From Rhodopirellula bahusiensis (GTDB taxonomy: Bacteria; Planctomycetota; Planctomycetia; Pirellulales; Pirellulaceae), in the NCBI RefSeq assembly GCF_002727185.1, contig NZ_NIZW01000002.1, positions 620,001 to 684,000 of the forward strand: a DNA stretch of 64,000 nt, read 5' to 3'. The notes below the pieces were generated by a model that had not been told where the DNA came from, made no database searches, and saw only the letters and a list, made by a program, of their open reading frames with translations. The position numbers and the translations under genes are program-made. Shown here one piece after another: positions 1 to 64,000 of the stretch. The first letter of the stretch is position 1, and the number at the start of each line of letters is the position of its first letter.

Positions 1-823
1 TGATGTAGCCTTTATCGAGCAATCCGCCGAGGCGATTGAGCGTGTCAAACACGTCGTTCGGATTCGCTGACGCATCGGCGGCAGACGCTGGAGCAGTGGG
101 CTGCTGTGCCGGGGCGTGTGGTTCTTGCTGCACGGGAGGAGTCGCGGGTGCTGGTTCGGGCGCCGGTGCCATTTGCGAAGTCTGTTCGACTCCGTTTCGG
201 CTGACGACCGGGAGCGACGACAGCGGGACGACTCCGAATTGGCTGGTGAACGTGATCGAGCCATCACCGGACTGTTGTTGGCTGAAGCCGCCGATGTTGT
301 GTTGCAATGTGTCGTACAACCAAACGTCATCGCCCGTTGCAACGGCCAAACGTTGTGCGTTGGCGAAGTACGCGTAACGCATTTGGTTCTGCGATCCGCT
401 TGCCGATGGCGAACCGAGCTCTTGGGGCCACCAATTGCGCCGTGGGTCAGGAGCGAACAGGCTGTTTTCGCCCGAGCCCCCGCCGGCTTGTTGATCCTGA
501 TAGTTTGAGCCACCACTTTGGCTTTGCGACTGGAAGACACCGCTGCTCGTTCCGGTTTGGTTTTCGGCGATCGAGCGAGCACAGTCGTCACACAAAGATG
601 AGACGCGGTACTTCAAGTTCTGATTGAACATGTCACCAATCATCATCATTCCGCCGGCCATCCATTGTCCCGAGCCACCGAATTCCGGGTGCGAGAATTG
701 GGCCATGCTTCCGTTGCCGTTGTAAACCGCCGTCAACATGTGGCTGACCGCGTCCACGGAAAATCCATGACGATTGGATAGTGTTTGGGCGATTTGCTGG
801 CCCATCGAAGAAAGTGGCAACAT
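1..823 (-). CDS. Partial protein with probable C-terminal SHOCT domain
   Basis: The reading frame stays open from an ATG at 823 to the window edge, giving 274 codons with the C-terminus missing. The N-terminal part (about residues 1-70) is rich in Met, Gly and Asn. A Cys-x-x-Cys pair (VSSLCDDCARS) follows, then a Ser/Gln/Gly-rich linker, a globular part around residues 130-210 and a Pro/Ala-rich linker. The last visible residues (DVFDTLNRLGGLLDKGYI) match the start of a SHOCT domain, a short C-terminal module found on many unrelated bacterial proteins. No signal peptide is evident. The function is unknown. Seeing a Thr-Asp-Glu-Glu-Phe-type continuation beyond the left edge would confirm the SHOCT call. 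Nothing upstream within 450 bp suggests an operon. Confidence 0.75.
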   Translation of the reverse strand, partial: MLPLSSMGQQIAQTLSNRHGFSVDAVSHMLTAVYNGNGSMAQFSHPEFGGSGQWMAGGMMMIGDMFNQNLKYRVSSLCDDCARSIAENQTGTSSGVFQSQSQSGGSNYQDQQAGGGSGENSLFAPDPRRNWWPQELGSPSASGSQNQMRYAYFANAQRLAVATGDDVWLYDTLQHNIGGFSQQQSGDGSITFTSQFGVVPLSSLPVVSRNGVEQTSQMAPAPEPAPATPPVQQEPHAPAQQPTAPASAADASANPNDVFDTLNRLGGLLDKGYI

Positions 824-1282
824 GGGAGACTCGCGGGAAACACTGATAGAAACAGATTGGTAAGACACTCTACGCCATCATTGTCAACCAATTCCCCCAA
901 ACTTCCTAGGGCCACATTTTCCGGCGTCGTTCGTTCTTCATCGAAAGTTTTGTGATGACCACGCCCGGATGACTCGATCGGTTCGGGCGTTTCATGGCAC
1001 GATCGGGGCGTCGAACCGTTTTGGGTCGCAGGGCGGAGGCTCCGGGGCTGTGATTGTCCCCCGGGCGCTTCGCTGGTTGGTGCCGGTGGACCTCAGAAGA
1101 ACAACAAGCAGAGGTGTCAAACGCAACAAGAATGCGTTTGTTAACGCGGCAGAAAGTTGCGCAGCGGAAGCATTGTGTCTCAGTAAACAACAAAGCCGCG
1201 TTCCAGGTGTGACGTTTGGTCGCAGGGACCGTCCTTAGATGGAAGGCAGGGTGCGGTCGTTCGCCTTCGGCAACGATTCGGA
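824..1282. other. Intergenic region between divergent genes
   Basis: About 460 bases separate the minus-strand SHOCT-type gene from the plus-strand haloperoxidase-like gene. Short open frames exist on both strands but show no recognisable domain or convincing start. Promoters of both divergent genes presumably lie here. I see no clear hairpin, repeat or RNA gene. Confidence 0.5.
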
Positions 1283-3346
1283 ATGTCTGCCTTCTCTTCT
1301 TCTCTCAAGTGCTGCACGGGGATTGTCATGCCACTGCGTTGGAATCGTTTGATCGGGGCCTCGAAATCAGCTCGCTCTCGCAAGCAGCGTCGCCAATCGA
1401 CTCGCCGAAAGCTGAGGTCGGAATCCTTGGAAACGCGAAATTTGTTGGCGGCAAACATCTTTCATAACGAAGCGATGCCAGAGGACGTCAATGAGGATGA
1501 CCAAGTCACGGCGCTGGACGCTTTGACGATCATCAATCGAATGAACCGCGAGCAGGCCGGTGAAGCCAGCGACGATGGCGGCCGCGGGCAAAGAACCGAC
1601 GTCAACAACGATGGTCGCAACAGCGCGTTGGATGCGTTGATGGTGATCAATCGCTTGAATCGCGGTCAGGACGGACAAAACGATCAAGGAGGACGTGGCG
1701 ATGGGGCGGACGACGATGCCGACATGGAATCCGGTGATTCGAATGTTGGGGACACAGACGTTGGGGGCACCACGGAAGACGATTCCACAACAAACGATTC
1801 AGAGACGGATGATACAGCGACCGACGATACGACGTCCGGCGATCAAGCGGATTCGGCGATTGAGCTAACCGGCGATGCGGTTTTGGATTGGAACAACTTG
1901 TTCAACGAGTTGACGTCCAACAGCGAAGACTTTCAAAGCCCGGGTTATGCGTCTCGAGCGATGGCGATGTTGAACGTCGCGATCTATGACTCCGTCGCGA
2001 TTGCTTCGGGAGATTCAGAGATTGCTTTCTACGACTACGACTCATCAGTGACCGATTCGTCGGGCGACGTCTCATCTCAAGCTGCCGCTTCGAGTGCCGC
2101 CTTTTCTGTCTTGAGTTCGCTGTATTCGGACCAGCAGGACACGATCGATTCGTTTTACGCCGACGTGTTGCAAACTTACAGCAACGATTCGGAAACGGAG
2201 GCTGGGTTGATCGTTGGTGAAGAGGTGGGCAGCACGGTGTTGGCGAACCGCGCGGACGATGGTTCTGACGCACTCGTTGAATACAAATACACCGATGAAG
2301 TCGGGTCCTTTCAATCTGATCCGCTCAACCCGGACGTTCCTGTTTGGGGACCTGGTTGGGGCGATGTCGACACGTTCGCGATTTCCGATGTGGATGCTTT
2401 CACGCCTGAATCACCGCCGGATTTGACCAGCGAGGAATACGCGGATTCCTACAACGAAGTGAAAGAGTTGGGATCGGTCGACAGCGAGACCCGCACGGCG
2501 GATCAAACCGAAGCGGGAATTTTCTGGGCTTACGATCGAGAGGGATTGGGCACACCGTTGTCGTTGTTCAATGACATTCTCGAAACGGTCGCGGTTCAAG
2601 AAGGCAACACATTCGAAGAAAACGCAGCGTTGTTCGCCCAGGCTTCGGTTGCAATGGCGGATGCTGCCGTTGTCGCTTGGACGACCAAGTTCGAAGAAGA
2701 GTTCTGGCGGCCGGTCACCGCGATTCAGGAAGGTGACACCGACGGAAACGCACTGACCGAAGGCGATGCAGATTGGACCGCTCTCGGGGCACCCGATGGT
2801 GGCGACGACATCGTTGGCTTCACACCTCAGTTTCCAACTTACATCTCCGGACACGCCACGTTCGGTGGTGCCTTGTTTGGCACGCTACAAGAATTCTATG
2901 GCACCGACGATATTTCGTTCACAGTTGCCTCGGAAGAACTCGAAATCCTGCTCGATGATCCCGACTTGCAAGAAGCGTATGGGCTGGATCTGGACGATGC
3001 CGAGCGAACGTTCGACTCGTTCAGTGAAGCGATGGCGGAGAATGGACGCAGCCGGGTCTATCTGGGCATCCACTTTGACTTCGACGATCTGGTCGGTCAG
3101 GAAGTCGGCCAGTCCATTGCCGCTTCGGTCGCATCCGAGTTCGCCGTGGCGACACCGGATGATTCGAGCGGCGAGGAGATCGACGACGACAAGCTTGCAA
3201 CGATGGACGACGGACGCAATTCCGATGGCAATCGGGGCAACACTGGGAATGACTCGAGTTCGCGAGACGATATGAACCGTCGGTCGGACGAGGACGAACG
3301 TCTAGCTGCGATTGATCAGGTGTTTTCGCAAAACCGTTTGATTTGA
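1283..3346 (+). CDS. Surface protein: LEPR-XLL-like motif, dockerin repeats and vanadium haloperoxidase/PAP2-fold domain
   Basis: The protein has 687 residues from ATG 1283; ATG 1328 (MPLRWNRL) is an equally plausible start. The basic N-terminus ends in SLETRNLLAA, a variant of the LEPR-XLL motif of planctomycete exported proteins. Two dockerin-like Ca-binding repeats follow at about 67-125 (DVNEDDQVTALDALTIINR and DVNNDGRNSALDALMVINR), then a long Asp/Thr/Ser-rich linker to about 190. The C-terminal half carries the three-part active site of the vanadium-dependent haloperoxidase/acid phosphatase superfamily: KX6RP (K469 to P477), a PSGH-like motif written ISGH (H524) and SRX5HX3D (S590, R591, H597, D601). 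The fold fixes vanadate or phosphate. Whether this protein is a haloperoxidase or a phosphatase cannot be decided from sequence. It probably acts outside the cytoplasm. The acidic tail (about 630-687) looks disordered. Confidence 0.88.
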   Translation: MSAFSSSLKCCTGIVMPLRWNRLIGASKSARSRKQRRQSTRRKLRSESLETRNLLAANIFHNEAMPEDVNEDDQVTALDALTIINRMNREQAGEASDDGGRGQRTDVNNDGRNSALDALMVINRLNRGQDGQNDQGGRGDGADDDADMESGDSNVGDTDVGGTTEDDSTTNDSETDDTATDDTTSGDQADSAIELTGDAVLDWNNLFNELTSNSEDFQSPGYASRAMAMLNVAIYDSVAIASGDSEIAFYDYDSSVTDSSGDVSSQAAASSAAFSVLSSLYSDQQDTIDSFYADVLQTYSNDSETEAGLIVGEEVGSTVLANRADDGSDALVEYKYTDEVGSFQSDPLNPDVPVWGPGWGDVDTFAISDVDAFTPESPPDLTSEEYADSYNEVKELGSVDSETRTADQTEAGIFWAYDREGLGTPLSLFNDILETVAVQEGNTFEENAALFAQASVAMADAAVVAWTTKFEEEFWRPVTAIQEGDTDGNALTEGDADWTALGAPDGGDDIVGFTPQFPTYISGHATFGGALFGTLQEFYGTDDISFTVASEELEILLDDPDLQEAYGLDLDDAERTFDSFSEAMAENGRSRVYLGIHFDFDDLVGQEVGQSIAASVASEFAVATPDDSSGEEIDDDKLATMDDGRNSDGNRGNTGNDSSSRDDMNRRSDEDERLAAIDQVFSQNRLI

Positions 3347-3368
3347 TAGCCGCAACAGAACCAAAGTT

Positions 3369-3395
3369 CGCGGGGATCATCGATTGATCCCTGCG
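3369..3395. terminator. Hairpin between convergent genes
   Basis: Arms CGCGGGGATCA (3369-3379) and TGATCCCTGCG (3385-3395) pair with one mismatch around a 5-base loop, between the convergent ends of the haloperoxidase-like gene and the mannitol dehydrogenase. No T-run follows on either strand, so a bidirectional terminator is only an inference from position. Confidence 0.4.
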
Positions 3396-3435
3396 ACTGG
3401 TCGGCGGCAATTCGGATCATCAAGCCGTGACTTTG

Positions 3436-4929
3436 CTAGTTCCTTAGCAAACGCTGCATCATCGAGGCGACGTCCGTGGTTTCATAGAGCGTTTCCACCA
3501 TCGAAACGTATTGCTTCGTGAACGTTTGGTTCTCGATCAGGTCACCGAACACCTCGGTGACTTCGAGGAATGACAACGGATCCTTGCGAGTTGCCTCCGC
3601 CGCGTCATGAAGCTGAGTTTTCAAGGCGTCGGTGATTTCTAGCGGGTTGCCGTCTTCGTCGGTCCGCTTGTCGCTGTAGAAACACCACGCCGCAATGACC
3701 AGCGTTGCAAATTGGATGCTGCCACCACGAGCCAAATTGTCTTGGATGGTCGGAATCAAAAAGACGGGCAGTTTGCTGGAACTCTCCAGGCAAATGCGTG
3801 AGAGAGCGTCTTTGATGTTGGGGTTTCCGAACCGCTCAAGCAACGTGTCTTTGTATGCCTCCAAGTCAATGCCATCGACTTGATCCAAGACTGGCGTCAC
3901 TTCGACGTCCATGAACTGGCGAAGGTAGGATGCAAACAACGGGTCCGACACGCAGCCGTCGATGGTTCGGTGGCCATGGATCGATCCCAAAATTCCCAGC
4001 ACGGAATGCCCGGCGTTGAGAAGGCGAAGCTTCATCTTTTCGTAGGGAACGACGTCAGGAACAAATTGAGCGCCGACGGATTCCCATGAGGGACGACCCG
4101 CAGAGAATTCGTCTTCCACCACCCACTGACAAAACGGTTCGCAAGTGACGGGCCATTGGTCCTGGAGTTGATGCTCTTCGGCCAAGTAGTCGATATCTTC
4201 GTCGGTGGTGACGGGAGTGATTCGGTCGACCATCGCGTTGGGAAAGCACACGTTGGATTCGATCCAAGTTGCCAACTCAGGATCTTGTTTCCGAGCGAAG
4301 CCGAGCACGGTTTTGCGAGTCAGGTCGCCGTTGTGCTGGATGTTATCGCACGACTGGATCGTGAACGCGGGAAGTTTGCGATCGCGTCGCCGTTTGAGGG
4401 CTTCGGTCAGAAAGCCAAACACCATCTTCGGCTTGGTTGGGTTTTCAAGATCGTGTTGAGCGTCGGGGTGATTCCAATTGAAATCGCCCGTGGTTGCATC
4501 CAGGTTGTAGCCGCCTTCGGTGATGGTCAGTGAAACGATCTGAGTTTCCGGACTGGCCATTTGCTCGATCACGGATTCGGGATCGTCGTACCCCAGCAAG
4601 AAGTCCATGATGGAACCGATCACACGGCTTTCGACGGTTCCGTTTGGATGCCGAATGATCAACGTGTAAAGGTAGTCTTGTTCTTTCAAAACGGCAGCGA
4701 TCTTCTCGTCCGCGGATCGCAGACCGACGCCGCAGATTCCCCAATCGCACGAAGCGTCTGAACGCAAAAGCTCGTCGGTGTAGTAAGCCTCGTGAGAACG
4801 ATGAAAGCCCCCTACTCCCACGTGCACGATTCTGGGGTTCAATCGACTGCGGTCGTACTGAGGCGGCGAAAGTTCAGCGGGCAGTTGCGACAGGTTGGCT
4901 TCGTTCAAAGCTCGCATTTGATTCGTCAT
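3436..4929 (-). CDS. Mannitol 2-dehydrogenase family oxidoreductase
   Basis: This 497-residue protein matches the usual length of long-chain polyol dehydrogenases (mannitol 2-dehydrogenase, fructuronate/tagaturonate reductase), which interconvert a 2-ketose and a polyol with NAD(P). The N-terminal Rossmann part has VHVGVGGFHRSHEAYY at about 35-50. The family signature with the catalytic Lys and the Asn/His pair appears as EKMKLRLLNAGHS near residue 300. The TITEGGYN segment also fits mannitol 2-dehydrogenase. Its ATG lies 18 bases after the stop of the NCS1-like permease on the same strand, so the two are probably co-transcribed and the permease may import the substrate or a related compound. 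Mannitol/fructose is the best guess, but uronate reductase activity cannot be excluded. The enzyme should be cytoplasmic. Confidence 0.88.
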   Translation of the reverse strand: MTNQMRALNEANLSQLPAELSPPQYDRSRLNPRIVHVGVGGFHRSHEAYYTDELLRSDASCDWGICGVGLRSADEKIAAVLKEQDYLYTLIIRHPNGTVESRVIGSIMDFLLGYDDPESVIEQMASPETQIVSLTITEGGYNLDATTGDFNWNHPDAQHDLENPTKPKMVFGFLTEALKRRRDRKLPAFTIQSCDNIQHNGDLTRKTVLGFARKQDPELATWIESNVCFPNAMVDRITPVTTDEDIDYLAEEHQLQDQWPVTCEPFCQWVVEDEFSAGRPSWESVGAQFVPDVVPYEKMKLRLLNAGHSVLGILGSIHGHRTIDGCVSDPLFASYLRQFMDVEVTPVLDQVDGIDLEAYKDTLLERFGNPNIKDALSRICLESSSKLPVFLIPTIQDNLARGGSIQFATLVIAAWCFYSDKRTDEDGNPLEITDALKTQLHDAAEATRKDPLSFLEVTEVFGDLIENQTFTKQYVSMVETLYETTDVASMMQRLLRN

Positions 4930-4947
4930 GATGTTCCGACCGTTGGT

Positions 4948-6678
4948 CTAATTGTCGTGCTGTGGATTGAGGGTTTTGTAGCGATGCAGAACCCAGTATG
5001 CGGTCGCGAAATACGAGATCGTGAACACGAATGCCCAAGTGTAGAACAGGTCGCGGTTCGAAGTGTAGGTTTGCAGGTCAGGGCTTCGGAACATCACGTT
5101 CAGGGCAAGCAACAAAATGAACGACAAACAAGCTCGTGAAATCCAGCGAAGCACCAACGTTTGGCGAGTCGGGTCGGCGACGGGTTCGCCTTCCTTCAAT
5201 GCTTGCTCATGTTGAAATTCGCGAATGTCTTCGTTCAGGATTCGCTCTTTCTCTTCCTCTTCCGGATAAGACTCCGCGGCCCCGTAGAGTTTTGCCAAAT
5301 ACGTGTACAGCAGAATGGTGAACGCCCAGGTCGGCACGAACAGGTAGTAGAACGACATGACCTGCATCGCATTCAAACCAAAACCGAAGATCAGACCCGC
5401 GATCCATGATGCGATCGCTGGTGTGCTGTGCGGCAGGTTCCGGAACTTCGCCCAGTACCGAGTGAATCCAATCCGTGGGAACACGACATGTTCCGCGAAA
5501 ACGATTGCTCCGATGGGAACGACCAACAATCCAGCGTAGGTAAGTAGCGGAAGGATTTGCCGAAAGACAAACGGGAAACAAGCGACGGCGACCGTCACGC
5601 AGCCGACGGTGAAAGTGACCATCTTGCGAGATCGATTGTGGAAGATCGCTTGTGCGGCCAGTCCGGCGCGATACAGGTTGGCGTTTGCCGTCGTCCAACC
5701 CGCGACGATGACGATCACGTAACCGGACATCCCAAGGGCTCGGTAGGCGACGTCGCCGGGATCAAGTTCCACAATCGTTGACTTCAATAGCACGGCGGCC
5801 CCGGCGCCCATGATGCCCGACGCGATCCAGGCGATGTAGTGACCAAACAGCATCCCGGCACTGGTGCACAATCCGTAGATCGACTTTTTCGCGTATCGCA
5901 ACAACGCCATGTCGATCAAGCCAAAGTGAGTGATCGTGTTGGCTGCCCAAGCGAAACCGGCGACCTCCCACAAACCAATGCCCGGTTCTCCGTCCGCATT
6001 GGTTCCGGTCCAAATCGAATGGTCGCCGATGACCAAAAAGTCTTGAAAGCCCGATAGCGTTGTCTTCCCCAGCACCGATTCGGCCAAAGCGGGAAACAGC
6101 ACCAACGCTCCGCTGACGAACATCACGACCAGCCATGGACCACACAGACCCGAGAATTCTGCGACGGCGTTGAAGCCATACATTGCGACGAGCACCACGA
6201 TCATCCCGACCGCGACAACCACGCCCACGAACAGGGCGTCGGTTGGGTACCATTCCAGTTGCGGCGGTATGTCGAACAGCAATCGAACGGCGGTGCAAGA
6301 CACGGTGATCATCGCTGCCGAGATCACGGTGAAGATCAGAACGTTCGCCCAGTTGTAGAGCCGGGTCATCGAGTCGCCAGCGATCTTTTCCAGGTACGTG
6401 TAGAGGCTCAAACGAGTCTGCACGGCGATCGGCGTGGTGATCAGCGTCCAGCTGAGAATCGCCAGGATGTTGCCGATCAGCAGACCGATCAGAATGTCGC
6501 TGGTCGACGCGCCCATGGCGACGAACGTCGCACCAATCACGAATTCGGTCGCCGCAACATGCTCGCCGGCGTACAGCCCCACGAAGTGCGGCCAGCTATG
6601 CAGCCGATGGCTTGGAACCGGCAACTGCTCTTGTTTCATTTGGGCAATTGCCTGTCGGCTGGATTCGGTCATCTGCAA
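4948..6678 (-). CDS. NCS1-like permease (cytosine/purine/allantoin transporter fold)
   Basis: A 576-residue integral membrane protein with about 12 hydrophobic segments spread over residues 30-570, the size and layout of NCS1/APC-superfamily symporters. Helix 1 has the GLYAGEHVAATEFVIGATF stretch, where NCS1 transporters break the helix around substrate and sodium. A soluble acidic loop (PEEEEKERILNEDIREFQHEQ) sits before the last two helices. ATG 6678 is used here; ATG 6672 (MTESSRQ) is an alternative. The mannitol-dehydrogenase gene follows after 18 bases, suggesting one transcription unit. The substrate is unknown: known NCS1 members carry nucleobases, allantoin or hydantoins, which does not fit a polyol enzyme neatly. 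Either the substrate range differs in this branch or the pairing serves another pathway. Confidence 0.75.
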   Translation of the reverse strand: MQMTESSRQAIAQMKQEQLPVPSHRLHSWPHFVGLYAGEHVAATEFVIGATFVAMGASTSDILIGLLIGNILAILSWTLITTPIAVQTRLSLYTYLEKIAGDSMTRLYNWANVLIFTVISAAMITVSCTAVRLLFDIPPQLEWYPTDALFVGVVVAVGMIVVLVAMYGFNAVAEFSGLCGPWLVVMFVSGALVLFPALAESVLGKTTLSGFQDFLVIGDHSIWTGTNADGEPGIGLWEVAGFAWAANTITHFGLIDMALLRYAKKSIYGLCTSAGMLFGHYIAWIASGIMGAGAAVLLKSTIVELDPGDVAYRALGMSGYVIVIVAGWTTANANLYRAGLAAQAIFHNRSRKMVTFTVGCVTVAVACFPFVFRQILPLLTYAGLLVVPIGAIVFAEHVVFPRIGFTRYWAKFRNLPHSTPAIASWIAGLIFGFGLNAMQVMSFYYLFVPTWAFTILLYTYLAKLYGAAESYPEEEEKERILNEDIREFQHEQALKEGEPVADPTRQTLVLRWISRACLSFILLLALNVMFRSPDLQTYTSNRDLFYTWAFVFTISYFATAYWVLHRYKTLNPQHDN

Positions 6679-7270
6679 TTGCTTCGCGGTTAAAAGTGGT
6701 TCGATTCAGCCGATTCCAGCCTTCTCTCGAGAGGGGGTGAGCTGATCGGGTTTTGAAAAAAGGCAATCCGATTGCCAGCTTCCCAACAGTTAGCATGGGG
6801 GAAAGGGGAGAATCCCCGTCACTATTGCTAACATAGCTTTTTGATTTTGGTTAGTGGCCCGAGCCGGATTCGAATCTCGATTTCGCACCGGTGTGATCAC
6901 AAACCCCCGTCGCCGCAAAGTTGCCGGTCTCTTCATGAGGGATGAGCGGGATTTGCGGGATGCGAACGCTGCTTTTTTTGAGCGTGACGGTTGGTCGATG
7001 TGGCACGCACGATGGCTGATGCTGTGATCTGTAGCACATTGGCACGCGTCAATTCGTAAACTGTGACGGTCTCGCACACTACGGCCATTCAGTGGAACCG
7101 GATCTTCGGTTTGTGATGCTCAGACAAACTGTGACGCGGTTTCTCTGCGAATCGACATTGAGATCCGGCACGGTCCGATGCGTTCCATATGAGAGAATTG
7201 GGCACCAGGATTGAGTCGGCCGACGCAGTGAATCGGCCGTCGATCGTGCCTCTAACGCGGGAGATGGATC
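6679..7270. other. Intergenic region, about 590 bp
   Basis: This region lies between the divergent permease and Cys-rich protein genes. A T-loop-like string, ATTCGAATC, occurs near 6869-6877, but no tRNA cloverleaf can be built around it. A GGGAG ribosome-binding site (7259-7263) precedes the GTG start at 7271. No other gene or repeat is supported. Confidence 0.5.
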
Positions 7271-8332
7271 GTGAGTCGTTTTTGGAAGTCGTCGTTGCTG
7301 GCCGTCGTCATCGGGTTTTGTTCAGCATCGTTTGCATCAGCGGGCGACTCTTGTGGTTGCGATCCACTGGGTTTGGTCGGATGCGACGAAGTGGTTTGTG
7401 ACGACTTTGGTTGTGACTCAGGCGGTTGCGATTCTTGCTGTGACTCGGTTGGATGCCGCGGTTGCAAGGCGGCGGGTTGCTTGGCCAAACTGAAGCAGCA
7501 TCTACGACCGAGCGATCATTGCTTCGATGATTTCATCAGCCCGATGATCGACTTTGTGCACTTCGAGGACCCGCGGAACTTGACCGAGTTGCGTCCGATC
7601 TTTGTGACGCATCAGTTCCCCGCGACGTTGGGACCGGCGAACATTTCGGCTGGTGGTTCCGTTCAACTCTTCGCGTTGCAATTTCGCGTCGCGTTGACCG
7701 AACGTCTCAGCTTGATCGCTGTGAAAGACGGCTACATTCTGGATAACAGCGAAGGTTCGCTGGACTCATTGGTGCTGGATTCCGGTTGGGCAGATGTTTC
7801 CGCCGGTCTCAAATACAACCTGATTCGCGACACCCAGTCCGGAACGTTGCTCTCGGGTGGTTTTACATATGAGATTCCATTGGGCAGCGAACAAGCCGCC
7901 CAGGCAGTTGGAGATGGCGAGTTCCACTTTTTCGCGACCGGTGGGCAACGACTGCTCGATGGAAACGCTCACGTGCTCAGCTCGTTCGGATGGCAATTGC
8001 CGGTTGACCAATCCGTTCAAAGCACGACGGTTCACTGGAACAACCACTTCGACGTGAAGCTGACCGACCGAGTCTACTTGTTCACTGAGAACTCTTGGTG
8101 GCACTGGGTGGATGAGGCCGAGAACGGTTTGGCTCTGGGCGTCTCCGGACAAGACTTGCTCAACCTGGGTTCGACCGATGTCGAAGGCAATGACTTGGTC
8201 ACGCACAACGTCGGTATGAAGTTCAAACCGAGCGGAAACGTCGAAGCCGGTGTTGCCTACGAGTTTCCTTTGACGGCTTTCAAAGACGTTCTGGAAGACC
8301 GAGTCACGATCGACATGATCTTCCGCTATTGA
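7271..8332 (+). CDS. Exported Cys-rich protein with beta-barrel-like C-terminal domain
   Basis: The 353-residue protein starts at a GTG preceded by GGGAG. A signal peptide is clear (WKSSLLAVVIGFCSASFASA, then GDS). Mature residues about 25-75 form a Cys/Gly/Asp-rich segment with eleven Cys in roughly 45 positions, in CDxxGC and CC patterns. From about 95 to the end, alternating polar and aromatic strands (GWADVSAGLKYNLI, SGGFTYEIPLGS, NNHFDVKLTDRVYLFTENSWW) finish with a terminal aromatic, IDMIFRY. That pattern resembles an outer-membrane barrel. The Cys segment could be disulphide-linked or bind metal on one side of the membrane. The family was not recognised. No operon partner: both neighbours are on the minus strand. 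Confidence 0.8.
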   Translation: MSRFWKSSLLAVVIGFCSASFASAGDSCGCDPLGLVGCDEVVCDDFGCDSGGCDSCCDSVGCRGCKAAGCLAKLKQHLRPSDHCFDDFISPMIDFVHFEDPRNLTELRPIFVTHQFPATLGPANISAGGSVQLFALQFRVALTERLSLIAVKDGYILDNSEGSLDSLVLDSGWADVSAGLKYNLIRDTQSGTLLSGGFTYEIPLGSEQAAQAVGDGEFHFFATGGQRLLDGNAHVLSSFGWQLPVDQSVQSTTVHWNNHFDVKLTDRVYLFTENSWWHWVDEAENGLALGVSGQDLLNLGSTDVEGNDLVTHNVGMKFKPSGNVEAGVAYEFPLTAFKDVLEDRVTIDMIFRY

Positions 8333-8353
8333 TGTGGTTGATCCGACAAGGTC

Positions 8354-8373
8354 GACGCCGTAGCCGCGGCGTC
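8354..8373. terminator. Small GC-rich hairpin between convergent genes
   Basis: Arms GACGCCG and CGGCGTC flank a 6-base loop just after the plus-strand Cys-rich gene and at the stop of the minus-strand transglutaminase-like gene. There is no T-run. The terminator role is inferred from its convergent position only. Confidence 0.3.
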
Positions 8374-9499
8374 AGGGTTTGACGGTCCAAGATTCTTGGT
8401 GCCGGAAGCCTTCGAGAGTGCCTGTGCCGCTCACCCACATCAACGGGATTTGGAAATAAGCGGCACGGTAGTCACCGAACAGATCGGAGTCGAATTCGAC
8501 TCCGGGATCCACGTGATAAGTGATGAACTCGGCTGACGACTCGCCAAAGTATTGCAACTTGGTTTTGGTGCGATCGTGAATGATCGCCGATGAGGTGTCG
8601 ACGGGAATCCAACCCACATCCTGGGCGAAGAACTCTGCTATGACGTGGTACTGGTAGTACGGTTGGTCGTTGATGGTTTCACCGGGAGTCGCTGAGATTG
8701 CCCAACGGCCAGACAAAATTCGGGCCGGCACACCTTCACTTCGCATGACGGTGGCGAACAGTGTCGACAGTCCGCCGCAGTCGGTAGCATTCGACTGGCA
8801 AAGCAGCGACGCCGTCCGGTCTTCTGTTGCGACGTACGAGTATCGAAACGTGTGAGCCAGCTTTTGGAACACTCGTTGAGCGAAGCGTACTTCGCCTTCG
8901 GTTCTTTTTCGTTGGAAACGATTCTTCGCTTTCCATTCCTGGAACTCATCGGAACGGTAGTCGTATTCCGGGGTCGTCCGCAAGAAGTTTTGGCGGTCTT
9001 GGATTGAAAGCGGTTCGACAGCGTTCTCCGCCGATGTGTTTCGTCGATTGTAGGTCAGCGATCGAGCGAATAACTGAAGCTCATCATCGCAACGGAACCC
9101 GGCTGCGCTAAGCTGAGTGTCATCCTTCACCTCGATTCGGCATCGTCGGATCGTTCGTTGGAAAACGGACTTGTCAGCAATGTTTTCGCTGTCTGGTGTC
9201 GTGCTTCCGCGCACCAGTTTTTGGCACGGCAAATCCGGCGGCTGCGGCATCGCAAAGATCCAAGTGTCGGCGACCAGGGAAGGTGTCTCAACATCGAACG
9301 TGATCGTCGCCGTGACTCGTTTGGCAGGCGTTCGCACGATTGAGAAGCCCGAGTTGAGACCGCTAGGAATCTCAGGCAAGGCCGCAACTTCTTCGCTCTG
9401 CTGATTCGGCGTCTTGTCTTGGGCAATCGCACCAGCCCAGGGTGTGACGGCGAAGGCAAAGATAAGCGTCGTGACCGACAGATAGTTGGCGTATGACAT
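8372..9499 (-). CDS. Secreted transglutaminase-like cysteine protease-fold protein
   Basis: The start is set at ATG 9499 because it opens a clean signal peptide (MSYANYLSVTTLIFAFAVTPWAG... cut near AIAQ), giving 375 residues. The frame is open up to 9607 but the extra residues look non-coding. A transglutaminase-core catalytic triad is visible: Cys241 in DCGGLS, His285 in YQYHVIAEF and Asp301 in WIPVDTSS, spaced as in the family. The N-terminal 200 residues form a beta-rich region typical of bacterial transglutaminase-like proteins. In bacteria this fold more often acts as a cysteine protease or peptidoglycan/peptide amidase than as a cross-linker. The substrate is unknown. The protein should be periplasmic or extracellular. 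The small exported gene ending at 9631 lies just upstream on the same strand. Confidence 0.82.
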   Translation of the reverse strand: MSYANYLSVTTLIFAFAVTPWAGAIAQDKTPNQQSEEVAALPEIPSGLNSGFSIVRTPAKRVTATITFDVETPSLVADTWIFAMPQPPDLPCQKLVRGSTTPDSENIADKSVFQRTIRRCRIEVKDDTQLSAAGFRCDDELQLFARSLTYNRRNTSAENAVEPLSIQDRQNFLRTTPEYDYRSDEFQEWKAKNRFQRKRTEGEVRFAQRVFQKLAHTFRYSYVATEDRTASLLCQSNATDCGGLSTLFATVMRSEGVPARILSGRWAISATPGETINDQPYYQYHVIAEFFAQDVGWIPVDTSSAIIHDRTKTKLQYFGESSAEFITYHVDPGVEFDSDLFGDYRAAYFQIPLMWVSGTGTLEGFRHQESWTVKP

Positions 9500-9630
9500 C
9501 GGATGGTGTTTCGCTTTGGTGCTGTCGCCCGGGGCGAATTTGTAGAACCCGGGGCGAAAAGATGATTGCCAAGCATACCAGTCCATTCCTTCGACCGCAT
9601 TTTGCAAACGTCGAATCAGTGTACAGAGAA

Positions 9631-10155
9631 CTACTGAAGCGACCTTGGTAGGACGGTGACCTTGCGGATGTCGCCAACGAAATTGTCGCCGATCAGATCC
9701 AGCAACCCGTTTAGAAATTCTTCGGCTTCGGCGTTGCTATCGAAAGTGTCGACGTACTGCCACGTCATGTCAGGCACATGAGACTTGATCCGGAAGTCCA
9801 AGTTCGATGGGTTCAATGCCATCTGCAGCAATGCAAAGAACTCCGCCTCTTCTCGGGAGTCAAAGAAGCGTCGTTGCACGTTCATTCCGCCGACTGCTTC
9901 GCCAACGTTGTGCCAACCGTCTTCGCTTTTCAAGAAGACTTCGTATTGGACTTTCTGAGAGGTGTCTTCCGCGATCCAAACCTCGTAGTCGGTCATCGCG
10001 ATCGCTTCGAGCCATTCGGCTTCCAGGATCCCTTTGTCGGTCTTTCGAATTGGAGGAGGGCCCGGGGGTGTGTGCTCGACATAGGATGGGTACTGAGCGC
10101 TCGCGGTGGACAGGAAACAAACGCTGAATACGGCGGTCAGGCAGAAATGACGCAT
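9631..10155 (-). CDS. Small exported protein of unknown function
   Basis: ATG 10155 gives 174 residues with a strong signal peptide (MRHFCLTAVFSVCFLSTASAQ). The longer open frame to 10338 would bury this signal, so it is not used. The mature part has a Pro-rich start (HTPPGPPPIRKTD), then a mixed alpha/beta region with a short acidic helix (SNAEAEEFLNGLLDLIG) near the end. No domain was recognised. It lies upstream of the transglutaminase-like gene on the same strand with about 130 bases between them, so co-transcription is possible but not shown. Confidence 0.7.
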   Translation of the reverse strand: MRHFCLTAVFSVCFLSTASAQYPSYVEHTPPGPPPIRKTDKGILEAEWLEAIAMTDYEVWIAEDTSQKVQYEVFLKSEDGWHNVGEAVGGMNVQRRFFDSREEAEFFALLQMALNPSNLDFRIKSHVPDMTWQYVDTFDSNAEAEEFLNGLLDLIGDNFVGDIRKVTVLPRSLQ

Positions 10156-10421
10156 GGGTCTGGTCCGTGCTGGTGTTGGGCGGTACGAATTGGTCAACAC
10201 ACAACACAGCGGACCGCCCCATCGTTTGTTACACGTTCTCGCGGGAGTTTTTGCCCGCCCGAAGTCCGCTGGTTTCAAGTGGCTGGCGACCGCCAGCGAA
10301 CAGACCCTCGGGTTTCGCCGTTTCCGTGCCGGGCGCAATGGGAGTCCACGTACGCATCGCTGGCGAATCTGCTAGATTGTGCACCAATGAACAATCCAGG
10401 CGAACTGCGAAGGGAACTCGA

Positions 10422-11582
10422 GTGAAATTGCGAATTGGATTGATCGGATTGGGCGATCAATGGCAGTCCATGCACCGGCCGGCGCTGAGGATGCTGGGAG
10501 ATCGATTCGATGTTCGTGCGATTTATTGCAACGTGTCAAAGTTGGCTGAATCGGCAGTCTCGGAGTTTCAGGCGGACCCGGTCGACGGCTACCAAGCGTT
10601 GGTGACGCGGGACGACATCGATGCCGTCTTGGTGCTCGAGAATTCTTGGCTTCGGTTTCATCCCGCCACCGCGGCGTGCCGGGCCGGCAAAGCGGTCTAT
10701 TGGGCCAGCGACCTGGATTTTGATCCAATTCGCGATCGCGATTTTAAATCTTGCGTGCAGGATTCCGGGGTGGCGTTCATGGCCGGATTGCCCCGCCGGT
10801 TTGCTCCTGCAACGTTGCGATTGAAGGAGCTGATTGCAACGCACCTGGGGCCGCCGCGATTGATTTTCTGTCACAAACGATTGTGTTTGGAAGACGCTCC
10901 GTTGAAACGCCGCGATCAGATCACCCGGCGAGGCGTCGAAGGCAACTTGGGCGACGATTCGCGAGTCGATCCGGAAGAGATTCGTGCCCGGATGACTCGC
11001 ACCGAACTGATGCAATTAATCGATTGGTGTTGCTACGTCGTGGGCGAACGTCCGGTCAGCGTGACGTCGGCGAATCATTCTCCTGAGGAGGCGGCCGACT
11101 ACCAGGCTCTCAGCATGCTGTTCGAAGACGCGGGGTCCGCCCAATCGGGACGTGGGCAAGTTCCCGGCGGGTCACACACTTCGGCGTCGAACGGAAGCTC
11201 AATGGAAAGTCGTCGGCGAACGCCTGAGCGTCGAGGCGTGACCGCTCAAGTCAGCTGCGGCAGTTACATCCCCGCGCAGTGGCAAGAAGCAATCGGGTTT
11301 CGACCTCCCGCGGCGATGCAGGTGTGTTGCGAAAATGGAGTCGCGTTTGTTGACTTGCCGGGCACGTTGGTTTGGTTTGATGACGCCGGACGTCACCAGG
11401 AGTTCTTGGAAGGCGAATCACCGGTCGGCGAAAAGATGCTGGGGCAATTTCATCGTGCGGTGACGAGTTTGGTTCGCAACTTGAGCGGTTTGGAAGACGC
11501 GTTCAATGCCGCAGCGATTTTGAAAGCGGCACGAGTGAGTTTACGAGAAGGAAGACGGATGGATTTGAGGGAGATGCCATGA
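10422..11582 (+). CDS. Gfo/Idh/MocA-family NAD(P)-dependent oxidoreductase
   Basis: The GTG at 10422 follows an AAGGGA site (10410-10415) and begins directly with the Rossmann strand KLRIGLIGLGDQW, giving 386 residues. The frame is open upstream to 10167 but that part lacks the fold. Family features are the GxGxxx nucleotide-binding turn at about 6-11 and the strand carrying DAVLVLEN, followed by the helix that in the family normally reads EKP (here AGKAVYWAS). The C-terminal beta-sheet domain starts at about 120. The EKP-like Lys is not clearly conserved, so catalysis may be altered. Planctomycetes have many paralogues, most of unknown sugar or inositol substrate. Its stop overlaps the next gene's start by 4 bases (ATGA), implying coupled translation. 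Confidence 0.82.
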   Translation: MKLRIGLIGLGDQWQSMHRPALRMLGDRFDVRAIYCNVSKLAESAVSEFQADPVDGYQALVTRDDIDAVLVLENSWLRFHPATAACRAGKAVYWASDLDFDPIRDRDFKSCVQDSGVAFMAGLPRRFAPATLRLKELIATHLGPPRLIFCHKRLCLEDAPLKRRDQITRRGVEGNLGDDSRVDPEEIRARMTRTELMQLIDWCCYVVGERPVSVTSANHSPEEAADYQALSMLFEDAGSAQSGRGQVPGGSHTSASNGSSMESRRRTPERRGVTAQVSCGSYIPAQWQEAIGFRPPAAMQVCCENGVAFVDLPGTLVWFDDAGRHQEFLEGESPVGEKMLGQFHRAVTSLVRNLSGLEDAFNAAAILKAARVSLREGRRMDLREMP

Positions 11583-11860
11583 CCGATTTGCCAACCACGA
11601 GCAAGAAGGATCAGCCCGCGTTTGGATGCGTGGTGTATGTCAGTCGCACTGAATCCGGCCGCGCGCAAGGTCGCGTCGCGAATCTGGACGGCGTCGAGAC
11701 CGAAGGGGCAAGTGAACGCGATGTGCTGTCGACGATCGTTCGCGAAGTGCGAGCTCGGATCGCTGAACACATGGAACGCGAAGAAGAGGTCCCATGGTTG
11801 GACCCGCCGGCCGAGAAAGGTCCCGGCGAAGTGAAGCGGTTCTTGCCATTGCACCTGTAG
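11579..11860 (+). CDS. Small cytoplasmic protein of unknown function, coupled to the oxidoreductase
   Basis: This 93-residue protein has no signal peptide or membrane segment. A beta-hairpin-like start (FGCVVYVSRTESGRAQGRV) is followed by an amphipathic helix (ERDVLSTIVREVRARIAEHME) and a Pro-rich tail. The strand-strand-helix order is faintly like HicB-type proteins, but no toxin partner is adjacent, so I do not assign it. The ATGA overlap with the oxidoreductase suggests the two work together or are balanced in amount. Confidence 0.65.
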   Translation: MTDLPTTSKKDQPAFGCVVYVSRTESGRAQGRVANLDGVETEGASERDVLSTIVREVRARIAEHMEREEEVPWLDPPAEKGPGEVKRFLPLHL

Positions 11861-12070
11861 GTCCGGTTCCCACCGGACGTCCGCCGCGATTGAGTTCGCG
11901 TTCGGTGGTTGCGAACCGTGAGCTAACGCTCGGCGGCTGATTTGTTCGGGCGGTGCGGAGCGATCCTTGCTCACGCTACGGGTTGGATTTGACGCGGGCA
12001 TCCGAATTCTGGCGAATCCGGCTACGGCGGTGTCTGTGGCCCTGTGATCCTGATCTACTTTCCCACTCCC
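11861..12070. repeat. Composite intergenic repeat cluster (modules D, A, C)
   Basis: Between convergent genes lie three modules seen again at 30-32 kb. Module D (GGTCCGGTTCCCACCGGAC) is at about 11862-11880. Module A on the minus strand (CCTTGCTCACGCTACGGGTT) is at about 11964-11983. Module C on the minus strand (GAATTCTGGCGAATCCGG) is at 12004-12021. Their order is inverted relative to the 30 kb copies, so the cluster can sit in either orientation. Confidence 0.75.
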
Positions 12071-13783
12071 CTACCCTACAAACAATTGGGCGCGCGCGAA
12101 GATCAGCAGTCCGAGGTCGCCGTGGCAGAAGCCAAGGACGAGGTTCATCCAGTTGGTGTCATCGTGGAAGGCAGCGGCCTCGTTCAGCCGGGTCAACGAT
12201 TCGCTGGGTGATTCTCCGCAAGATTGCACGTAGCGAAACAAGCGACCACGCCACCGTTTGGTGTAGCACGTTGCAAAGTACTTCTGGCGTGCGTTCTCAG
12301 CTCGTTCCGCAAGGTACTTCGGGAAAAACCACCGAAAGTAGAAGATCGGAAAAGCGATGAGACCACCGATCAAGATCAGCACACTGATCACGCTTCCGTT
12401 CGATGAAGTGAGCAGTTGATCGAAGACGACCAAGCTCATGGCCCAGGTGAACGACAACACGAAACCGTAGAGCAAAAATATCCCCGCGAAGGGGAGCCAC
12501 TTGTAGGTCGAGTCCATCCAAGAAACGCGATTGCCGATGTCCTCTAGGGTGCTTTTGAGATCACGCAAACACGAGACGGCTTGTCGATTGTTCTTTTGCT
12601 CGTCCGGCGAGGGTGCGATGACGCCAGTGGTCTCCGCCAAATCCGACGTCGCCATCATCATCAGCAAAAACAGCGAGTGATCGTCGCTGTCTTGGTTGAT
12701 CGGAAAAGAAGCTTGTACACCGTGTGAGTCGCGTGCGATCTCGTCCAAGCAACGTGCCATCTCCGCCGTCGCCACGGGACCATCGCCGGTGCAATACGTT
12801 CGCAGGAATGACTCCATCGTCGCGCGTGCGGGCAGGGCGGACTCGGACGGTTTGGTCGACGAAAGGTAGCTGTGCAAAAGCTCGACGAACTCCAAGTCGT
12901 TCTGCATCGAATCGTCCAAGTCAGCAGCCTGGGCAGACAACGTTTCGAGGTGCGACTGCGTCCACTCCGGGGGAGCGGTCCAAATCGCGGTTCTCAAGAT
13001 TCGGAGATAGAACGCCAAACGGGCTCGCGGATCACCCTGACGCAGATGGCTTTCGCATTCTTGGATCAGTCGCTCGAAAACCTCAAACGGCTGATCGATC
13101 AGCAGTCGTTCCCAAAGTGGTTCGGTCAATCGGTAGAACATCGACGAACGAATCGCCTTCGCAATTCTTGGCAGCAGCGTCACGATTTGATCGTCAGGGA
13201 CATCGCCGCGAAGCGTGCCGGCGACCAACGAGATCAGCCCGGGTTCCTGTGGATGTTCCTGCAGTCCATCAAGAAGCCACTGCAGAAACTGAGGTCGCTG
13301 CTTCGGGTTCTTCTCCGATGGTTTCACCAGCAGATCGCTGAGCACCGCCAGGATGTAATACTCCAGCGGCGTTCGAGAATGCTTCTGTGAAAGTCGGACG
13401 TATGACTCGCGAGGTTTCGCGATGGCTTCATCGACTGGAGAGACCGGAGCGGCGGGACGTATCGGTGCTGGGCGACCGCCGCTTGTATCGGGGATTTCGC
13501 TGGGGCTGGTGTCGGATTTGGGTTGTGGCTCGGATGCCGCGCCGGACTTCCACGCATCGGCGGCGTTTTGGCTTTCTGTTTGGCTTCGGCCGTATCGTTC
13601 AGCGTTCTCGAGTTGTTCGTAAGCCGCTCGGATTCGCTGGAACTCTTGCGGATGCGTTTCCGGTTTGAACTGACGAATCAGTTTGCCATAGGCACGCTTC
13701 AGATCACGACGGTCAAAGTCTTCCGCTAGATCGAAGAACGATCGCGGGTCGTGCGGAAGATGGTGCCACGCGGGGTCAGACAT
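12071..13783 (-). CDS. Membrane-anchored J-domain-like protein with KPE in place of HPD
   Basis: The 570-residue protein has a J-like domain at residues about 12-62 (LAEDFDRRDLKRAYGKLIRQ, then FKPETHPQEFQRIRAAYEQL). Where J-domains have His-Pro-Asp it has Lys-Pro-Glu. HPD is needed to stimulate Hsp70 ATPase in classical J-proteins, so this one may bind without stimulating, or act differently. A disordered Ser/Pro-rich linker runs from about 70 to 120, then a mostly helical region reminiscent of TPR-like helices. Two hydrophobic segments at about 430-490 (AGIFLLYGFVLSFTWAMSLV and SVLILIGGLIAFPIFYF) make it an inner-membrane protein. An HscC-type Hsp70 is encoded upstream on the same strand, with one gene between. 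In E. coli HscC works with the membrane J-proteins DjlB and DjlC, so a comparable pair is inferred. Confidence 0.78.
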   Translation of the reverse strand: MSDPAWHHLPHDPRSFFDLAEDFDRRDLKRAYGKLIRQFKPETHPQEFQRIRAAYEQLENAERYGRSQTESQNAADAWKSGAASEPQPKSDTSPSEIPDTSGGRPAPIRPAAPVSPVDEAIAKPRESYVRLSQKHSRTPLEYYILAVLSDLLVKPSEKNPKQRPQFLQWLLDGLQEHPQEPGLISLVAGTLRGDVPDDQIVTLLPRIAKAIRSSMFYRLTEPLWERLLIDQPFEVFERLIQECESHLRQGDPRARLAFYLRILRTAIWTAPPEWTQSHLETLSAQAADLDDSMQNDLEFVELLHSYLSSTKPSESALPARATMESFLRTYCTGDGPVATAEMARCLDEIARDSHGVQASFPINQDSDDHSLFLLMMMATSDLAETTGVIAPSPDEQKNNRQAVSCLRDLKSTLEDIGNRVSWMDSTYKWLPFAGIFLLYGFVLSFTWAMSLVVFDQLLTSSNGSVISVLILIGGLIAFPIFYFRWFFPKYLAERAENARQKYFATCYTKRWRGRLFRYVQSCGESPSESLTRLNEAAAFHDDTNWMNLVLGFCHGDLGLLIFARAQLFVG

Positions 13784-13887
13784 GAACGATGGTCGGCGAA
13801 AGTGTCAGAGGGTTGCGATGCGTTGATGTGGTCGCCGGCGAGAGATGCCTCAGAAAAAAACATCTCGGCTGGAGAAGCCGCGATGGC

Positions 13888-14565
13888 TCAGTCTCGTAGA
13901 AAGAGCTTGGCAATTTGGTAGGCGATCAAGGTGCCAAAGAACAGGACCCTGAAGCTGAGCAGTGACGTGCCGCTGCTCATGGGGCCCGATGCTTTGCGGT
14001 CCTGCAGTGTGGTCAACCAGTCACGTTCCAATTGGAACAGATTGGGATATGCCTTTTGAATCTTCAGTGAAGTTTCACGGGCTCGTTTGCGACTGTTCTT
14101 CGTCGTCAGGTTTTGGATGAACTTTTCGCGAACGTAGCCGGCATCGGATGGTGGCAACACAACCGATTTGCCGAGTGCGATCACCAATTCGCGGTCATAC
14201 TTTTTGTCGGCCAGCATCGTCACAAACGAATTGCGTTCGTCGGCGGCGGTTTTCAAGCGGCGGATCGTGGGGGCGAGTTCGGGAACGTCGTCCGCGTTTA
14301 GGTTGGCCAGCCCCATGGTCAGTTCCTCATCCGACAGATGAAAGAACTGCTTTTGCAGGTGAGCAACTGACTCTCGAGCCTTCGCACGATTTTGGTGCTT
14401 GGACATCATGTCGTCGACCGAATCCGAATCGGTGCCAGATTGCCGCCGATCGTGATTGGACAGTTTCAGTGTCTGCCGACGCAGTTGCAACGCGGATCCC
14501 GATTGCCAAACCGGATTGATTTCCAGCATGGATCGCAAATAAGTTTTAGCGGGCGAATCAGTCAC
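13888..14565 (-). CDS. Tail-anchored helical protein between Hsp70 and J-like genes
   Basis: This 225-residue protein is largely helical and charged, with one hydrophobic segment at the very C-terminus (SLLSFRVLFFGTLIAYQIAKLF, then LRD), consistent with a tail anchor or single inner-membrane helix. No known domain was recognised. It sits between the HscC-type Hsp70 gene and the J-like gene on the same strand, with gaps of about 250 and 100 bases. It may be an accessory of that chaperone pair, but only the position supports this. The start at 14565 (MTDSPAKT) is the first ATG in frame. Confidence 0.7.
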   Translation of the reverse strand: MTDSPAKTYLRSMLEINPVWQSGSALQLRRQTLKLSNHDRRQSGTDSDSVDDMMSKHQNRAKARESVAHLQKQFFHLSDEELTMGLANLNADDVPELAPTIRRLKTAADERNSFVTMLADKKYDRELVIALGKSVVLPPSDAGYVREKFIQNLTTKNSRKRARETSLKIQKAYPNLFQLERDWLTTLQDRKASGPMSSGTSLLSFRVLFFGTLIAYQIAKLFLRD

Positions 14566-14697
14566 AATCGGCGGCTGGGTTGATGGTTGCGGAAATCAAT
14601 TTGGTGCATGTCATTTGGATGTTTTTTAGTCGGAACGTGTTTGCAGTTCCTTGATTCAACCTACCGCACGACTTTGGTGCCGATTCACGCATCCTTA

Positions 14698-14816
14698 GGA
14701 ACCGTTCGGAATCGAGTTCGGTTGTAGCAGAGCGGCGCGAGCCGCCCGGTGTGTCACCGGAGGGCTCGCGCCCTTCCGCTACCTTTTAGATCCCGAAGTT
14801 GTTTCCGAATGGTTCC
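14698..14816. repeat. Nested inverted repeat directly downstream of the Hsp70 gene
   Basis: Outer arms at 14698-14721 (GGAACCGTTCGGAATCGAG...) and 14792-14816 (ending CCGAATGGTTCC) pair imperfectly. An inner palindrome at 14724-14751 and 14755-14782 (core GGCGCGAGCC / GGCTCGCGCC) has only a 3-base loop. The outer arm ends at the base next to the Hsp70 stop codon. The shape is that of a REP- or MITE-like intergenic element. As RNA it could form a long stem that terminates or stabilises the hscC-like transcript. Confidence 0.75.
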
Positions 14817-16580
14817 TCAGTTTTCTTCATGATCGAAACCCAACGACGACAGCACCATCAGCAACGTGTCCTTGGCATTGGCAAAGTGTTCGCGATCGGC
14901 TCGCGCCATTGCGTCTTCGTAGTAGTCCAGAGCTTCGTCGAGCTGTTGACGTTGGGACGGGTGCAATTCGCCAAGCATGCGTTCTGCGAAACGTGCCAGC
15001 TTCTGATTGTCCAGGTCGTCGCGGGGATAGAACTTCAGTTCATCGATCCGGCGTTTGGCTTCTTCGATTTGGGCGGGCGATAGTTGGCGAACATGGCTAG
15101 TCAGGACCGTGCGGAAACGTTCGCCTCCCGGCGTGTAGGCTTCGACTTCCAAGACGCCGGACAAGTCATAGGTGAATCGGACGTAGATGGGGCTGCCGGA
15201 CGGACCGGGCGGCAAACCTTTGACTTCCAATTGTCCGAGAGCCGTATTGTCGGCGACCTTGCGGGCATCACCTTGGAAGACTCTCAGCGTCACGTTGGTT
15301 TGGTTTGCCGAAACGGTGCTGAAGACTTCTTCGCGGGAAACTGGGATCGTGCAATTTCGATGCAAAACGGGTTTGAAGTAACCGTCCTGCATGTGCCCGC
15401 CGAACTCTTTGACGACTTCGACTCCCAGTGTGAACGGGCAGACGTCGGTCATCACCATGTCATCGACCGCGGCGTCTTGACCGATCAGAGCTGCTTGCAC
15501 AGCAGCGCCCAACGCAACGACTTCATCGGGATCGTGATCAATGATCGGTGGTTTGCCGAAGTAGTCGATCACGAAGTCCCGCAGCACCGGCATTCGCGTT
15601 GAACCGCCGACCAAGATCACATCGTCGATGTCTTTGGGATCCAGTTCGGCATCTCGAAGAGCCCTGGCGATCGGTCCGGCGATCCGCTGCATCAACGGAT
15701 CGCACATGCGTGAAAATTCAGCTCGGGTGAGCCGATATGTTTTCGGTTTCTCCGCGAAGTTGCCGTCTTGATCGGGAAGCCGGATCTTGCAGCTTTCTTC
15801 CTTGGACAGCAAACGTTTGGCTTTTTCGCATTCGCCTCGCAATCGAGATACACGCAGAGGTTGCTGCAACTCCGCCAGTTCGAGTTGTGTGTCTTCGCCA
15901 ACCAAAACCGCGGACACCATTCGGTCGGTGAAGTCTTCGCCGCCCAGCATGCTCTCGCCGGCGGTGGCTCGGATTTCGAGCGTGCCTTCGAAGACTTCCA
16001 TGACCGTCACGTCGAACGTGCCTCCGCCGAGGTCGATGACGCACAGATTCTTTTCTTCTTCGCGAGCGTGAAAGCCATACACGAGCGCCGCGGCGGTGGG
16101 TTCGTTGATCATCCGGCGAACGTTCAGGCCCGCCATCTCGCCGGCCAAGCGTGTTGCCGTGCGCTGGTGATCATTGAAGTACGCGGGGACGGTGATCACG
16201 GCGTCGGTGATCTCGGTGTTCAAGTGCGCGGCGGCGTCGTCACGAAGTGACTGCAAGACCAAGCTGCTCAACTCGTGAGGCGTGAACTCCTTGTCGCCCA
16301 GTTTGAGTTTGCGTTCTTGGCCCATGTAGCGTTTGAATACCCACGCACATCGTTCGGGCGCGGTGACGCGAAGTTCTCTCGCAGCGGAACCGACAACGAT
16401 TTGACCGTCTTGCAACACGCCAACAATGGACGGGGTGAGCTTGTCACCGTGGGCATTTGGAATCAGTTCGGGCTTGCCGTCGCGAAAAACGCTGACCAGC
16501 GAATGCGTGGTGCCCAGATCGATTCCGATGCACACCGGTTCTTCGGTTGGGAAAGACGAATCGGATCCAAATTCAGGCAT
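14817..16580 (-). CDS. hscC: HscC-type Hsp70 chaperone
   Basis: The 587-residue Hsp70 has the ATPase signatures [15 protein letters not shown] (about 18-32), [15 protein letters not shown] (about 190) and [13 protein letters not shown] (about 320). The substrate-binding part begins at about 380 with [12 protein letters not shown], and the C-terminal segment has [11 protein letters not shown]. Both of these resemble E. coli HscC more than DnaK. It is about 50 residues shorter than DnaK and lacks the acidic EEVD-like or long lid tail. HscC is a specialised Hsp70 thought to act with membrane J-proteins rather than in general folding. Downstream on the same strand are a tail-anchored protein and a J-like membrane protein, supporting a membrane-proximal chaperone set. 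General dnaK is probably elsewhere. Confidence 0.87.
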
Positions 16581-16901
16581 GAATCGAGGACGGTTTTCGA
16601 GAGAGGGTGATCGCGGCGGGCAGATGCGGTTTCGGGCGGTGATAGTCTAGTGATTCTGCGGGCCGCCGTGCATCCGTTGCAACCGCTGGATTTAGCGAGT
16701 GAGGGCGGACTGCGGAAGAGCAACCCGTCGGGATCGAGCGAGTTGCGGAAAGGAACGATGAATTTCACTGGCAAGATGAGACGCCGATGAATTGGGACGC
16801 AAAAATCGCTTTGCGTCCAGTGTCCCAAATCGGGTACTTTGGTAGGGCTGATTCGCACCGAATGCGAAGAGCGATTTCTTGTCTCGTTCATAGAATTGTA
16901 G

Positions 16902-17645
16902 ATGGCAGTACGCATTGATCCGATCGAAGAATCGAGTCGCGGGCCGATCCACGTTGTGGTTGCCGGCTATCGTGCTCGACCAAACGCCGATTTGATCCGT
17001 GCTGCCGAATTGAGGGGATCCACCTACAGTGTGCTGTGGGCCGCCGGGTCGTGGTCGGAAGCTGGTGCGTCAATGGGCGTGATCGCTCGCGGTGCTCGGG
17101 CAGCTGTGCCAGCCATCCACGGCGGTCGAGCCCTGTTGGGCGTCGGAGCGTTGGCCGGCGGCATCGGAACCGCTGCGGTGATCGGAGCGGCGAGCTTTCG
17201 CCATCGGTATTACTGCGCACGCCGAGACGGCATTCGCTTGGCCGACAAAATTTTGGAACTTCCCGGTGTAGGAAAACGCCCTTTGCATTTGGTTGGGCAC
17301 TCGCTGGGAACCGTCGTGATTCGATCGGCACTGGAGAAATTGGCCGAACGAGAATGCCGGGTCGATGACCTGCTGTTGATGGGCGGGATGACATCGCGGC
17401 TGAATTGGAATTTGCAAGCCGACGCGTTCCGCGGACGATTGATCAATTTGTATTCGCCAAGGGACCGGATTCTGAACATGGCTCCCGTGATCGATCGCGT
17501 GGTCGGAACCGGGGCGATCGTTTGCGAAAAGCTGAGCGATCGATTGATGAATCACGATCTGTGTCTTGAGTTGCCCAACCAGTTCAATCTTTGGGGACAC
17601 CACAGCGGTTACTGGAATCGATTCGGGCAATACGCAGTCGTTTGA
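16902..17645 (+). CDS. Alpha/beta hydrolase (DUF726-like lipase/esterase fold)
   Basis: This 247-residue protein carries the nucleophile elbow GHSLG with Ser134, a likely acid Asp188 (YSPRDRIL) and a candidate His at 233/234 (GHHSGYW), a complete triad in the right order. The hydrophobic stretch at about 70-100 (ALLGVGALAGGIGTAAVIGAAS) may be a membrane-associating segment or buried helix. The overall layout, with a Gly/Ala-rich hydrophobic insert before GHSLG and a SxRDxIL acid motif, resembles the DUF726 family of membrane-associated hydrolases. The substrate is unknown. The ATG at 16902 is preceded by about 320 bases without other genes. The neighbour on the other strand ends 16 bases away. 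Confidence 0.78.
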   Translation: MAVRIDPIEESSRGPIHVVVAGYRARPNADLIRAAELRGSTYSVLWAAGSWSEAGASMGVIARGARAAVPAIHGGRALLGVGALAGGIGTAAVIGAASFRHRYYCARRDGIRLADKILELPGVGKRPLHLVGHSLGTVVIRSALEKLAERECRVDDLLLMGGMTSRLNWNLQADAFRGRLINLYSPRDRILNMAPVIDRVVGTGAIVCEKLSDRLMNHDLCLELPNQFNLWGHHSGYWNRFGQYAVV

Positions 17646-17660
17646 GATCGCACGCCCGGA

Positions 17661-17906
17661 TCACATCGGTGGATCGCCGAGTGAAGCCACATCGACCGGG
17701 AAGTCTTCGCCGTTGAATGTGACCACGTCCCCGTCGTGCAACTGTTTGCGACGACGTGTGTCGACCTCGCCGTTTACGATCACTTCGCCGGCCTGGATCA
17801 GGACTTTGGCTTCGCCGCCCGTTCCAACCAACCCCTCTCGTTTGAGAAAGTCATCCAGTCGAACCATTGGGACCGGTGTGTTGGGCTGCGTTGATGAATC
17901 GCTCAT
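17661..17906 (-). CDS. S4-domain RNA-binding protein
   Basis: The 81-residue protein is almost entirely an S4 domain: MVRLDDFLKREGLVGTGGEAK, then IQAGEVIVNGEVDTRRRKQL and the turn DGDVVTFNGEDF. This is the small stand-alone form (YbcJ/YaaA-like) that binds structured RNA, often in ribosome-related roles. Ahead of it is a 13-residue Ser/Thr/Pro-rich leader. Its start overlaps the stop of the secreted endonuclease-fold gene by 4 bases (ATGA at 17903-17906), so translation is probably coupled although the two products act in different compartments. Confidence 0.85.
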   Translation of the reverse strand: MSDSSTQPNTPVPMVRLDDFLKREGLVGTGGEAKVLIQAGEVIVNGEVDTRRRKQLHDGDVVTFNGEDFPVDVASLGDPPM

Positions 17907-18949
17907 TGAATCTGGAATCGTGCGAGGACGGGATTGTGGTCACTGATGTCACGCTGGTCATCAGGGATGTCCCAGTAGCTGTTCCAGTGTTCGTCTTGGG
18001 TGTCTTGTTTGCCGCCGAAGTTCAAATCGTTTCGAACCGTGACATCGCGAAGCGATAGGTCGGCGACGCCAGGTGTGTCGATGACCAAGTCGCGCGAAAC
18101 GAGAATGCGGTCGAATTGCCGACCGGGCAGCAAATGTGTCGTTCGGTCTGCGGCGGGAATTTGATCGTGTAAGTCAACCAAATCGTCGGAGGGATCGTCA
18201 GTGCCTCGCGAAATCAAAACGGCGAGGTCCGAGTCCGGGGAGATCTGACCGGCCAACTCTTCCGTGTTGAAGTCTCCGGTGACAATGACGTGAACCGGTT
18301 GATCCGGGTTCGGTTGCGATGCCTTGACCCCGGCGACCAGTCTTTCGAGCCATAGGCTGAGCGTGCGTGCTTGCCGGGCTCGCAGTTCGCCTTTTTCGGC
18401 CATCGCGCGAAGGTGACAATTCGCGATCACCAGCAATTCGACGTTGCCGTTGACTGGTATTTCGACGACGGCGAACAGATGTTTGGACACTGACGCGTAC
18501 CCACGTGACTTCATCGATGGCGTGACGATTCCACGAGAGATCGATTGCACGCCGGTTGTCGTGGTCGCCAAGAACGCGACGTCTTGCTCGGTGTAAAAGT
18601 CTTCGCCTTTGATCACGTAGTCGTCGTACTTCAGGCCGTGATTGCGATCGATCGCTCGAGTCAGAAAATACATGACGTTCTGACTCTCGATTTCCTGCAA
18701 TGCCACCACCGTTGGCTGCACGTTCGCGATCGCCGCGGCAACTCGGTCGCGTCGCCAATCCCATTGTTCGCGGCTGGGAGCAGTCTTTTCACGCCCGAGT
18801 TCACTCGGGTTGTCCGCCGGTTGATCGTCGAAGAACCATTCCAAGTTCCAAGTCATCACGCTGAACTCGGTTGGCTCCTGTGCGTCGGCGTGAGATCCCG
18901 TGGCACCAACAATCAGCCCGGCCGTGGCGAGCAAGTGGATCAATCGCAT
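17903..18949 (-). CDS. Secreted endonuclease/exonuclease/phosphatase-family protein
   Basis: ATG 18949 is preferred to the upstream ATG 19009 because it opens a signal peptide (MRLIHLLATAGLIVGATGSHADAQ has basic, hydrophobic and AxA-like parts), giving 348 residues. The DNase I/APE1-like fold is marked by TWNLEWFF (early Asn), VVALQEIES (metal-binding Glu), VTGDFNTE (Asp-x-Asn) and the terminal SDHNPVLARF (Asp-His pair). These residues make up the usual Mg-dependent phosphodiesterase site. The enzyme should act in the periplasm or outside, on nucleic acids, phospholipids or phosphorylated sugars; sequence alone does not say which. Confidence 0.85.
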   Translation of the reverse strand: MRLIHLLATAGLIVGATGSHADAQEPTEFSVMTWNLEWFFDDQPADNPSELGREKTAPSREQWDWRRDRVAAAIANVQPTVVALQEIESQNVMYFLTRAIDRNHGLKYDDYVIKGEDFYTEQDVAFLATTTTGVQSISRGIVTPSMKSRGYASVSKHLFAVVEIPVNGNVELLVIANCHLRAMAEKGELRARQARTLSLWLERLVAGVKASQPNPDQPVHVIVTGDFNTEELAGQISPDSDLAVLISRGTDDPSDDLVDLHDQIPAADRTTHLLPGRQFDRILVSRDLVIDTPGVADLSLRDVTVRNDLNFGGKQDTQDEHWNSYWDIPDDQRDISDHNPVLARFQIQ

Positions 18950-19024
18950 GATGTCATTCGTCGATGATGAGTGGTGCGTTCGGCTTTGGTTTGCGCAGAA
19001 AAGTTTCACGAGCGATTCCGACGA

Positions 19025-20230
19025 TCAAGCTTTTTCTGCCGCGATGGCTGCGACGGCGAGCAAGTCGGCTCGTTCAAAGCAGAATTGCTCCAACGCTTCC
19101 AGCCCGGATGTGTCGCCGGCCTGCTTGGCTCGACGGGCCATCGCCAATAACTCGGGCAAGACTCGTTGAACCGGAACGTCGTCCGGGAACAACTCGATCG
19201 CGGCGCGGAGGGCTTCGGCGGGACGGCCTACTCGATCGAGCAAGTCAATGTAGGTCTCGATGGCTCCCGCACCGGCAACGTTGACGTCGACTGTGCGAGC
19301 CTTCTGCTCAAACATTCGCAGGGACGTGTCGACGCTTTGTCCCAACAACGCTGAAAAGAACGCCGAGTGAGCGGGATAGAAGTCGACGAAGGGTTCTTCG
19401 CCGGGGTACTGGAAGTCGGAGGGCAACCGGCGACCGTACTGGCAAAGCTGCAACGCTTGATCGATCATTTCGCGATCATCAATCACGGTCGCGAAACGGA
19501 CGGTTGACGACAAGTGAGTTGTGTCGAGGTGATAGCCACCGCCACCGAGAATCCATTTGTGCTTGGCAATCAATTCACCGAGATTCAGATTCGCGGCATC
19601 CTCTTCGATGGTTTCGGCCGAGACGCCGTTTTCGGAGCCGCGGTTTCGAAAGTCGTCGCGAACGAGTGACAGAAGTTCGTTGTAGAACGATGTCAGCAAG
19701 CACTCCGCTGCAATTTGGCGATCGCCTCGCGAACGTGTCGCGATGGCTTGGTCGTAGAGCGTGATGCTGTTGCACGTGCCCTGGTGTTTCAGCACAGCGT
19801 TGTAACCACGACGAAGGTCGATGCTTTCGTGCAGCAGCACCTGAGTCATCTCGTCGTAGTTGTCGTCATCGATCTCGACGTCCTCGAGTAACCGCTTGGC
19901 CAATTCGGTGTCGCCGGTCGGACGCAGATACATCCATCCTTCCGCGATGCGGCCGTCCTGGATCAGCATCGCACCGGCTTGGCGACACGCGTCGAGCAGG
20001 TCTTCTTCGAGAGCCCGTTCGCGTTGTTTTTCCGCGTCCGTCTTGGCGGGTGCCAGCGGTTCGTCAGGATCCGCGATCATCGGCAGACCATGAGCCAGCC
20101 GGCTTTTCATCTTGAGTGCTTCGAACAGTTCGACCGGCTGACGTTCACGCCGGTAGTGGGCGATGACTTCGTCGATGCGTTTGGCAGGATCGGTGCTGAG
20201 ACGCGTGAGCAGTTGAGGATCGAGCGACAC
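19025..20230 (-). CDS. Conserved helical protein of unknown function
   Basis: The 401-residue protein has no signal peptide, membrane segment or recognised domain. It is predominantly helical, with repeated 30-40 residue helix pairs in the C-terminal third (QALQLCQYGRRLPSDF, TYIDLLDRVGRPAEALRAAI, VLPELLAMARRAKQAGDTSG) that look TPR-like. A conserved-looking Gly/His stretch (KWILGGGGYHLDTTHLS) lies near 235. It could be a cytoplasmic scaffold. The neighbouring gene downstream is the secreted phosphodiesterase-fold protein, with about 75 bases between; a shared role is not evident. Confidence 0.7.
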   Translation of the reverse strand: MSLDPQLLTRLSTDPAKRIDEVIAHYRRERQPVELFEALKMKSRLAHGLPMIADPDEPLAPAKTDAEKQRERALEEDLLDACRQAGAMLIQDGRIAEGWMYLRPTGDTELAKRLLEDVEIDDDNYDEMTQVLLHESIDLRRGYNAVLKHQGTCNSITLYDQAIATRSRGDRQIAAECLLTSFYNELLSLVRDDFRNRGSENGVSAETIEEDAANLNLGELIAKHKWILGGGGYHLDTTHLSSTVRFATVIDDREMIDQALQLCQYGRRLPSDFQYPGEEPFVDFYPAHSAFFSALLGQSVDTSLRMFEQKARTVDVNVAGAGAIETYIDLLDRVGRPAEALRAAIELFPDDVPVQRVLPELLAMARRAKQAGDTSGLEALEQFCFERADLLAVAAIAAEKA

Positions 20231-20450
20231 GGAAAATGGGCTTTGAGGCGGGGATTATCGGGGATTGAGCGTCCCCGAACGTGACGCAGCAGGGCTCAAA
20301 TGTCAACGGTGAGGAGATCTGACGAGCCGTTTGTCGACTGCTTTCGCTCGCGATGTGTGTCGCAAATTGCGTTGAATTTCCAGAGCTTGATTGATCTGGC
20401 GAATTTGCCGGTGAAGCTATCCAAAGGTACAATTGCCAGGGGAGAAACAC

Positions 20451-20669
20451 ATGACAGATTTGCTGGAAAAGGCGTTTCAAAACGCTTCCAAGTTGCCACC
20501 TCAGGAACAAGATGCCCTCGCGAAGTGGCTGCTTGCTCAGATCGAGGACGACCGACGATGGGACGAGTCATTCGGCAGTTCCTCGGCGTTGCTAACATCG
20601 CTTGCAGCCGAGGCGTTGCAAGAAAAGGAATCAGGGGATGCAGTTCCGCTCGTACCGGATGAGCTTTGA
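20451..20669 (+). CDS. Type II antitoxin, small cyanobacterial/planctomycete family
   Basis: ATG 20451 has a good GGGGAG site at 20438-20443 and gives 72 residues (start MTDLLEKAFQNASKLPPQEQ). The layout matches a small antitoxin family common in cyanobacteria and planctomycetes: a helical N-terminus with LPPQEQDALAKWLL, the RRWDESF motif, then EALQEKESG and a C-terminal PDEL. Members pair with RelE/ParE-like toxins. The stop overlaps the toxin ATG by 4 bases (20666-20669), so translation is coupled with the antitoxin first. It probably neutralises the toxin directly; no DNA-binding domain is obvious in its short sequence. Confidence 0.82.
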   Translation: MTDLLEKAFQNASKLPPQEQDALAKWLLAQIEDDRRWDESFGSSSALLTSLAAEALQEKESGDAVPLVPDEL

Positions 20670-20935
20670 ACTCGTTTACAACGCGACGGTTCCGAGACTG
20701 TTTCGCCGCTCTGCCGCGGCATATCCAACAGCAGACGCGAGAGGCATATCGCCAATTCCTCCTGAACCCGTCGCATCCGGGGCTTCGGTTCAAACCAATC
20801 GTCGGGCACGACAACATCTGGTCAGCACGAATTACATTGGACTATCGCGCGGTATGTGTCATCGAAAGCGGCAATGCCACTTGGTTCTGGATCGGATCTC
20901 ATTCCGACTATGACAAGCTTCTATCCGTTGGCTGA
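20666..20935 (+). CDS. RelE/ParE-superfamily toxin
   Basis: The 89-residue basic protein has the compact RelE/ParE layout: two N-terminal helices (FRDCFAALPRHIQQQTREAYRQF), then strands with LRFKPIVG and WSARITLDYRAVCVI, and the C-terminal FWIGSHSDYDKLL. The RITLDYRAV strand and the GSHxDYD ending are typical of the HigB-like branch. HigB/RelE toxins usually cut ribosome-bound mRNA, whereas ParE poisons gyrase; sequence does not settle which. It follows its antitoxin with a 4-base overlap. No truncation is seen, so the module appears intact. Confidence 0.85.
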   Translation: MNSFTTRRFRDCFAALPRHIQQQTREAYRQFLLNPSHPGLRFKPIVGHDNIWSARITLDYRAVCVIESGNATWFWIGSHSDYDKLLSVG

Positions 20936-20992
20936 AGCTGGTGGCTAGCGTAGTGGTCGCGAACTGTTTGATCTGGAACGCGATGGTCCGGG

Positions 20993-23900
20993 TCAGACGA
21001 TTTCCCAGCGGCCGACCAAACCGTCGTCGAGGTCGACGTAGTAAAGTGCTCCGTCGGGGCCCTGGCTGATCGCGACCACGGCGCCGGCACCGGTTGTGAA
21101 AGTTTGGACGTTGGTGATCGCTCCGGTTGCATCAACGTCTCCGTGCCGAACAATCCCCTGGCCGAGGTCGTTGAAGAACACATCGCCGGTGTAGTCGTCG
21201 CCGTACAAGGTACCTCGGTAGACATCACCCATCACGATCGCATTGATGCCATCGGCCTGGTGATTCAAACCGTACTGCGAGGATGTCACGACGACGTTCT
21301 CGGCGAAGAAAGCAACTCCCTCAGGCGTGCTGGCGTAACCCGGATTGACCAAGCTGGTTCCGCTGCCGCCTTCATAGAACGGCCAACCAAAGTTCGCACC
21401 CGGGCCGGCGGAGTTGATCTCTTCCCATTTCGTCCATCCAACGTCACCAACGAACAAGCGTCCTGTGACGGGATCAACGGACATACGGAACGGATTGCGA
21501 AGTCCCAATTGGTAGACCTTCGATCGGTTCGCATCAGGATCGCCGTTGTAGAACGGATTGTCCGACAAACCATCGCCGGTCAGCGGATCGATTCGCAGCA
21601 CCTTGCCTGACAAACTGTCGATGTCTTGCACCCGGTCGGCTCGCACGTCGACGCGGTTGTAGCTGGCACCGTCACCGATGGAGACGAACAACTCACCGTT
21701 GATCCCAAACGCGAGAGCCCCGATCGTGTGCGATTCGCTGTCGCTGTTGATGAAGTCGTTGATGTACGTTCCATCAGGATTCTCGCCGGCGGGAGCTTCC
21801 GTGAAGTTGAACGTGCTATTGGCCTCGCCATTGAAGTTCTCCCACGTGCTATTGCTGCCCAGCAGAACGACTTCGCTGCCCGCAACCGCGGTTTGGTAGT
21901 TGTTGGCGACATCGGCGGTCACACGGATCAGACGGCCCGCGCGGTTGCCTTTTCCATCGGGACCGGCCAACGATCCGTTGCTGTACTGATTGACCTCGGG
22001 CGGGTCGTAGGTGAAGAGCAGATAGACGTACGGATTGTTTGCGAAATCGGGATGAACGGCGATGTCCAGCAATCCGCGGTCGCGAGTTCCATTGACGATT
22101 CCCGAGATGTCAATGAATGGATCGGTAGCAACCGCGCCGCCCTGAACGGTTTTGACAACTCCGCCTTGTTCTGAAACCAACATCGTTCCGTCGGGAAGCC
22201 AGTCGATCGCGGTAGGCAGACTGAGCTGCGAGGCGATTGTGGTGCTGAGGACTTCGTCGCCGCCAACGACGGGCGGATCCAGTGACGGAGCGGTTTGATC
22301 GACCGACCAGTTCAGAATGCGATGCGAGTTATCGAGTCCCCCAGTGCCCGCGGTGAAGCCCACGAACCCGGCCTCTCCCACCTGTGATTGCAAATCGACG
22401 GTGGCTTTCATCAAGGCGTGCGTGGGCTTGGTCGCGTCATCGGAAAGATAGACCGCCAACACGTTGCTGGTTCCGTTGTATTCGACCCAGGCATAGCGTG
22501 GGCTTCCGTTGTTGAGGTCCAGATCTGGAACCGCAGTACGCACGTTCGAATAAACCGAGCCAGTCAGAATCGAAACGTGGTTGTCGTTCAGGTCCAGGCT
22601 GTTTCGATAGGTGTCAAATTCGATGGCGACCGAGTTCGTGATGTCTTGGTAGCCGAGTTCCTCGCCCGACCCGCCAATCGCAGCGGCACCGCGTGGATCG
22701 TTTTGGATGGTGAAAGTCAGCCCGTCGGCTCCGTCAGTGCCTGCACCATTCATCGCTCGAAACGCGAACGAGGTGCGGAAGGAACCATCGTCGGCCAAGT
22801 TGACCGCGGTCGAGTAGAACGCACTGCCGGCTTGATCGTTGAGAGCTTGAGTGAGCTCCAACGTGTTGCCGGTTTGGCGAGCCGTTCCGTTGAGAGTCAG
22901 GCCAGAGACATCGGTGAAATTGGCGTAGTCAGGTAGGCTGACTTCGTCGTCGACGATCGATACCGTCGCGGTTCGGGGCACCAGCAAATTGGCTCCTCCT
23001 TGCACGTTGTCGATCGTGATGTTGAAGGTCTCATTCGTTTCCAACAGAGCATCGTCCAGGATCGAAACTGCAATTGTTTGCTCGGTGACTCCATCGGCAA
23101 AGGTGAGTGTTCCCGTTTGACGCGTGTAGTCGACTCCTTCGCTTGCCGTTCCAGCGAACGTGTCGTAATCAACCGTTGCGATGCCATCGCTGCCGCCAGT
23201 TCGGACGACACGAATCAAAGCCGTTCCCGCATCTTCATCGACGGCCACGTTGCTGGTTTCCAACGAGACGGTGCCGGGACTGGTCGACGTCGTTCCGTAT
23301 TGGAAGTACCCATTCGCATGCAGCCACTCGGACTGTTTGAACCCGGGGGTCAGGCCGTCTTCTTGCCAAGTGCCGGTGGAGTAAACCGTCTCGGCTTCGG
23401 TTTGATAGGAAGTCCCGTCCAGCTCGACTCGGTCAATTCGAACGTTGCGATCGACCGCTCCGTTGGCTTGGTACAAATCATTGGTGAAGCGAATTTGAAT
23501 CTGTGAGATGTCGACCGTCTCGTCGGCTTCGAAATCCAGTTTGACAAAGTCTCCTGTGTCGATGTCCCCACCGATGTTCTGCCAGGTCTGTGCATGTTCG
23601 CCACCGATCCATAGTTCAATCGTTTCGGTGTTTTCAGCTCCCGCGGCGTAAACGGAAATCGAACTGGTGGACGACGGTGCGGCATATTGGAAGTAGCCGT
23701 TGCTGTGAATCCACTCGCTGCGTCGGAAACCCGGTGCGACGCCGTCTTCTTCTCGCCATGTTCCTGTGCCGAACGTGTTCGCGTTTTCGGATTCAACCGT
23801 GACGCCGTTGACGGTGATGGAGTCGACGACCAAGTTTCGATCGATGCCTTGTTCGGGTTGGTACAAATCGTTCGTGAAGACAACTCGCACATCGTCCGCC

Positions 23901-24766
23901 GTCGCGTCAGCCGCACCGTTGTAGGTGAACGTCTGGAACTGCCGCGTGGAAACGTTGCCACCGATGTCGTTCCAGGTTTGGACGACCTCTCCATTGACTT
24001 CCAACTGCATTTGCTCGGACCCCGTCGTGCCCGCGGCACGCAGGGAAATCGGCAACACCATCTCGATGTGTTGCAAACGGTCGACGCTCGCCAGCAGCAA
24101 ACTTTCGATATTGCCGACTTCAAACTCCAAGTCCCAATCGCCGCCGCGGGTAGCATGTCCGGTCGCGTCATCGGAAGCTGCGACGTCGGCTGATGTCAAT
24201 CTCGCGAGCGTTGTGATCAGGTCTCGTCCGGCTAAGCTTCCGGCTGTGTTGCACCCATAGAGCAGAATGTCCGCATTGTTGGTCAGAGAGTCCTGCCAAC
24301 GTTGGAGTTGACCGGAATGCTGTTGGATCGTCATCGCATCGACGCGTTGACCAGCCAATTGCAGTGCGCCAGCCTCGCCATGCGAGACGACATGCACCGC
24401 GCGGACGTTTGTGCGGCTGCTCAAAACCGCGGTCATTTGATCGATCGCGGAAGTCGCACGGTCGAGCAGCACAATCTCGACGCCGCCGCGCATCAACTTG
24501 GTCAGCTGTTCCGATTGCTCGACGTCACCATCAATGAACGCGATTTCGGTGGTGGATGCGTTTAAGACCGAGGAATCAATTGCACCGGAATCGGGAGCGG
24601 CCGAGTTCGATTCCGCTGAGCCGGATGTCGCGGCGGCAGCCACTTCGGCACCGGTGTCTCCCGCGAGCATCAGACGTGGTTCAAGCGGTTCGATCGACCA
24701 TTCAGGCTGGGCGAACGAAGGTTGGCGTTTGGATTGAAATCGAGTCATCAGGCGGAGTCCGGGCAC
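20993..24766 (-). CDS. Giant surface protein: LEPR-XLL, DUF4347, two carbohydrate-binding modules, Calx-beta, L-type lectin and sorbosone-dehydrogenase domains
   Basis: The protein has 1257 residues from 24766; ATG 24748 (MTRFQSKRQ) is an alternative. The N-terminal motif IEPLEPRLMLAGD (25-37) marks planctomycete export. DUF4347 spans about 74-215 with a His-Gly (H129) and Gly-Cys (C172) pair like a caspase-type dyad. Two tandem copies of a xylan-binding (CBM60-like) module follow at about 240-365 and 370-495, each with FTNDLYQ and GTW...SEW...NGYFQY. A Calx-beta repeat (about 500-605) and a bacterial L-type lectin domain (about 615-825, DGLTFTIQND, AIEFDTYRN) come next. A glucose/sorbosone-dehydrogenase beta-propeller begins near 835 (LPTAIDWLPDGTMLVSEQGG). 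The whole reads as a cell-surface sugar-binding and possibly sugar-oxidising protein. PQQ dependence is family knowledge, not seen directly. Confidence 0.85.
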   Translation of the reverse strand: MPGLRLMTRFQSKRQPSFAQPEWSIEPLEPRLMLAGDTGAEVAAAATSGSAESNSAAPDSGAIDSSVLNASTTEIAFIDGDVEQSEQLTKLMRGGVEIVLLDRATSAIDQMTAVLSSRTNVRAVHVVSHGEAGALQLAGQRVDAMTIQQHSGQLQRWQDSLTNNADILLYGCNTAGSLAGRDLITTLARLTSADVAASDDATGHATRGGDWDLEFEVGNIESLLLASVDRLQHIEMVLPISLRAAGTTGSEQMQLEVNGEVVQTWNDIGGNVSTRQFQTFTYNGAADATADDVRVVFTNDLYQPEQGIDRNLVVDSITVNGVTVESENANTFGTGTWREEDGVAPGFRRSEWIHSNGYFQYAAPSSTSSISVYAAGAENTETIELWIGGEHAQTWQNIGGDIDTGDFVKLDFEADETVDISQIQIRFTNDLYQANGAVDRNVRIDRVELDGTSYQTEAETVYSTGTWQEDGLTPGFKQSEWLHANGYFQYGTTSTSPGTVSLETSNVAVDEDAGTALIRVVRTGGSDGIATVDYDTFAGTASEGVDYTRQTGTLTFADGVTEQTIAVSILDDALLETNETFNITIDNVQGGANLLVPRTATVSIVDDEVSLPDYANFTDVSGLTLNGTARQTGNTLELTQALNDQAGSAFYSTAVNLADDGSFRTSFAFRAMNGAGTDGADGLTFTIQNDPRGAAAIGGSGEELGYQDITNSVAIEFDTYRNSLDLNDNHVSILTGSVYSNVRTAVPDLDLNNGSPRYAWVEYNGTSNVLAVYLSDDATKPTHALMKATVDLQSQVGEAGFVGFTAGTGGLDNSHRILNWSVDQTAPSLDPPVVGGDEVLSTTIASQLSLPTAIDWLPDGTMLVSEQGGVVKTVQGGAVATDPFIDISGIVNGTRDRGLLDIAVHPDFANNPYVYLLFTYDPPEVNQYSNGSLAGPDGKGNRAGRLIRVTADVANNYQTAVAGSEVVLLGSNSTWENFNGEANSTFNFTEAPAGENPDGTYINDFINSDSESHTIGALAFGINGELFVSIGDGASYNRVDVRADRVQDIDSLSGKVLRIDPLTGDGLSDNPFYNGDPDANRSKVYQLGLRNPFRMSVDPVTGRLFVGDVGWTKWEEINSAGPGANFGWPFYEGGSGTSLVNPGYASTPEGVAFFAENVVVTSSQYGLNHQADGINAIVMGDVYRGTLYGDDYTGDVFFNDLGQGIVRHGDVDATGAITNVQTFTTGAGAVVAISQGPDGALYYVDLDDGLVGRWEIV

Positions 24767-25106
24767 GTTGGATTACCAGCACCTCTCTGGCACAATCGTC
24801 ACAGTGCGGCTCTGCAGAGGGGTGGTGTTCCAAGCATACCTACCGACACAACCGATACAACTCTCCCAGTGTGATTTTTCGCCCCGGACAGCGTCAACAA
24901 CTTCGCCGAAATCGGCGGCGGTTTCGAGATCGTCCCCGGTCTCGAGCGCGAACGATAGTTTCCACCGATCAGTTCAGCCGCCGGCCGTTACGCCCGGTCC
25001 TCACCATGAACCGCATGCGCTATTTACTAGATGCCAAGAACGATCGGTGCAGCGGTGTAGGCAGGAACCGCAGCTAATGCCGGCCGGCTAAAGCACAAAA
25101 AGAGAC
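24767..25106. other. Intergenic region, 340 bp, no gene seen
   Basis: Lies between two minus-strand surface-protein genes. It presumably holds the promoter of the DUF4347/lectin gene and the end of the dockerin gene's transcript region upstream. I see no repeat module or RNA gene here; short open frames lack any domain. Confidence 0.5.
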
Positions 25107-28100
25107 CTACTCGTCCGATTCTTCGGAAAGCAGTTTGAGTGCCGAGTCGTGGTTGTCGCTGCCCAAGTCGCTGACCCGTGATAGCACATCAACCAGTTGA
25201 TTCGTAGAAACCGCAAATGGGTCGTCGGTGCTGGTGTCGATCAGCTTCGTCAGATCCGACAGCACGGAATCGCGAGCCTGACTTCGGAGGGATGACTGTG
25301 CGAATCCGCGAGGAGCGTTTGGCCCCATGGAGTCATCACTGCCGGGGACCAACGGTTGATTCGAATCGTCGTCACCTTGAGCGAGCTCGTCATCGACGTT
25401 CGGTTCTCCTTCGCCTTCTCCGTCGTTGGATTCTTCTTCGCCGTTGTTGACCGTCCCCGCGGGAGTCAAGATTTGATTCAGGTGGTTGATCACCAACAAC
25501 GCATCGAGAGCCGTCACGAAGCCATCGCCGTTGACGTCGTAGCCAAACCCGGGATCACCAAAGCCGACCGGTCCGGGGCCGTATGTATTGAGGTAGTTGA
25601 TGATCGTCAACGCATCGAGCGCGGTCACGTCGTTGTCGCCGTTGACATCGTGAGGTTCGATGTCGTTGTGGTACGGTGTGTCGTTCTCGGTCACTTGGAT
25701 CAAAAACGTTTCGGTGACCGGATCGACTCCAGGCGATTGCGAGCTAGCAGTGATGTCGAGCTCGATCTCTTGTTGATCCGCCAGCAAGACAGCAACGCCT
25801 TCGGCCAACTTCAACGTCGAACCGTCAAACACGAACCGCGAATCGTTGACGGACAGTGTGTGGTTGTTGGCGGCTGGGTTGCCAGCGATACGAAGTTCAC
25901 CGACGACCGCGCCGGCCATTTGTTCTTCGACGGTGGAAGGCGTCAGTGCAAAGCCAGCTGGTGTTTCCGGCATATCGACGACCTGCAACGTGATCGCTTT
26001 TTCAAACGAGTCGTCCAGGCGAGAAACCGTGAGGTTCACAACGATGCTCTCTTCGGCTTCGAAATCGACCGCGATGCCGGGCTTTAACCGCAGGCTTCCA
26101 CCGAAGACAAAGAAGCGATCATCATCGACTTCGAAATCGTAGGTTTGATCTTCGTCTTCATCGACCACCGTGATTTCGGTGACCACGTCGCCCTCAAAAT
26201 TTTCGCGGACGGTCGCGTTGTTCGGCAACACGTCCTCGATCGGATCGTCTTCATCCGTTATCTGCAGAGTCGCCGTGTGGATCAAAGGTTCTTCGAAGTC
26301 GGGATCATGAACGGTGATGATCAACGGGATCGCCCATTCATCTTCCCAGTTCAAGCTGCCGGGACCGACGAAGATCAGATTGCCGTCTTGGTCGACGATG
26401 AAGCGTTCGTCATCGATCTCGATGACATGGTTGGCTTGGCCATCCCCATCGATGACATCGATATCACCGATGGGAGCGCCCGGCAGTATGTTTTCAGGGA
26501 CCGGATTGACGTTCGGGATGACTTCGATCGGAGCATCAGGGACATTCACGACGGTGATGTCCAAAACGTGTTCGGTGAAATCTCGACCGTCGTGCAGCCA
26601 AACGGTGAACTGATCGACGCCCGCGAAGTCCTCGATCGGAACATATGAAAGTGAACCGGCAAGCGTCACCGTCGACACGCCAGCACTGGTGCCTTGCATT
26701 GGCAGCAGAATGAAATCGTCGTCGTCCGCGTCCGCTGAATCGCCGTAAACCGCGGGAGCCGCGTTGGTCAGCACGGTGTCTTCGTCCATCGTCCAATTTG
26801 GCGGCGTGTCGTAATCCGGCGCCGTGTTGGCACCGATCAAACGCATGCCGAATTCGATCGGCGCGGGATCTTGGTTGTTGGTGATTTGCACTCGGTGAGG
26901 CGCCGGAGTCCGCAGGCTCATCTCGGCCAAACCAGCCGCGCCCACAACCGCAACTCGACGCAATTCAGGGTCGAGCGAGATGCCCTGGACGCCCGAAGTT
27001 GCGGGCAGGTTGAGAGCCGACAAATCAATCGCCAAGTCGACGACCAAGTCACCTGTGTCTGCATCAATCAATCGCAGGCCAGCCTCCAGTGGGTCAACCG
27101 AGTCCGGACTCAAAGTCACGATCAAACCGCGAGCCGCATCAATCGCGACGGGGCCGTCGTTTGAGAGGCTGTAAAGAGTCGCCAGGTCGGTCGACTCCAG
27201 ATCGTGGACGGTCAAACCATCGGACTGGCGGACGACCAACAAGCCTGCTTCATCGCTGAAGCCGACTACTTCGACGCCGCCGTCGACGATGATTGGATCG
27301 TTCGTCAACAACGAGTGACTCGCATTGCTCCAAACGTGAATTTCCAGGCCGTCGTCCGTGCCGCCTTGTCCGTCATCGATTTGCGTCGCCCGAGCCAGGA
27401 TCGAACGGGTCGGACCGTCGCTCGATCGAGGAGTCGAATCGCCAATCAGTTGTGTGTCGGTAGGGATCAGTGCACCGGTGGCGTCGGCACTGAGGCTGTT
27501 CGTGTCGACGGTCCACAATTGGGAGGTGCCATTTTCGGCGGCTTGCAAAAGCAGTCCGCGACCGACATCGTCGATGGCGTGATCGACGAATTGCGGGGCC
27601 AAGTCGCTGTCTTGGAATGGAGTCGATCCGGCGAGCGCCGCGTCGACGATGAACGCTTTGTGTCCGACGGCGTTATCACCCAAAGCGAACAAATCGCCAG
27701 CGGGTGAACGCCAAAGAGCTTGAATGCCAACGCCCAAATCCAACGTCGACGCAACCGTTCCGCTGGCCGTCAATGTGTTCAGCGAGGTGCCTTTCGCGAA
27801 AACGGCCGGCAAGACAACTTCGTCATCCGTTCCCGCGTCGAGAACAAAGGCTGGAGTGACGGCGGTGATCTCCGATTCGCTGAGGAACGGGTTCGCCGTG
27901 ATCACCGACGGAGTGGTTTGAATTTGTGATTGGGTTCCGTTGAAGACGCGGACCACGTGGGTTCCGTCGCCCAATCCATTCAACGAAAACTCACCGGATT
28001 CATCCGTCAATCCGTATCGCTCGCCTTGATCGAGTGTGCCGTTGTCGTTTTGGTCGACGAACACCAACCGATTTGCCAGCGTCGATTCTTCGGCTTCTTT

Positions 28101-28256
28101 CTTCAGCGAATCGTTGGCATCGTGAAAGACCGATCCGACGATCGCGGCCAAAACGCGGCGATCATCCAGCGTCTGCATCGACAGGCGACGGCGAGTTCCG
28201 CGCGTCAGATTTCTCTGGGAGCGGCGTCGAAGGCTCGTCAGGGAAAGACGCGGCAT
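25107..28256 (-). CDS. Large surface protein with SdrD-like, cadherin-like and dockerin domains
   Basis: A 1049-residue exported protein. The basic N-terminus leads to MQTLDDRRVLAAIVGSVF, a variant of the LEPR-XLL motif. An SdrD/Cna-B-like domain follows (about 38-135: HDANDSLKKEAEE..., DQNDNGTLDQGERYGLTDES, GEFSLNGL). A region of about 140-480 looks like a beta-propeller. Several cadherin-like or Ig-like repeats lie at about 490-860 (QFTVWLHDGRDFTEHVLDIT and similar). A dockerin pair near 870-935 reads DVNGDNDVTALDALTIINYL and DVNGDGFVTALDALLVINHL, with Asp/Asn at calcium-ligand positions. The tail is acidic and low-complexity. The role is probably adhesion or surface scaffolding. Cohesin partners are not in the window. 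Confidence 0.82.
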   Translation of the reverse strand: MPRLSLTSLRRRSQRNLTRGTRRRLSMQTLDDRRVLAAIVGSVFHDANDSLKKEAEESTLANRLVFVDQNDNGTLDQGERYGLTDESGEFSLNGLGDGTHVVRVFNGTQSQIQTTPSVITANPFLSESEITAVTPAFVLDAGTDDEVVLPAVFAKGTSLNTLTASGTVASTLDLGVGIQALWRSPAGDLFALGDNAVGHKAFIVDAALAGSTPFQDSDLAPQFVDHAIDDVGRGLLLQAAENGTSQLWTVDTNSLSADATGALIPTDTQLIGDSTPRSSDGPTRSILARATQIDDGQGGTDDGLEIHVWSNASHSLLTNDPIIVDGGVEVVGFSDEAGLLVVRQSDGLTVHDLESTDLATLYSLSNDGPVAIDAARGLIVTLSPDSVDPLEAGLRLIDADTGDLVVDLAIDLSALNLPATSGVQGISLDPELRRVAVVGAAGLAEMSLRTPAPHRVQITNNQDPAPIEFGMRLIGANTAPDYDTPPNWTMDEDTVLTNAAPAVYGDSADADDDDFILLPMQGTSAGVSTVTLAGSLSYVPIEDFAGVDQFTVWLHDGRDFTEHVLDITVVNVPDAPIEVIPNVNPVPENILPGAPIGDIDVIDGDGQANHVIEIDDERFIVDQDGNLIFVGPGSLNWEDEWAIPLIITVHDPDFEEPLIHTATLQITDEDDPIEDVLPNNATVRENFEGDVVTEITVVDEDEDQTYDFEVDDDRFFVFGGSLRLKPGIAVDFEAEESIVVNLTVSRLDDSFEKAITLQVVDMPETPAGFALTPSTVEEQMAGAVVGELRIAGNPAANNHTLSVNDSRFVFDGSTLKLAEGVAVLLADQQEIELDITASSQSPGVDPVTETFLIQVTENDTPYHNDIEPHDVNGDNDVTALDALTIINYLNTYGPGPVGFGDPGFGYDVNGDGFVTALDALLVINHLNQILTPAGTVNNGEEESNDGEGEGEPNVDDELAQGDDDSNQPLVPGSDDSMGPNAPRGFAQSSLRSQARDSVLSDLTKLIDTSTDDPFAVSTNQLVDVLSRVSDLGSDNHDSALKLLSEESDE

Positions 28257-28587
28257 CGTGTCAATTTCTCACGTGTCGAGACGGAACGGATAGACAGGCG
28301 TTTCAAGGAGGACGTCATGGGTGGGAAGAAAGTTCCCAGGCAGTGGCATCTTTCGCGTCAAAATTGGACGAATTGTCCACACGATTGTTTGGATGCTTTT
28401 CCAGAATCCATTCCCCAGCCCTCGGCGCCGTCGCTTATTATAGACGACGACCGTTTGGCTCCGAGTAGCCTTTTCCCCGGATTTTTGCCGGATTTCGTCG
28501 CGACCGGGTGACCTCCCGAGTCGTTGTGTTTTCGGCGAATCGCTTGATTGCATCTCCGCCGCGCCTCTTTTCCATTCATTTTTTCCA
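28257..28587. other. Intergenic region between divergent genes, 331 bp
   Basis: Should contain promoters for the dockerin protein (minus) and the Met/Gly-rich protein (plus). No repeat module or RNA gene was recognised. Confidence 0.45.
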
Positions 28588-30333
28588 ATGTTGACGATGC
28601 CCGCTGATCTGTCGCTGCGTTCTTCTGCCAAATCTGCCGGATTGGCGATCTGTTTGACGACGCTTTTCACGGCGTTGTCCGCAATCGCGTTCCCATCTTT
28701 CGCGAATGCCCAAGGGCAACAGGCGGCGATGGCGGCTGCTGAGCGAGCTGCCATGGAAGCTCAGGCAGGCGGCCCCGGCGGACCGCCGACCTATGGAGAA
28801 ATGGAAAATGGCTACGACGAGATGGAGATGTACGATTCCCAGATGGAAGACCAAGGAATGGGCGATCCGTACGGCGAATCGGGGTACGGTTCTGGCTACG
28901 GCGGTCAATCAAACTCCGGCGGAGGCAACCTGGCTCCGTCGCCAATGGTGATGCTACAAGTGTTCCGGCTCGATTGGTCACCGCTCACTGAACGGGTCCA
29001 GCAAGTTTTTACGAACGCAACCGCTTCGCAACAGCCCGTGGCGTTGGGGCCGGTTCTTCGCAACGAAGCCCACGTCGCTTATCGGTACGGAAATCTGCCG
29101 TTGGCCCTGCAGCTTTTCCATGGCTTCATCGCACGTGGAAGCGACGCGGCGGAGCAGCAGATGGATCAGATCAAATTCAGCAAGCATTTTCGAAAGCCTC
29201 TTTGGCACCTTCGGATTGGTACCAGCCTGGGTGTGCATGGCGATTCGTCGACGGCTGACCCATCACCCATCACCAGCTCCGGATCATCCAATGGTATGGG
29301 ACGAGGCGATATGGGAATGGATGCCGGGATGATGGAAATGGACATGGCGATGGGCAACCCAGGTCCGGGCATGGAAGGTGCGATGCGTGACGACATGGGC
29401 ATGGACGACATGAGCATGGGTGAAATGGACATGTACGCGGAAGACATGGGCATGGGTGGACCTGGCATGGGCATGGGCATGGGCGGGCCCGGAATGGGTG
29501 GACCAGGCATGGGAATGCCCGGTCGAGGCGGACGAAACCGCAACGCAGCGGCGATGGCTCCGAAGGCCGAGATGACCGACTCGGAAGTGAACTCTCGCAT
29601 GGAGAAGTTCCTGGGCTTGGTCGCTGAAACGATCAAAACCGGATTGTCGAAACGAATCTCCGACGGCAAATTCGGACATGCTTTGACGGACGTCGAACGT
29701 GAATCGACGACGCAGGGGCACACCGTCAACGGTGACTCAGTCGACGACGCAGCTCAATCGATGTGGATCCCCAGCGTCTTGTTCGTCGGCGAAGGAAATT
29801 CTCGCGACACGATCAAGACCGCTCACAATTTGGAACTGGATTTGTTGTTCCATTTTGACGTTGGTCTGAAAGAAAACCGAGTCGGCGCGGTCAGCAACAT
29901 CAGCCGGGTGAAAGTTTTGGACGCTCGCACCGGAAAGACATTGGTTAGCTCGGGGCCAATGGAAAACACCGAAGTCGAACGAATGAACCGCGTCGGTCGA
30001 GGCTCAGCTTCATCCTACGTCGACGAGCAACTGAAGTCGCTTTGGGCGGTCGTTGATGAGCGACTGACGTTGTCTGACCTGCCAACGCTGAGCCCCGAAG
30101 TGGCTCGCAAACGCGTGGCCCAGGTCCTGGGTGACAGTTCAATGACTCCGCTGCGAAAGCTGGCCGAAATTCGCTACTACGGTTACCGCGGTTGGTTGAC
30201 CGAAGAAGAAGTGGAACAAGCCTTCGAGATCACAGGCGGCCCCGACGCCATGAAAGTCCTCCACGGCAGCGACACCCAAGCGATCGAGGCCATCCACGAA
30301 CTGGTTGTCGAAGCTGCGGCCAGTGATTCCTGA
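28588..30333 (+). CDS. Exported Met/Gly-rich protein of unknown function
   Basis: The 581-residue protein has a signal peptide (about 1-42, ending FPSFANAQG). A Gly/Tyr/Met/Glu-rich segment at about 50-115 precedes a globular helical part (about 118-215). Next comes a striking low-complexity block at about 230-315 with dozens of Met and Gly in MGMxxPGMG repeats, then a second globular domain (about 325-500) and a helical end. Met-rich blocks can bind copper, but here they may simply be a flexible spacer. No family was recognised. Its gene diverges from the dockerin protein. The 3' side is followed at once by composite repeats. Confidence 0.7.
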   Translation: MLTMPADLSLRSSAKSAGLAICLTTLFTALSAIAFPSFANAQGQQAAMAAAERAAMEAQAGGPGGPPTYGEMENGYDEMEMYDSQMEDQGMGDPYGESGYGSGYGGQSNSGGGNLAPSPMVMLQVFRLDWSPLTERVQQVFTNATASQQPVALGPVLRNEAHVAYRYGNLPLALQLFHGFIARGSDAAEQQMDQIKFSKHFRKPLWHLRIGTSLGVHGDSSTADPSPITSSGSSNGMGRGDMGMDAGMMEMDMAMGNPGPGMEGAMRDDMGMDDMSMGEMDMYAEDMGMGGPGMGMGMGGPGMGGPGMGMPGRGGRNRNAAAMAPKAEMTDSEVNSRMEKFLGLVAETIKTGLSKRISDGKFGHALTDVERESTTQGHTVNGDSVDDAAQSMWIPSVLFVGEGNSRDTIKTAHNLELDLLFHFDVGLKENRVGAVSNISRVKVLDARTGKTLVSSGPMENTEVERMNRVGRGSASSYVDEQLKSLWAVVDERLTLSDLPTLSPEVARKRVAQVLGDSSMTPLRKLAEIRYYGYRGWLTEEEVEQAFEITGGPDAMKVLHGSDTQAIEAIHELVVEAAASDS

Positions 30334-30790
30334 CCCGAACGACGCTCGTAGGTTCGGTTCCCACCGGACATCTTCCCAGCTCCAAGTCCCAACCCGCAGC
30401 GTCAGCAAGGCCATCCCCGTAGCCGGATTCACCAGAATTCGGACGGAAAGTCACGCGGTTCAGGCTATTCCTGGTCATAACCCGCAGCGTCAGCAAGGCT
30501 CCTGGTGATGTGACCAACCGACTCAAAGCCTGAGTCGGCAACGTGTGCATTGAACCGCAGCTTCGTACAGCCATCCCCGTAGCCGGATTCGCCAGAATTC
30601 GGATCTCAACCCGCCGCGTCAGCAAGGTCTTCCGTGTTGAGGATCCGCCGACTCAGAGCCTGAGTCGACTACACGTACATGGTGTGCAGGCTGGCAAAGC
30701 GTCCGGTTGGCCCGCGTAGCCGACTCAGGCCCTGAGTCGGCCCAGGTGAACGGCATCCGAATTCTGGTAACCCTAACGCTTGCCGCGACT
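30334..30790. repeat. Composite intergenic repeat cluster (D-A-C-A-B-C-A-B-B)
   Basis: Four short modules recur. Module D (GGTTCGGTTCCCACCGGAC) is at about 30350-30368. Module A (AACCCGCAGCGTCAGCAAGG) occurs at about 30391, 30480 and 30608. Module B, a near-perfect palindrome (GACTCAGAGCCTGAGTC), occurs at about 30519, 30651 and 30723. Module C (CCGGATTCACCAGAATTC, or GCC in place of ACC) occurs at about 30423 and 30583, with a partial inverted copy near 30754. The order C-A-B repeats. The cluster fills nearly all the DNA between two plus-strand genes. Confidence 0.85.
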
Positions 30791-30956
30791 TTATCGATCA
30801 CGCAAACCAGGGCCCCTCTGGTCCAGCGATTGAACGTCGAGGGTACAAGATGACGAATGAGAGAATGCATCAAGGCTCCCGTCACGCAAATCGCGTTGGG
30901 GATCCACCGCATCGCGATTCAAACTCATTCGGCCCTGCAAAAGGACTTGCCCGACC

Positions 30957-31541
30957 ATGGCGACCACGTTCCCAACACAACGCACGTTGCTCTTCGCCGC
31001 AATCCTCGCAGCGACAGCATTCGGTGGCATTCGCACCCAAACAGCATCCGCGGACTGGGGTTCGTTGGTTCACCAAATGCACGTCGGATACCACCGCAAC
31101 GTCGCTTGGCCGGACCCGTTCAACGAGGTGGACGCGTTGCAAGTCGTGATGCCATTTGAAGCGATGAAACGCAACGGATGGCGTATGCACAACACCATCG
31201 GACACGAACTGTTCCGCGGCGGCGACGGAGCCCTCTTGGCCGCCGGCCAAAATCGCGTCCGTTGGATCGCGACCCAGGCACCCGAAAACCGCCGAGAGAT
31301 CTACGTGCTTCGTGGTGCAACCCAGTCCGAGACGCAGTCACGGATCAAATCCGTGCGGGATGCAGTCGACAACTATGTGTTGGATGGACAACCGCAGCCA
31401 CAAGTCCTCGTGACCACCATCGAGCCCGCGACATCGCCGGGTGTCATGGCCACCAAGATCAACCGAGAGCGCCTCGAGCAAATGGCCGCACCAAAGTTGC
31501 CAACCACCAGCGCCGCCGGAACCGCTGGCATCACTCAGTAG
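30957..31541 (+). CDS. Small exported protein of unknown function
   Basis: This 194-residue protein has a signal peptide (TLLFAAILAATAFGGIRTQTASA). After it comes a short region with W, H and Y residues (DWGSLVHQMHVGYHRNVAWPDPF) and a mixed globular part. An apparent beta-hairpin (REIYVLRGATQSETQSRIKSV) precedes a Pro/Thr-rich tail. No domain was recognised. The gene lies alone between two repeat clusters and is followed by the best intrinsic terminator in the window. Confidence 0.72.
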   Translation: MATTFPTQRTLLFAAILAATAFGGIRTQTASADWGSLVHQMHVGYHRNVAWPDPFNEVDALQVVMPFEAMKRNGWRMHNTIGHELFRGGDGALLAAGQNRVRWIATQAPENRREIYVLRGATQSETQSRIKSVRDAVDNYVLDGQPQPQVLVTTIEPATSPGVMATKINRERLEQMAAPKLPTTSAAGTAGITQ

Positions 31542-31592
31542 AGCTGTCTGAGCCGAGGAGTCCGCAAGACGACGGACGGTTCCAATAACAAC

Positions 31593-31633
31593 AAAAAAGG
31601 CGACTGCGAGCCAAGCTCACAGTCGCCTTTTTT
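31593..31633 (+). terminator. Strong intrinsic terminator
   Basis: A hairpin with arms AAAAAAGGCGACTG and CAGTCGCCTTTTTT has a further GAG/CTC pairing and ends in a run of T. It lies about 50 bases after the stop of the small exported protein gene. The symmetric A and T runs mean it can also work on the minus strand, against readthrough from the polysaccharide locus. Confidence 0.88.
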
Positions 31634-31659
31634 CAATGTCGTATTAAAGTTGCCTGTCG

Positions 31660-32330
31660 CTCAGCCGCCTAACAGAATCAACCTCGTAGCCGGATTCGCC
31701 AGAATTCGGACCACAAATCATGCCGTCCAAGCTACTCCAAGTCACAACCCGCCGCGTAAGCAAGGCTCTTAGTGATGTGGACAACCGACTCAGAGCCTGA
31801 GTCGGCGACACGTTTGCTGAACCGCAGCGTCGTACGGTCGTCTTCCGCAGCCGGCTCGCCAGAATTCGGACTCACCACTGCCCGTCACCTATCCCAACCC
31901 GCAGCGTGAGCAAGGCTCTTCTTGATATTGCGAACCGACTGAGAGCCTGAGTTGGCAACACGCATGCTGAACCGCAGTGTCGTACGGCCGTCTTCCGCAG
32001 CCGGATTCGTGAGAGATCGAACTCTTCACATCTGTAGCCGATTCAGGCCCTGAATCGGCCTTCTGCGCATTCAAACGCAATCTCGCCGGGGCCGTCCATC
32101 CCGCAGCCGGATTCGCCAGAATTCGGACCACAAATCATGCCGTCCGAGCAGCTCCAAGTCACAACCCGCAGCGTAAGCAATGCTCTTGGCGATGTGGACA
32201 ACCGACTCAGAGCCTGAGTCGGCAACGGAGTCATCCCGCAATGGAAGCAATGCCGAGCCCTGAAGGTGGCGACCAGCACCGCGTCCTTGCTAACGCGGCG
32301 GGTTATGAAAAGCAAATGCCACAGGCTGCC
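31660..32330. repeat. Composite intergenic repeat cluster, C-A-B units in tandem
   Basis: Units in the order C-A-B are strung together: C at about 31689, A at 31745, B at 31785; C at about 31848 (variant CCGGCTCGCC), A at 31893, B at 31938; a truncated C near 32000; a B variant with GATTCAGGCCCTGAATC at about 32040; C at 32107, A at 32164, B at 32202. An inverted A copy (CCTTGCTAACGCGGCGGGTT) ends the cluster near 32285. Spacers between B and C also match (GAACCGCAGCGTCGTACGG). Unit length is about 160 bases. No gene is supported here. Confidence 0.87.
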
Positions 32331-32383
32331 GGGAACGCGATCGCTGATTCAAGACCTACAAATCCTCGGCAAACCCAACCATC

Positions 32384-33877
32384 TCAATCGGACGTCTCAG
32401 CTTCTTCCGTCATCGCCGCTCGGTGTTCTTCCGCCAATTCTTCTTGCCCCAAAGCCTCAAAGCAAACCGCAAGCGACTCGTGAGCCGCATTGGCGAGCGA
32501 CTCTTCCGCCAAAGCCCGTTCGAGGTCAGGGATGGCTTCCAGGTGTTTACCGAGCTTCGTCAGGATCTGCCCGCGGGTTTCAAAGAAGTAAGCATTCGGT
32601 GTCGAGACACTTTCGATCGCTTGCTCGCTGATCTGAAGGGCTTGCTCCAAATCGCCATCTTCCTTCTCCGCTATCGCGACTGCCAAGTTATTCAGGATGG
32701 CCGGGCTATGCGGCAAATGTTCCACCGCGAGCTTCAGGTGGAGCGTTGCTTTTTCAGCATCGCCTTTCAACAGGGCCGCCGTCCCGCGGATGAAATTCGC
32801 GATTCCCGGCGAAGACCCTTTGACCAGTGCCGCTCGAATCTTGCCCAGTTCTTTATCGTCTGATTCCAACGTTTTGAGCACCTGATCCGCAACCAGGCTC
32901 AGCACGCGCGGATTGTTGGGGGCGTACTGCAACGCAACTTGCAGCATCTTCAGCACCCGCAAACGTTCTTCCACGGTCTCGTTGGGTTCCGATTCAATCT
33001 TGTTGATCCAGACGACGATGGTGTCGCCCATCGCCTGTTGCAACCCAGCCTGATGCTCCTTGGTTTTCATTCGGCCAATCGATTCGCTCAACAGCCGAAC
33101 CGCGTCCGCGTGCTTCTCAAGAAAAATCAACGCCTGAACGTTCGCCATTGCCAACTGCGGGCTAGCCGGCTCTTCCTCAAACAGCTGCTGAATCTTTTCG
33201 AGCGTTGTTTCTGCGTAGCGAGTTGCAGCGTCATCCTCGCCAGCCTGGCGGGAAATCATCGCCGCCTGCAAACCAAACATCGGCTGAACGGACGCGAGTT
33301 GAACCAGGTACGGAACCGCCTGATTCTGGCGGTTGGTGCGAATGAGATAGTCCGCATAAGCCTTCTTGATGCCCAAGTCATCAGGAACTTCTTCGCTCAA
33401 TAGACGAAGCAACTGTCCGAACTCTCGCTGCTCATCATTCTCCAGGTCCGCCCACTTCTTTTGTTCATAGAGCTCCTGCAACAACCACCGAGCCGCACGG
33501 GCGTCACGCTGCTGCGCCACCAACCCACGCATCAGCGACCGAGCCTCCTCCGTCTCATCCTGCTGATTCCGAGCCACCGCCAACCGGTACAGCGTCTCAG
33601 TTGACTCGTCACCTTCTTCAATCTGCCGCCGAATCAGCAGATCCGCTGTCTTGTAGTCATCACGTTCAAAAGCGGACGCCAACTGTTCGCGGATCAACTG
33701 ATTCCGCCAAGAAACGTTCTCACCCGTCGAAACAAACAGCAAAATCGCCAAAGCGATCGTTAATGCCAGCGCAGGGATCGCAGTTGATGCTCGCTTCCAC
33801 GGAATCGTCCGAAACCAAGCAATGAACCACTGTCCAAACCACTTGAACCACTGCAACGGGTTGAGGTACCGAATCAT
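32384..33877 (-). CDS. Membrane-anchored TPR-repeat protein of the exosortase locus
   Basis: The 497-residue protein has an N-terminal amphipathic stretch and one transmembrane helix (AIPALALTIALAILLFVS, about 32-50), then about nine TPR-like helix pairs to the end. Recognisable TPR signatures include YRLAVARNQQDETEEARSLM, NNLAVAIAEKEDGDLEQALQ and PDLERALAEESLANAAHESL. The TPR part should lie outside the cytoplasm. Its ATG overlaps the exosortase stop by 4 bases (33874-33877), so the two are made together. Large TPR proteins often accompany exosortase or polysaccharide-export genes, where they organise assembly complexes. Here that role is inferred from context. Confidence 0.82.
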   Translation of the reverse strand: MIRYLNPLQWFKWFGQWFIAWFRTIPWKRASTAIPALALTIALAILLFVSTGENVSWRNQLIREQLASAFERDDYKTADLLIRRQIEEGDESTETLYRLAVARNQQDETEEARSLMRGLVAQQRDARAARWLLQELYEQKKWADLENDEQREFGQLLRLLSEEVPDDLGIKKAYADYLIRTNRQNQAVPYLVQLASVQPMFGLQAAMISRQAGEDDAATRYAETTLEKIQQLFEEEPASPQLAMANVQALIFLEKHADAVRLLSESIGRMKTKEHQAGLQQAMGDTIVVWINKIESEPNETVEERLRVLKMLQVALQYAPNNPRVLSLVADQVLKTLESDDKELGKIRAALVKGSSPGIANFIRGTAALLKGDAEKATLHLKLAVEHLPHSPAILNNLAVAIAEKEDGDLEQALQISEQAIESVSTPNAYFFETRGQILTKLGKHLEAIPDLERALAEESLANAAHESLAVCFEALGQEELAEEHRAAMTEEAETSD

Positions 33878-35742
33878 GATGACGCCTCCAAGTCAGCTTC
33901 AGTCTGATCGGCAGTTCCGACCGCCGAGCCACCACTGGCCGCCTTCACCGCGGTCGCGATCTTCTGCCGCAGTCCGTCGAACATCTCATCAACCCGATCA
34001 ATCGTCGACGCATCAAGCTTTTGAGGGGCAACCACCCAAAGCTGCAGCATCATCATTGGTTCGATTGCTTCATCCAATCCTTCCGCGGCATCGGCGATGC
34101 GGCGTCCGATTTGTCCGGGCCTTTCGGGTGGGTAAACAAAATTTCCTGATGGAGTGATTGCGGAATACCAAAGATGACCGCGTGCGTCGGTGTCGCCACC
34201 AAACAGAGCATAAGCGAAAGGTTGGAATCCAGAATCGGCCACTTCTGACTCGGTAGCATCCGTTGACTCCAAAATTCGATTGAGCAGTCTCCAATCTTGG
34301 TTTTCATAGCAAAGACAAAGCTCATGCCACTCCGCATAGGTTTGGCTTAAAACAAACTGCCCGCGAACTGGAAGGCCGTTGACCATCGATTCGAATGTCC
34401 AAACATCCGCATTTTGACCGAGAATGGGATTGTCACCATCACGCGACTGTTGATGTTCATTCAGTTGAAAGCCGCTGTTGCCTGAAGAGATGAACTTGAC
34501 GGGCGGCTCAAAAACAATCCCATCAACGAACATGCCCTGTGCACCTTCCTCTACGCCGACAGCACTGACCTTCATGGCTGACGACGAACTCACCGAAATC
34601 AAGACAACTCCCAGAACCGCCATTGCTGCTGCGATTGGCTTGGCTTGCAAACGGCCCAATAGACGAGCTAGCTGAAGTTGGAATCCAAGCTCCTTCCGAT
34701 CGGAAGCGGACTGATTGCTCCGGTAGTATTCGCCCACGGCGTCAACGTTTTGGCCGTCGTCAACGAACCAATTCCAAAGATGCAAGACTGGATTGTCCGG
34801 ATGTTCGTCCGACGTCGTTCCAGTCACGTGCATCAGCGTCATGATCATTCCATCGAATGACCATAGGAAGAATGCCGAAATCGCCAAAGTGGTGTATCCC
34901 AAAATGTCGTGAGCCCACCCCGATGCAAGGTCAAGCGACATCCATTGATCAGCGACAGCGACCATGGTCACTCGCAAGACATTTCCGCCGGCGGCGAGAA
35001 TGAGAGCGATGATCAAATAGAATGGAGCCAGCCACAGTTTCCGACGATTGATCGCGACGATCAACGTGCTGAGAAAAGCCATGGTGAAGACAGACTGGAT
35101 TCCACTGCACGCCTCAGCCACAAATAATTCTCGGCTTGGCAGTTCAATCACATTGCGTGTCACCGCGTGCGGAATCGAGAGAACATCGAGGAGCAAGCTC
35201 GACATCATTGTGGTCAAATGCTGCAGCTGGATCACCAGCAACTGGTCGTAGCCAAGCGGCAAACGAATCAGCAGCAGTAACGGCAGAGCGAGGATCAACA
35301 GGCTCTTGTCGTGCGGGCCGCGCATCACACTCAAACAAGCCGCTGTGTAGCAGACAAAGGCGATGGACATCATCCAAGGTGACCGGAGGCTCCAACTTCC
35401 GATCATGGCGAGCACGCCCACTGAGATCAGCAGCAAGGAACTGATTCGAGACGGAGCGTAGAAATAGCGGTCGCTACGAGACCATGCCAGCCATGCGACC
35501 GCTCCAATCGCAAACGGAAAGTACTGGTAGTGGTCCAGACGCCACATCCGCGAGAAGTAGATGACCAGCATAGGAATGCACGCGGCAAGCAGAGCCACCC
35601 AAAACCACGTCCAAACGGATTGGATGACCGGAGTGCGAATGGGAGCCAGCGGCACCTTCGCCTTCGTCTTCATGGGAGCGATCGCGGGAGAATCTTCAGT
35701 CATACTGCGGTCTGTTGTGCGGGGGGAAAGGTCGATCCCCAT
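33874..35742 (-). CDS. xrtU: Exosortase (planctomycete XrtU type) with EpsI-like extension
   Basis: Starts at 35772, 35742 and 35703 are all possible; 35742 (MGIDLSPR) is used here. Numbering from 35772 (632 residues), eight or more membrane helices span about 50-315. The exosortase triad is present: Cys222 in EACSGIQS, Arg267 in GNVLRVTM and His288 in WAHDILGY. Exosortases cut C-terminal sorting signals such as PEP-CTERM and probably attach proteins to surface polymers. After the membrane part, one more helix (IAAAMAVLGVVLISVSSSSA, about 375) precedes a periplasmic EpsI-like domain to the end. EpsI proteins usually accompany exosortases, here fused in one chain as in planctomycete XrtU. Downstream is the coupled TPR gene. 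Polysaccharide genes upstream fit an EPS-linked exosortase. Confidence 0.88.
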   Translation of the reverse strand: MGIDLSPRTTDRSMTEDSPAIAPMKTKAKVPLAPIRTPVIQSVWTWFWVALLAACIPMLVIYFSRMWRLDHYQYFPFAIGAVAWLAWSRSDRYFYAPSRISSLLLISVGVLAMIGSWSLRSPWMMSIAFVCYTAACLSVMRGPHDKSLLILALPLLLLIRLPLGYDQLLVIQLQHLTTMMSSLLLDVLSIPHAVTRNVIELPSRELFVAEACSGIQSVFTMAFLSTLIVAINRRKLWLAPFYLIIALILAAGGNVLRVTMVAVADQWMSLDLASGWAHDILGYTTLAISAFFLWSFDGMIMTLMHVTGTTSDEHPDNPVLHLWNWFVDDGQNVDAVGEYYRSNQSASDRKELGFQLQLARLLGRLQAKPIAAAMAVLGVVLISVSSSSAMKVSAVGVEEGAQGMFVDGIVFEPPVKFISSGNSGFQLNEHQQSRDGDNPILGQNADVWTFESMVNGLPVRGQFVLSQTYAEWHELCLCYENQDWRLLNRILESTDATESEVADSGFQPFAYALFGGDTDARGHLWYSAITPSGNFVYPPERPGQIGRRIADAAEGLDEAIEPMMMLQLWVVAPQKLDASTIDRVDEMFDGLRQKIATAVKAASGGSAVGTADQTEADLEASS

Positions 35743-35859
35743 GATAAGGCGAGGAGTGTCCGAACGCCACAAATTGCTAGCCGATTGTCACCGCAATCGC
35801 GAAAAGATTTGCAGCCAATCCCGCTCAATCGGACGCTGGAATCGCAGAGATCAGATGTG

Positions 35860-36340
35860 TCCGGCGTTTGAGTCTGCAATCACAACCCGAACGCGTCAGC
35901 GAGGGACCATACGTCGGAATCCTCGGCAAATCTGGCGATGCAGACGAGCATCGCTTGTCGCGTCACAACCCGCCGCGTCAGCAAGGCTTCGACCAACATT
36001 TTTACGAATCGTAGCTGGAATCGCCAGATCTCAGTTTGTTTGCAGGACTGCGAACCGTTGCGTGCGTTCTCACGCAGAGTCCTTGCTAACGCGGCGGGTT
36101 ATGAAGATTGGCAAGATATCCGAATTTGATGCGATTCCTGATCATGTTCGGGAGGCCGATTCAAAGCCTGAATCGGCTACGACGTTTGGTGGCTCGAGCT
36201 TTTGCAGCTTCGGCGATGGAGAGACGCCTCGATAACGCCGAGAATGCACACACGTAGCCGACTTAGGCCTCTAAGTCGATGATCTGGCTACGCAGACGAG
36301 CGTCGTTTGTCGCGTCACAACCCGCCGCGTCAGCAAGGCA
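35860..36340. repeat. Intergenic repeats upstream of the exosortase gene
   Basis: Module A occurs at about 35885 (variant with GAACGCGTCAGCGAGG), 35967 and 36320, with an inverted copy (CCTTGCTAACGCGGCGGGTT) at about 36080. Module B-like palindromes lie at about 36155 (GATTCAAAGCCTGAATC) and 36258 (GACTTAGGCCTCTAAGTC). A diverged C variant (GTAGCTGGAATCGCCAGAT) occurs at about 36012 and 36363. The 870 bases between the autokinase and exosortase genes hold no supported gene. Promoter elements of the exosortase-TPR pair would have to lie among or after these repeats, near 35780-35860. Confidence 0.8.
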
Positions 36341-36455
36341 GCGATCAAAAGTTCTTTACATCGTAGCTGGAATCGCCAGATTTCAGACTGTTCGAATTGG
36401 AATTCTTGGCCCATTTCGTACAGCGAATTCTGCTTGGTTCAATGAGCGTTGGATC

Positions 36456-36605
36456 GCCACCGAGGACACAGAGTTCACAGAGAGCCGGACGGGACTCCAT
36501 GTGCGGTTTTAAATGGCCGTATTATTGCAGATTCGAGAGTGCGTATTCCAAGCCGAGAGCGACTGAGAAACGCAGCTCTGTGTTCTCCGTGATCTCTGTG
36601 GCTAT
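36456..36605. repeat. Inverted-repeat element with CACAGAG ends
   Basis: Left end GCCACCGAGGACACAGAG... (36456-36484) and right end ...TCCGTGATCTCTGTGGC (36577-36605) are imperfect inverted repeats (about 21 of 27 bases by eye) around roughly 95 bases of unique DNA. There is no open frame of note between them. It resembles a small non-autonomous mobile element; no target duplication was established. Confidence 0.6.
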
Positions 36606-36639
36606 ACCGATAGTCCGTCCAAACTCTCAGCGAATCCGG

Positions 36640-39210
36640 CTACACGTCCGAGCGTTCTTGATCAGTTGATGACGTCACCGTCGGCGGCACCGCAATCGGT
36701 CTCGCACTTCTAGCACCGCCTCCGCGTCCGGACACAACCACGGGACTCCGCCGTTGCCCTGCCTTGGCACCGTTGTCAGCAGTCTTGCGGTAATAGCGAT
36801 TCGTGTGGCGTCCATAACGATAGTAGCCGTATCCTTTGTAGCCGTCATTGTTCGCACCTTCATCGGATGCATTGATCACCACACCGAGTAATTTCGCACC
36901 GACATTGGCCAAGATCGAGGCAGCTTCTTTCGCGTTTGGCTTGCTCTTGCGACGAACCTTCAGTGCCATCACGACGCCATCAGTCATACTGGCGGTGATA
37001 CTCGGGTCGGTCACCACCAACAGCGGCGGCGTGTCCAAAATGATGTAGTCGTACTCTTCCCGAAGCACGTCCAACAACTCGCTCATTTCAGGCAAGGTCA
37101 ACGCCTCCGCCGGGTTCGCCGGGATCGGCCCCGAAGGCATCATTTTCAATGTGCTAAGGGGCGTGTCATGAGCCGCGTCCACATGTTCACATTTCCCGTT
37201 GAGAACATCGACCAAACCAAGTTGATCCGCCATGGCGAAGTTGTCGGTCACCTGCGGCCGGCGAAGGTCACAATCAATGATCAGCGTGCGTTTGCCCGAC
37301 TGAGCGATACTGCACGCCAAGTTGCCAGCGATGGTGGATTTCCCGTCACCAGGAAGCGGGCTGGTGACCTGCAGAACTTTTCCTCCCTCAACGCCAGCCA
37401 ACTCAAACAGAACCGAAGTCCGACAAGACCGAATGGACTCGGATGCCACGGAGGATGGAGCATGCACAACCGCCAAGTGAGGGTCAAGCAATTCAAATGG
37501 ATTCGAGGCTTCACCCTTCTTACGTTTAACGCGACCCTTGAAGAATGGAACGTGAGTCAAGATTGGCGCACCAACGGCCGCGATGATTTCCTCTGGGTCT
37601 CGGAACGTGTTGGCATTTTTTTCCAAAAGCACTGCGAGTCCGCAACCGAGTGCAAGGCCCAGAAATGTGCCTATCCCGAGCATTTTCACCAAGTTAGGGC
37701 CAGTGCGATAGGCGCGGCTTGGAGCTCGTAGCTCGGATACCTGGATCCCACCTTCTTCCTCCGTTAGCTCAACACGTGCCATTTGCTCGTCGAGTTGATT
37801 GATTAACTCGCGATTGCGGTCAATCTGCCGAAGCATCGATGCGTTTTCCTGTTCGTCTTGGGCCAGCTTCATTGCTTCGATCCGTTCGTCCGCGATTTGC
37901 GAATCAATTTCGGAGATCTGCTGTTTCAGCAGCTGCACTTCCGCTCGCGAGGCGGTCAAAATCACATTGACGGCTTCTTCGGCACGTTTGCGAGGGTCGA
38001 CACCTTCGACTTTGTTTTGTTCCATCAATTCGACGATGCGTTCGGATTGCTCTTTGACCAAGCGTTTGAGCTCCCGCTTCATCATCGAAAGTTCAGCGTC
38101 AAGCGCCTTGACCGTCGGGTGTTGCTCACCAAATTCCGCCGCGAACTTGTTTCGCTCGATCATCAGCGGGACCAATTGTTGATCCAACTCAATTTGGGCA
38201 AGTTCAGCGTCGCCATCACGCATGTTTTGGCTAATCTGATTTGACTCAGGCATCTCGAAGGTCTTACCCATCAGTTGCCCGATAATGGAAAGTCGTACAA
38301 GCGGATCTTCAGCCTCTTTCGCGATGCTCTCAACTGCCGACAGTTCGACTGATTGGCTGCGGAGCGTCTCAAAAAGTTCGCTTCGACGTCCGGTCAAATA
38401 AAGTTGACGTTCGCGGTGAGGGTTGATTGCCTCCCCGTTCTCGTTCCATACTAACGAAGCTTTCGTTCGGAACGCACGGTAGTCCTTCTCCAGTTCGCTA
38501 AGTTTTGGCTGCAAGTTGTCAGTTGCGTCCCGAATCAGACGCAGTAATTCTCCCCGTGAGCTTTTGTGCTTTTCCGCGAACAGCTGCTGCAGTGCGGCAC
38601 TGTACGCTTTGACGGAGGCTTCACAAAGCTCCGGATCGGAATGTTCAAAAGTCAATGACGCCACGAGTGATGAGGCGGAACGAGCGTCCTGGATATCGGT
38701 TTCGAATTTCAAGGCCTTGTTCGCCAGGCCTAGCAATGCAGAGGGATGACCACCCAGCGATTCGCGAAAAACTTCCATGCTCTCATTCTCAAACGCATTG
38801 CGAGTGACCTTGTCACTCAGCAGCTGCGATCGCAGAATATCGATCGACGGGACACCGCCGATCAAATCGCCCGTCATCGTATCGATGACCGCTGGACGAT
38901 CCGATTCAAACATCAGCAACGTTCCGGATTGAAACGTCTCCGGTGTTTTGACAAACACCAGGAAGCCAATAACCGCACCGAGAATCGTGGGGACCAATGC
39001 GGCCCAGCGATAACGCCAGATCGCGCCCATTAGATCCGCCGATTCGGCCGTTTGGGCAGAGCCACTGCTGCCCCAGCCTTCGTTCATCGCAGGGTACGAT
39101 CCCATCGCCGCCTGTCCCATCGTTCCCGCGTTTTGCGAGGGATACGACACAAAGGAATTCGGGCCGCGTTTTCCGGCGGTCGAGTCAGTTGAATTCGAGT
39201 TCGGGGTCAT
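36640..39210 (-). CDS. Wzc/GumC-like polysaccharide co-polymerase with tyrosine autokinase (BY-kinase) domain
   Basis: ATG 39210 (MTPNSNST) gives 856 residues; ATG 39255 is an alternative. A Ser/Gly-rich start precedes the first membrane helix (AALVPTILGAVIGFLVFVK). A Wzz chain-length domain follows, then a long coiled coil (about 220-480) with heptad-like Glu/Leu/Lys repeats, and a second helix (LVKMLGIGTFLGLALGCGLAVLL). The cytoplasmic kinase has Walker A in PLPGDGKSTIAGN (about 620), Walker A' in LIIDCDLRRP and Walker B in YDYIILDTPP. A C-terminal Tyr cluster (GYKGYGYYRYG and NRYYRK) is the usual autophosphorylation site. BY-kinases control polymer length and export through phosphorylation cycles. 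It lies between the glycosyltransferase block and the exosortase, the expected place in an EPS locus. Confidence 0.9.
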   Translation of the reverse strand: MTPNSNSTDSTAGKRGPNSFVSYPSQNAGTMGQAAMGSYPAMNEGWGSSGSAQTAESADLMGAIWRYRWAALVPTILGAVIGFLVFVKTPETFQSGTLLMFESDRPAVIDTMTGDLIGGVPSIDILRSQLLSDKVTRNAFENESMEVFRESLGGHPSALLGLANKALKFETDIQDARSASSLVASLTFEHSDPELCEASVKAYSAALQQLFAEKHKSSRGELLRLIRDATDNLQPKLSELEKDYRAFRTKASLVWNENGEAINPHRERQLYLTGRRSELFETLRSQSVELSAVESIAKEAEDPLVRLSIIGQLMGKTFEMPESNQISQNMRDGDAELAQIELDQQLVPLMIERNKFAAEFGEQHPTVKALDAELSMMKRELKRLVKEQSERIVELMEQNKVEGVDPRKRAEEAVNVILTASRAEVQLLKQQISEIDSQIADERIEAMKLAQDEQENASMLRQIDRNRELINQLDEQMARVELTEEEGGIQVSELRAPSRAYRTGPNLVKMLGIGTFLGLALGCGLAVLLEKNANTFRDPEEIIAAVGAPILTHVPFFKGRVKRKKGEASNPFELLDPHLAVVHAPSSVASESIRSCRTSVLFELAGVEGGKVLQVTSPLPGDGKSTIAGNLACSIAQSGKRTLIIDCDLRRPQVTDNFAMADQLGLVDVLNGKCEHVDAAHDTPLSTLKMMPSGPIPANPAEALTLPEMSELLDVLREEYDYIILDTPPLLVVTDPSITASMTDGVVMALKVRRKSKPNAKEAASILANVGAKLLGVVINASDEGANNDGYKGYGYYRYGRHTNRYYRKTADNGAKAGQRRSPVVVSGRGGGARSARPIAVPPTVTSSTDQERSDV

Positions 39211-39588
39211 CCGAAGTCCGTGATGAAAAGCAGAGGAGTGGGGATGGAACGGCAAAGCGGAGGGAATCTGCTATCGAAGCAGTCAAGTGTACGGAGCCAC
39301 CCGCCGTAGGGCTAGGAATTCTGATTCGGGAAAGCCAATTCCGAAGATACGGGAACGGCCATCCGGAACGTTCGGATTGCCCCACAAAATCGTCAAAATC
39401 GACCAGAGTGGAACAGTTGTCCCCAACCGTTCCACAAAGCCGTTCGAAACTCAGGCCCAGGCGAGCCAATCGATTGCACCCCGAAAAGTGGCATAGGCTT
39501 GTCAGCCTTCTTGTACCCCACATCTTTTCGGAGACGCTTACGTTGGGAATATAAGCGGTTTGAAGCCAAATATCCCTGTCAAGGAATT

Positions 39589-39667
39589 ATTAGTGTTCGA
39601 TTAGCGGCGATTAGTGTTCTCTTGGCCACTCTGGTGGAACACTAATCCAGTCTAATCGGACACTAAT
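39589..39667. promoter_or_regulatory. Nested inverted repeat upstream of the autokinase gene
   Basis: Outer arms ATTAGTGTTCGATTAG (39589-39604) and CTAATCGGACACTAAT (39652-39667) pair at 15 of 16 positions. Inner arms GATTAGTGTTC (39609-39619) and GAACACTAATC (39637-39647) pair perfectly. The four half-sites share TTAGTGT. It lies about 380 bases before the autokinase start and about 290 bases after the GT2 stop. It may be an operator for a dimeric regulator, a transcript-end structure, or a small repeat element; the sequence does not decide. Confidence 0.6.
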
Positions 39668-39747
39668 CTTGGGTGTTTCGAGATGTGGGGTATGAAAAGG
39701 TCTCTCAGCCTGTGGAAATAAATCACAGGCTGGGAAGCCTATGCCAC

Positions 39748-39894
39748 AAAGTCCCCTCTCCTGCCGGGAGAGGGCTAGGGTGAGGGCTGAGCGAGACACT
39801 GCTCACCGTCTCAAAACTGAGGAAGCTTCCGAATCGGCTTCGTGAACCGCAATCCAACCGGTGGTTTCAGACCATTGATCAACCAAGCCTGCCG
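39748..39894 (-). pseudogene. Duplicated 3' end of the GT2 gene plus REP-like element, degenerate copy
   Basis: These 147 bases repeat 39902-40049 with scattered differences. They include a REP-like element (CCCCTCTCCTGCCGGGAGAG, then GGGCTAGGGTGAGGG) and the last roughly 90 bases of the GT2 coding sequence. A one-base change in length places an early stop in the copied reading frame (PQF then stop, where the gene has PQFLRR). It is a non-functional tail remnant left by tandem duplication. Confidence 0.82.
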
Positions 39895-39901
39895 CCACTA
39901 G

Positions 39902-40049
39902 AAAGTCCCCTCTCCTGTTGGGAGAGGGCTAGGGTGAGGGCCGAGCAAGATACTGCTCACCGTCTCAGAAACTGGGGCAGCTTCCGAAGTGGCTTCGTGA
40001 ACCGCAATCCAACCGGCGGTTTTAGACCATTGATCAACCAAGCCTGCCG
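39902..40049. repeat. Second copy of the tandem duplication, overlapping the GT2 3' end
   Basis: This copy starts with the REP-like element (CCCCTCTCCTGTTGGGAGAG, then GGGCTAGGGTGAGGG) at 39907-39942 and runs into the true 3' end of the GT2 gene. It lies 154 bases from its partner at 39748. Differences are point changes and one small indel, so the duplication is not recent but still clear. Confidence 0.82.
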
Positions 40050-40706
40050 ATCATCCCGATTCGCATTCAGGCGATTTGCCAAGCTAGCATTGCTAGCTCC
40101 ACCAACTCGCATCTTCACGGTCACACGAGGCAGATACGCCATTTTCGCCTTATGGCGAACCATCATCCGGACCAGCAGCTCATAATCCGCGGCCGTTCGA
40201 ATGTCTTCATTGAACAGACCAAACCGCTCGTAGAATTCACGACGAAAGTACACGGTCGGATGCGGCGGCATCCAACCCCATCGAAATTTCCGGACGTCGT
40301 AGGCACCTGAAACCCAATGGCGGTGCACACGATCTCGATCATTTGCGTCGACATAGTCCAGATCCGCGTAGACACCGTCGACGTTGGGATTGGCCATGAG
40401 TTCAGCGACATCGGCCAAGACATTCGCGTCTGCCAGCCAGTCATCCGCGTGCAGAAACCCGATGACGTCTCCGGTGGCTGCGCGAAGTCCCTTGTTCAAC
40501 GCGTCATAAATCCCGCGATCGGGTTCCCGTATCGAAACCGAAATCTGATCCCCGTAACCCGCCACAACCGTCGCTGTCCCGTCCGTCGATTCCCCGTCCA
40601 CCACCACGACCTGAACATTCGCGTCCGCCTGGGCGAGGGCAGACTCGATCGCGTCCGCAACAAACTGTGCCCGGTTATAAACGGCAGTGATAAGGGAAAT
40701 TTTCAT
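39957..40706 (-). CDS. Family 2 glycosyltransferase
   Basis: A 249-residue cytoplasmic GT-A enzyme. The N-terminus ISLITAVYNRAQFVADAIES and the VVVVDGESTDGT strand bind the nucleotide. GVIGFLHADDW-type residues (DVIGFLHADDWLA) supply the DxD metal site at about 95. FNEDIRTAADYELLVRM near 180 carries the acceptor-side ED/DYE motif. It resembles the WcaA-like transferases of extracellular polysaccharide loci. It is the last glycosyltransferase before the autokinase, 37 bases after the stop of the epimerase gene, so probably in the same operon. Its 3' end is duplicated just downstream. The sugar donor is unknown. Confidence 0.87.
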   Translation of the reverse strand: MKISLITAVYNRAQFVADAIESALAQADANVQVVVVDGESTDGTATVVAGYGDQISVSIREPDRGIYDALNKGLRAATGDVIGFLHADDWLADANVLADVAELMANPNVDGVYADLDYVDANDRDRVHRHWVSGAYDVRKFRWGWMPPHPTVYFRREFYERFGLFNEDIRTAADYELLVRMMVRHKAKMAYLPRVTVKMRVGGASNASLANRLNANRDDRQAWLINGLKPPVGLRFTKPLRKLPQFLRR

Positions 40707-40743
40707 GCCTGACTCGGATCATAATTGACGGAGAGTTGCAGAC

Positions 40744-41673
40744 TCATTTCGGGCACGATTTCAAGGTTGCTTCAATTCCCTGCCTAAGTCCGATGAATTC
40801 AAACCCCGGAATCAGCTTGAGCAATCGACGGGAATCCAGTGAAATCGATCGTATGTCAACCGGTCGGCTAGGTCGATACTCTATATGAATTTCGTGATCG
40901 ACAACCGATTGTAGTGTTCGTAGCAACTCATTCAGGGAAGTCGCACGCCCGGTACCAAGATTAAATACTTCACTCGCTTCAGGTCGATGAAGCGAAGTAG
41001 CCATGAGCTGGCATACATCATTGACAAAAATGTAATCACGCTCGTCCGTCCCATCTCCAAAAATCTGTATCGGTTGGTTCGTCTGAATCGCTTGGATCCA
41101 ATGAGGCAGAACACCCTGACCCGGGCGTGCACGCTGCCCAATACCGAACGGGTTCCCCAGTCGAAAAATATCAACGGAAAACTGCCCCATGCGAACTGCG
41201 TGCTTCAACATTTGTTCAGACGCTAGTTTTATAATTGCGTAGGGTGAACGAGGGTCTGTCGGAGACTCCTCCGTTCGTGCCGATGGACTGTCTGCGTAGA
41301 CTGTTCCGCCAGAGGAAGGAAACACGATTTTTTTTACCTTTGCTTGTGTCGCCACTTCCATTAGTGTTAGAAGCGGCAGGAAGGCGTCATTGCATTCGGC
41401 GAGAGGGTCGCTGTAGTGTCGAGTCGGATGCGTGGTGGATGCAAAGTGGTAGACAAAATCGACTCCAGTGACAGCCTCCGTCAGCGCCATTGGGTCTCGC
41501 AAGTCGCCGACTTTCAATACAACGTTCGAGAAGTCGTTCCACTCGTCTGTCTGCTGTCTGCTGCACGCATGCACCTGATGCCCCTCGTTGGCCAGGTACT
41601 GCGTCATCGCGCTGCCAAGAAAACCAGACGCTCCCAACACCGCAATCCGTTGCCTGCAATCTTGCAATGTCAA
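40744..41673 (-). CDS. NAD-dependent epimerase/dehydratase (GalE/SDR-e type)
   Basis: The 309-residue extended SDR has the NAD motif GASGFLGSA at about 14-22, a DFVYHFAS strand near 70 and the catalytic Tyr-xxx-Lys as YAIIKLASE at about 145, with Ser upstream in FPSSGGTVY. Substrate choice (UDP- or dTDP-sugar; epimerase or 4-reductase) cannot be read from this. The start overlaps the rfbA stop by 4 bases (ATGA), so it probably uses a product of the RfbA pathway, for example as a reductase or epimerase of a dTDP-sugar. This is inference from coupling. Confidence 0.85.
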
Positions 41674-42551
41674 GAGTGACGCACCGGTTGATGCACCAAT
41701 CGTTGCAAGTACTCGCCGTACTCGCTGTTTTTAAGTTTAGTCGCTTGCTCAATCAGAGTCTCAATCGAGATCCATCCTTGTCGGTACGCAATTTCTTCCG
41801 GACAGGAAACCTTCAAACCGGTGCGTTTTTCCAACGCGCCAACGAAACTGCTCGCGTCGTGAAGATTCTCATAAGTCCCCGTATCAAGCCACGCAGTGCC
41901 GCGTCCAAAGACTTCTACACTTAGGGTTCCCTCATGCAAGTAAAGGCGGTTCAGGTCGGTGATTTCGACTTCCCCACGCGATGAAGGAGTCAGGGTTTTT
42001 GCGAACTCACACACCCTCGAATCATAAAAGTACAAACCTGGCACCGCAAAATTGGATCTTGGTTCTTCAGGCTTTTCCTCTAGGGAGATCGCCTTGCCGT
42101 CCTTGTTAAATGACACCACTCCATATGATCGCGGATCGCGAACCTCGTAAGCGAATACACGAGCACCTTGTTCAATCTGTGCGGATCGCTGTAGAAGCTT
42201 GATTAAACCCTGGCCGTAGAAAAGGTTGTCGCCCAACGTCAGGCAGCAGGTGGATCCATCGATGAATTCCTCTCCCAACGTGAAGGCCTGAGCCAATCCG
42301 CCGGGGTTGGGTTGAACTTTGTAGTGAATATCCAATCCCCACTGGCTACCATCACCCAACAACAACTGAAATAGAGGCGTATGTTGCGGTGTCGAGATTA
42401 TGAGGATCTCTCGAATTCCAGCCAGCATTAAAGTCGACAGCGGATAGTAAATCATTGGTTTGTCGTAAACTGGCAGCAGCTGTTTGCTGATTGCCATCGT
42501 GAGCGGCGCTAATCGACTACCGCTTCCCCCTGCAAGTATTATCCCCTTCAA
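41670..42551 (-). CDS. rfbA: Glucose-1-phosphate thymidylyltransferase
   Basis: The 293-residue length is typical of RmlA/RfbA, which makes dTDP-glucose from dTTP and glucose-1-phosphate. Strong motifs are [18 protein letters not shown] (nucleotide binding), [20 protein letters not shown] (the KPM sugar-phosphate segment), [20 protein letters not shown], and [12 protein letters not shown] near 195. The enzyme begins dTDP-deoxysugar synthesis. The next step, RfbB (4,6-dehydratase), is not in the window, and RfbD is not recognised. An RfbC-like epimerase lies 16 kb away in the same locus. The following gene is coupled through ATGA. Confidence 0.93.
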
Positions 42552-42737
42552 TTTACTTCTCCGCTAGGTTACCAATGGAATTGACGACGCACGCTGCAGG
42601 CGCCGGTGGTCAGAGGTTAGTTGCGACATCAACGATCGCTATGTAGTAAAGAAGGAAAGGTTCTAGGAATTGCTACAGGCACGGGAAAATTGTTATGGTT
42701 GTAGCGAGCAAGATGGTCCCGGTAGTTTTGTCTGAGC

Positions 42738-43268
42738 CTAGCTACGAGTTGTCGCTGGATTGCCGATGACGGTTGTCTCAGCGGCGACGTCGTTTAAAAC
42801 GACGCTGCCAGCAACGCACATGCTGTTGGGCCCAATCGAAACGCCCGGCGCGACAAAGACACGAGCTGCAATCCAGGAACCTTTGCGAACCGTGATTGGT
42901 CGGGTAATAAGGTCGAATTTGGGCGACGAAAATCGATGCGAACCAGTGCACAAGAACGCACCCTGTGAAATGCAGCAATCTGACTCGATGACGATTTCTT
43001 CGAGATTTAGTATGAACGCTTTTTCGCCGATCCAAACATGGTCGCCGATTGTCAGACGCCAGGGGAAAGTGATCGATACTTCGCTCCGGATGACCACCCC
43101 CACACCAATTCGTGCACCGAAACAGCGGAGCACAAAGCATCGCACCCGCGATGGCAATGGGTATGGCATCGAAAAGAAGAAGAATCTCGCGACAATCCAA
43201 GCGACTTCCGTGAGGCGACTCGCACCACGGTCCAAGCAACTTCGATAATTTTTAAGTTCGATTTGCAC
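42738..43268 (-). CDS. WcaF-like colanic-acid-type O-acetyltransferase (left-handed beta-helix)
   Basis: A 176-residue hexapeptide-repeat transferase. The N-terminal segment is a short amphipathic region. Hexapeptide turns begin at GARIGVGVVIRSEVSI and run through IGDHVWIG, ESDCCISQGAFLC and APGVSIGPNSMCVAGSVV. The active-site His lies in CTGSHRFSS. This layout is the WcaF family, which acetylates sugars during polysaccharide building, using acetyl-CoA. It lies between a GT4 gene and rfbA, with gaps of about 130 and 190 bases. The sugar target is unknown. Confidence 0.88.
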   Translation of the reverse strand: MQIELKNYRSCLDRGASRLTEVAWIVARFFFFSMPYPLPSRVRCFVLRCFGARIGVGVVIRSEVSITFPWRLTIGDHVWIGEKAFILNLEEIVIESDCCISQGAFLCTGSHRFSSPKFDLITRPITVRKGSWIAARVFVAPGVSIGPNSMCVAGSVVLNDVAAETTVIGNPATTRS

Positions 43269-43396
43269 AAGAACATTGGTCGTGTGGGTGTCGTATCAAA
43301 ATGCCGGAGGGAGAATTTCGAAAGTATAGACCAAGAAAGGAACGCTCGGAACAGTCGTCGACTTCATTGAGGATAGTCTTGTACGTTTTCGCTCAA

Positions 43397-44590
43397 TCAC
43401 TTTGTTACGAACTGTGGCTCGTTCCCACCACCGATCATCCAAGCGTACAGCTCATGCATTTGACGGGCGACCGATGACCATACAAAATTGGATTTTACAA
43501 GTTCGTAGCCGCACTCTCCCATGTCCGAAAGTTCATCGCTTGAACGGTCGAAGGCGGAGAGCAGACCCTTACGGATGCTTTGGATGCTCGGCCTGACCTC
43601 GATTGCAGCCCCCATTTCGAAGCCTATGTTTAGATTGCATTCGGCCGTCATCATTACCGGCGCTCGGTGTGCCCAAGCTTCGAGCACCGCCATCGGCAAT
43701 CCCTCGGAGAAACTTGGCAGCACAAATAGACTAGCCTCTGTTAGCAGCTGATACTTTTCATCAGCGTAAGTTGGTCCTAGGAAGGTGACATCGCTTTGCT
43801 TGTCATCTTTGGAGTCGGCGCATCGAAGACCATAATCGATGCACAACTGACGCAGTTCCGGCAAATGCCCACCATCGTCTTTTCCGGCAATGACGAGCTG
43901 CCACTCTCGAGACGATTTCTCTTGTTGAATTTGGCCCCATGCATGAACCAGATTGGCGAGGCCTTTCTTGCGGTGGATGCGTCCGAGATAGACAATTCTT
44001 TTTGGAGCTGATGTCATTGAGCGGGACGTTGCACGCGGAACGCAGACTTTGTTGGGCAGATAGACGCCATTCGGAATGACTGCGATTGGGCCGCGGAATC
44101 CATACCGTTGATAATCCTCCACATCTTTGGTCGTGTTTGCTTGGACGCACGAAGACCGCGAAAGCATTCGCTTTTCAATCAACCAACCGATCAGCATTTT
44201 CTTCCATTTCGAATTCCGAAGTGCCCACGGATCAAGCATGCCATTGGGGGAAACTAAAAGTGGCTTCTTCGAAATAACACTCCAATGAGAGGCCACCAAG
44301 GAGGTGTGGCTCCACAACGAGTGCAGATGACACAAGTCCTGGGAACCATTTATAAATGCTCGGCGAAGACCCGGCGAATAGCGAAATGAATCGTTGCCGA
44401 AGCAGGGGAAAATTTGGGGTTCAACGGGCGCCCAACACGCAAGATCACAAATCGATTGGGCGTCGGATGGGCTGAAGACACTTATCTCGCAGCCACGACT
44501 CGTAAGTTCTTTCGCAAGCGCGCATTCGACTTCGAAAATACCTCCGGCATCCCGTGACATTGATCTTGTGAGAAATGAAATTTTGAACAA
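43397..44590 (-). CDS. Family 4 glycosyltransferase
   Basis: A 397-residue GT-B enzyme of the retaining GT4 family. The N-terminal acceptor domain has SMSRDAGGIFEVECALAKEL and the HLHSLWSH segment. The donor domain opens with KRIVYLGRIHRKKGLANL at about 195, and the EX7E donor motif is at SEGLPMAVLEAW near 315. No membrane segment. The gene ends about 130 bases before the WcaF-like gene and starts 10 bases after the Wzy-like gene stop. The sugar specificity is unknown. Confidence 0.88.
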   Translation of the reverse strand: MFKISFLTRSMSRDAGGIFEVECALAKELTSRGCEISVFSPSDAQSICDLACWAPVEPQIFPCFGNDSFRYSPGLRRAFINGSQDLCHLHSLWSHTSLVASHWSVISKKPLLVSPNGMLDPWALRNSKWKKMLIGWLIEKRMLSRSSCVQANTTKDVEDYQRYGFRGPIAVIPNGVYLPNKVCVPRATSRSMTSAPKRIVYLGRIHRKKGLANLVHAWGQIQQEKSSREWQLVIAGKDDGGHLPELRQLCIDYGLRCADSKDDKQSDVTFLGPTYADEKYQLLTEASLFVLPSFSEGLPMAVLEAWAHRAPVMMTAECNLNIGFEMGAAIEVRPSIQSIRKGLLSAFDRSSDELSDMGECGYELVKSNFVWSSVARQMHELYAWMIGGGNEPQFVTK

Positions 44591-44600
44591 ACTGAGTCAC

Positions 44601-45977
44601 TCAGCAAATTATACGGTCTTGCGTTCTGGCTTGCCGGCGTTCCCAATAAGCAATCACGATCCAGCCGAAAATGAACGGGTACAAAGACAGCAAAGTGATG
44701 TCACGCCCCATGTTGAAGGTCAATGCCAAGCCGAGGGCATACAACAGCAAGCGAGCCGGTTGGGTCCCCAAACGGTCTTGCCTTGCCAAAATGCCACACC
44801 AAACGGACATCAAAAACGCCGCTGCAATCGGCCCCAGCCAGGGTCCAAAGTTGACTACGCCTTGTCCGATCATGCCCGTGGAAATCGTCGCGTGCACGCC
44901 GGCACTGCGTGCGTTTCCGCCGCCCTGTCCGCGAGCGATGGCGTAGTCGATCCCGATCATCGGCTTGTCCGGCCAAATGACCCGAGGTACTGGATTGACC
45001 GCTTCAGCGAAATAACGCATGCCCCAGTTCGGTTCGTAGCTGCCGTTCTCGAGGAACTTATTGATCCAGCCGAGTTCTTCACCCATGTTCAACCCCAAGT
45101 GCTTTGAACCGGCTGCCTCCCGAATACTCGCACCACCCGCAAACGCATTCGCGATGCTTCTGCTGGTTCGATTCTCAAGCACGAAGTTGAACCAAAGACT
45201 AGTTAGAATCACTCCGCCAAGAATGTATCCAGCTTTGACCGCTAGTTTTCCTCGGACACGCCCGAACACCCACGCGCTGAAACCCGGCACAAACGTCGCC
45301 AGCATCGTGTTCCTTGTTCGATCGAAAACATAATAGGGAAAAGCAAGCAGACAAACGACTAGAGCGATTCGACGTGTTTGCCGATTGTGCGCGAGAGCGA
45401 AGATCACGCCGAACCCAGCCGTCAAAAAAATCTGGAAGTAGGATGCCAGTGAGAGGATCGCATCAATCCCGCCACCGATTCGGTTTCTAGCCCAGGGATC
45501 GACTTTGTGACCCAGGTAAGGTGCGAAGAGACCGACGACATCGCCCTCGACCCGGAACAGCGCCACCAGCATCAACGCAATCCAAACATACAACATCGAC
45601 CGGCAGAATTTGTCCAATTTGGCCTGAATGTGGGCCTGATCCAACGGTCGTTTCTCCAGGATCGCCACCGCTTGGCTGGGGCGTAGCTCACCCGCAAACG
45701 ACTCGGCGACCGAAGGTGTGAGCACCATGAAAGCCAGCACAAAAAGCCCGATCTGCCACCATGCTTTTTCCAATGCATGGTCACCAATCGTGGAACGATA
45801 GCCGGCGTAATCGTTGTAGATCGCATCACCGACATACCAAACCGACACTGTCACAACGACAGCCAAAGCTGGGATTCCCCAACTCGTGCGCCGCTTGTTC
45901 CACGCATTCACCCCCGCGACGACTAACAAAAAGCAAGCGATCGGAAAGGAGAGCGGAAAGAGGGAAAAGTCAGGCAT
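44601..45977 (-). CDS. Polytopic membrane protein, probable O-antigen/EPS polymerase (Wzy-like)
   Basis: The 458-residue protein has about ten to twelve hydrophobic segments spaced over the chain and a large extracytoplasmic loop near 290-370 (LGWINKFLENGSYEPNWGM to GNARSAGVHATIS). This is the layout of O-antigen ligase/polymerase-type proteins, which diverge so far in sequence that topology and context are the main evidence. The locus has glycosyltransferases, a Wzc-like co-polymerase and no other polymerase, which supports the call. A Wzx flippase is another possibility, but the single big loop argues against it. Confidence 0.68.
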   Translation of the reverse strand: MPDFSLFPLSFPIACFLLVVAGVNAWNKRRTSWGIPALAVVVTVSVWYVGDAIYNDYAGYRSTIGDHALEKAWWQIGLFVLAFMVLTPSVAESFAGELRPSQAVAILEKRPLDQAHIQAKLDKFCRSMLYVWIALMLVALFRVEGDVVGLFAPYLGHKVDPWARNRIGGGIDAILSLASYFQIFLTAGFGVIFALAHNRQTRRIALVVCLLAFPYYVFDRTRNTMLATFVPGFSAWVFGRVRGKLAVKAGYILGGVILTSLWFNFVLENRTSRSIANAFAGGASIREAAGSKHLGLNMGEELGWINKFLENGSYEPNWGMRYFAEAVNPVPRVIWPDKPMIGIDYAIARGQGGGNARSAGVHATISTGMIGQGVVNFGPWLGPIAAAFLMSVWCGILARQDRLGTQPARLLLYALGLALTFNMGRDITLLSLYPFIFGWIVIAYWERRQARTQDRIIC

Positions 45978-46171
45978 TTACAAAGAGTGCATCGCGGGTA
46001 GCAATGGTCAAATCATTTTCGATGAGTTGGTGTGCAATTGGTCGTAGTTCAGGGCTACCGAAATGACAATCGTGGATTTTTAGAGTGTCGGTGCGACGGC
46101 ATTTCGCCGAACGGACCCGTGTTTCTGGCTTTCGAATAGGTCGCCGGGGGACAATTACCCGACTCGACGAT

Positions 46172-47407
46172 CTATATCTTGATCAATCGCTCGGCAAGCT
46201 GCTCGATGCCGAAGGTTCGCGATGCATTGCCCCATTTCAATTCGTCGCGTTGCTCGCAGGCATGCACCATTGCCGCGGCAATCGACGCCGGTTCGAGATC
46301 CTTCAGCAACCATCCGTTTTCGCCGTGTGTCACGGCCTCACCGCACCGCCGTGACGCAATCACGGGAACGCCAGCCGCCAACGCTTCCAACTGCGTCAAT
46401 GCGTAGCCGTCTGATAGTGTTGGCAAGATAAATACGTCCGATTGACCGTAAATATCCATCACCTCGCTGCGACGTAACGGCCCGATCCAACTCACATGGG
46501 GTAGATCCGCCCACAGCGATGTGTCAACTTCCGTCGGGCCCGCCAGGGTCAATTGGATTCGTGAGTCGTCTTTTAACAACCGCATCGCGTCGATCAAACG
46601 ACCGATGCCCTTTCGCAAATTGATCTGCCCCAGAAACAATACATCCAGCGATTCTTGATTCCGTGGGATGGGGTGAATGTCCGTCCCATGTCTCGCCGTT
46701 TGAAACACCAACGGGATCACTCGGACCTTCGCTTCCTCAATGCCCTCTGTCGCCAAGCACTGCGCCGACCACGGCGAATTGACGACGATTTGGTCCGCCG
46801 TTTCCACCTCACCGCGCCAATCATCCCAATACGCCGTTGGAGCTGGCCGCCAGCTCGAAGTAACATGAGAATAGCGTTCGTGTTCGGCCGCCACGATCCG
46901 TTCTTCCTCCGGACCTGGATCGATCTGGCCAATCACGTTCGTCCAGCCGCGGTCCCGGCACAACGGAAGCAATCGTGATGCCGTGTAACTATAAGAAAAG
47001 AAGCGGCGATCCGAATCAGCTATCCGCTGCAATTCGATCGCAACACGATTTTGAAACCATTGGTTGCGATGCCGAATTCGATCCCAACCTCGCAAACGTT
47101 TTCGACGAGCCGAAAGCTCCTCACGAACGAACGAGGCCGGCCACGCTTTTACCGCTGCATCCGCGAGATCGCCGTGATATCGATCATGCCACCGATCTAG
47201 CGCTCCCACTTTCCGCAGCCAAGAACTCGGCGGGCACCAGACATCTGTAATCAAGCGGTCCAATCGTCCGGCGGCGAGCAACGCTCGCGGAATAGCGAAA
47301 TGTTCGCGGGCTCCGAGCTGGGAAACGATCCAAGACCTTGAATCAAGTTCGAGTATCGAATCATTTGCGAAATGCGAGTCACGAGTTGCGAGAGGGGGCC
47401 CGCTCAT
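46172..47407 (-). CDS. Family 4 glycosyltransferase
   Basis: The ATG at 47407 shares its A with the upstream gene's TGA, so it is chosen over the TTG one codon earlier (411 residues). The N-terminal domain has a REHFAIPRALLAAGRLDRLITD segment. The donor domain opens with LDVLFLGQINLRKGIGRLI, and the GT4 EX7E-type motif is LSDGYALTQLEALAAGVPVI near 345. In it the first Glu of the motif is Asp (SDGYALTQLE), still acceptable in the family. The next gene downstream (Wzy-like) starts about 195 bases on. Confidence 0.87.
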   Translation of the reverse strand: MSGPPLATRDSHFANDSILELDSRSWIVSQLGAREHFAIPRALLAAGRLDRLITDVWCPPSSWLRKVGALDRWHDRYHGDLADAAVKAWPASFVREELSARRKRLRGWDRIRHRNQWFQNRVAIELQRIADSDRRFFSYSYTASRLLPLCRDRGWTNVIGQIDPGPEEERIVAAEHERYSHVTSSWRPAPTAYWDDWRGEVETADQIVVNSPWSAQCLATEGIEEAKVRVIPLVFQTARHGTDIHPIPRNQESLDVLFLGQINLRKGIGRLIDAMRLLKDDSRIQLTLAGPTEVDTSLWADLPHVSWIGPLRRSEVMDIYGQSDVFILPTLSDGYALTQLEALAAGVPVIASRRCGEAVTHGENGWLLKDLEPASIAAAMVHACEQRDELKWGNASRTFGIEQLAERLIKI

Positions 47408-48735
47408 CAAACCAACTCACTGCTATCCAACAATTTTCGCAGCCCCTTACCGAATGCCGACGTGGGCATGCGTTGTTCGAGCAATTCACGAGAGCGTTGT
47501 CCCCAGCCTTCGTGTGTTTCCAATGGCATCTGCATGAACCTAGCCATTGCCAAGGTCATCGCTTGGATATCCTCTGGATCGAATAGCAGCCCGTTCTCAT
47601 CCTGGACGATTAAGGTTTCCGCCGCACCCCCATTGCGACTGGCCAGAATCGGCAATCCCGACGCCATCGCCTCATTGATGACCAATCCCCAAGGCTCGCT
47701 GGTCGCCGGATGAAAGAGCGCCGCCGCGCGAGCGTAGTATTCCGGCAGTGCATCGATTTGCTGAAACCCGGGAAAAAAAACAGTGGGCTCGTCAAATTGA
47801 CTTTCAGACGGTTTCTCGCCGCTACCCCGCCGCCCCTTTTCGGGGAGAGTGTTTAAGGGTGAGGGGCCGATCGCGTCCAGCGACGGCTCGTCCCAAGGCC
47901 TTCCCAAAACTACTTTCAACCCCAATTCCCGGGATCGATCGATGAGCGATTCCCGCAGCGGACCATCGCCCAATAAACACAGATCCCAAGGCCGTGTACT
48001 CTCCTTTCGCATCGCACCCGCAAACGCCTCGATCCCGCGACGCAGATTCTTGATCTCAACAAACCGGTTGCTGGCCAAAAAGAACGGCGTTGTGGTCTTC
48101 TGCCTTGTGTTGTCCCGCACTTTCTGGGTCGAACTGGCAAAGTAGTCGTCATCAATGACGTTATAGCCACGGAAAATCTTGTCCGTTGCCAATCCAAGCT
48201 CCGCCAAGTAATCAGCATGAGACTGCGAGCCAACGAGAGCGGCGTCGAACTTTCGTACAATTCGTGACTTCAAGGCCTCTTTCCACCAAAGGCGGTCGCC
48301 ATCAGCGCGTCGCGTTTCGCTCATCAAAATGGTTTTGCAATGGTTGCGTTGTGCCCACTGCAGACAAAAACGTGCGTCAGCACTGCTCCACCCAGAGACC
48401 GCAATGGCGTCTGGCCGCTCGCGATCCAAGTAATTGTTGACGCCGTCACGCATTTTTGTGCGACTGATGTCCTCGTAGTGTCCGGCCTGAAAGATCGTGC
48501 TGACAACCCCCGATTCGACGGTGCTAGAATCACTTACACTGTCATTGTCTGCATCGATTGGATCCCATGCGTAGATGGCGTCCGACGTACAAATCTGCAT
48601 GCCGTGAACGTTCCAGCCGACTGCCGTCAACTGCTGTACCGCGCTACGCAGCCTTGCAAGGTGGTAGTGACCGAATCGAACGAAATGGATCGCGAGCTTT
48701 GGCACGTCAGAATGTTTATGTTTTGCTCGTGACAT
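47407..48735 (-). CDS. Family 4 glycosyltransferase with an apparent in-frame repeat insertion
   Basis: ATG 48735 (MSRAKHKHSDVPKLAIHFVR) gives 442 residues; the frame is open to 48828. It overlaps the acyltransferase end by 20 bases. The fold is GT-B: FVRFGHYHLARLRSAVQQL near the start, the FLASNRFVEIKNLRRGIEAF donor-domain strand near 220, and EPWGLVINEAMASGLPILAS (EX7E) at about 360. Residues about 287-310 (PSPLNTLPEKGRRGSGEKPS) do not fit the family. They coincide with DNA resembling the REP-like element at 39.7-39.9 kb. The insert keeps the frame and lies in a surface loop between the LGRPWDEPSLD and VFFPGFQQID elements, so the enzyme may still work. Confidence 0.85.
   Translation of the reverse strand: MSRAKHKHSDVPKLAIHFVRFGHYHLARLRSAVQQLTAVGWNVHGMQICTSDAIYAWDPIDADNDSVSDSSTVESGVVSTIFQAGHYEDISRTKMRDGVNNYLDRERPDAIAVSGWSSADARFCLQWAQRNHCKTILMSETRRADGDRLWWKEALKSRIVRKFDAALVGSQSHADYLAELGLATDKIFRGYNVIDDDYFASSTQKVRDNTRQKTTTPFFLASNRFVEIKNLRRGIEAFAGAMRKESTRPWDLCLLGDGPLRESLIDRSRELGLKVVLGRPWDEPSLDAIGPSPLNTLPEKGRRGSGEKPSESQFDEPTVFFPGFQQIDALPEYYARAAALFHPATSEPWGLVINEAMASGLPILASRNGGAAETLIVQDENGLLFDPEDIQAMTLAMARFMQMPLETHEGWGQRSRELLEQRMPTSAFGKGLRKLLDSSELV
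47808..47871. repeat. REP-like element inside a glycosyltransferase gene
   Basis: The DNA CCCCTTTTCGGGGAGAG, a short spacer, then AAGGGTGAGGGG (47833-47866) matches the two REP-like elements near 39.75 and 39.91 kb in order and orientation. It supplies roughly 20 codons not expected in GT4 enzymes, without a stop in the used frame. Confidence 0.65.
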
Positions 48736-49870
48736 CTGCGCCAGTGTTGCTAGAACCCACGCCGATCGCTTTGTACAACCGATCACGAATGTGGCGAGTT
48801 TTGGCTTCAGTGAACAACGAAACGACAAAGCTGACCAAGTACGCCGCCATGACCACGGCCAGGAACAACAAGCACGTCGTCAGATTAAGTTCGTAGCGTG
48901 TCAGTCGATCACCAGCAGCGAAAAGCACAGCGGTGATGAACAGGATGACGGGCAGATGAATCAAGTAAAGCGAGTACGAAAAATCGGCTAGCCAGCGTGA
49001 CCAACCTTGTAGCCAAAAGCGATTCTCGCCCCCCGCAACTGAGTTCAGCAAAATTGCAAACCCAAGCCCCAATAAGTACTGGTGTGAGTACGGAAACAGG
49101 TGAACCTCCAGTCGCATCATCAACAGGCTTGCGAAGAAAACAGGTAAAGCCAAGAACGGTGAAAACCATCGCCTGGCGTTCAACCTCCACCCGAGAACAC
49201 CCAGCAACCAGACACCAAACAAGATCAAGATGTATGGCGTCAGTAGCCAGCACAGCAAGATGCCCAGACCAGCGCATACCAAGCGTGGTAATGCGGGGCC
49301 CTTCAACACGCCCAGCAACAGCGGAAACAGAATGTAGTACCACCATTCATGGGCAAGACTCCACAACGGACCATTGCTGCCGAATGACGGCAGCCATACC
49401 TCTTGAAACATGATCAAGCTGACAGCCGCGTGACGGAGTGACAATCGATCTAAGAACGATTCCCCCACCACAGCAACCGGTTCAGGCGTTTGGTCCGTAT
49501 AGAATCCAAACGCGTTGAAATAGTTCCCGCCAATCCAATCCATGACGCCACCCAAAATTACGGCGACAATCAACACTGCGTACAATCGGCTTGCTCGATC
49601 TGCCATGTAGCGTCGCCATTCGAATTGTTCTTTTTGAAACAAATCCCAGGCCGTTCCGCCAACCAAAAATCCGCTGGTGACGAAAAAGATCACGACGGCC
49701 TCGTGGCCAAAGCCAGTCGCAAAGTAAAACCCCTTATCCAGTATTCCAGGCGATTCGGTTTGGCCGTAGTCGACAAACAATAGACTACGCGCGTGTTCTA
49801 GCACAACCAAACCGGCAGCGATCCATCGCGTCAGATTCAGAAAGTCAGATTGGGTTTCGGAAATTGCCAT
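48716..49870 (-). CDS. Acyltransferase family 3 (OafA/YrhL-like) membrane protein
   Basis: This 384-residue integral membrane acyltransferase has about ten helices. The family start, LTRWIAAGLVVLEHARSLLF, has the helix-1 Arg and the conserved His. AVVIFFVTSGFLVGGTAW holds the FFVxSGFL signature. A WSLAHEWWYYILFPLL segment (about 165) also fits. Such enzymes move acyl groups, often acetyl, from cytoplasmic donors to sugars during polysaccharide maturation. The gene precedes a GT4 gene that overlaps its end and follows an SGNH-hydrolase gene by 14 bases. OafA-type proteins often carry an SGNH domain, here encoded separately next door. Confidence 0.9.
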   Translation of the reverse strand: MAISETQSDFLNLTRWIAAGLVVLEHARSLLFVDYGQTESPGILDKGFYFATGFGHEAVVIFFVTSGFLVGGTAWDLFQKEQFEWRRYMADRASRLYAVLIVAVILGGVMDWIGGNYFNAFGFYTDQTPEPVAVVGESFLDRLSLRHAAVSLIMFQEVWLPSFGSNGPLWSLAHEWWYYILFPLLLGVLKGPALPRLVCAGLGILLCWLLTPYILILFGVWLLGVLGWRLNARRWFSPFLALPVFFASLLMMRLEVHLFPYSHQYLLGLGFAILLNSVAGGENRFWLQGWSRWLADFSYSLYLIHLPVILFITAVLFAAGDRLTRYELNLTTCLLFLAVVMAAYLVSFVVSLFTEAKTRHIRDRLYKAIGVGSSNTGADVTSKT

Positions 49871-49884
49871 CTGCGAATGCCAGA

Positions 49885-50643
49885 CTAATTCGCGCCGATG
49901 GCCTGAAGTTGATTTCGCAAAACGGAATACGAGGCAGCGTTCAGATGAACGCCGTCCATGGTCATTTCGTTCGCGAGGTATTGATCTGCATCGATGATGG
50001 CGTCATGCAAGTTTGTGTAAATCGTCCGTGGTGACTGGCCAGCCAAATTGCTCAAAAAGACGTTCATCTGTTTGACGCGATTGTTTTTCGCTTCCGCCTT
50101 GGTGACCCACTTGGAAAACGGTGGCACGCTGACCAATACGATCCGCGAGTTCGGCCACATGTCCAGGCTATGCTGAACCAAGTCACGATACGCTGCTTCG
50201 GTTTCTATGAACGGTCGATCAGTCAGCACGTCGTTGGTTCCGATCATCAACACACACGTTGCAGGTTGGTGGTCCTGGTAGTCGCCAATCCGATACGAAA
50301 GCCCAGCAACCGTATCGCCCGGAATGCCTCGCCCCACTGCATCGAAGCCTGGCAACATTTCGTTCCAATTGACAAGTGAAACCTGACTGTCCCCCAAAAC
50401 CAGCGTCGCTGGTCGCGTGTCGGAAGGATTTGATGCTGCATACAGATCAAACAATTGGCGGCTGGTCGCGTAAAAGCGATTCGATTCAAAGCTCTCGTTA
50501 ACGCCGGGCACGCGAGATTCAACGACCAGCCGACGATAAAACTTGCCAGGCACGCGGTAGTACCAACAAATCACAACCAGCGTCGCAAGTGTGATTGCGT
50601 TGCTGAGCAAAAGGAAGAGCGTCAATTTCTTTGATCGCAACAA
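49885..50643 (-). CDS. SGNH/GDSL-family hydrolase, membrane-anchored
   Basis: The 252-residue protein has one N-terminal membrane helix (LTLFLLLSNAITLATLVVICW), so its domain lies outside the cytoplasm. SGNH blocks are visible: LVLGDSQVSLVNW (Ser), GIPGDTVAGL (Gly), LMIGTNDVLTD (Asn) and the C-terminal DGVHLNAASY (Asp and His). Members hydrolyse or transfer acyl esters on carbohydrates. Its position 14 bases ahead of the acyltransferase gene suggests the pair adds or trims acetyl groups on the polymer. Confidence 0.88.
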   Translation of the reverse strand: MLRSKKLTLFLLLSNAITLATLVVICWYYRVPGKFYRRLVVESRVPGVNESFESNRFYATSRQLFDLYAASNPSDTRPATLVLGDSQVSLVNWNEMLPGFDAVGRGIPGDTVAGLSYRIGDYQDHQPATCVLMIGTNDVLTDRPFIETEAAYRDLVQHSLDMWPNSRIVLVSVPPFSKWVTKAEAKNNRVKQMNVFLSNLAGQSPRTIYTNLHDAIIDADQYLANEMTMDGVHLNAASYSVLRNQLQAIGAN

Positions 50644-50904
50644 GGAATGTTCGGCAGCGTTTGCGAGCGTCTTGAGAAACTTGATTGTCCTACCTTGTTC
50701 TCAGCACCGCCTTCAGGCGGAATCTAATCCTGACCAATTCAGGCTGAAGCCCAGACTGCAAACTTTCATGATTAGCAAATACTGCTGTGGTGGTGGGCCG
50801 GTCGCTGCAGTCGCTCGAATCCGAGATTGGCCGGCGGAGCCGGCCCTACGTGCAATCATCGCCAGGACAGGTCATGGCCTACGCTTACTACGGCTACCTC
50901 ACCG
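50644..50904. other. Intergenic spacer with GC-rich hairpin
   Basis: A perfect hairpin with arms GGCCGGC and GCCGGCC (50829-50845) is followed by CTACG, a pattern shared with other intergenic repeats here. It lies between the acetyltransferase stop and the SGNH gene start on the minus strand. It may attenuate the transcript between the two gene blocks. No gene is seen. Confidence 0.55.
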
Positions 50905-51444
50905 CTAAAGCAACAGCGGATTGTAGTTCAGTTGATAGGTCAAGTCCTTTGTCCGTGTTCCGATCGGCTTGGCAGGAACACCGGCAACAATCGTGTAGGG
51001 ATCAACGTCTTTGCTGACCACCGCGCCGGCCGCAACAACAGCACCGTCGCCAATTGTCACGCCGGGAAGCACGGTTGCGCGATAACCAATCCAAACATGA
51101 TTGCCGATCACCACATCACCGCCGCGGTCCGCGAAATCCGGCGATTGCGGATCGTGTCCCAATGTCAAAATGGCTACCTCGGGACCGATCGATACATCGC
51201 TGCCCGTTGTGATGTTAAACTTTCGTCCATCCAGCAGGCAGCCAAAGTTAATCACGTTGCGATCGCCGAACGAGACGCGGCGTCCATTCAGAAACCGGCA
51301 CCCCATCTGAATGCCAGTTCCTTGTCCACGCCGCCTCAAATAGGCTTGCAAGTAAAGCGAGCGAACGAGACGTGAAGGAAGCTTTCCCACGATGTGGTTA
51401 TATCCAAACGCCGCCAGACTACCGGCCAGAACGCGAAGATTCAT
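50905..51444 (-). CDS. Hexapeptide-repeat O-acetyltransferase (maltose/galactoside acetyltransferase-like)
   Basis: ATG 51444 ([16 protein letters not shown]) gives 179 residues; the frame is open to 51498. Left-handed beta-helix repeats begin at [18 protein letters not shown] and continue through [28 protein letters not shown] and [27 protein letters not shown] carries the likely catalytic His. C-terminal AGVPAKPIG closes the fold as in the family. It would acetylate a sugar or nucleotide-sugar in the cytoplasm. Confidence 0.88.
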
Positions 51445-51872
51445 AATGGTAACACACTTGGAGTAGTTTTGATCAAGTCGCTTGCGATTGCTGGGCAATC
51501 ATTGGTGGCGTGATCGAAAAGCGTATCCCGTACGATCTTTCCATTGGCAATGTCGGTTTCCAAAGCATTCGCCAGTGTGTGTTTCTGAATCAGATCCGCC
51601 AATAACTTGACTTCTACTTCGGTCACGGCACCTACTAACTCGCGCCGTTTCCCGTCGCGCGACATGACGTAACGACGTGCGAAAACAGATCCAACGGTCT
51701 CCGCGATCAACATACCGATCGCGGAATTCACTTGGCGGTTCTCCGTGACTTCATCTCCATTTGCAAACAGTCGGTTGCATTTCGACCACACCAAAGGGGG
51801 CAATTTTTCCGAGGGGCTATTCCCCGAGCGAATCCCAGCAAAGCCCCTCATATCTGCCCCCGAATGTTTCAA
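51441..51872 (-). CDS. Unrecognised protein between AlgD-like and acetyltransferase genes
   Basis: An open frame of 143 residues overlaps the AlgD-like gene's last 56 bases and the acetyltransferase start by 4 bases. The overlap with the dehydrogenase makes the first ATG doubtful; a GTG or later ATG could be real. The C-terminal half looks helical and ordered ([20 protein letters not shown], then [19 protein letters not shown]). No family was recognised. It could be a small coupled protein, or the tail of a gene whose front was lost. The ATGA junction with the next gene argues that it is translated. Confidence 0.45.
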
Positions 51873-53124
51873 GTTCAGCTATCCCGTTGACGTCGACAAT
51901 CACCTTGTCTTTCGTAAAGTGGCTGGCCGCCTCTGAGAGGCCAACGGGTGATTGAGAAAACACCACCAGCTCACTTTTCTTAATGCCACTCGCTAAGTCG
52001 GAGATCAACCTTGCTGCCAGGTGAGGCATCCGGCGGTCAATTTCGATTTGGTTACTTCCCGTCAGCCGTGACAATTCCAGGTTGTCATCAAATATCTCGA
52101 CATCAAATCCTTTTCCTAGAAGTGTCTCGGCAAGAGCTACCATTGGGCTGCTACGCAGATCGTCCGTTCCCTTTTTGAATGTCAATCCAATAATCAAAAT
52201 CTTTCTAACCCCTGCCCTATTGACTATTCGAAGAAGATGATCCAGGTGCGATTCATTTGAATCCAAAATGCTTTCAAGCATCGGAAGTGAAATCCCTTCT
52301 TGTTTTGAGAAAGCGCTCAGGGCTGACACATCTTTGGGCAAACAGGATCCACCGAATGGCGTCCCAGGTCTCATGTAATTCGGCGAGATATTCAATTGAG
52401 TGTCTTGGCAGAAGATCGACATCAAATGTTGGCCATTCACGCCAAGATGCTTGCTTATGCGTCCTATCTCATTACCAAATGCAACCTTCACTGCGTGCCA
52501 ATAGTTGCAGGCGTATTTAACTAACTCCGAGGCCTCCAGTGGTACAAGCTGTGATTCGCCCATCAGCGTCACGAGGCTCTCATTTGGCTTGTCACCGTAT
52601 GACCCGTAGACAGCGAGGCCGGGGTGATTGAAGTCTTGTATTGCACTGCCTTCACGCAAAAACTCTGGGCAGAAAGACACTTCCAAAGAACCTGTCTTGA
52701 TTAGCTCCTTCGAATAATTCTCGACCAAATTCCGTACGCTACCCGGCAGCATTGTGCTTCTGATAATCACGACATGCTTCGACTGTTTTGTCTCTACTGC
52801 TGCGCAGATTTGCGCATACACTTCGGTTGCGTACTTTAGGTTCAGGCGACCGGATTCCAATGATGGAGTCCCAACGCAAACAATCGAAATTTCAGTATCG
52901 GCAATTGCTTTCTCGTGGTCACGCGTTGCACTCAAACGGCCTTGGGCCCGCGCCTGACGAATCATTTCATCAAGCCCCTCTTCAACAATCGGCGCCACTC
53001 CGTTGTTAATGTTGTCAACCTTCTCCTGGTTAACATCCACGCAAATCACGTCATGGCCCTGGTCAGACAGACAGCCGGCGGTGACAACTCCGACGTAACC
53101 GATTCCGAAAATACTTACACGCAT
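51817..53124 (-). CDS. algD: GDP-mannose/UDP-glucose 6-dehydrogenase, AlgD-like
   Basis: The 435-residue enzyme oxidises a sugar nucleotide twice at C6 to the uronic acid. Motifs are SIFGIGYVGVVTAGCLS (NAD), CVGTPSLESGRLNL, FCPEFLREGSAI, KYACNYWHAVKVAFGNEIG and the catalytic-Cys segment GTPFGGSCLPKDV near residue 258. The pattern, including NISPNYMRPG just before the Cys, is closer to Pseudomonas AlgD than to typical Ugd. Product would be GDP-mannuronate (or UDP-glucuronate), giving an acidic polymer. True AlgD specificity needs biochemical proof, so the symbol is tentative. The next gene on the operon overlaps its end. Confidence 0.87.
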   Translation of the reverse strand: MRVSIFGIGYVGVVTAGCLSDQGHDVICVDVNQEKVDNINNGVAPIVEEGLDEMIRQARAQGRLSATRDHEKAIADTEISIVCVGTPSLESGRLNLKYATEVYAQICAAVETKQSKHVVIIRSTMLPGSVRNLVENYSKELIKTGSLEVSFCPEFLREGSAIQDFNHPGLAVYGSYGDKPNESLVTLMGESQLVPLEASELVKYACNYWHAVKVAFGNEIGRISKHLGVNGQHLMSIFCQDTQLNISPNYMRPGTPFGGSCLPKDVSALSAFSKQEGISLPMLESILDSNESHLDHLLRIVNRAGVRKILIIGLTFKKGTDDLRSSPMVALAETLLGKGFDVEIFDDNLELSRLTGSNQIEIDRRMPHLAARLISDLASGIKKSELVVFSQSPVGLSEAASHFTKDKVIVDVNGIAELETFGGRYEGLCWDSLGE

Positions 53125-53140
53125 ATGTGCCTAAATGCCT

Positions 53141-54325
53141 TTATTCCTGGTTTTGTAAATTGTGAAATACGGCGATACGATCGAGCAACAATTCTGCGTT
53201 CCGATCGTAGGAGTGCTCATGCCGAAAATCATTCCATCTGGCCGATTCTGCAACTTCATCAACGCTTTTCAACGCCTGACTTACTTGCGTTATCGTTGGC
53301 TTGGGAATTCGAATTCCGAGGCCATAGTCCTGAACAGCTGCAGCAAGCGGCCCATCACCACATGATGCAATCAAAGGGACTTCGAACGGCACTGCGATAA
53401 ACAGAACGCCACTGGCAGAAACGAAACTGCTGTCGTACGGCAAAAGAATGCAGTCCGACATTTGAAACAGATTCGATGTATCTTGATCAGTCTGGTACCC
53501 GATTTTCCAGAACACACTCGATTCAGCATCGATCTCTTTTGCAAAACGTACGTAGTCGGAGGATTGTATTTGGCCGGGAGCGGCTTCGCTACCGGCAACA
53601 ACCAGCGAATATCCTGGAGTTGCCGCTACCGCTTCGATCGATGTCTTCAGATTCTTATTATCGCGTAGATGCCCGTAGCAAAGTGCTACATTATCGCTAT
53701 CAGGTATTCCGAGCTCTCGCTTCAGCTCGGCTGAGCTGCAACTCGGCGGCGGCATCGGGTATTCCCCATGCGGCACGACGGTTGGCTCGATTGAACGTGA
53801 CGAGAAAGTCTCTAGCTCAATCGGATGATGCACGAATGCGTCACTTAGAAACGAATACCCATTCTTGACTGACCATCGATGCCACCATTTCGGCCCAACG
53901 ACATAATCCCGAACTGGATCAAGGCACATGGCGCCAAACCATACACCTTGATTTGACATGCGTCTCAGCACTGGAGCCCAGACTGGGGCTAAGTACTCAG
54001 TGAACGATGCAAACAAGACGTTTGCATACGCACCATCGCGTATGGAACGTACGCATTGCCGATGATTCGCGAGGATGCTGCGTGCCGTTCGAAAGCGGCT
54101 AAGAATTCGTGAACTCTGGCCATGCTTGGGCGGCGCAGTAAGTTTGCGAACCTGGCGGTAATTCGTTTCGGTTTCCGCATGCGACCATTCAGGCGAGCAC
54201 AAGAGCGTCACATCAGCGCCTGCTTCTACAAGTGCAGTCGCTTGATGATGAGCGTTCGTTGCAACCCCGCCCGTACTCAATGGACAGAAATGAAGGATTC
54301 GTCTCGGCTTGTTCCCGTTAGCCAC
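53141..54325 (-). CDS. Family 4 glycosyltransferase
   Basis: The 394-residue protein has the GT-B layout. Its front, RRILHFCPLSTGGVATNAHH, has the Gly-rich loop. The donor half contains VALCYGHLRDNKNLKTSIEA (about 215) and a loop DCILLPYDSSFVSASGVLFI in place of the usual EX7E, with no clear Glu pair. The enzyme may thus use the related GT4 variant that tolerates change, or be weakly active. It ends 16 bases before the AlgD-like gene and starts 3 bases after the methyltransferase stop. Confidence 0.78.
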   Translation of the reverse strand: MANGNKPRRILHFCPLSTGGVATNAHHQATALVEAGADVTLLCSPEWSHAETETNYRQVRKLTAPPKHGQSSRILSRFRTARSILANHRQCVRSIRDGAYANVLFASFTEYLAPVWAPVLRRMSNQGVWFGAMCLDPVRDYVVGPKWWHRWSVKNGYSFLSDAFVHHPIELETFSSRSIEPTVVPHGEYPMPPPSCSSAELKRELGIPDSDNVALCYGHLRDNKNLKTSIEAVAATPGYSLVVAGSEAAPGQIQSSDYVRFAKEIDAESSVFWKIGYQTDQDTSNLFQMSDCILLPYDSSFVSASGVLFIAVPFEVPLIASCGDGPLAAAVQDYGLGIRIPKPTITQVSQALKSVDEVAESARWNDFRHEHSYDRNAELLLDRIAVFHNLQNQE

Positions 54326-54328
54326 TCT

Positions 54329-55093
54329 TTAGTCCTTCTTAAACACGCCGACTTGGCCAGGTTGCAAGGCAGGAAAAACGGTGTAGAGCGCATTCACGAT
54401 CCTGTTTCTGATCTTTATTCCGCGAATGTGTTGGCGATACCAGTGTCGATCCACGTGGAAGCCGGACGCGTTGAAAAGTTCAACCAATTCGTCTTTCGTC
54501 CATTCACGCCAATGCAAACCAACGCTCGTTGCCATCCCGGGTTGAAGTTGCAGCAACAGGGACGAGATCGGACTTAGGAACCCTTTTCCACGCGACAGAT
54601 AAACACGGTTTCGCAGGCAAGCAAGGTTGGGAGTTGCACAGTAGACTCGTCCCCCATTGTCGAGAAGTCGATTGAACTCGCGAAGTAGTGGAATCGCGTT
54701 GAAGCACAAATGCTCTAGCACTTCATTAAAAACAATCAGGTCGAACTTTTCGTCTTGAATCGGAAACACGGTGTCCTGAAGGTCCAAGCCAACACATTCT
54801 ACATTGTTGTTGACCAGAAAGTGTTTCATCGATTTGTCTTCAACAATGAACGGTATATCGTGCGCAGTTACGGAATATCCCATTTTCTTCAGCGAAACCG
54901 AGACAACCCCCGTGAAGGCACCTATCTCCAGGACTCGAAGCTGCTTACCGACGGACGTGATGTCATCCAACGTCAAGCGGTATCGGTACCGCATATGCTC
55001 GTTGTACTCTTTGATTTCTCCCCACGATGGAGAAAGGTCATTCGATTCCGCAATCGTTTCTTCAAGAATGTTCGCAATTTCAATCATGATCAT
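54329..55093 (-). CDS. Class I SAM-dependent methyltransferase
   Basis: In this 254-residue protein LRVLEIGAFTGVVSVSLKKMGY (about 50-72) is motif I, binding SAM, and FDLIVFNEVLEHLCFNAIP (about 115) is the post-motif II/III strand. NGGRVYCATPNL follows. The C-terminal part (HWREWTKDELVELFNASGF) is typical of sugar or ubiquinone-like methyltransferases. In this locus it probably methylates a sugar hydroxyl or a polymer end. The gene is 24 bases after the upstream GT and 3 bases before the next. Confidence 0.85.
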   Translation of the reverse strand: MIMIEIANILEETIAESNDLSPSWGEIKEYNEHMRYRYRLTLDDITSVGKQLRVLEIGAFTGVVSVSLKKMGYSVTAHDIPFIVEDKSMKHFLVNNNVECVGLDLQDTVFPIQDEKFDLIVFNEVLEHLCFNAIPLLREFNRLLDNGGRVYCATPNLACLRNRVYLSRGKGFLSPISSLLLQLQPGMATSVGLHWREWTKDELVELFNASGFHVDRHWYRQHIRGIKIRNRIVNALYTVFPALQPGQVGVFKKD

Positions 55094-55117
55094 CCGATCC
55101 TCAGACAGGTATGTTCT

Positions 55118-56380
55118 CTAAGAATTCAACAACTTAGACGTAAAAGATTTTGCCGAAAAGAAACTCGCAACATCACCTGCCGCTCCACGCGACTGCTGGG
55201 CCATCGTGTCAAGGTTCGCTATTGCTTCCGAAATCGCTTCAACCACGCCGGCCACATCGTTGTCCATCGACAGGCCACAATCGAACTGGCTGGCAATGGT
55301 GTCTACCCATGTATCGCTGGTGTAAAGCAATGGCTTACCCAGCATCATTGCTTCGACTGCAACGCCCGAAATGCGCGCAAAATAAACTTCGCGACGATAC
55401 GGCAGAATGATCAGATCAGCCTTCAAAAGCTGTTGATGATAGGCTTCACTGCTGAGCGGTTTCGTGATCACATCGAACGTCACGTTCGAAAGATTCAGTG
55501 CAGGCAAGTCGTCGGGGCCCAGCATAGAACCGTTTGGCAGCGTGAATGCATCAGACCATTGAAAAACCATTTCTATCGGCGACAAATCCTGTTGCTGACT
55601 CAGCAGCTTCGCAGCTTCAACCAATCGGTCTGCCCCTTTTTCATATCGTGCAGGCCCAGGCAAGAACACGCGAACCGATTTGGTGGACTCGCTTGTGCTA
55701 TTTTTTTCCGTTTTGCCGAACGATTCATCGGCCGGTGTACTCGGGGCCTGAAGTCCAATCAAGCATGGATGCGGCAGTACTTGAAACCGTATCCCGGTCA
55801 ATTCTTCATATTCATCAGCCAAGCGTTCGCTATCCGTCACAAAACGCACGGCTCCTGAATCCAACATGGGCTGAAAGCGCTTGATCGCCCAACGCCAGAA
55901 CTTGGCTGTGCCGCGAAACGTCCGATTGCCTTGATTGTCGTACAGGGCGATGTTATTGCGAACCAGCAACACCAATTGCCGAAACTTGCGACCACCAAAT
56001 CGTTTCGCGATCTTGTGGTACCCAAGAAAATGGTGCAACACAACGGTCGGTGCAAAAACCGTGTCGTAGTGATCACTGACCACAAGATGCTTGGCCAGGT
56101 CCTGGTACAGTCGTCGATTGTGTCTGGCGATTCCCAGGTAACGTTTCCAAGCCTGTGGCTGGTTGTAGATCTGATCCCAAACGGTAAATCGAAAGTGCGG
56201 CGTTGCCCCCAGTTCCTCGGCAACCGATGGCTCCATGGTGATATTGCCCAACATGGATACATCCACATCGCCGACTTCCTGCAGAGCAGCCTTGGTTGCG
56301 CGATTGTACTCAAACCAATGACCTTCGCGGTTCCGCAAGGCCTCTTCGACAATCAACAGGTTTGTTGGTTTAGACATCAA
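55118..56380 (-). CDS. Glycosyltransferase, GT-B fold (GT4-like)
   Basis: The 420-residue protein opens LLIVEEALRNREGHWFEYNR and has the donor-domain strand VRVFLPGPARYEKGADRLVEA near 245. The donor-binding end LILPYRREVYFARISGVAVE-AMMLGKPLLYT (about 345) replaces EX7E with a variant. It lies between the SAM methyltransferase and the C-methyltransferase gene in the minus-strand operon. The sugar is unknown. Confidence 0.8.
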   Translation of the reverse strand: MMSKPTNLLIVEEALRNREGHWFEYNRATKAALQEVGDVDVSMLGNITMEPSVAEELGATPHFRFTVWDQIYNQPQAWKRYLGIARHNRRLYQDLAKHLVVSDHYDTVFAPTVVLHHFLGYHKIAKRFGGRKFRQLVLLVRNNIALYDNQGNRTFRGTAKFWRWAIKRFQPMLDSGAVRFVTDSERLADEYEELTGIRFQVLPHPCLIGLQAPSTPADESFGKTEKNSTSESTKSVRVFLPGPARYEKGADRLVEAAKLLSQQQDLSPIEMVFQWSDAFTLPNGSMLGPDDLPALNLSNVTFDVITKPLSSEAYHQQLLKADLIILPYRREVYFARISGVAVEAMMLGKPLLYTSDTWVDTIASQFDCGLSMDNDVAGVVEAISEAIANLDTMAQQSRGAAGDVASFFSAKSFTSKLLNS

Positions 56381-56423
56381 TCAGGACGCAGGCGTTTCGC
56401 AGCAATCTTTTCCTGGGAATCGA

Positions 56424-57671
56424 TCAAGCAACTTCTTTGCCACCTTCGCCAACGACGTGCACAGACGGATTCGGCACGATGAACTTGCCGCCCGATGCCA
56501 AGTAGTCCTTGTACTTTTCGACGAAGAACGGCAAGAAATTCCAGCTGAGCACGAGGTAGTAATCGGGACGTTCGGCTTGACTCTTTTCATCCTCGATCGG
56601 AATATGCGTGCCCGGTGTCAGCTTGCCAATTTTGAACTTATTGACCTCGACTGCCTTTTGGCACAGGTCGGGTCCAATGTCGCAATAGTTCAGCAGCGTA
56701 CTGCCCTTCAGCGGTGCTCCCAAGGCCCAGACGCTCTTTCCGTCATCCTTCAAGCCCTTTAACAGTTTCTGCAGATCGTCGCGATTGGTTTCGACCTTTT
56801 GCGTAAATTCGTTGTAAGCGTCGATGTCGTACAAGCCAGCTTTTTCTTCGTCACGGATCCATTTTTCGACCGCTGGTGACGTCACGTTTTCGTTCGAATT
56901 CAGGCCGACGTAGCACAAGAAGGAACCGCCGTGAACGTCCACATGTTCCACGTCAATGATCCGCATGCCGTGCTCCTCGAATAGTCGCTTCAGCGGGCCA
57001 ATTGAGTGGATCATGGTGTGTTCGTGATAGAAGTGATCGAACTGGCACTTCTGAATCACATCTTTCAAGTTCACACACTGGGTTAGAAAGATCGTCTTGT
57101 CGTCCATCACCGCGGTAAGACCACGGATGAAGTCGTGGATGTCTTGGACGTGATAGAACACCGCCGTCGCCGTGATCAGCCGCGGCCGAACGTTCAGCTG
57201 GCTTAACGCGCGACCGGTCGCTTCGTTCCAAAACGTCTCACAAACGGTCGTGCCCGCTTCACGACACAATTCGCCAGTCAAACGGCCAGGGTCGACCCCC
57301 AGGACACGCATCTTGTGGTCTTGGAACTTTCGCAGCAGCGTTCCATCGTTGCAGCCGATGTCAATGACCAAGCTGTTTTCAGGAATTCGGAATCGTTCGA
57401 CCGTTCGCTTGGCCATCCAGTCAAAGTGATCAACCACCGGCATGTTGACGCCCGTGACGTAGGGGTGATTGCTGAACATAAATTCCGGTGCAGGGAACTC
57501 TTCCAACTGCACTTGGTGGCAGCTCTTGCAGATCATCATTGCGAACGGAAAGACCAATTCCTGATCTTTGATCTCAGGCGTTGGAAAGTGGTTTCCATTG
57601 GGCTGGTCACCCAAGTCAATGAAACGCTGCAAATCGTACGATCCACAATTCATACAGTGAAGGTTTTTCAT
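56424..57671 (-). CDS. Sugar C-methyltransferase-type protein (zinc-binding, SAM and C-terminal domains)
   Basis: The 415-residue protein has the three-part layout of NovU/TylCIII-like 3-C-methyltransferases. An N-terminal zinc-binding part has CMNCGSYD and CKSCHQVQ (about 5-60). The SAM domain has LVIDIGCNDGTLLRKFQ (about 100). The C-terminal domain has SVWALGAPLKGSTLLNYCDI and ends in VLSWNFLPFFVEKY and FIVPNPSVHVV. Such enzymes add a methyl carbon to dTDP-4-keto-6-deoxysugars, giving branched sugars. That fits the rfbA and RfbC-like genes of the locus. The methyl group position is inferred. Confidence 0.87.
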   Translation of the reverse strand: MKNLHCMNCGSYDLQRFIDLGDQPNGNHFPTPEIKDQELVFPFAMMICKSCHQVQLEEFPAPEFMFSNHPYVTGVNMPVVDHFDWMAKRTVERFRIPENSLVIDIGCNDGTLLRKFQDHKMRVLGVDPGRLTGELCREAGTTVCETFWNEATGRALSQLNVRPRLITATAVFYHVQDIHDFIRGLTAVMDDKTIFLTQCVNLKDVIQKCQFDHFYHEHTMIHSIGPLKRLFEEHGMRIIDVEHVDVHGGSFLCYVGLNSNENVTSPAVEKWIRDEEKAGLYDIDAYNEFTQKVETNRDDLQKLLKGLKDDGKSVWALGAPLKGSTLLNYCDIGPDLCQKAVEVNKFKIGKLTPGTHIPIEDEKSQAERPDYYLVLSWNFLPFFVEKYKDYLASGGKFIVPNPSVHVVGEGGKEVA

Positions 57672-57941
57672 GAATTAACGTGGGGCTAGTAGCGAGGAGT
57701 TTGAAGGAATGTCAAGGAAAAGGTCAGGGCTCGACAGGATAGTCGGCTTGAATGCTTGGGCAGTCGAAAGTCTGTTCGTGTCTTTTAAACGTCTGGCTTC
57801 TTTGCGGTTTACACCGGTGTTGCCGAATGCTTGGCTGTACTTCTGGATGATTGGGGTTTCCGGATGACTGGGCCTGCCGCTCATCGAAAACTCAGTGGTC
57901 GCTAGATTCGAACCTGACTACGGAGTGTTCGGCAACGTTGG

Positions 57942-58871
57942 TCATCCGTTGTTGATCCACCAGTCGCAGGTTTCGATCAGCCTTTGCTTCACCGTCGTCG
58001 ACGACTGCCAGCCCAATTCGTTGGTTTGCCGGCCAATGTCGGCGACGATGCGTTTGGGCTGCCCCTTTGGGTCGGGCAAGCTATCGAATTGAACCTGGTC
58101 AATCCGCCCCATGTGCTGGGCTAGGATGGTGACGATGTCGCGAATCGACGTGTCCTGACCTGACGCCAGATTAATCGGTCCTTGAATGCTGGATGTCGCT
58201 AACGCCGCGAAGGCGTCCCCCAAATCCTGCACACTGATGAAGTCCCGAATCAGGTTCCCGCTGTCAAACGGCATCGGCTCGTTTGCGCACAAGCGACCAA
58301 TCAATTTGGGAATCAACCGTTCGACCCGCTCGTGTGGGCCAAACGGACAAAAAACACGTCCCCACGCCCACGACAAATTTTTCACGGCTGCCCATTGTTC
58401 TAGCGTGCGACGCAGAGAATCCTTGGCAACGCCGTACAGCGTATTGGATTGCTCGTTGACGCCCTCGGTCAAATTGGCATCGTCACCCCAACTGTATTCA
58501 GCACTGGTACCAGCGGCCACGATGCGTTTACCACCGGATTGCTGAAACGCTTGAAACAGTTTCAAGCTGGCCGAAACCCAATCCAGGTTCTTGGATGTCG
58601 TCCAGTAGGTACCTGGCGTTGTGTCCCATGCGGTATGCACCAAAGTGTCTGCGTTGGCCTGTGCAACCGTGCTTGCGATCGCGGAATGGTCCAATAGATC
58701 ACCAGTGATCCATCGCACATCGCTTTGGCCCGCCGTTGATTCGTGGCAACTTGCTGCGTTAGGGCTACTGCTGACGGCAATGACTTCGCAGTCGCGCGCA
58801 GCAAGCGCTGGCAGGATCCAGCGACCAATGAAGCCAGTCGCACCGGTGACTAAAACTCGCATTGCTCCCAA
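57942..58871 (-). CDS. NAD-dependent epimerase/dehydratase (4-ketoreductase-like)
   Basis: A 309-residue extended SDR: VLVTGATGFIGRWILPALA (about 5-23), DTLVHTAWDT (about 95), and the catalytic YGVAKDSLRR (Tyr-xxx-Lys) near 145, with VAAGTSAEY upstream. The GRVFCPFGPHERVERLIP segment is typical of sugar-nucleotide 4-reductases and epimerases. Its position between the C-methyltransferase and an RfbC-like gene suggests it reduces the 4-keto group of a methyl-branched dTDP-sugar, but that is inference. It overlaps the RfbC-like gene by 22 bases. Confidence 0.85.
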   Translation of the reverse strand: MGAMRVLVTGATGFIGRWILPALAARDCEVIAVSSSPNAASCHESTAGQSDVRWITGDLLDHSAIASTVAQANADTLVHTAWDTTPGTYWTTSKNLDWVSASLKLFQAFQQSGGKRIVAAGTSAEYSWGDDANLTEGVNEQSNTLYGVAKDSLRRTLEQWAAVKNLSWAWGRVFCPFGPHERVERLIPKLIGRLCANEPMPFDSGNLIRDFISVQDLGDAFAALATSSIQGPINLASGQDTSIRDIVTILAQHMGRIDQVQFDSLPDPKGQPKRIVADIGRQTNELGWQSSTTVKQRLIETCDWWINNG

Positions 58872-59392
58872 TCTGGCGCGGTAGCATCTTTTTCAGACAA
58901 GATAGGATCCTTGCACGGCCATTGAATTGCGACCTTCGTGTCATCCCAACGAAGGACTCGGCCAGCATCGGGAATGTATTCGCCTTCGATCAAGTAGGCG
59001 ATGGTCGTGTTCGGTTGCAACGTAATGAAGCCGTGACCGCATCCCGCCGGAATCAACACGGCGTTTCCGCTCGCTGCGGACAGTTCCGTCGCGTGCCATT
59101 TGCCAAACGTGCTTGAATCCGCTCGCAAGTCGACCATCACGTCCCAGGCTTTACCGCTGATACAGGAGACCAGTTTGTTCTGCCCGTGGGGAGCCTTTTG
59201 AAAGTGCATCCCGCGCAACGTGTTCGTTCGACTGTTGTAGGAATGATGCGCATTGGTGGGTGCGAACGAGATGTCCTTGGCTTTCAGCAAGTCCTGTTCC
59301 CAGAACACTTCGAACGAGCCGCGATTGTCGTTGAACACACGTGTGTTGATCAGCTTGGAGCCGTCGATCGGTAAGTTTTCGACTGTGATCAA
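58850..59392 (-). CDS. rfbC: dTDP-4-dehydrorhamnose 3,5-epimerase-like protein
   Basis: The 180-residue cupin enzyme matches RmlC length. Motifs are VFNDNRGSFEVFWEQD, NTLRGMHFQKAPHGQNKLV (catalytic His near 63, Lys nearby), GKAWDVMVDLR, FGKWHATELSA, VLIPAGCGHGF and YLIEGEYIPDAGRVLRWDD. It epimerises C3 and/or C5 of dTDP-4-keto-6-deoxyglucose. Next to a C-methyltransferase it may instead be a 3- or 5-epimerase for a branched sugar. It overlaps the next gene by 22 bases, so translation is coupled. The symbol follows the family. Confidence 0.88.
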   Translation of the reverse strand: MITVENLPIDGSKLINTRVFNDNRGSFEVFWEQDLLKAKDISFAPTNAHHSYNSRTNTLRGMHFQKAPHGQNKLVSCISGKAWDVMVDLRADSSTFGKWHATELSAASGNAVLIPAGCGHGFITLQPNTTIAYLIEGEYIPDAGRVLRWDDTKVAIQWPCKDPILSEKDATAPDWEQCEF

Positions 59393-59404
59393 TATTATTC
59401 GTTT

Positions 59405-59515
59405 GTTCTTAGCGGAGTGGCGCGAGCCGTCGATTCATCTGGTAGTGGGATTCGCCAGAATTCCTTTTTTATGCTGCTTGAGCAGCAGGAACTCTGGCGA
59501 GTCCCGCTACGAAAG
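59405..59515. repeat. Long hairpin carrying the module C core
   Basis: Arms TAGTGGGATTCGCCAGAATT... (59444-59466) and ...AACTCTGGCGAGTCCCGCTA (59488-59510) pair at about 20 of 23 bases, with a loop that itself folds (GCTGCTTGAGCAGC). The arms contain GATTCGCCAGAATTC, the module C core found at 30-32 kb. The left side (TAGCGGAGTGGCGCGAGCC) resembles an arm of the 14.7 kb element. It lies between the FkbM-type and RfbC-like genes. Confidence 0.75.
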
Positions 59516-59524
59516 CAGATCGTC

Positions 59525-60268
59525 TTAGCTCGGGGTGGCCAGGATGTGGTGGTATTGTCCGTTGTGGTTGGCCATGTCGGACAATTGCCCGATTTCAAAC
59601 CCGTGTTCACGCAAGAATGCGTAAACCGATTCAGTCGACTCACCGAACTGCGGCAGTGCATAGTCGTGGACTTCGATCAACAATTTGGGCCGCACGCGTT
59701 TCAGGAAATCGATGCCACTGCGAAGCACGGACATTTCGGCACCTTCCACATCAATTTTCACGAAGCACTTGCCCGGGTTGGTCAGGTGTGTCGTGATCGA
59801 ATCGAGCGACTGATTTTGAACTTCAATTGTGCCGACCGCATTTTCATTCATCGAAATTGCAGCACTCGGCTCCAGATTGTCTGAGTCAACCTCCATCTGC
59901 AGCGTCGGCTGTTCCAGATCGCTAATGGCACTAGCTGTGATTTGGACACGGTCGTCGAAACGATTCAGTGCGATATTGCGACGCAGCAGCCGCAAGTTTT
60001 CCGGAATCGGTTCCAACGCGATGACGTTCCCGTTGCTGCCAACGCAGTCGGCCATCAACAACGTATGCATGCCAAAGTTGGCACCGATATCGATCGCCGT
60101 TTCACCAGCACCCAGGTTCGATTCGATTCCGTCGCGCACCTCCGCTTCTTGATCGAAATTCCAGCGGCGCAAACTTTCGTCAAAGCGAAAGTCGTGCTTT
60201 CCAATGGATCGTGGAACTCCGCGACCGAGGTGGCGAATCAAGAAATAGCTATCACGTAAGAACTTCAT
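59525..60268 (-). CDS. FkbM-family methyltransferase
   Basis: The 247-residue protein has the FkbM-type SAM site ETAIDIGANFGMHTLLMAD (about 55-73), then VIALEPIPENLRLLRRNIAL and the downstream FVKIDVEGAEMSVLRSGIDF (about 165), which are the family signatures. These enzymes methylate hydroxyl groups of sugars or polyketides. It lies 7 bases after the GT2 gene stop and about 130 bases before the RfbC-like gene, with the long hairpin between. Confidence 0.88.
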   Translation of the reverse strand: MKFLRDSYFLIRHLGRGVPRSIGKHDFRFDESLRRWNFDQEAEVRDGIESNLGAGETAIDIGANFGMHTLLMADCVGSNGNVIALEPIPENLRLLRRNIALNRFDDRVQITASAISDLEQPTLQMEVDSDNLEPSAAISMNENAVGTIEVQNQSLDSITTHLTNPGKCFVKIDVEGAEMSVLRSGIDFLKRVRPKLLIEVHDYALPQFGESTESVYAFLREHGFEIGQLSDMANHNGQYHHILATPS

Positions 60269-60275
60269 TTTCGCT

Positions 60276-61220
60276 TTAGCCGATTAGCCGGCGTGTTTTC
60301 TCGAACAGAGGAATACCAATCAGCTTTCGCAGCATCAACGAACCGGACGAGGACTCGCAACGACTTAGCCAATGATTGGCTTTCTCTGCTGCCAGCTTGG
60401 CATATTGGGTGTTATTGGCTTCAATTGCTTGGTTGTATAGACCGGAATACAGTCGCATCAGCGCTGACGCCTGCTGTGGGTTCGGCTCGCGACCGAGTGC
60501 CCGCAGGGCTTTGACGTTTTCCTCGGCCGCAGCGTTCACGCCGTCAAACCACTTTTGAATGTCACCGGATTGAGTCCGACAGTTTTCGGTTTGTGTACGG
60601 TACAGTGCGGATGCTGATGAACTGAACACGACGCTTCCATGAAGACAAATACCAAACCAAAACGCGTTGTCTTCGGCAAGAAGGCCGTCCAAATGCTCTG
60701 GCCATGGATGATCCAAGATCAACTGCCTGTCGACCAGCGCTGCATGAACGGCCCAAGGGGATGCGGCAATGGTCGCATTCGCAATTTCCGTCGGATCTGC
60801 CTCACTGGCTGGTCGCTTGGCAACGAAGTCGTTCGGATTTCCGTCGACAAACTCTTTCCAACCACCGGCAATCACCGTTGCATCCGGATTCCGGTTGGCG
60901 ATTTCAATTAGGTTCGCGAGATGATCGGGCTCCAGCAGGTCATCCGCATCAAGAAATTGAATCCAACGTCCGGTCGAATTCTGAACACCGAAGTTCCTTG
61001 CATGCCCTGGCCCTTGTTTCGGTGACGAAGACAGTTGAACACGATTGTCCCGCGATGCAACGTCTCGCACGCACTGGGAGCCAGTATCAGTCGAACCGTT
61101 ATCGACGACAAGAACCTGAAAGTCTTCATGTGTTTGTGCCAGCAAGGACTCCAGTGTCGCGTTGATATAGTCCGCCTTGTTGTACAGTGGGACCACGACG
61201 GAGATTGCAGGCTGGATCAC
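60276..61220 (-). CDS. Family 2 glycosyltransferase
   Basis: The GTG at 61220 overlaps the acyltransferase TGA (GTGA) and is followed at once by IQPAISVVVPLYNKADYINAT, so it is preferred to a frame open to 61487. That gives 314 residues. DFQVLVVDNGSTDTGSQCVR binds nucleotide and WIQFLDADDLLEPDH carries the DxD metal site at about 95. Downstream, LLAEDNAFWFGICL carries the acceptor-side ED motif. Sugar specificity is unknown. Confidence 0.88.
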   Translation of the reverse strand: MIQPAISVVVPLYNKADYINATLESLLAQTHEDFQVLVVDNGSTDTGSQCVRDVASRDNRVQLSSSPKQGPGHARNFGVQNSTGRWIQFLDADDLLEPDHLANLIEIANRNPDATVIAGGWKEFVDGNPNDFVAKRPASEADPTEIANATIAASPWAVHAALVDRQLILDHPWPEHLDGLLAEDNAFWFGICLHGSVVFSSSASALYRTQTENCRTQSGDIQKWFDGVNAAAEENVKALRALGREPNPQQASALMRLYSGLYNQAIEANNTQYAKLAAEKANHWLSRCESSSGSLMLRKLIGIPLFEKTRRLIG

Positions 61221-62260
61221 TTTTCCTGCCCCATTTCCGGAACGAAATTTCGCTTTCTGACTTTCTGCAAAACAGGCCGTTCCACAAAGTGCCACGACAA
61301 CACTGCGAGTGGCAATGTTGCCAATGTTGAAACAACAAACATCTGTGACGGAACGACAGCCGGGAACAAGTTCACCACAGTCTGCTGGATCGGATAGGCA
61401 AAGATATACATCCCATATGAATAGTCCCCTACCTTGTTGTAGGAACGAAGGGTGCCGCCCGGCACAAAGCCGAGCCAGAGCACACAATAGCTGCCTAGAA
61501 TGAGTGACCCGAGGTTCGCGTATCCAAGCAGCGACATAGCGATCCCAGCACAGCTCAGCAGCCCAAATACTGAGCGTTCGATTCTGATTTGGGACTGGAA
61601 CAGGTACATCACAACGCCGACGGCACCGAATGCTCCCAACCGAATGGCATGCGATCCGTCACCTAAATCTCCGATGAACGCGACGACGATGGCCAAACAC
61701 AAAGCGAGCGCAACAATGCGCCGCTTCAAGAATCCCAGCAGCCCGACCGCAGCAATCGCAACGTACATCGAAACTTCATACGGCAATGTCCACAAAGATC
61801 CGTTCACCACATTCGGATAGGGAACGTCTTCAAACACTCCCGGAAGCGAAAATTGCATCTTGCCGGGAATTAGCAGGCAGTCTTTCACCAAGAAATTGCG
61901 AGTAAGCTTTTCCGCAAAGTATTCGGGTGTTGATAGCGAAGTTTGCGATAACCCGACCGGAACGATGCAAAAGACGACCGCGACAAATAGCGCTGGATAG
62001 ATCCTTGCGACTCTTGCGAGGCCGAAACGACCAAGCGACTTTCGCTGGATAAAGCTTCTTGCGATCAAAAACCCACTGATCGTGAAAAAAGCATTGACCG
62101 CAAAATCGCCAAGAGCGAAGCCGAGCCAACGCTTAAACGGATCGCTGAAATCACCTCCCAATGAAAGCGGAAAGCTGTGAGAATAAATCACCAGGATCGC
62201 CAAGATGAACCGAACGAGGTTCAGGTTATTGTCTCTGCCTTTCGTGTGTTCTTCTAACAC
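61217..62260 (-). CDS. Acyltransferase family 3 membrane protein
   Basis: The 347-residue protein starts at GTG 62260, sharing its G with the upstream TAG. About ten helices. Family features are LNLVRFILAILVIYSHSFPL (helix 1 with Arg and His), AVNAFFTISGFLIARSF (FFxISGF) and NGSLWTLPYEVSMYV near 150. It would O-acylate sugars of the polymer or its lipid-linked unit. It is the second such enzyme of the locus. Confidence 0.9.
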   Translation of the reverse strand: MLEEHTKGRDNNLNLVRFILAILVIYSHSFPLSLGGDFSDPFKRWLGFALGDFAVNAFFTISGFLIARSFIQRKSLGRFGLARVARIYPALFVAVVFCIVPVGLSQTSLSTPEYFAEKLTRNFLVKDCLLIPGKMQFSLPGVFEDVPYPNVVNGSLWTLPYEVSMYVAIAAVGLLGFLKRRIVALALCLAIVVAFIGDLGDGSHAIRLGAFGAVGVVMYLFQSQIRIERSVFGLLSCAGIAMSLLGYANLGSLILGSYCVLWLGFVPGGTLRSYNKVGDYSYGMYIFAYPIQQTVVNLFPAVVPSQMFVVSTLATLPLAVLSWHFVERPVLQKVRKRNFVPEMGQEK

Positions 62261-63522
62261 TAAATTTCGCGTTGCAACAACTGTGCTAAGTGTCCGCCGG
62301 CACTCATGGATGCTTCCCGAATCTGCGGTACGCGATCGCGTAAATGCGTCCGCAAATCTTGCTCATTGGAAAGCAGGCGTTTGCAGTAAGAAATCAGTGT
62401 GTCAATGGTTAGATCGGCAGATGGAATGCACCAATCTTGGGTGTCAAACACATCTTGATTCAATCCTCTTGCCTTGAGACTGTATCCAAGACTGAGAGTC
62501 GGAACTCCAGATCCTATCGAAGCAATTGTGGAGTGCGTGCGAGCACCGACGAACACACGACACTTGCCGATGATCCACTTTGATTGAGCAGCGTTAAGCG
62601 TTGGAGGTATTAGCGTAATTCGCTCGCGGTCACTGGCGGTCACTTTTTCAAGTATCCGTTCCATGAGGAACAAATCGTCGCTTCCAACATGCTTTGACAT
62701 CACATGCGGTACAAGCACGATACTGGCATCAGTTTCCCTCAATAGTTTGTAAAGAAAATCCACGCAAAAACCTATGAACACTTCAAGGTCTGCAGGTGTG
62801 ATTTCCCACGGCATTTTTGACGACGACCGAAACTTCTTCGCCACGAGCGGCGACAAATTCACTCCGATTGGATCGTCTTTCACAAGTTCTTGAATCTGCT
62901 CAGACGGAGCCGTGGGCTTCAACAAGAAGGCAGGGTCGGCAACCTGCCGAACATTCGCTTCCACGCCAATCGATTTCAGATAATCTGCGCTGAAAGACTC
63001 GCGGACAAAAACTCCAGTCAACTGCGAAAGATGACGTTTCATCTGACTCTCGAAATCTGGCGAGTCAGAAAAAGGACCAATCGAAGCTCCCCAGATAGCG
63101 ACAGGGACATTCTTGGACTGAATGAAATTGTCCATTTCTAAAAAGTGGCCGGGGACCCCATAGTCCAACGAATAGTTGTCGCCACCGAGTTCAAGGGCAA
63201 CTACCGCTTTCGCCAAGCGTCGTTGCAACGGAGAGTGTACTCCGGCGACATTCGTGCCCAGGCGTCGGTTTGCCTGATCTGCAAACCAGTCCGCAGAGAA
63301 TCGTGGCTTCGCTACGCGAAGCCCGAAATGCGAAACTCCGTGGTCTGATTCTTCTTTCTGCTGAGCCTGAAGCGTTTCATAATCGGCGTAGATGCCTGAG
63401 TCGAACTCGAAATCACGAAATGAATTGGTGTTTCGCAAGATCTCTAGAGTTCCGCGAACAATCGCCTCGCAGCCACGATTTTGATACGAACCGTTTCCAA
63501 CGAATAGAATACGATCACTCAT
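62260..63522 (-). CDS. Polysaccharide pyruvyl transferase-family protein
   Basis: The 420-residue protein has the family front RILFVGNGSYQNRGCEAIVRGT, the ALELGGDNYSLDYG segment, AIWGASIGPF (about 140), GVFVRESFSADYLKSIGV, and the C-terminal CRVFVGARTHSTIASIGSGVPTLSLGYSLKARG (about 330-362). This GT-B-like family adds ketal pyruvate to sugars from PEP, giving acidic residues. Some members are sulphate or other transferases. It overlaps the FrhB-like gene by 8 bases. Confidence 0.88.
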   Translation of the reverse strand: MSDRILFVGNGSYQNRGCEAIVRGTLEILRNTNSFRDFEFDSGIYADYETLQAQQKEESDHGVSHFGLRVAKPRFSADWFADQANRRLGTNVAGVHSPLQRRLAKAVVALELGGDNYSLDYGVPGHFLEMDNFIQSKNVPVAIWGASIGPFSDSPDFESQMKRHLSQLTGVFVRESFSADYLKSIGVEANVRQVADPAFLLKPTAPSEQIQELVKDDPIGVNLSPLVAKKFRSSSKMPWEITPADLEVFIGFCVDFLYKLLRETDASIVLVPHVMSKHVGSDDLFLMERILEKVTASDRERITLIPPTLNAAQSKWIIGKCRVFVGARTHSTIASIGSGVPTLSLGYSLKARGLNQDVFDTQDWCIPSADLTIDTLISYCKRLLSNEQDLRTHLRDRVPQIREASMSAGGHLAQLLQREI

Positions 63523-64000
63523 CCAGACTTCTCCGGTCCTTGGCCCTCGAAAGCAACCATTGCTTTATCCTTGAAAGTTGTTTTCTGCCGTACGTCTTGA
63601 ATCGGACAAACGCGTTTGGCCGATACAACGCGTCATACTGTTCCAGCAGCGGCTTCATCAAATCGAAGAATTTTTGCAGCGATCCTTCGCCAATTGCCGT
63701 CTTGAATGCAGTGTGACTTTGGGCGGCAATCGCTTCACGCAGCTCGAAAATCCGATGTTGCCGAGGTGTCAAGTGATCGGCTTTTGCAGCAACGCGTTTC
63801 TGTGGGCGCCAGAGCGCCCGCTTGTCACGTTGAAAGAGACGATAGGAAAGCCCCTCGCGACGATGGCGCAGGCCAGCCTCTTGCGATTGAACGACAACGT
63901 CTGGATCTACACTTGCCAAAGCAAGTTCACCGCGAGTAACACCGGCATCAACCAGACGCCGAATCACTTCATTCCGTACGACAACGACATTCGATCCCCG
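63515..64000 (-). CDS. Partial FrhB-like protein (F420 hydrogenase/dehydrogenase beta subunit C-terminal domain)
   Basis: The frame stays open to the window edge, so the N-terminus is missing. The visible part starts GSNVVVVRNEVIRRLVDAG and continues SVDPDVVVQSQEAGLRHRRE with LSYRLFQRDK, the end of the FrhB C-terminal domain. FrhB-like genes often sit beside pyruvyl transferases in polysaccharide loci, where they may act as oxidoreductases on sugars rather than with F420. Any Fe-S or flavin motifs lie in the unseen part. The stop overlaps the pyruvyl transferase start by 8 bases. Confidence 0.78.
   Translation of the reverse strand, partial: RGSNVVVVRNEVIRRLVDAGVTRGELALASVDPDVVVQSQEAGLRHRREGLSYRLFQRDKRALWRPQKRVAAKADHLTPRQHRIFELREAIAAQSHTAFKTAIGEGSLQKFFDLMKPLLEQYDALYRPNAFVRFKTYGRKQLSRIKQWLLSRAKDRRSLDE

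Follow-up and report, generated by a model that had tools for sequence, protein, structure and literature searches.

The two intergenic repeat clusters described here, at positions 30391-30740 and 31686-32304 of the window (the whole 64,000-nucleotide stretch analysed, C2:620001-684000 of a Rhodopirellula-type genome of 7.78 Mb), are very probably a hybrid BIME, in which three repeat families, A, B and C, lie side by side, have been multiplied as a tandem unit and have partly decayed. As expected of a BIME, repetitive extragenic palindromes (REPs) are clustered in reiterated units, and the length and content of the clusters differ between related genomes. Our confidence in this assignment is slightly lowered by family A, whose copies in this genome carry no GTAG tag and form a good fold only when joined as an inverted doublet. 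The clusters lie around one exported gene (30957-31541), where the original prediction had placed them. Cluster 1 is 3' of a gene, between the end of 28588-30333 and the exported gene, and cluster 2 lies between the exported gene and the convergent gene 32384-33877.

Together the clusters contain 20 modules and three decayed A copies (placed by hand). Cluster 1 opens with an A and continues with two C-A-B units, a decayed A standing between them, and a final B; cluster 2 has two C-A-B units, each followed by a decayed A, then a C-B pair, a further C-A-B unit and an inverted A. C-type REPs, all on the plus strand, are found at 30419-30442 (GTAG followed by CCGGATTC-ACCA-GAATTCGG, with a single-stranded DNA fold of -5.1 kcal/mol, z -4.6), 30579-30602 (pattern match and fold), 31686-31709 (pattern match), 31847-31869 (degenerate, GCAG tag; sequence and hand placement), 31997-32020 (right arm decayed; hand placement) and 32103-32126 (GCAG tag; hand placement). 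The strand of an A-type repeat is taken as the one bearing its conserved 5' end; such repeats occur on the plus strand at 30391-30410, 30479-30498, 30608-30627 (folding poorly alone), 31746-31765, 31896-31915 and 32163-32182 (with one further change), and on the minus strand at 32285-32304, the end of cluster 2. B-type REPs carry GTAG at 30648-30672 (minus strand, first stem base changed) and, in the other orientation on the plus strand, at 30716-30740 (module start 30720) and 32034-32058 (module start 32038, arms compensated with T-A for C-G), as well as on the minus strand at 36156, in a third site described below. The other copies within units, all on the minus strand, are preceded by GTTG (30518-30542, not matched by the first B pattern and included by its coordinates; 31935-31959, mispaired at two places in its arms; and 32202-32226) or by GTCG (31785-31809).

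Five of the six C modules begin a C-A-B unit, so the order proposed from the sequence largely stands, with the exception of one C that has no A. The proposed conservation of spacers applies to A and B, whose starts are 39-40 bases apart in all five units, and fails for C and A, where the spacing varies from 29 to 60; likewise, a unit length of about 160 bases describes two of the C-to-C spacings (160 and about 160) and not the others (about 150 and 106). The stretch from B to the following C, supposed to be a conserved spacer, consists in part of decayed A copies on the plus strand, at 30553-30570 (supported by an 88% match of 30394-30443 to 30555-30603), 31820-31837 and 31970-31987 (both recognised from sequence). 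This spacer was considered as a fourth module and rejected, as it aligns with A. Tandem duplication can be seen directly in cluster 2, where two units, 31685-31809 and 32102-32226, match at 92.8%.

Between the exported gene and cluster 2, 3' of that gene, lies a terminator-like hairpin (31593-31633), which is conserved (92% over 31593-31631 in L091) in G122, a relative without repeats there. The terminator scan called this hairpin on the minus strand only (three such sites found against 2.3 expected), and a TTTTTT run is read from the sequence on the plus strand. A promoter scan gave no hit, with 0.4 expected. Some 4 kb from the clusters, a third site (35884-36386) holds A-type variants, C' (a C with compensated arms), an inverted A, B (36156), a B-like copy (36254), A and C', and within it the A-C' part occurs twice (35930-36040 and 36282-36392, 86%). 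This site overlaps a long ORF (35561-36235) that we take to be spurious; five of the six repeat sites of the window are outside main ORFs of at least 190 amino acids. A C-like match at 18555 was rejected as a REP site, being inside an ORF and absent in all five relatives; the gap length there is the same in four of the five.

Exact patterns with free positions matched A 194 times in 13 genomes of the genus and 68 times in this genome, C 506 and 53 times, and B 37 and 13 times. Reversed-pattern controls gave no match for any of the three, and with such counts the modules are not there by chance. Looser searches of this genome gave 93 matches against 1 in the control for A, 40 against 4 for B and 36 against 0 for C. 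Each family is thus present in many copies, as REPs are (68 for A, 53 for C and 13 rows for the B family by the exact patterns). C consists of a GTAG or GCAG tag, an 8-base stem and a GCCA or GCCAA loop, and B has a 9-base stem and a loop of 3-4 bases; copies of both fold at -3.9 to -9.4 kcal/mol. A short palindrome with a GTAG-like tag is found in both, and B and C are GTAG-tagged hairpins of the REP kind.

The A-type repeat is REP-like in being of high copy number, in occurring as doublets and in flanking a RAYT gene, and it has no short palindrome with a GTAG-like tag. Among 70 copies in this genome GTAG is not one of the common tags, the four bases before the core being ATAA in 25, ACAA in 21 and CCAA in 16, and the conserved flank, TC(A/C)(C/T)AA, is on the 5' side of the core. 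In some relatives the core is preceded by GTAA (L067, L068 and L128) or GTAG (L072 and L075), and in several by CTAG, CCAG or CAAG. On neither strand does a single copy of A fold better than shuffles, and the inverted doublet beside the C8 RAYT gene folds at -25.1 kcal/mol (z -7.7). An alternative description of A, as GTGG-tagged on the minus strand and alternating with C, was rejected, as the conserved flank is on the other side.

A Y1_Tnp search of this genome returned 15 matches, nine of them above the cut-off. Among these loci, A-type and B-type repeats each flank a RAYT gene, and a sister of C flanks a third. At the C8 locus (L059/L066) there are inverted A doublets on both sides of the gene, and at the C3 locus (L055/L137) B-type REPs with CTGAG arms, also on both sides. 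The C7 locus (L063/L149) has on both sides doublets of GTAGCGGAA(G/C)TCGCCAAGA(C/G)TTTCG, a sister repeat whose loop is that of C. All three proteins carry HUH and tyrosine motifs (NHLH/YVLVAQ, NHVH/YIQNNS and DHAH/YIARNP), and the best NCBIfam family of each is the REP-associated tyrosine transposase (NF047646), at scores of 27.4, 66.5 and 39.5 bits that are all below its cut-off of 80. The C7 protein has no Pfam match (Y1_Tnp E 0.13), and Pfam Y1_Tnp alone was rejected as a list of RAYTs, being too weak for it. Against solved structures, the RAYT of B matches TnpA_REP (4er8) at E 0.006, and that of A has weak unrelated matches only.

The association was scored across the genus on the central part of each fetched locus. 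A-type repeats are present at all five fetched loci of relatives of the A-flanked RAYT (RAYT_A) with 54-89% identity and at none of five with 37-47%. Relatives of RAYT_B have B-type repeats at all three fetched loci with 87-100% identity and at none of nine below 50%, and the sister of C is found at all three loci of RAYT_C relatives with 90-100%, most of the more distant ones having other GTAG-tagged repeats (L152-L157, L159 and L160). At the fetched loci of the genus, repeat type tracks RAYT lineage. Across the family, a relative of RAYT_A was found in 43 of 119 genomes; inspection by eye of the best 20 loci showed A-like repeats on both sides in 14 (L066-L068, L071-L073, L075-L080, L082 and L084), and the remainder are one-sided (L074), variant (L085), of another type (L081 and L083) or without repeats (L069 and L070).

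Among the RAYT loci fetched, none has exact C on both sides. At L158, in G120, a C doublet lies on one side, some 20 bases past a reading frame with an internal stop. No RAYT was found with the CTCAG form of B seen in the window, in a search within about 1.5 kb of 30 B-type loci. G120 has 44 A copies and yet no close RAYT_A (best 47%), and G121 has nine B-type rows and yet no RAYT_B above 42%.

We suggest that each repeat family belongs with one lineage of RAYTs, which would be HUH, single-tyrosine transposases resembling TnpA_REP. A RAYT would read the tag and hairpin of a REP in single-stranded DNA, probably the form that these proteins recognise, cut near it and join it elsewhere, so that repeats of several families may have entered the same intergenic gaps. 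In vitro, TnpA_REP of E. coli is reported to cleave DNA and transfer strands, for which GTAG is crucial and a bulge is needed (PMC8266576). Once several repeats shared a gap, local duplication would have made the tandem unit, which may then have grown and shrunk by duplication and loss. RAYTs probably moved the copies seen here. In this respect the proposal of a protein-bound element is partly borne out, a hairpin-reading protein being the likely agent; a cruciform site tied to the exported gene is unsupported, as 11 of the 13 genus genomes retain that gene, with no module in the syntenic gaps beside it in G122 or in its scanned flanks in G124 and G126. The array probably has no role tied to the exported gene, and it may have some host role, e.g. 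gyrase binding or mRNA protection.

Turnover was checked in five relatives, in which six window sites were anchored by their 900-base flanks. The content of the gaps differs between species, as observed directly at the same gene: by one and the same scan there are 18 modules in this genome, 15 in G120 and 16 in G121, the arrays of G127 and G123 combine C with a GCGAGG form of A and lack B, and G122, which has C copies at the third site, is the only one of the five anchored relatives with neither cluster. The cluster 1 gap is 212-567 bases long in the five relatives. By anchor, the cluster 2 gap is 741-865 bases in this genome, 773 in G120, 506 in G121, 569 in G122 (without modules), 1588 in G127 and 420 in G123. 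By position, three species share the last unit, with a likeness of 0.82-0.85 (7 unit segments from the strict pattern), which makes the window array old; it is also partly decayed. The contrast with passive decay drawn in the original prediction therefore needs qualifying, given the decayed A copies, the GTTG and GTCG tags and the broken C at 31997.

An alternative is that the repeats are sites on duplex or cruciform DNA for host proteins such as gyrase, IHF or polymerase I, and are kept by the host, RAYTs having only brought them there. By analogy, binding of gyrase, IHF or polymerase I is reported for the REPs and BIMEs of E. coli in the parts of two papers drawn on here (PMC2817692, PMC3686654), and the position of cluster 1 3' of a gene and of cluster 2 between convergent genes would suit such a role. 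The differing gap content between species argues that no fixed site is kept, and we consider this alternative unlikely.

Pairing rather than particular letters is kept in B, as proposed from the sequence. At both free pairs all 37 tagged rows, from seven of the 13 genomes, form Watson-Crick pairs, of which four combinations occur; the pattern leaves two stem pairs free and fixes the other seven, and two of the 37 rows are one place on both strands. The compensated variant GATTCAGGCCCTGAATC (32040) is real; it is not part of a C-A-B unit, and by its tag it is on the other strand, with GTAG intact. In a set of 17 distinct copies, seven of the window and ten from the pattern, the share of paired cells is 98%, compared with 91.1 (sd 1.3) in shuffled sets, and the covariation score is 0.230 against 0.100, neither value being reached in any of 500 shuffles. 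Pair 11-20 is CG in eight copies, GC in six, UA in two and other in one. In the same set, pairs with a double change and pair types are not above shuffles (reached in 234 and 452 of 500, respectively), as few B pairs vary. In C, all three free positions are paired, counting G.T, in 52 of the 53 copies of this genome; this count is unbiased, whereas an earlier C-like set required at least 7 of 8 pairs to be formed and gave biased pair counts. Since copies inherit changes, independent pairing events are few.

Paired changes would also arise in any palindrome maintained by template switching in replication, without a recogniser, compensation then being a by-product of copying, and the B changes may indeed be a few events inherited by many copies. 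However, stem position 4 of C, left free in the pattern, is an imperfect G.T pair in 45 of the 53 copies in this genome, and such a pair should disappear when one arm serves as template for the other; we regard template switching as improbable. The same G.T pair, which pairs in RNA, and the compensated B changes could be taken to favour a structured regulatory RNA, in which the C-A-B unit is an RNA domain whose hairpins are kept because the RNA works, and the unit at 31680-31845 does fold as RNA (-57 kcal/mol, z -3.2). Yet the hairpins of that fold include B and C, which are common at many other places, the window has no Rfam match at the gathering score, and at the same gene the gaps of G122 contain no modules and those of G127 and G123 contain different arrays. 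This reading, put forward in the original prediction, is very unlikely, the modules being repeats with RAYT genes elsewhere in the genome.

The excess of paired changes agrees with the original prediction; the C-A-B order is not found genome-wide, the three-way unit being local. In this genome the window form of B (at most one mismatch) occurs only in these clusters and at C2:656156, 4 kb away. From its shared and variable presence among species, the unit would have arisen locally before the species split, with later duplication and loss. It is hardly credible that the C-A-B unit is one composite mobile element moving whole, as the constant A-to-B distance (39-41 throughout in the copies of this genome, G120 and G121) and the C-A-B order (five of six units here and all three detected C copies in G121) might suggest, given the locality of B, the likeness of the last unit by position, which fits local inheritance, and G120, where one of three detected C copies is followed by A and B and the other two are C-B-A-B.

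Under the hybrid BIME reading, the orientation of the repeats can also be described. By tag, B in the units is opposite to C and A. In the fetched regions, a C lies no more than 80 bases from 26 of the 80 A copies, and with A read from its conserved end the two have the same orientation in 22 of these 26 pairs and in 6 of 7 in G120, often 5-24 bases apart, at several places in this genome and also in G120. Among C-C neighbours in G120, 14 of 19 close pairs are tag-outside doublets, and inverted A-A and C-C doublets occur elsewhere. This predominance of one orientation for A and C is unlike the alternation of classical BIMEs, and head-tail REP dimers are said to be rare, whereas A-C pairs are mostly head-tail. 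A speculative and rather doubtful extension is that A and C form a recurring head-to-tail hetero-pair of two RAYT lineages, perhaps read by two transposases; if true, one RAYT could carry another's repeats, with B joining as a third.

The kind of array, the compensation and the genus itself are already in print, and among open-licence papers we found no published description of this three-family unit. One close likeness is to the hybrid BIMEs of Stenotrophomonas maltophilia, which, in the part of that report used here (Nunvar et al. 2010, PMC2817692), are tandem modules containing REPs of different RAYTs, with palindromes kept in modified REPs, which its authors interpret as selection for complementary mutations. 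There the REPs are of two RAYTs and the inter-REP segments share no homology, as far as this part describes them, whereas here there are three repeat types, the spacers are homologous between units, and most C and A copies face the same way. Several GTAG REP families have been listed for R. baltica in a paper that reports hybrid dimers at about 10% in another species (Di Nocera et al. 2013, PMC3733652, in part), and C and B resemble the GTAG families in the tag, the 8-9 bp stem, the short loop and the tag-outside doublets, as well as in having subfamilies with alternative complementary stem bases, hybrid dimers and REP-flanked RAYT genes. The likeness of A, B and C to those families is set by description, with no family number, and A here is without GTAG and C and A are mostly head-tail, in contrast to what that source gives.

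RAYT_A is like the class 3 TnpA_Y1 proteins, as far as the relevant part of PMC6006769 describes them, in its HUH motif, its Y----Q motif (YVLVAQ), its high-copy flanking structures and its Planctomycete origin. However, the class 3 motif is YV[VI][AENY]EQ, with which YVLVAQ agrees only at Y, V and Q, and the class 3 foot is CnGA, whereas ATAA, ACAA or CCAA precedes the A core here. The BIMEs of E. coli, with y, z1 and z2 REPs, also mix several REP types and have the GTAG tag and an HUH transposase. In those accounts (PMC8266576, PMC2817692) one RAYT gene is described, delimited by two REP types, whereas here the types go with different RAYT lineages.

A candidate structured RNA would thus be explained by a known kind of element, and a hybrid BIME of three families would be added outside the Proteobacteria. 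A-type and B-type repeats of Rhodopirellula are tied to RAYT genes, and across a whole Planctomycetes family the sequence of the repeats follows RAYT lineage. The paired changes in these repeats would be useful data for learning what a RAYT recognises.

The pair of A- and C-type repeats at window positions 11965-12025 lies between convergent ORFs and is doubled in two genomes of the same genus (G120 and G121); in another, G127, the corresponding gap spans 1333 bases and contains no repeats of these types. At window positions 59442-59510, adjoining a minus-strand ORF (59525-60268), is a C-type doublet in tag-outside orientation, i.e. two inverted repeats with their tags at the outer ends; in five relatives, the stretches that were fetched contain no match to the flanks of this doublet. 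B-type REPs of the CTGAG form are found less than 1 kb from the starts of three R. bahusiensis contigs (C21:355, C43:206, C51:463 and C51:867), where they may belong to a longer repeat, present in multiple copies, at which the assembly breaks.

Multi-unit repeat arrays surround the RAYT genes at three fetched loci (L153, L156 and L160), each gene carrying an internal stop. A tandem array of A-type repeats in G125 (L128:814-2542), many at a 65-base period, adjoins a stop-carrying relative of RAYT_A, the R. bahusiensis transposase whose gene is flanked by A-type repeats.

The four bases 5' of the A-type core differ with RAYT lineage (L072, L075, L077, L080, L084 and other loci), being GTAG, GTAA, CTAG, CCAG or CAAG in relatives and ATAA, ACAA or CCAA in R. 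bahusiensis. These lineage-dependent bases possibly link GTAG REPs to the atypical structures that have been reported with class 3 TnpA_Y1.
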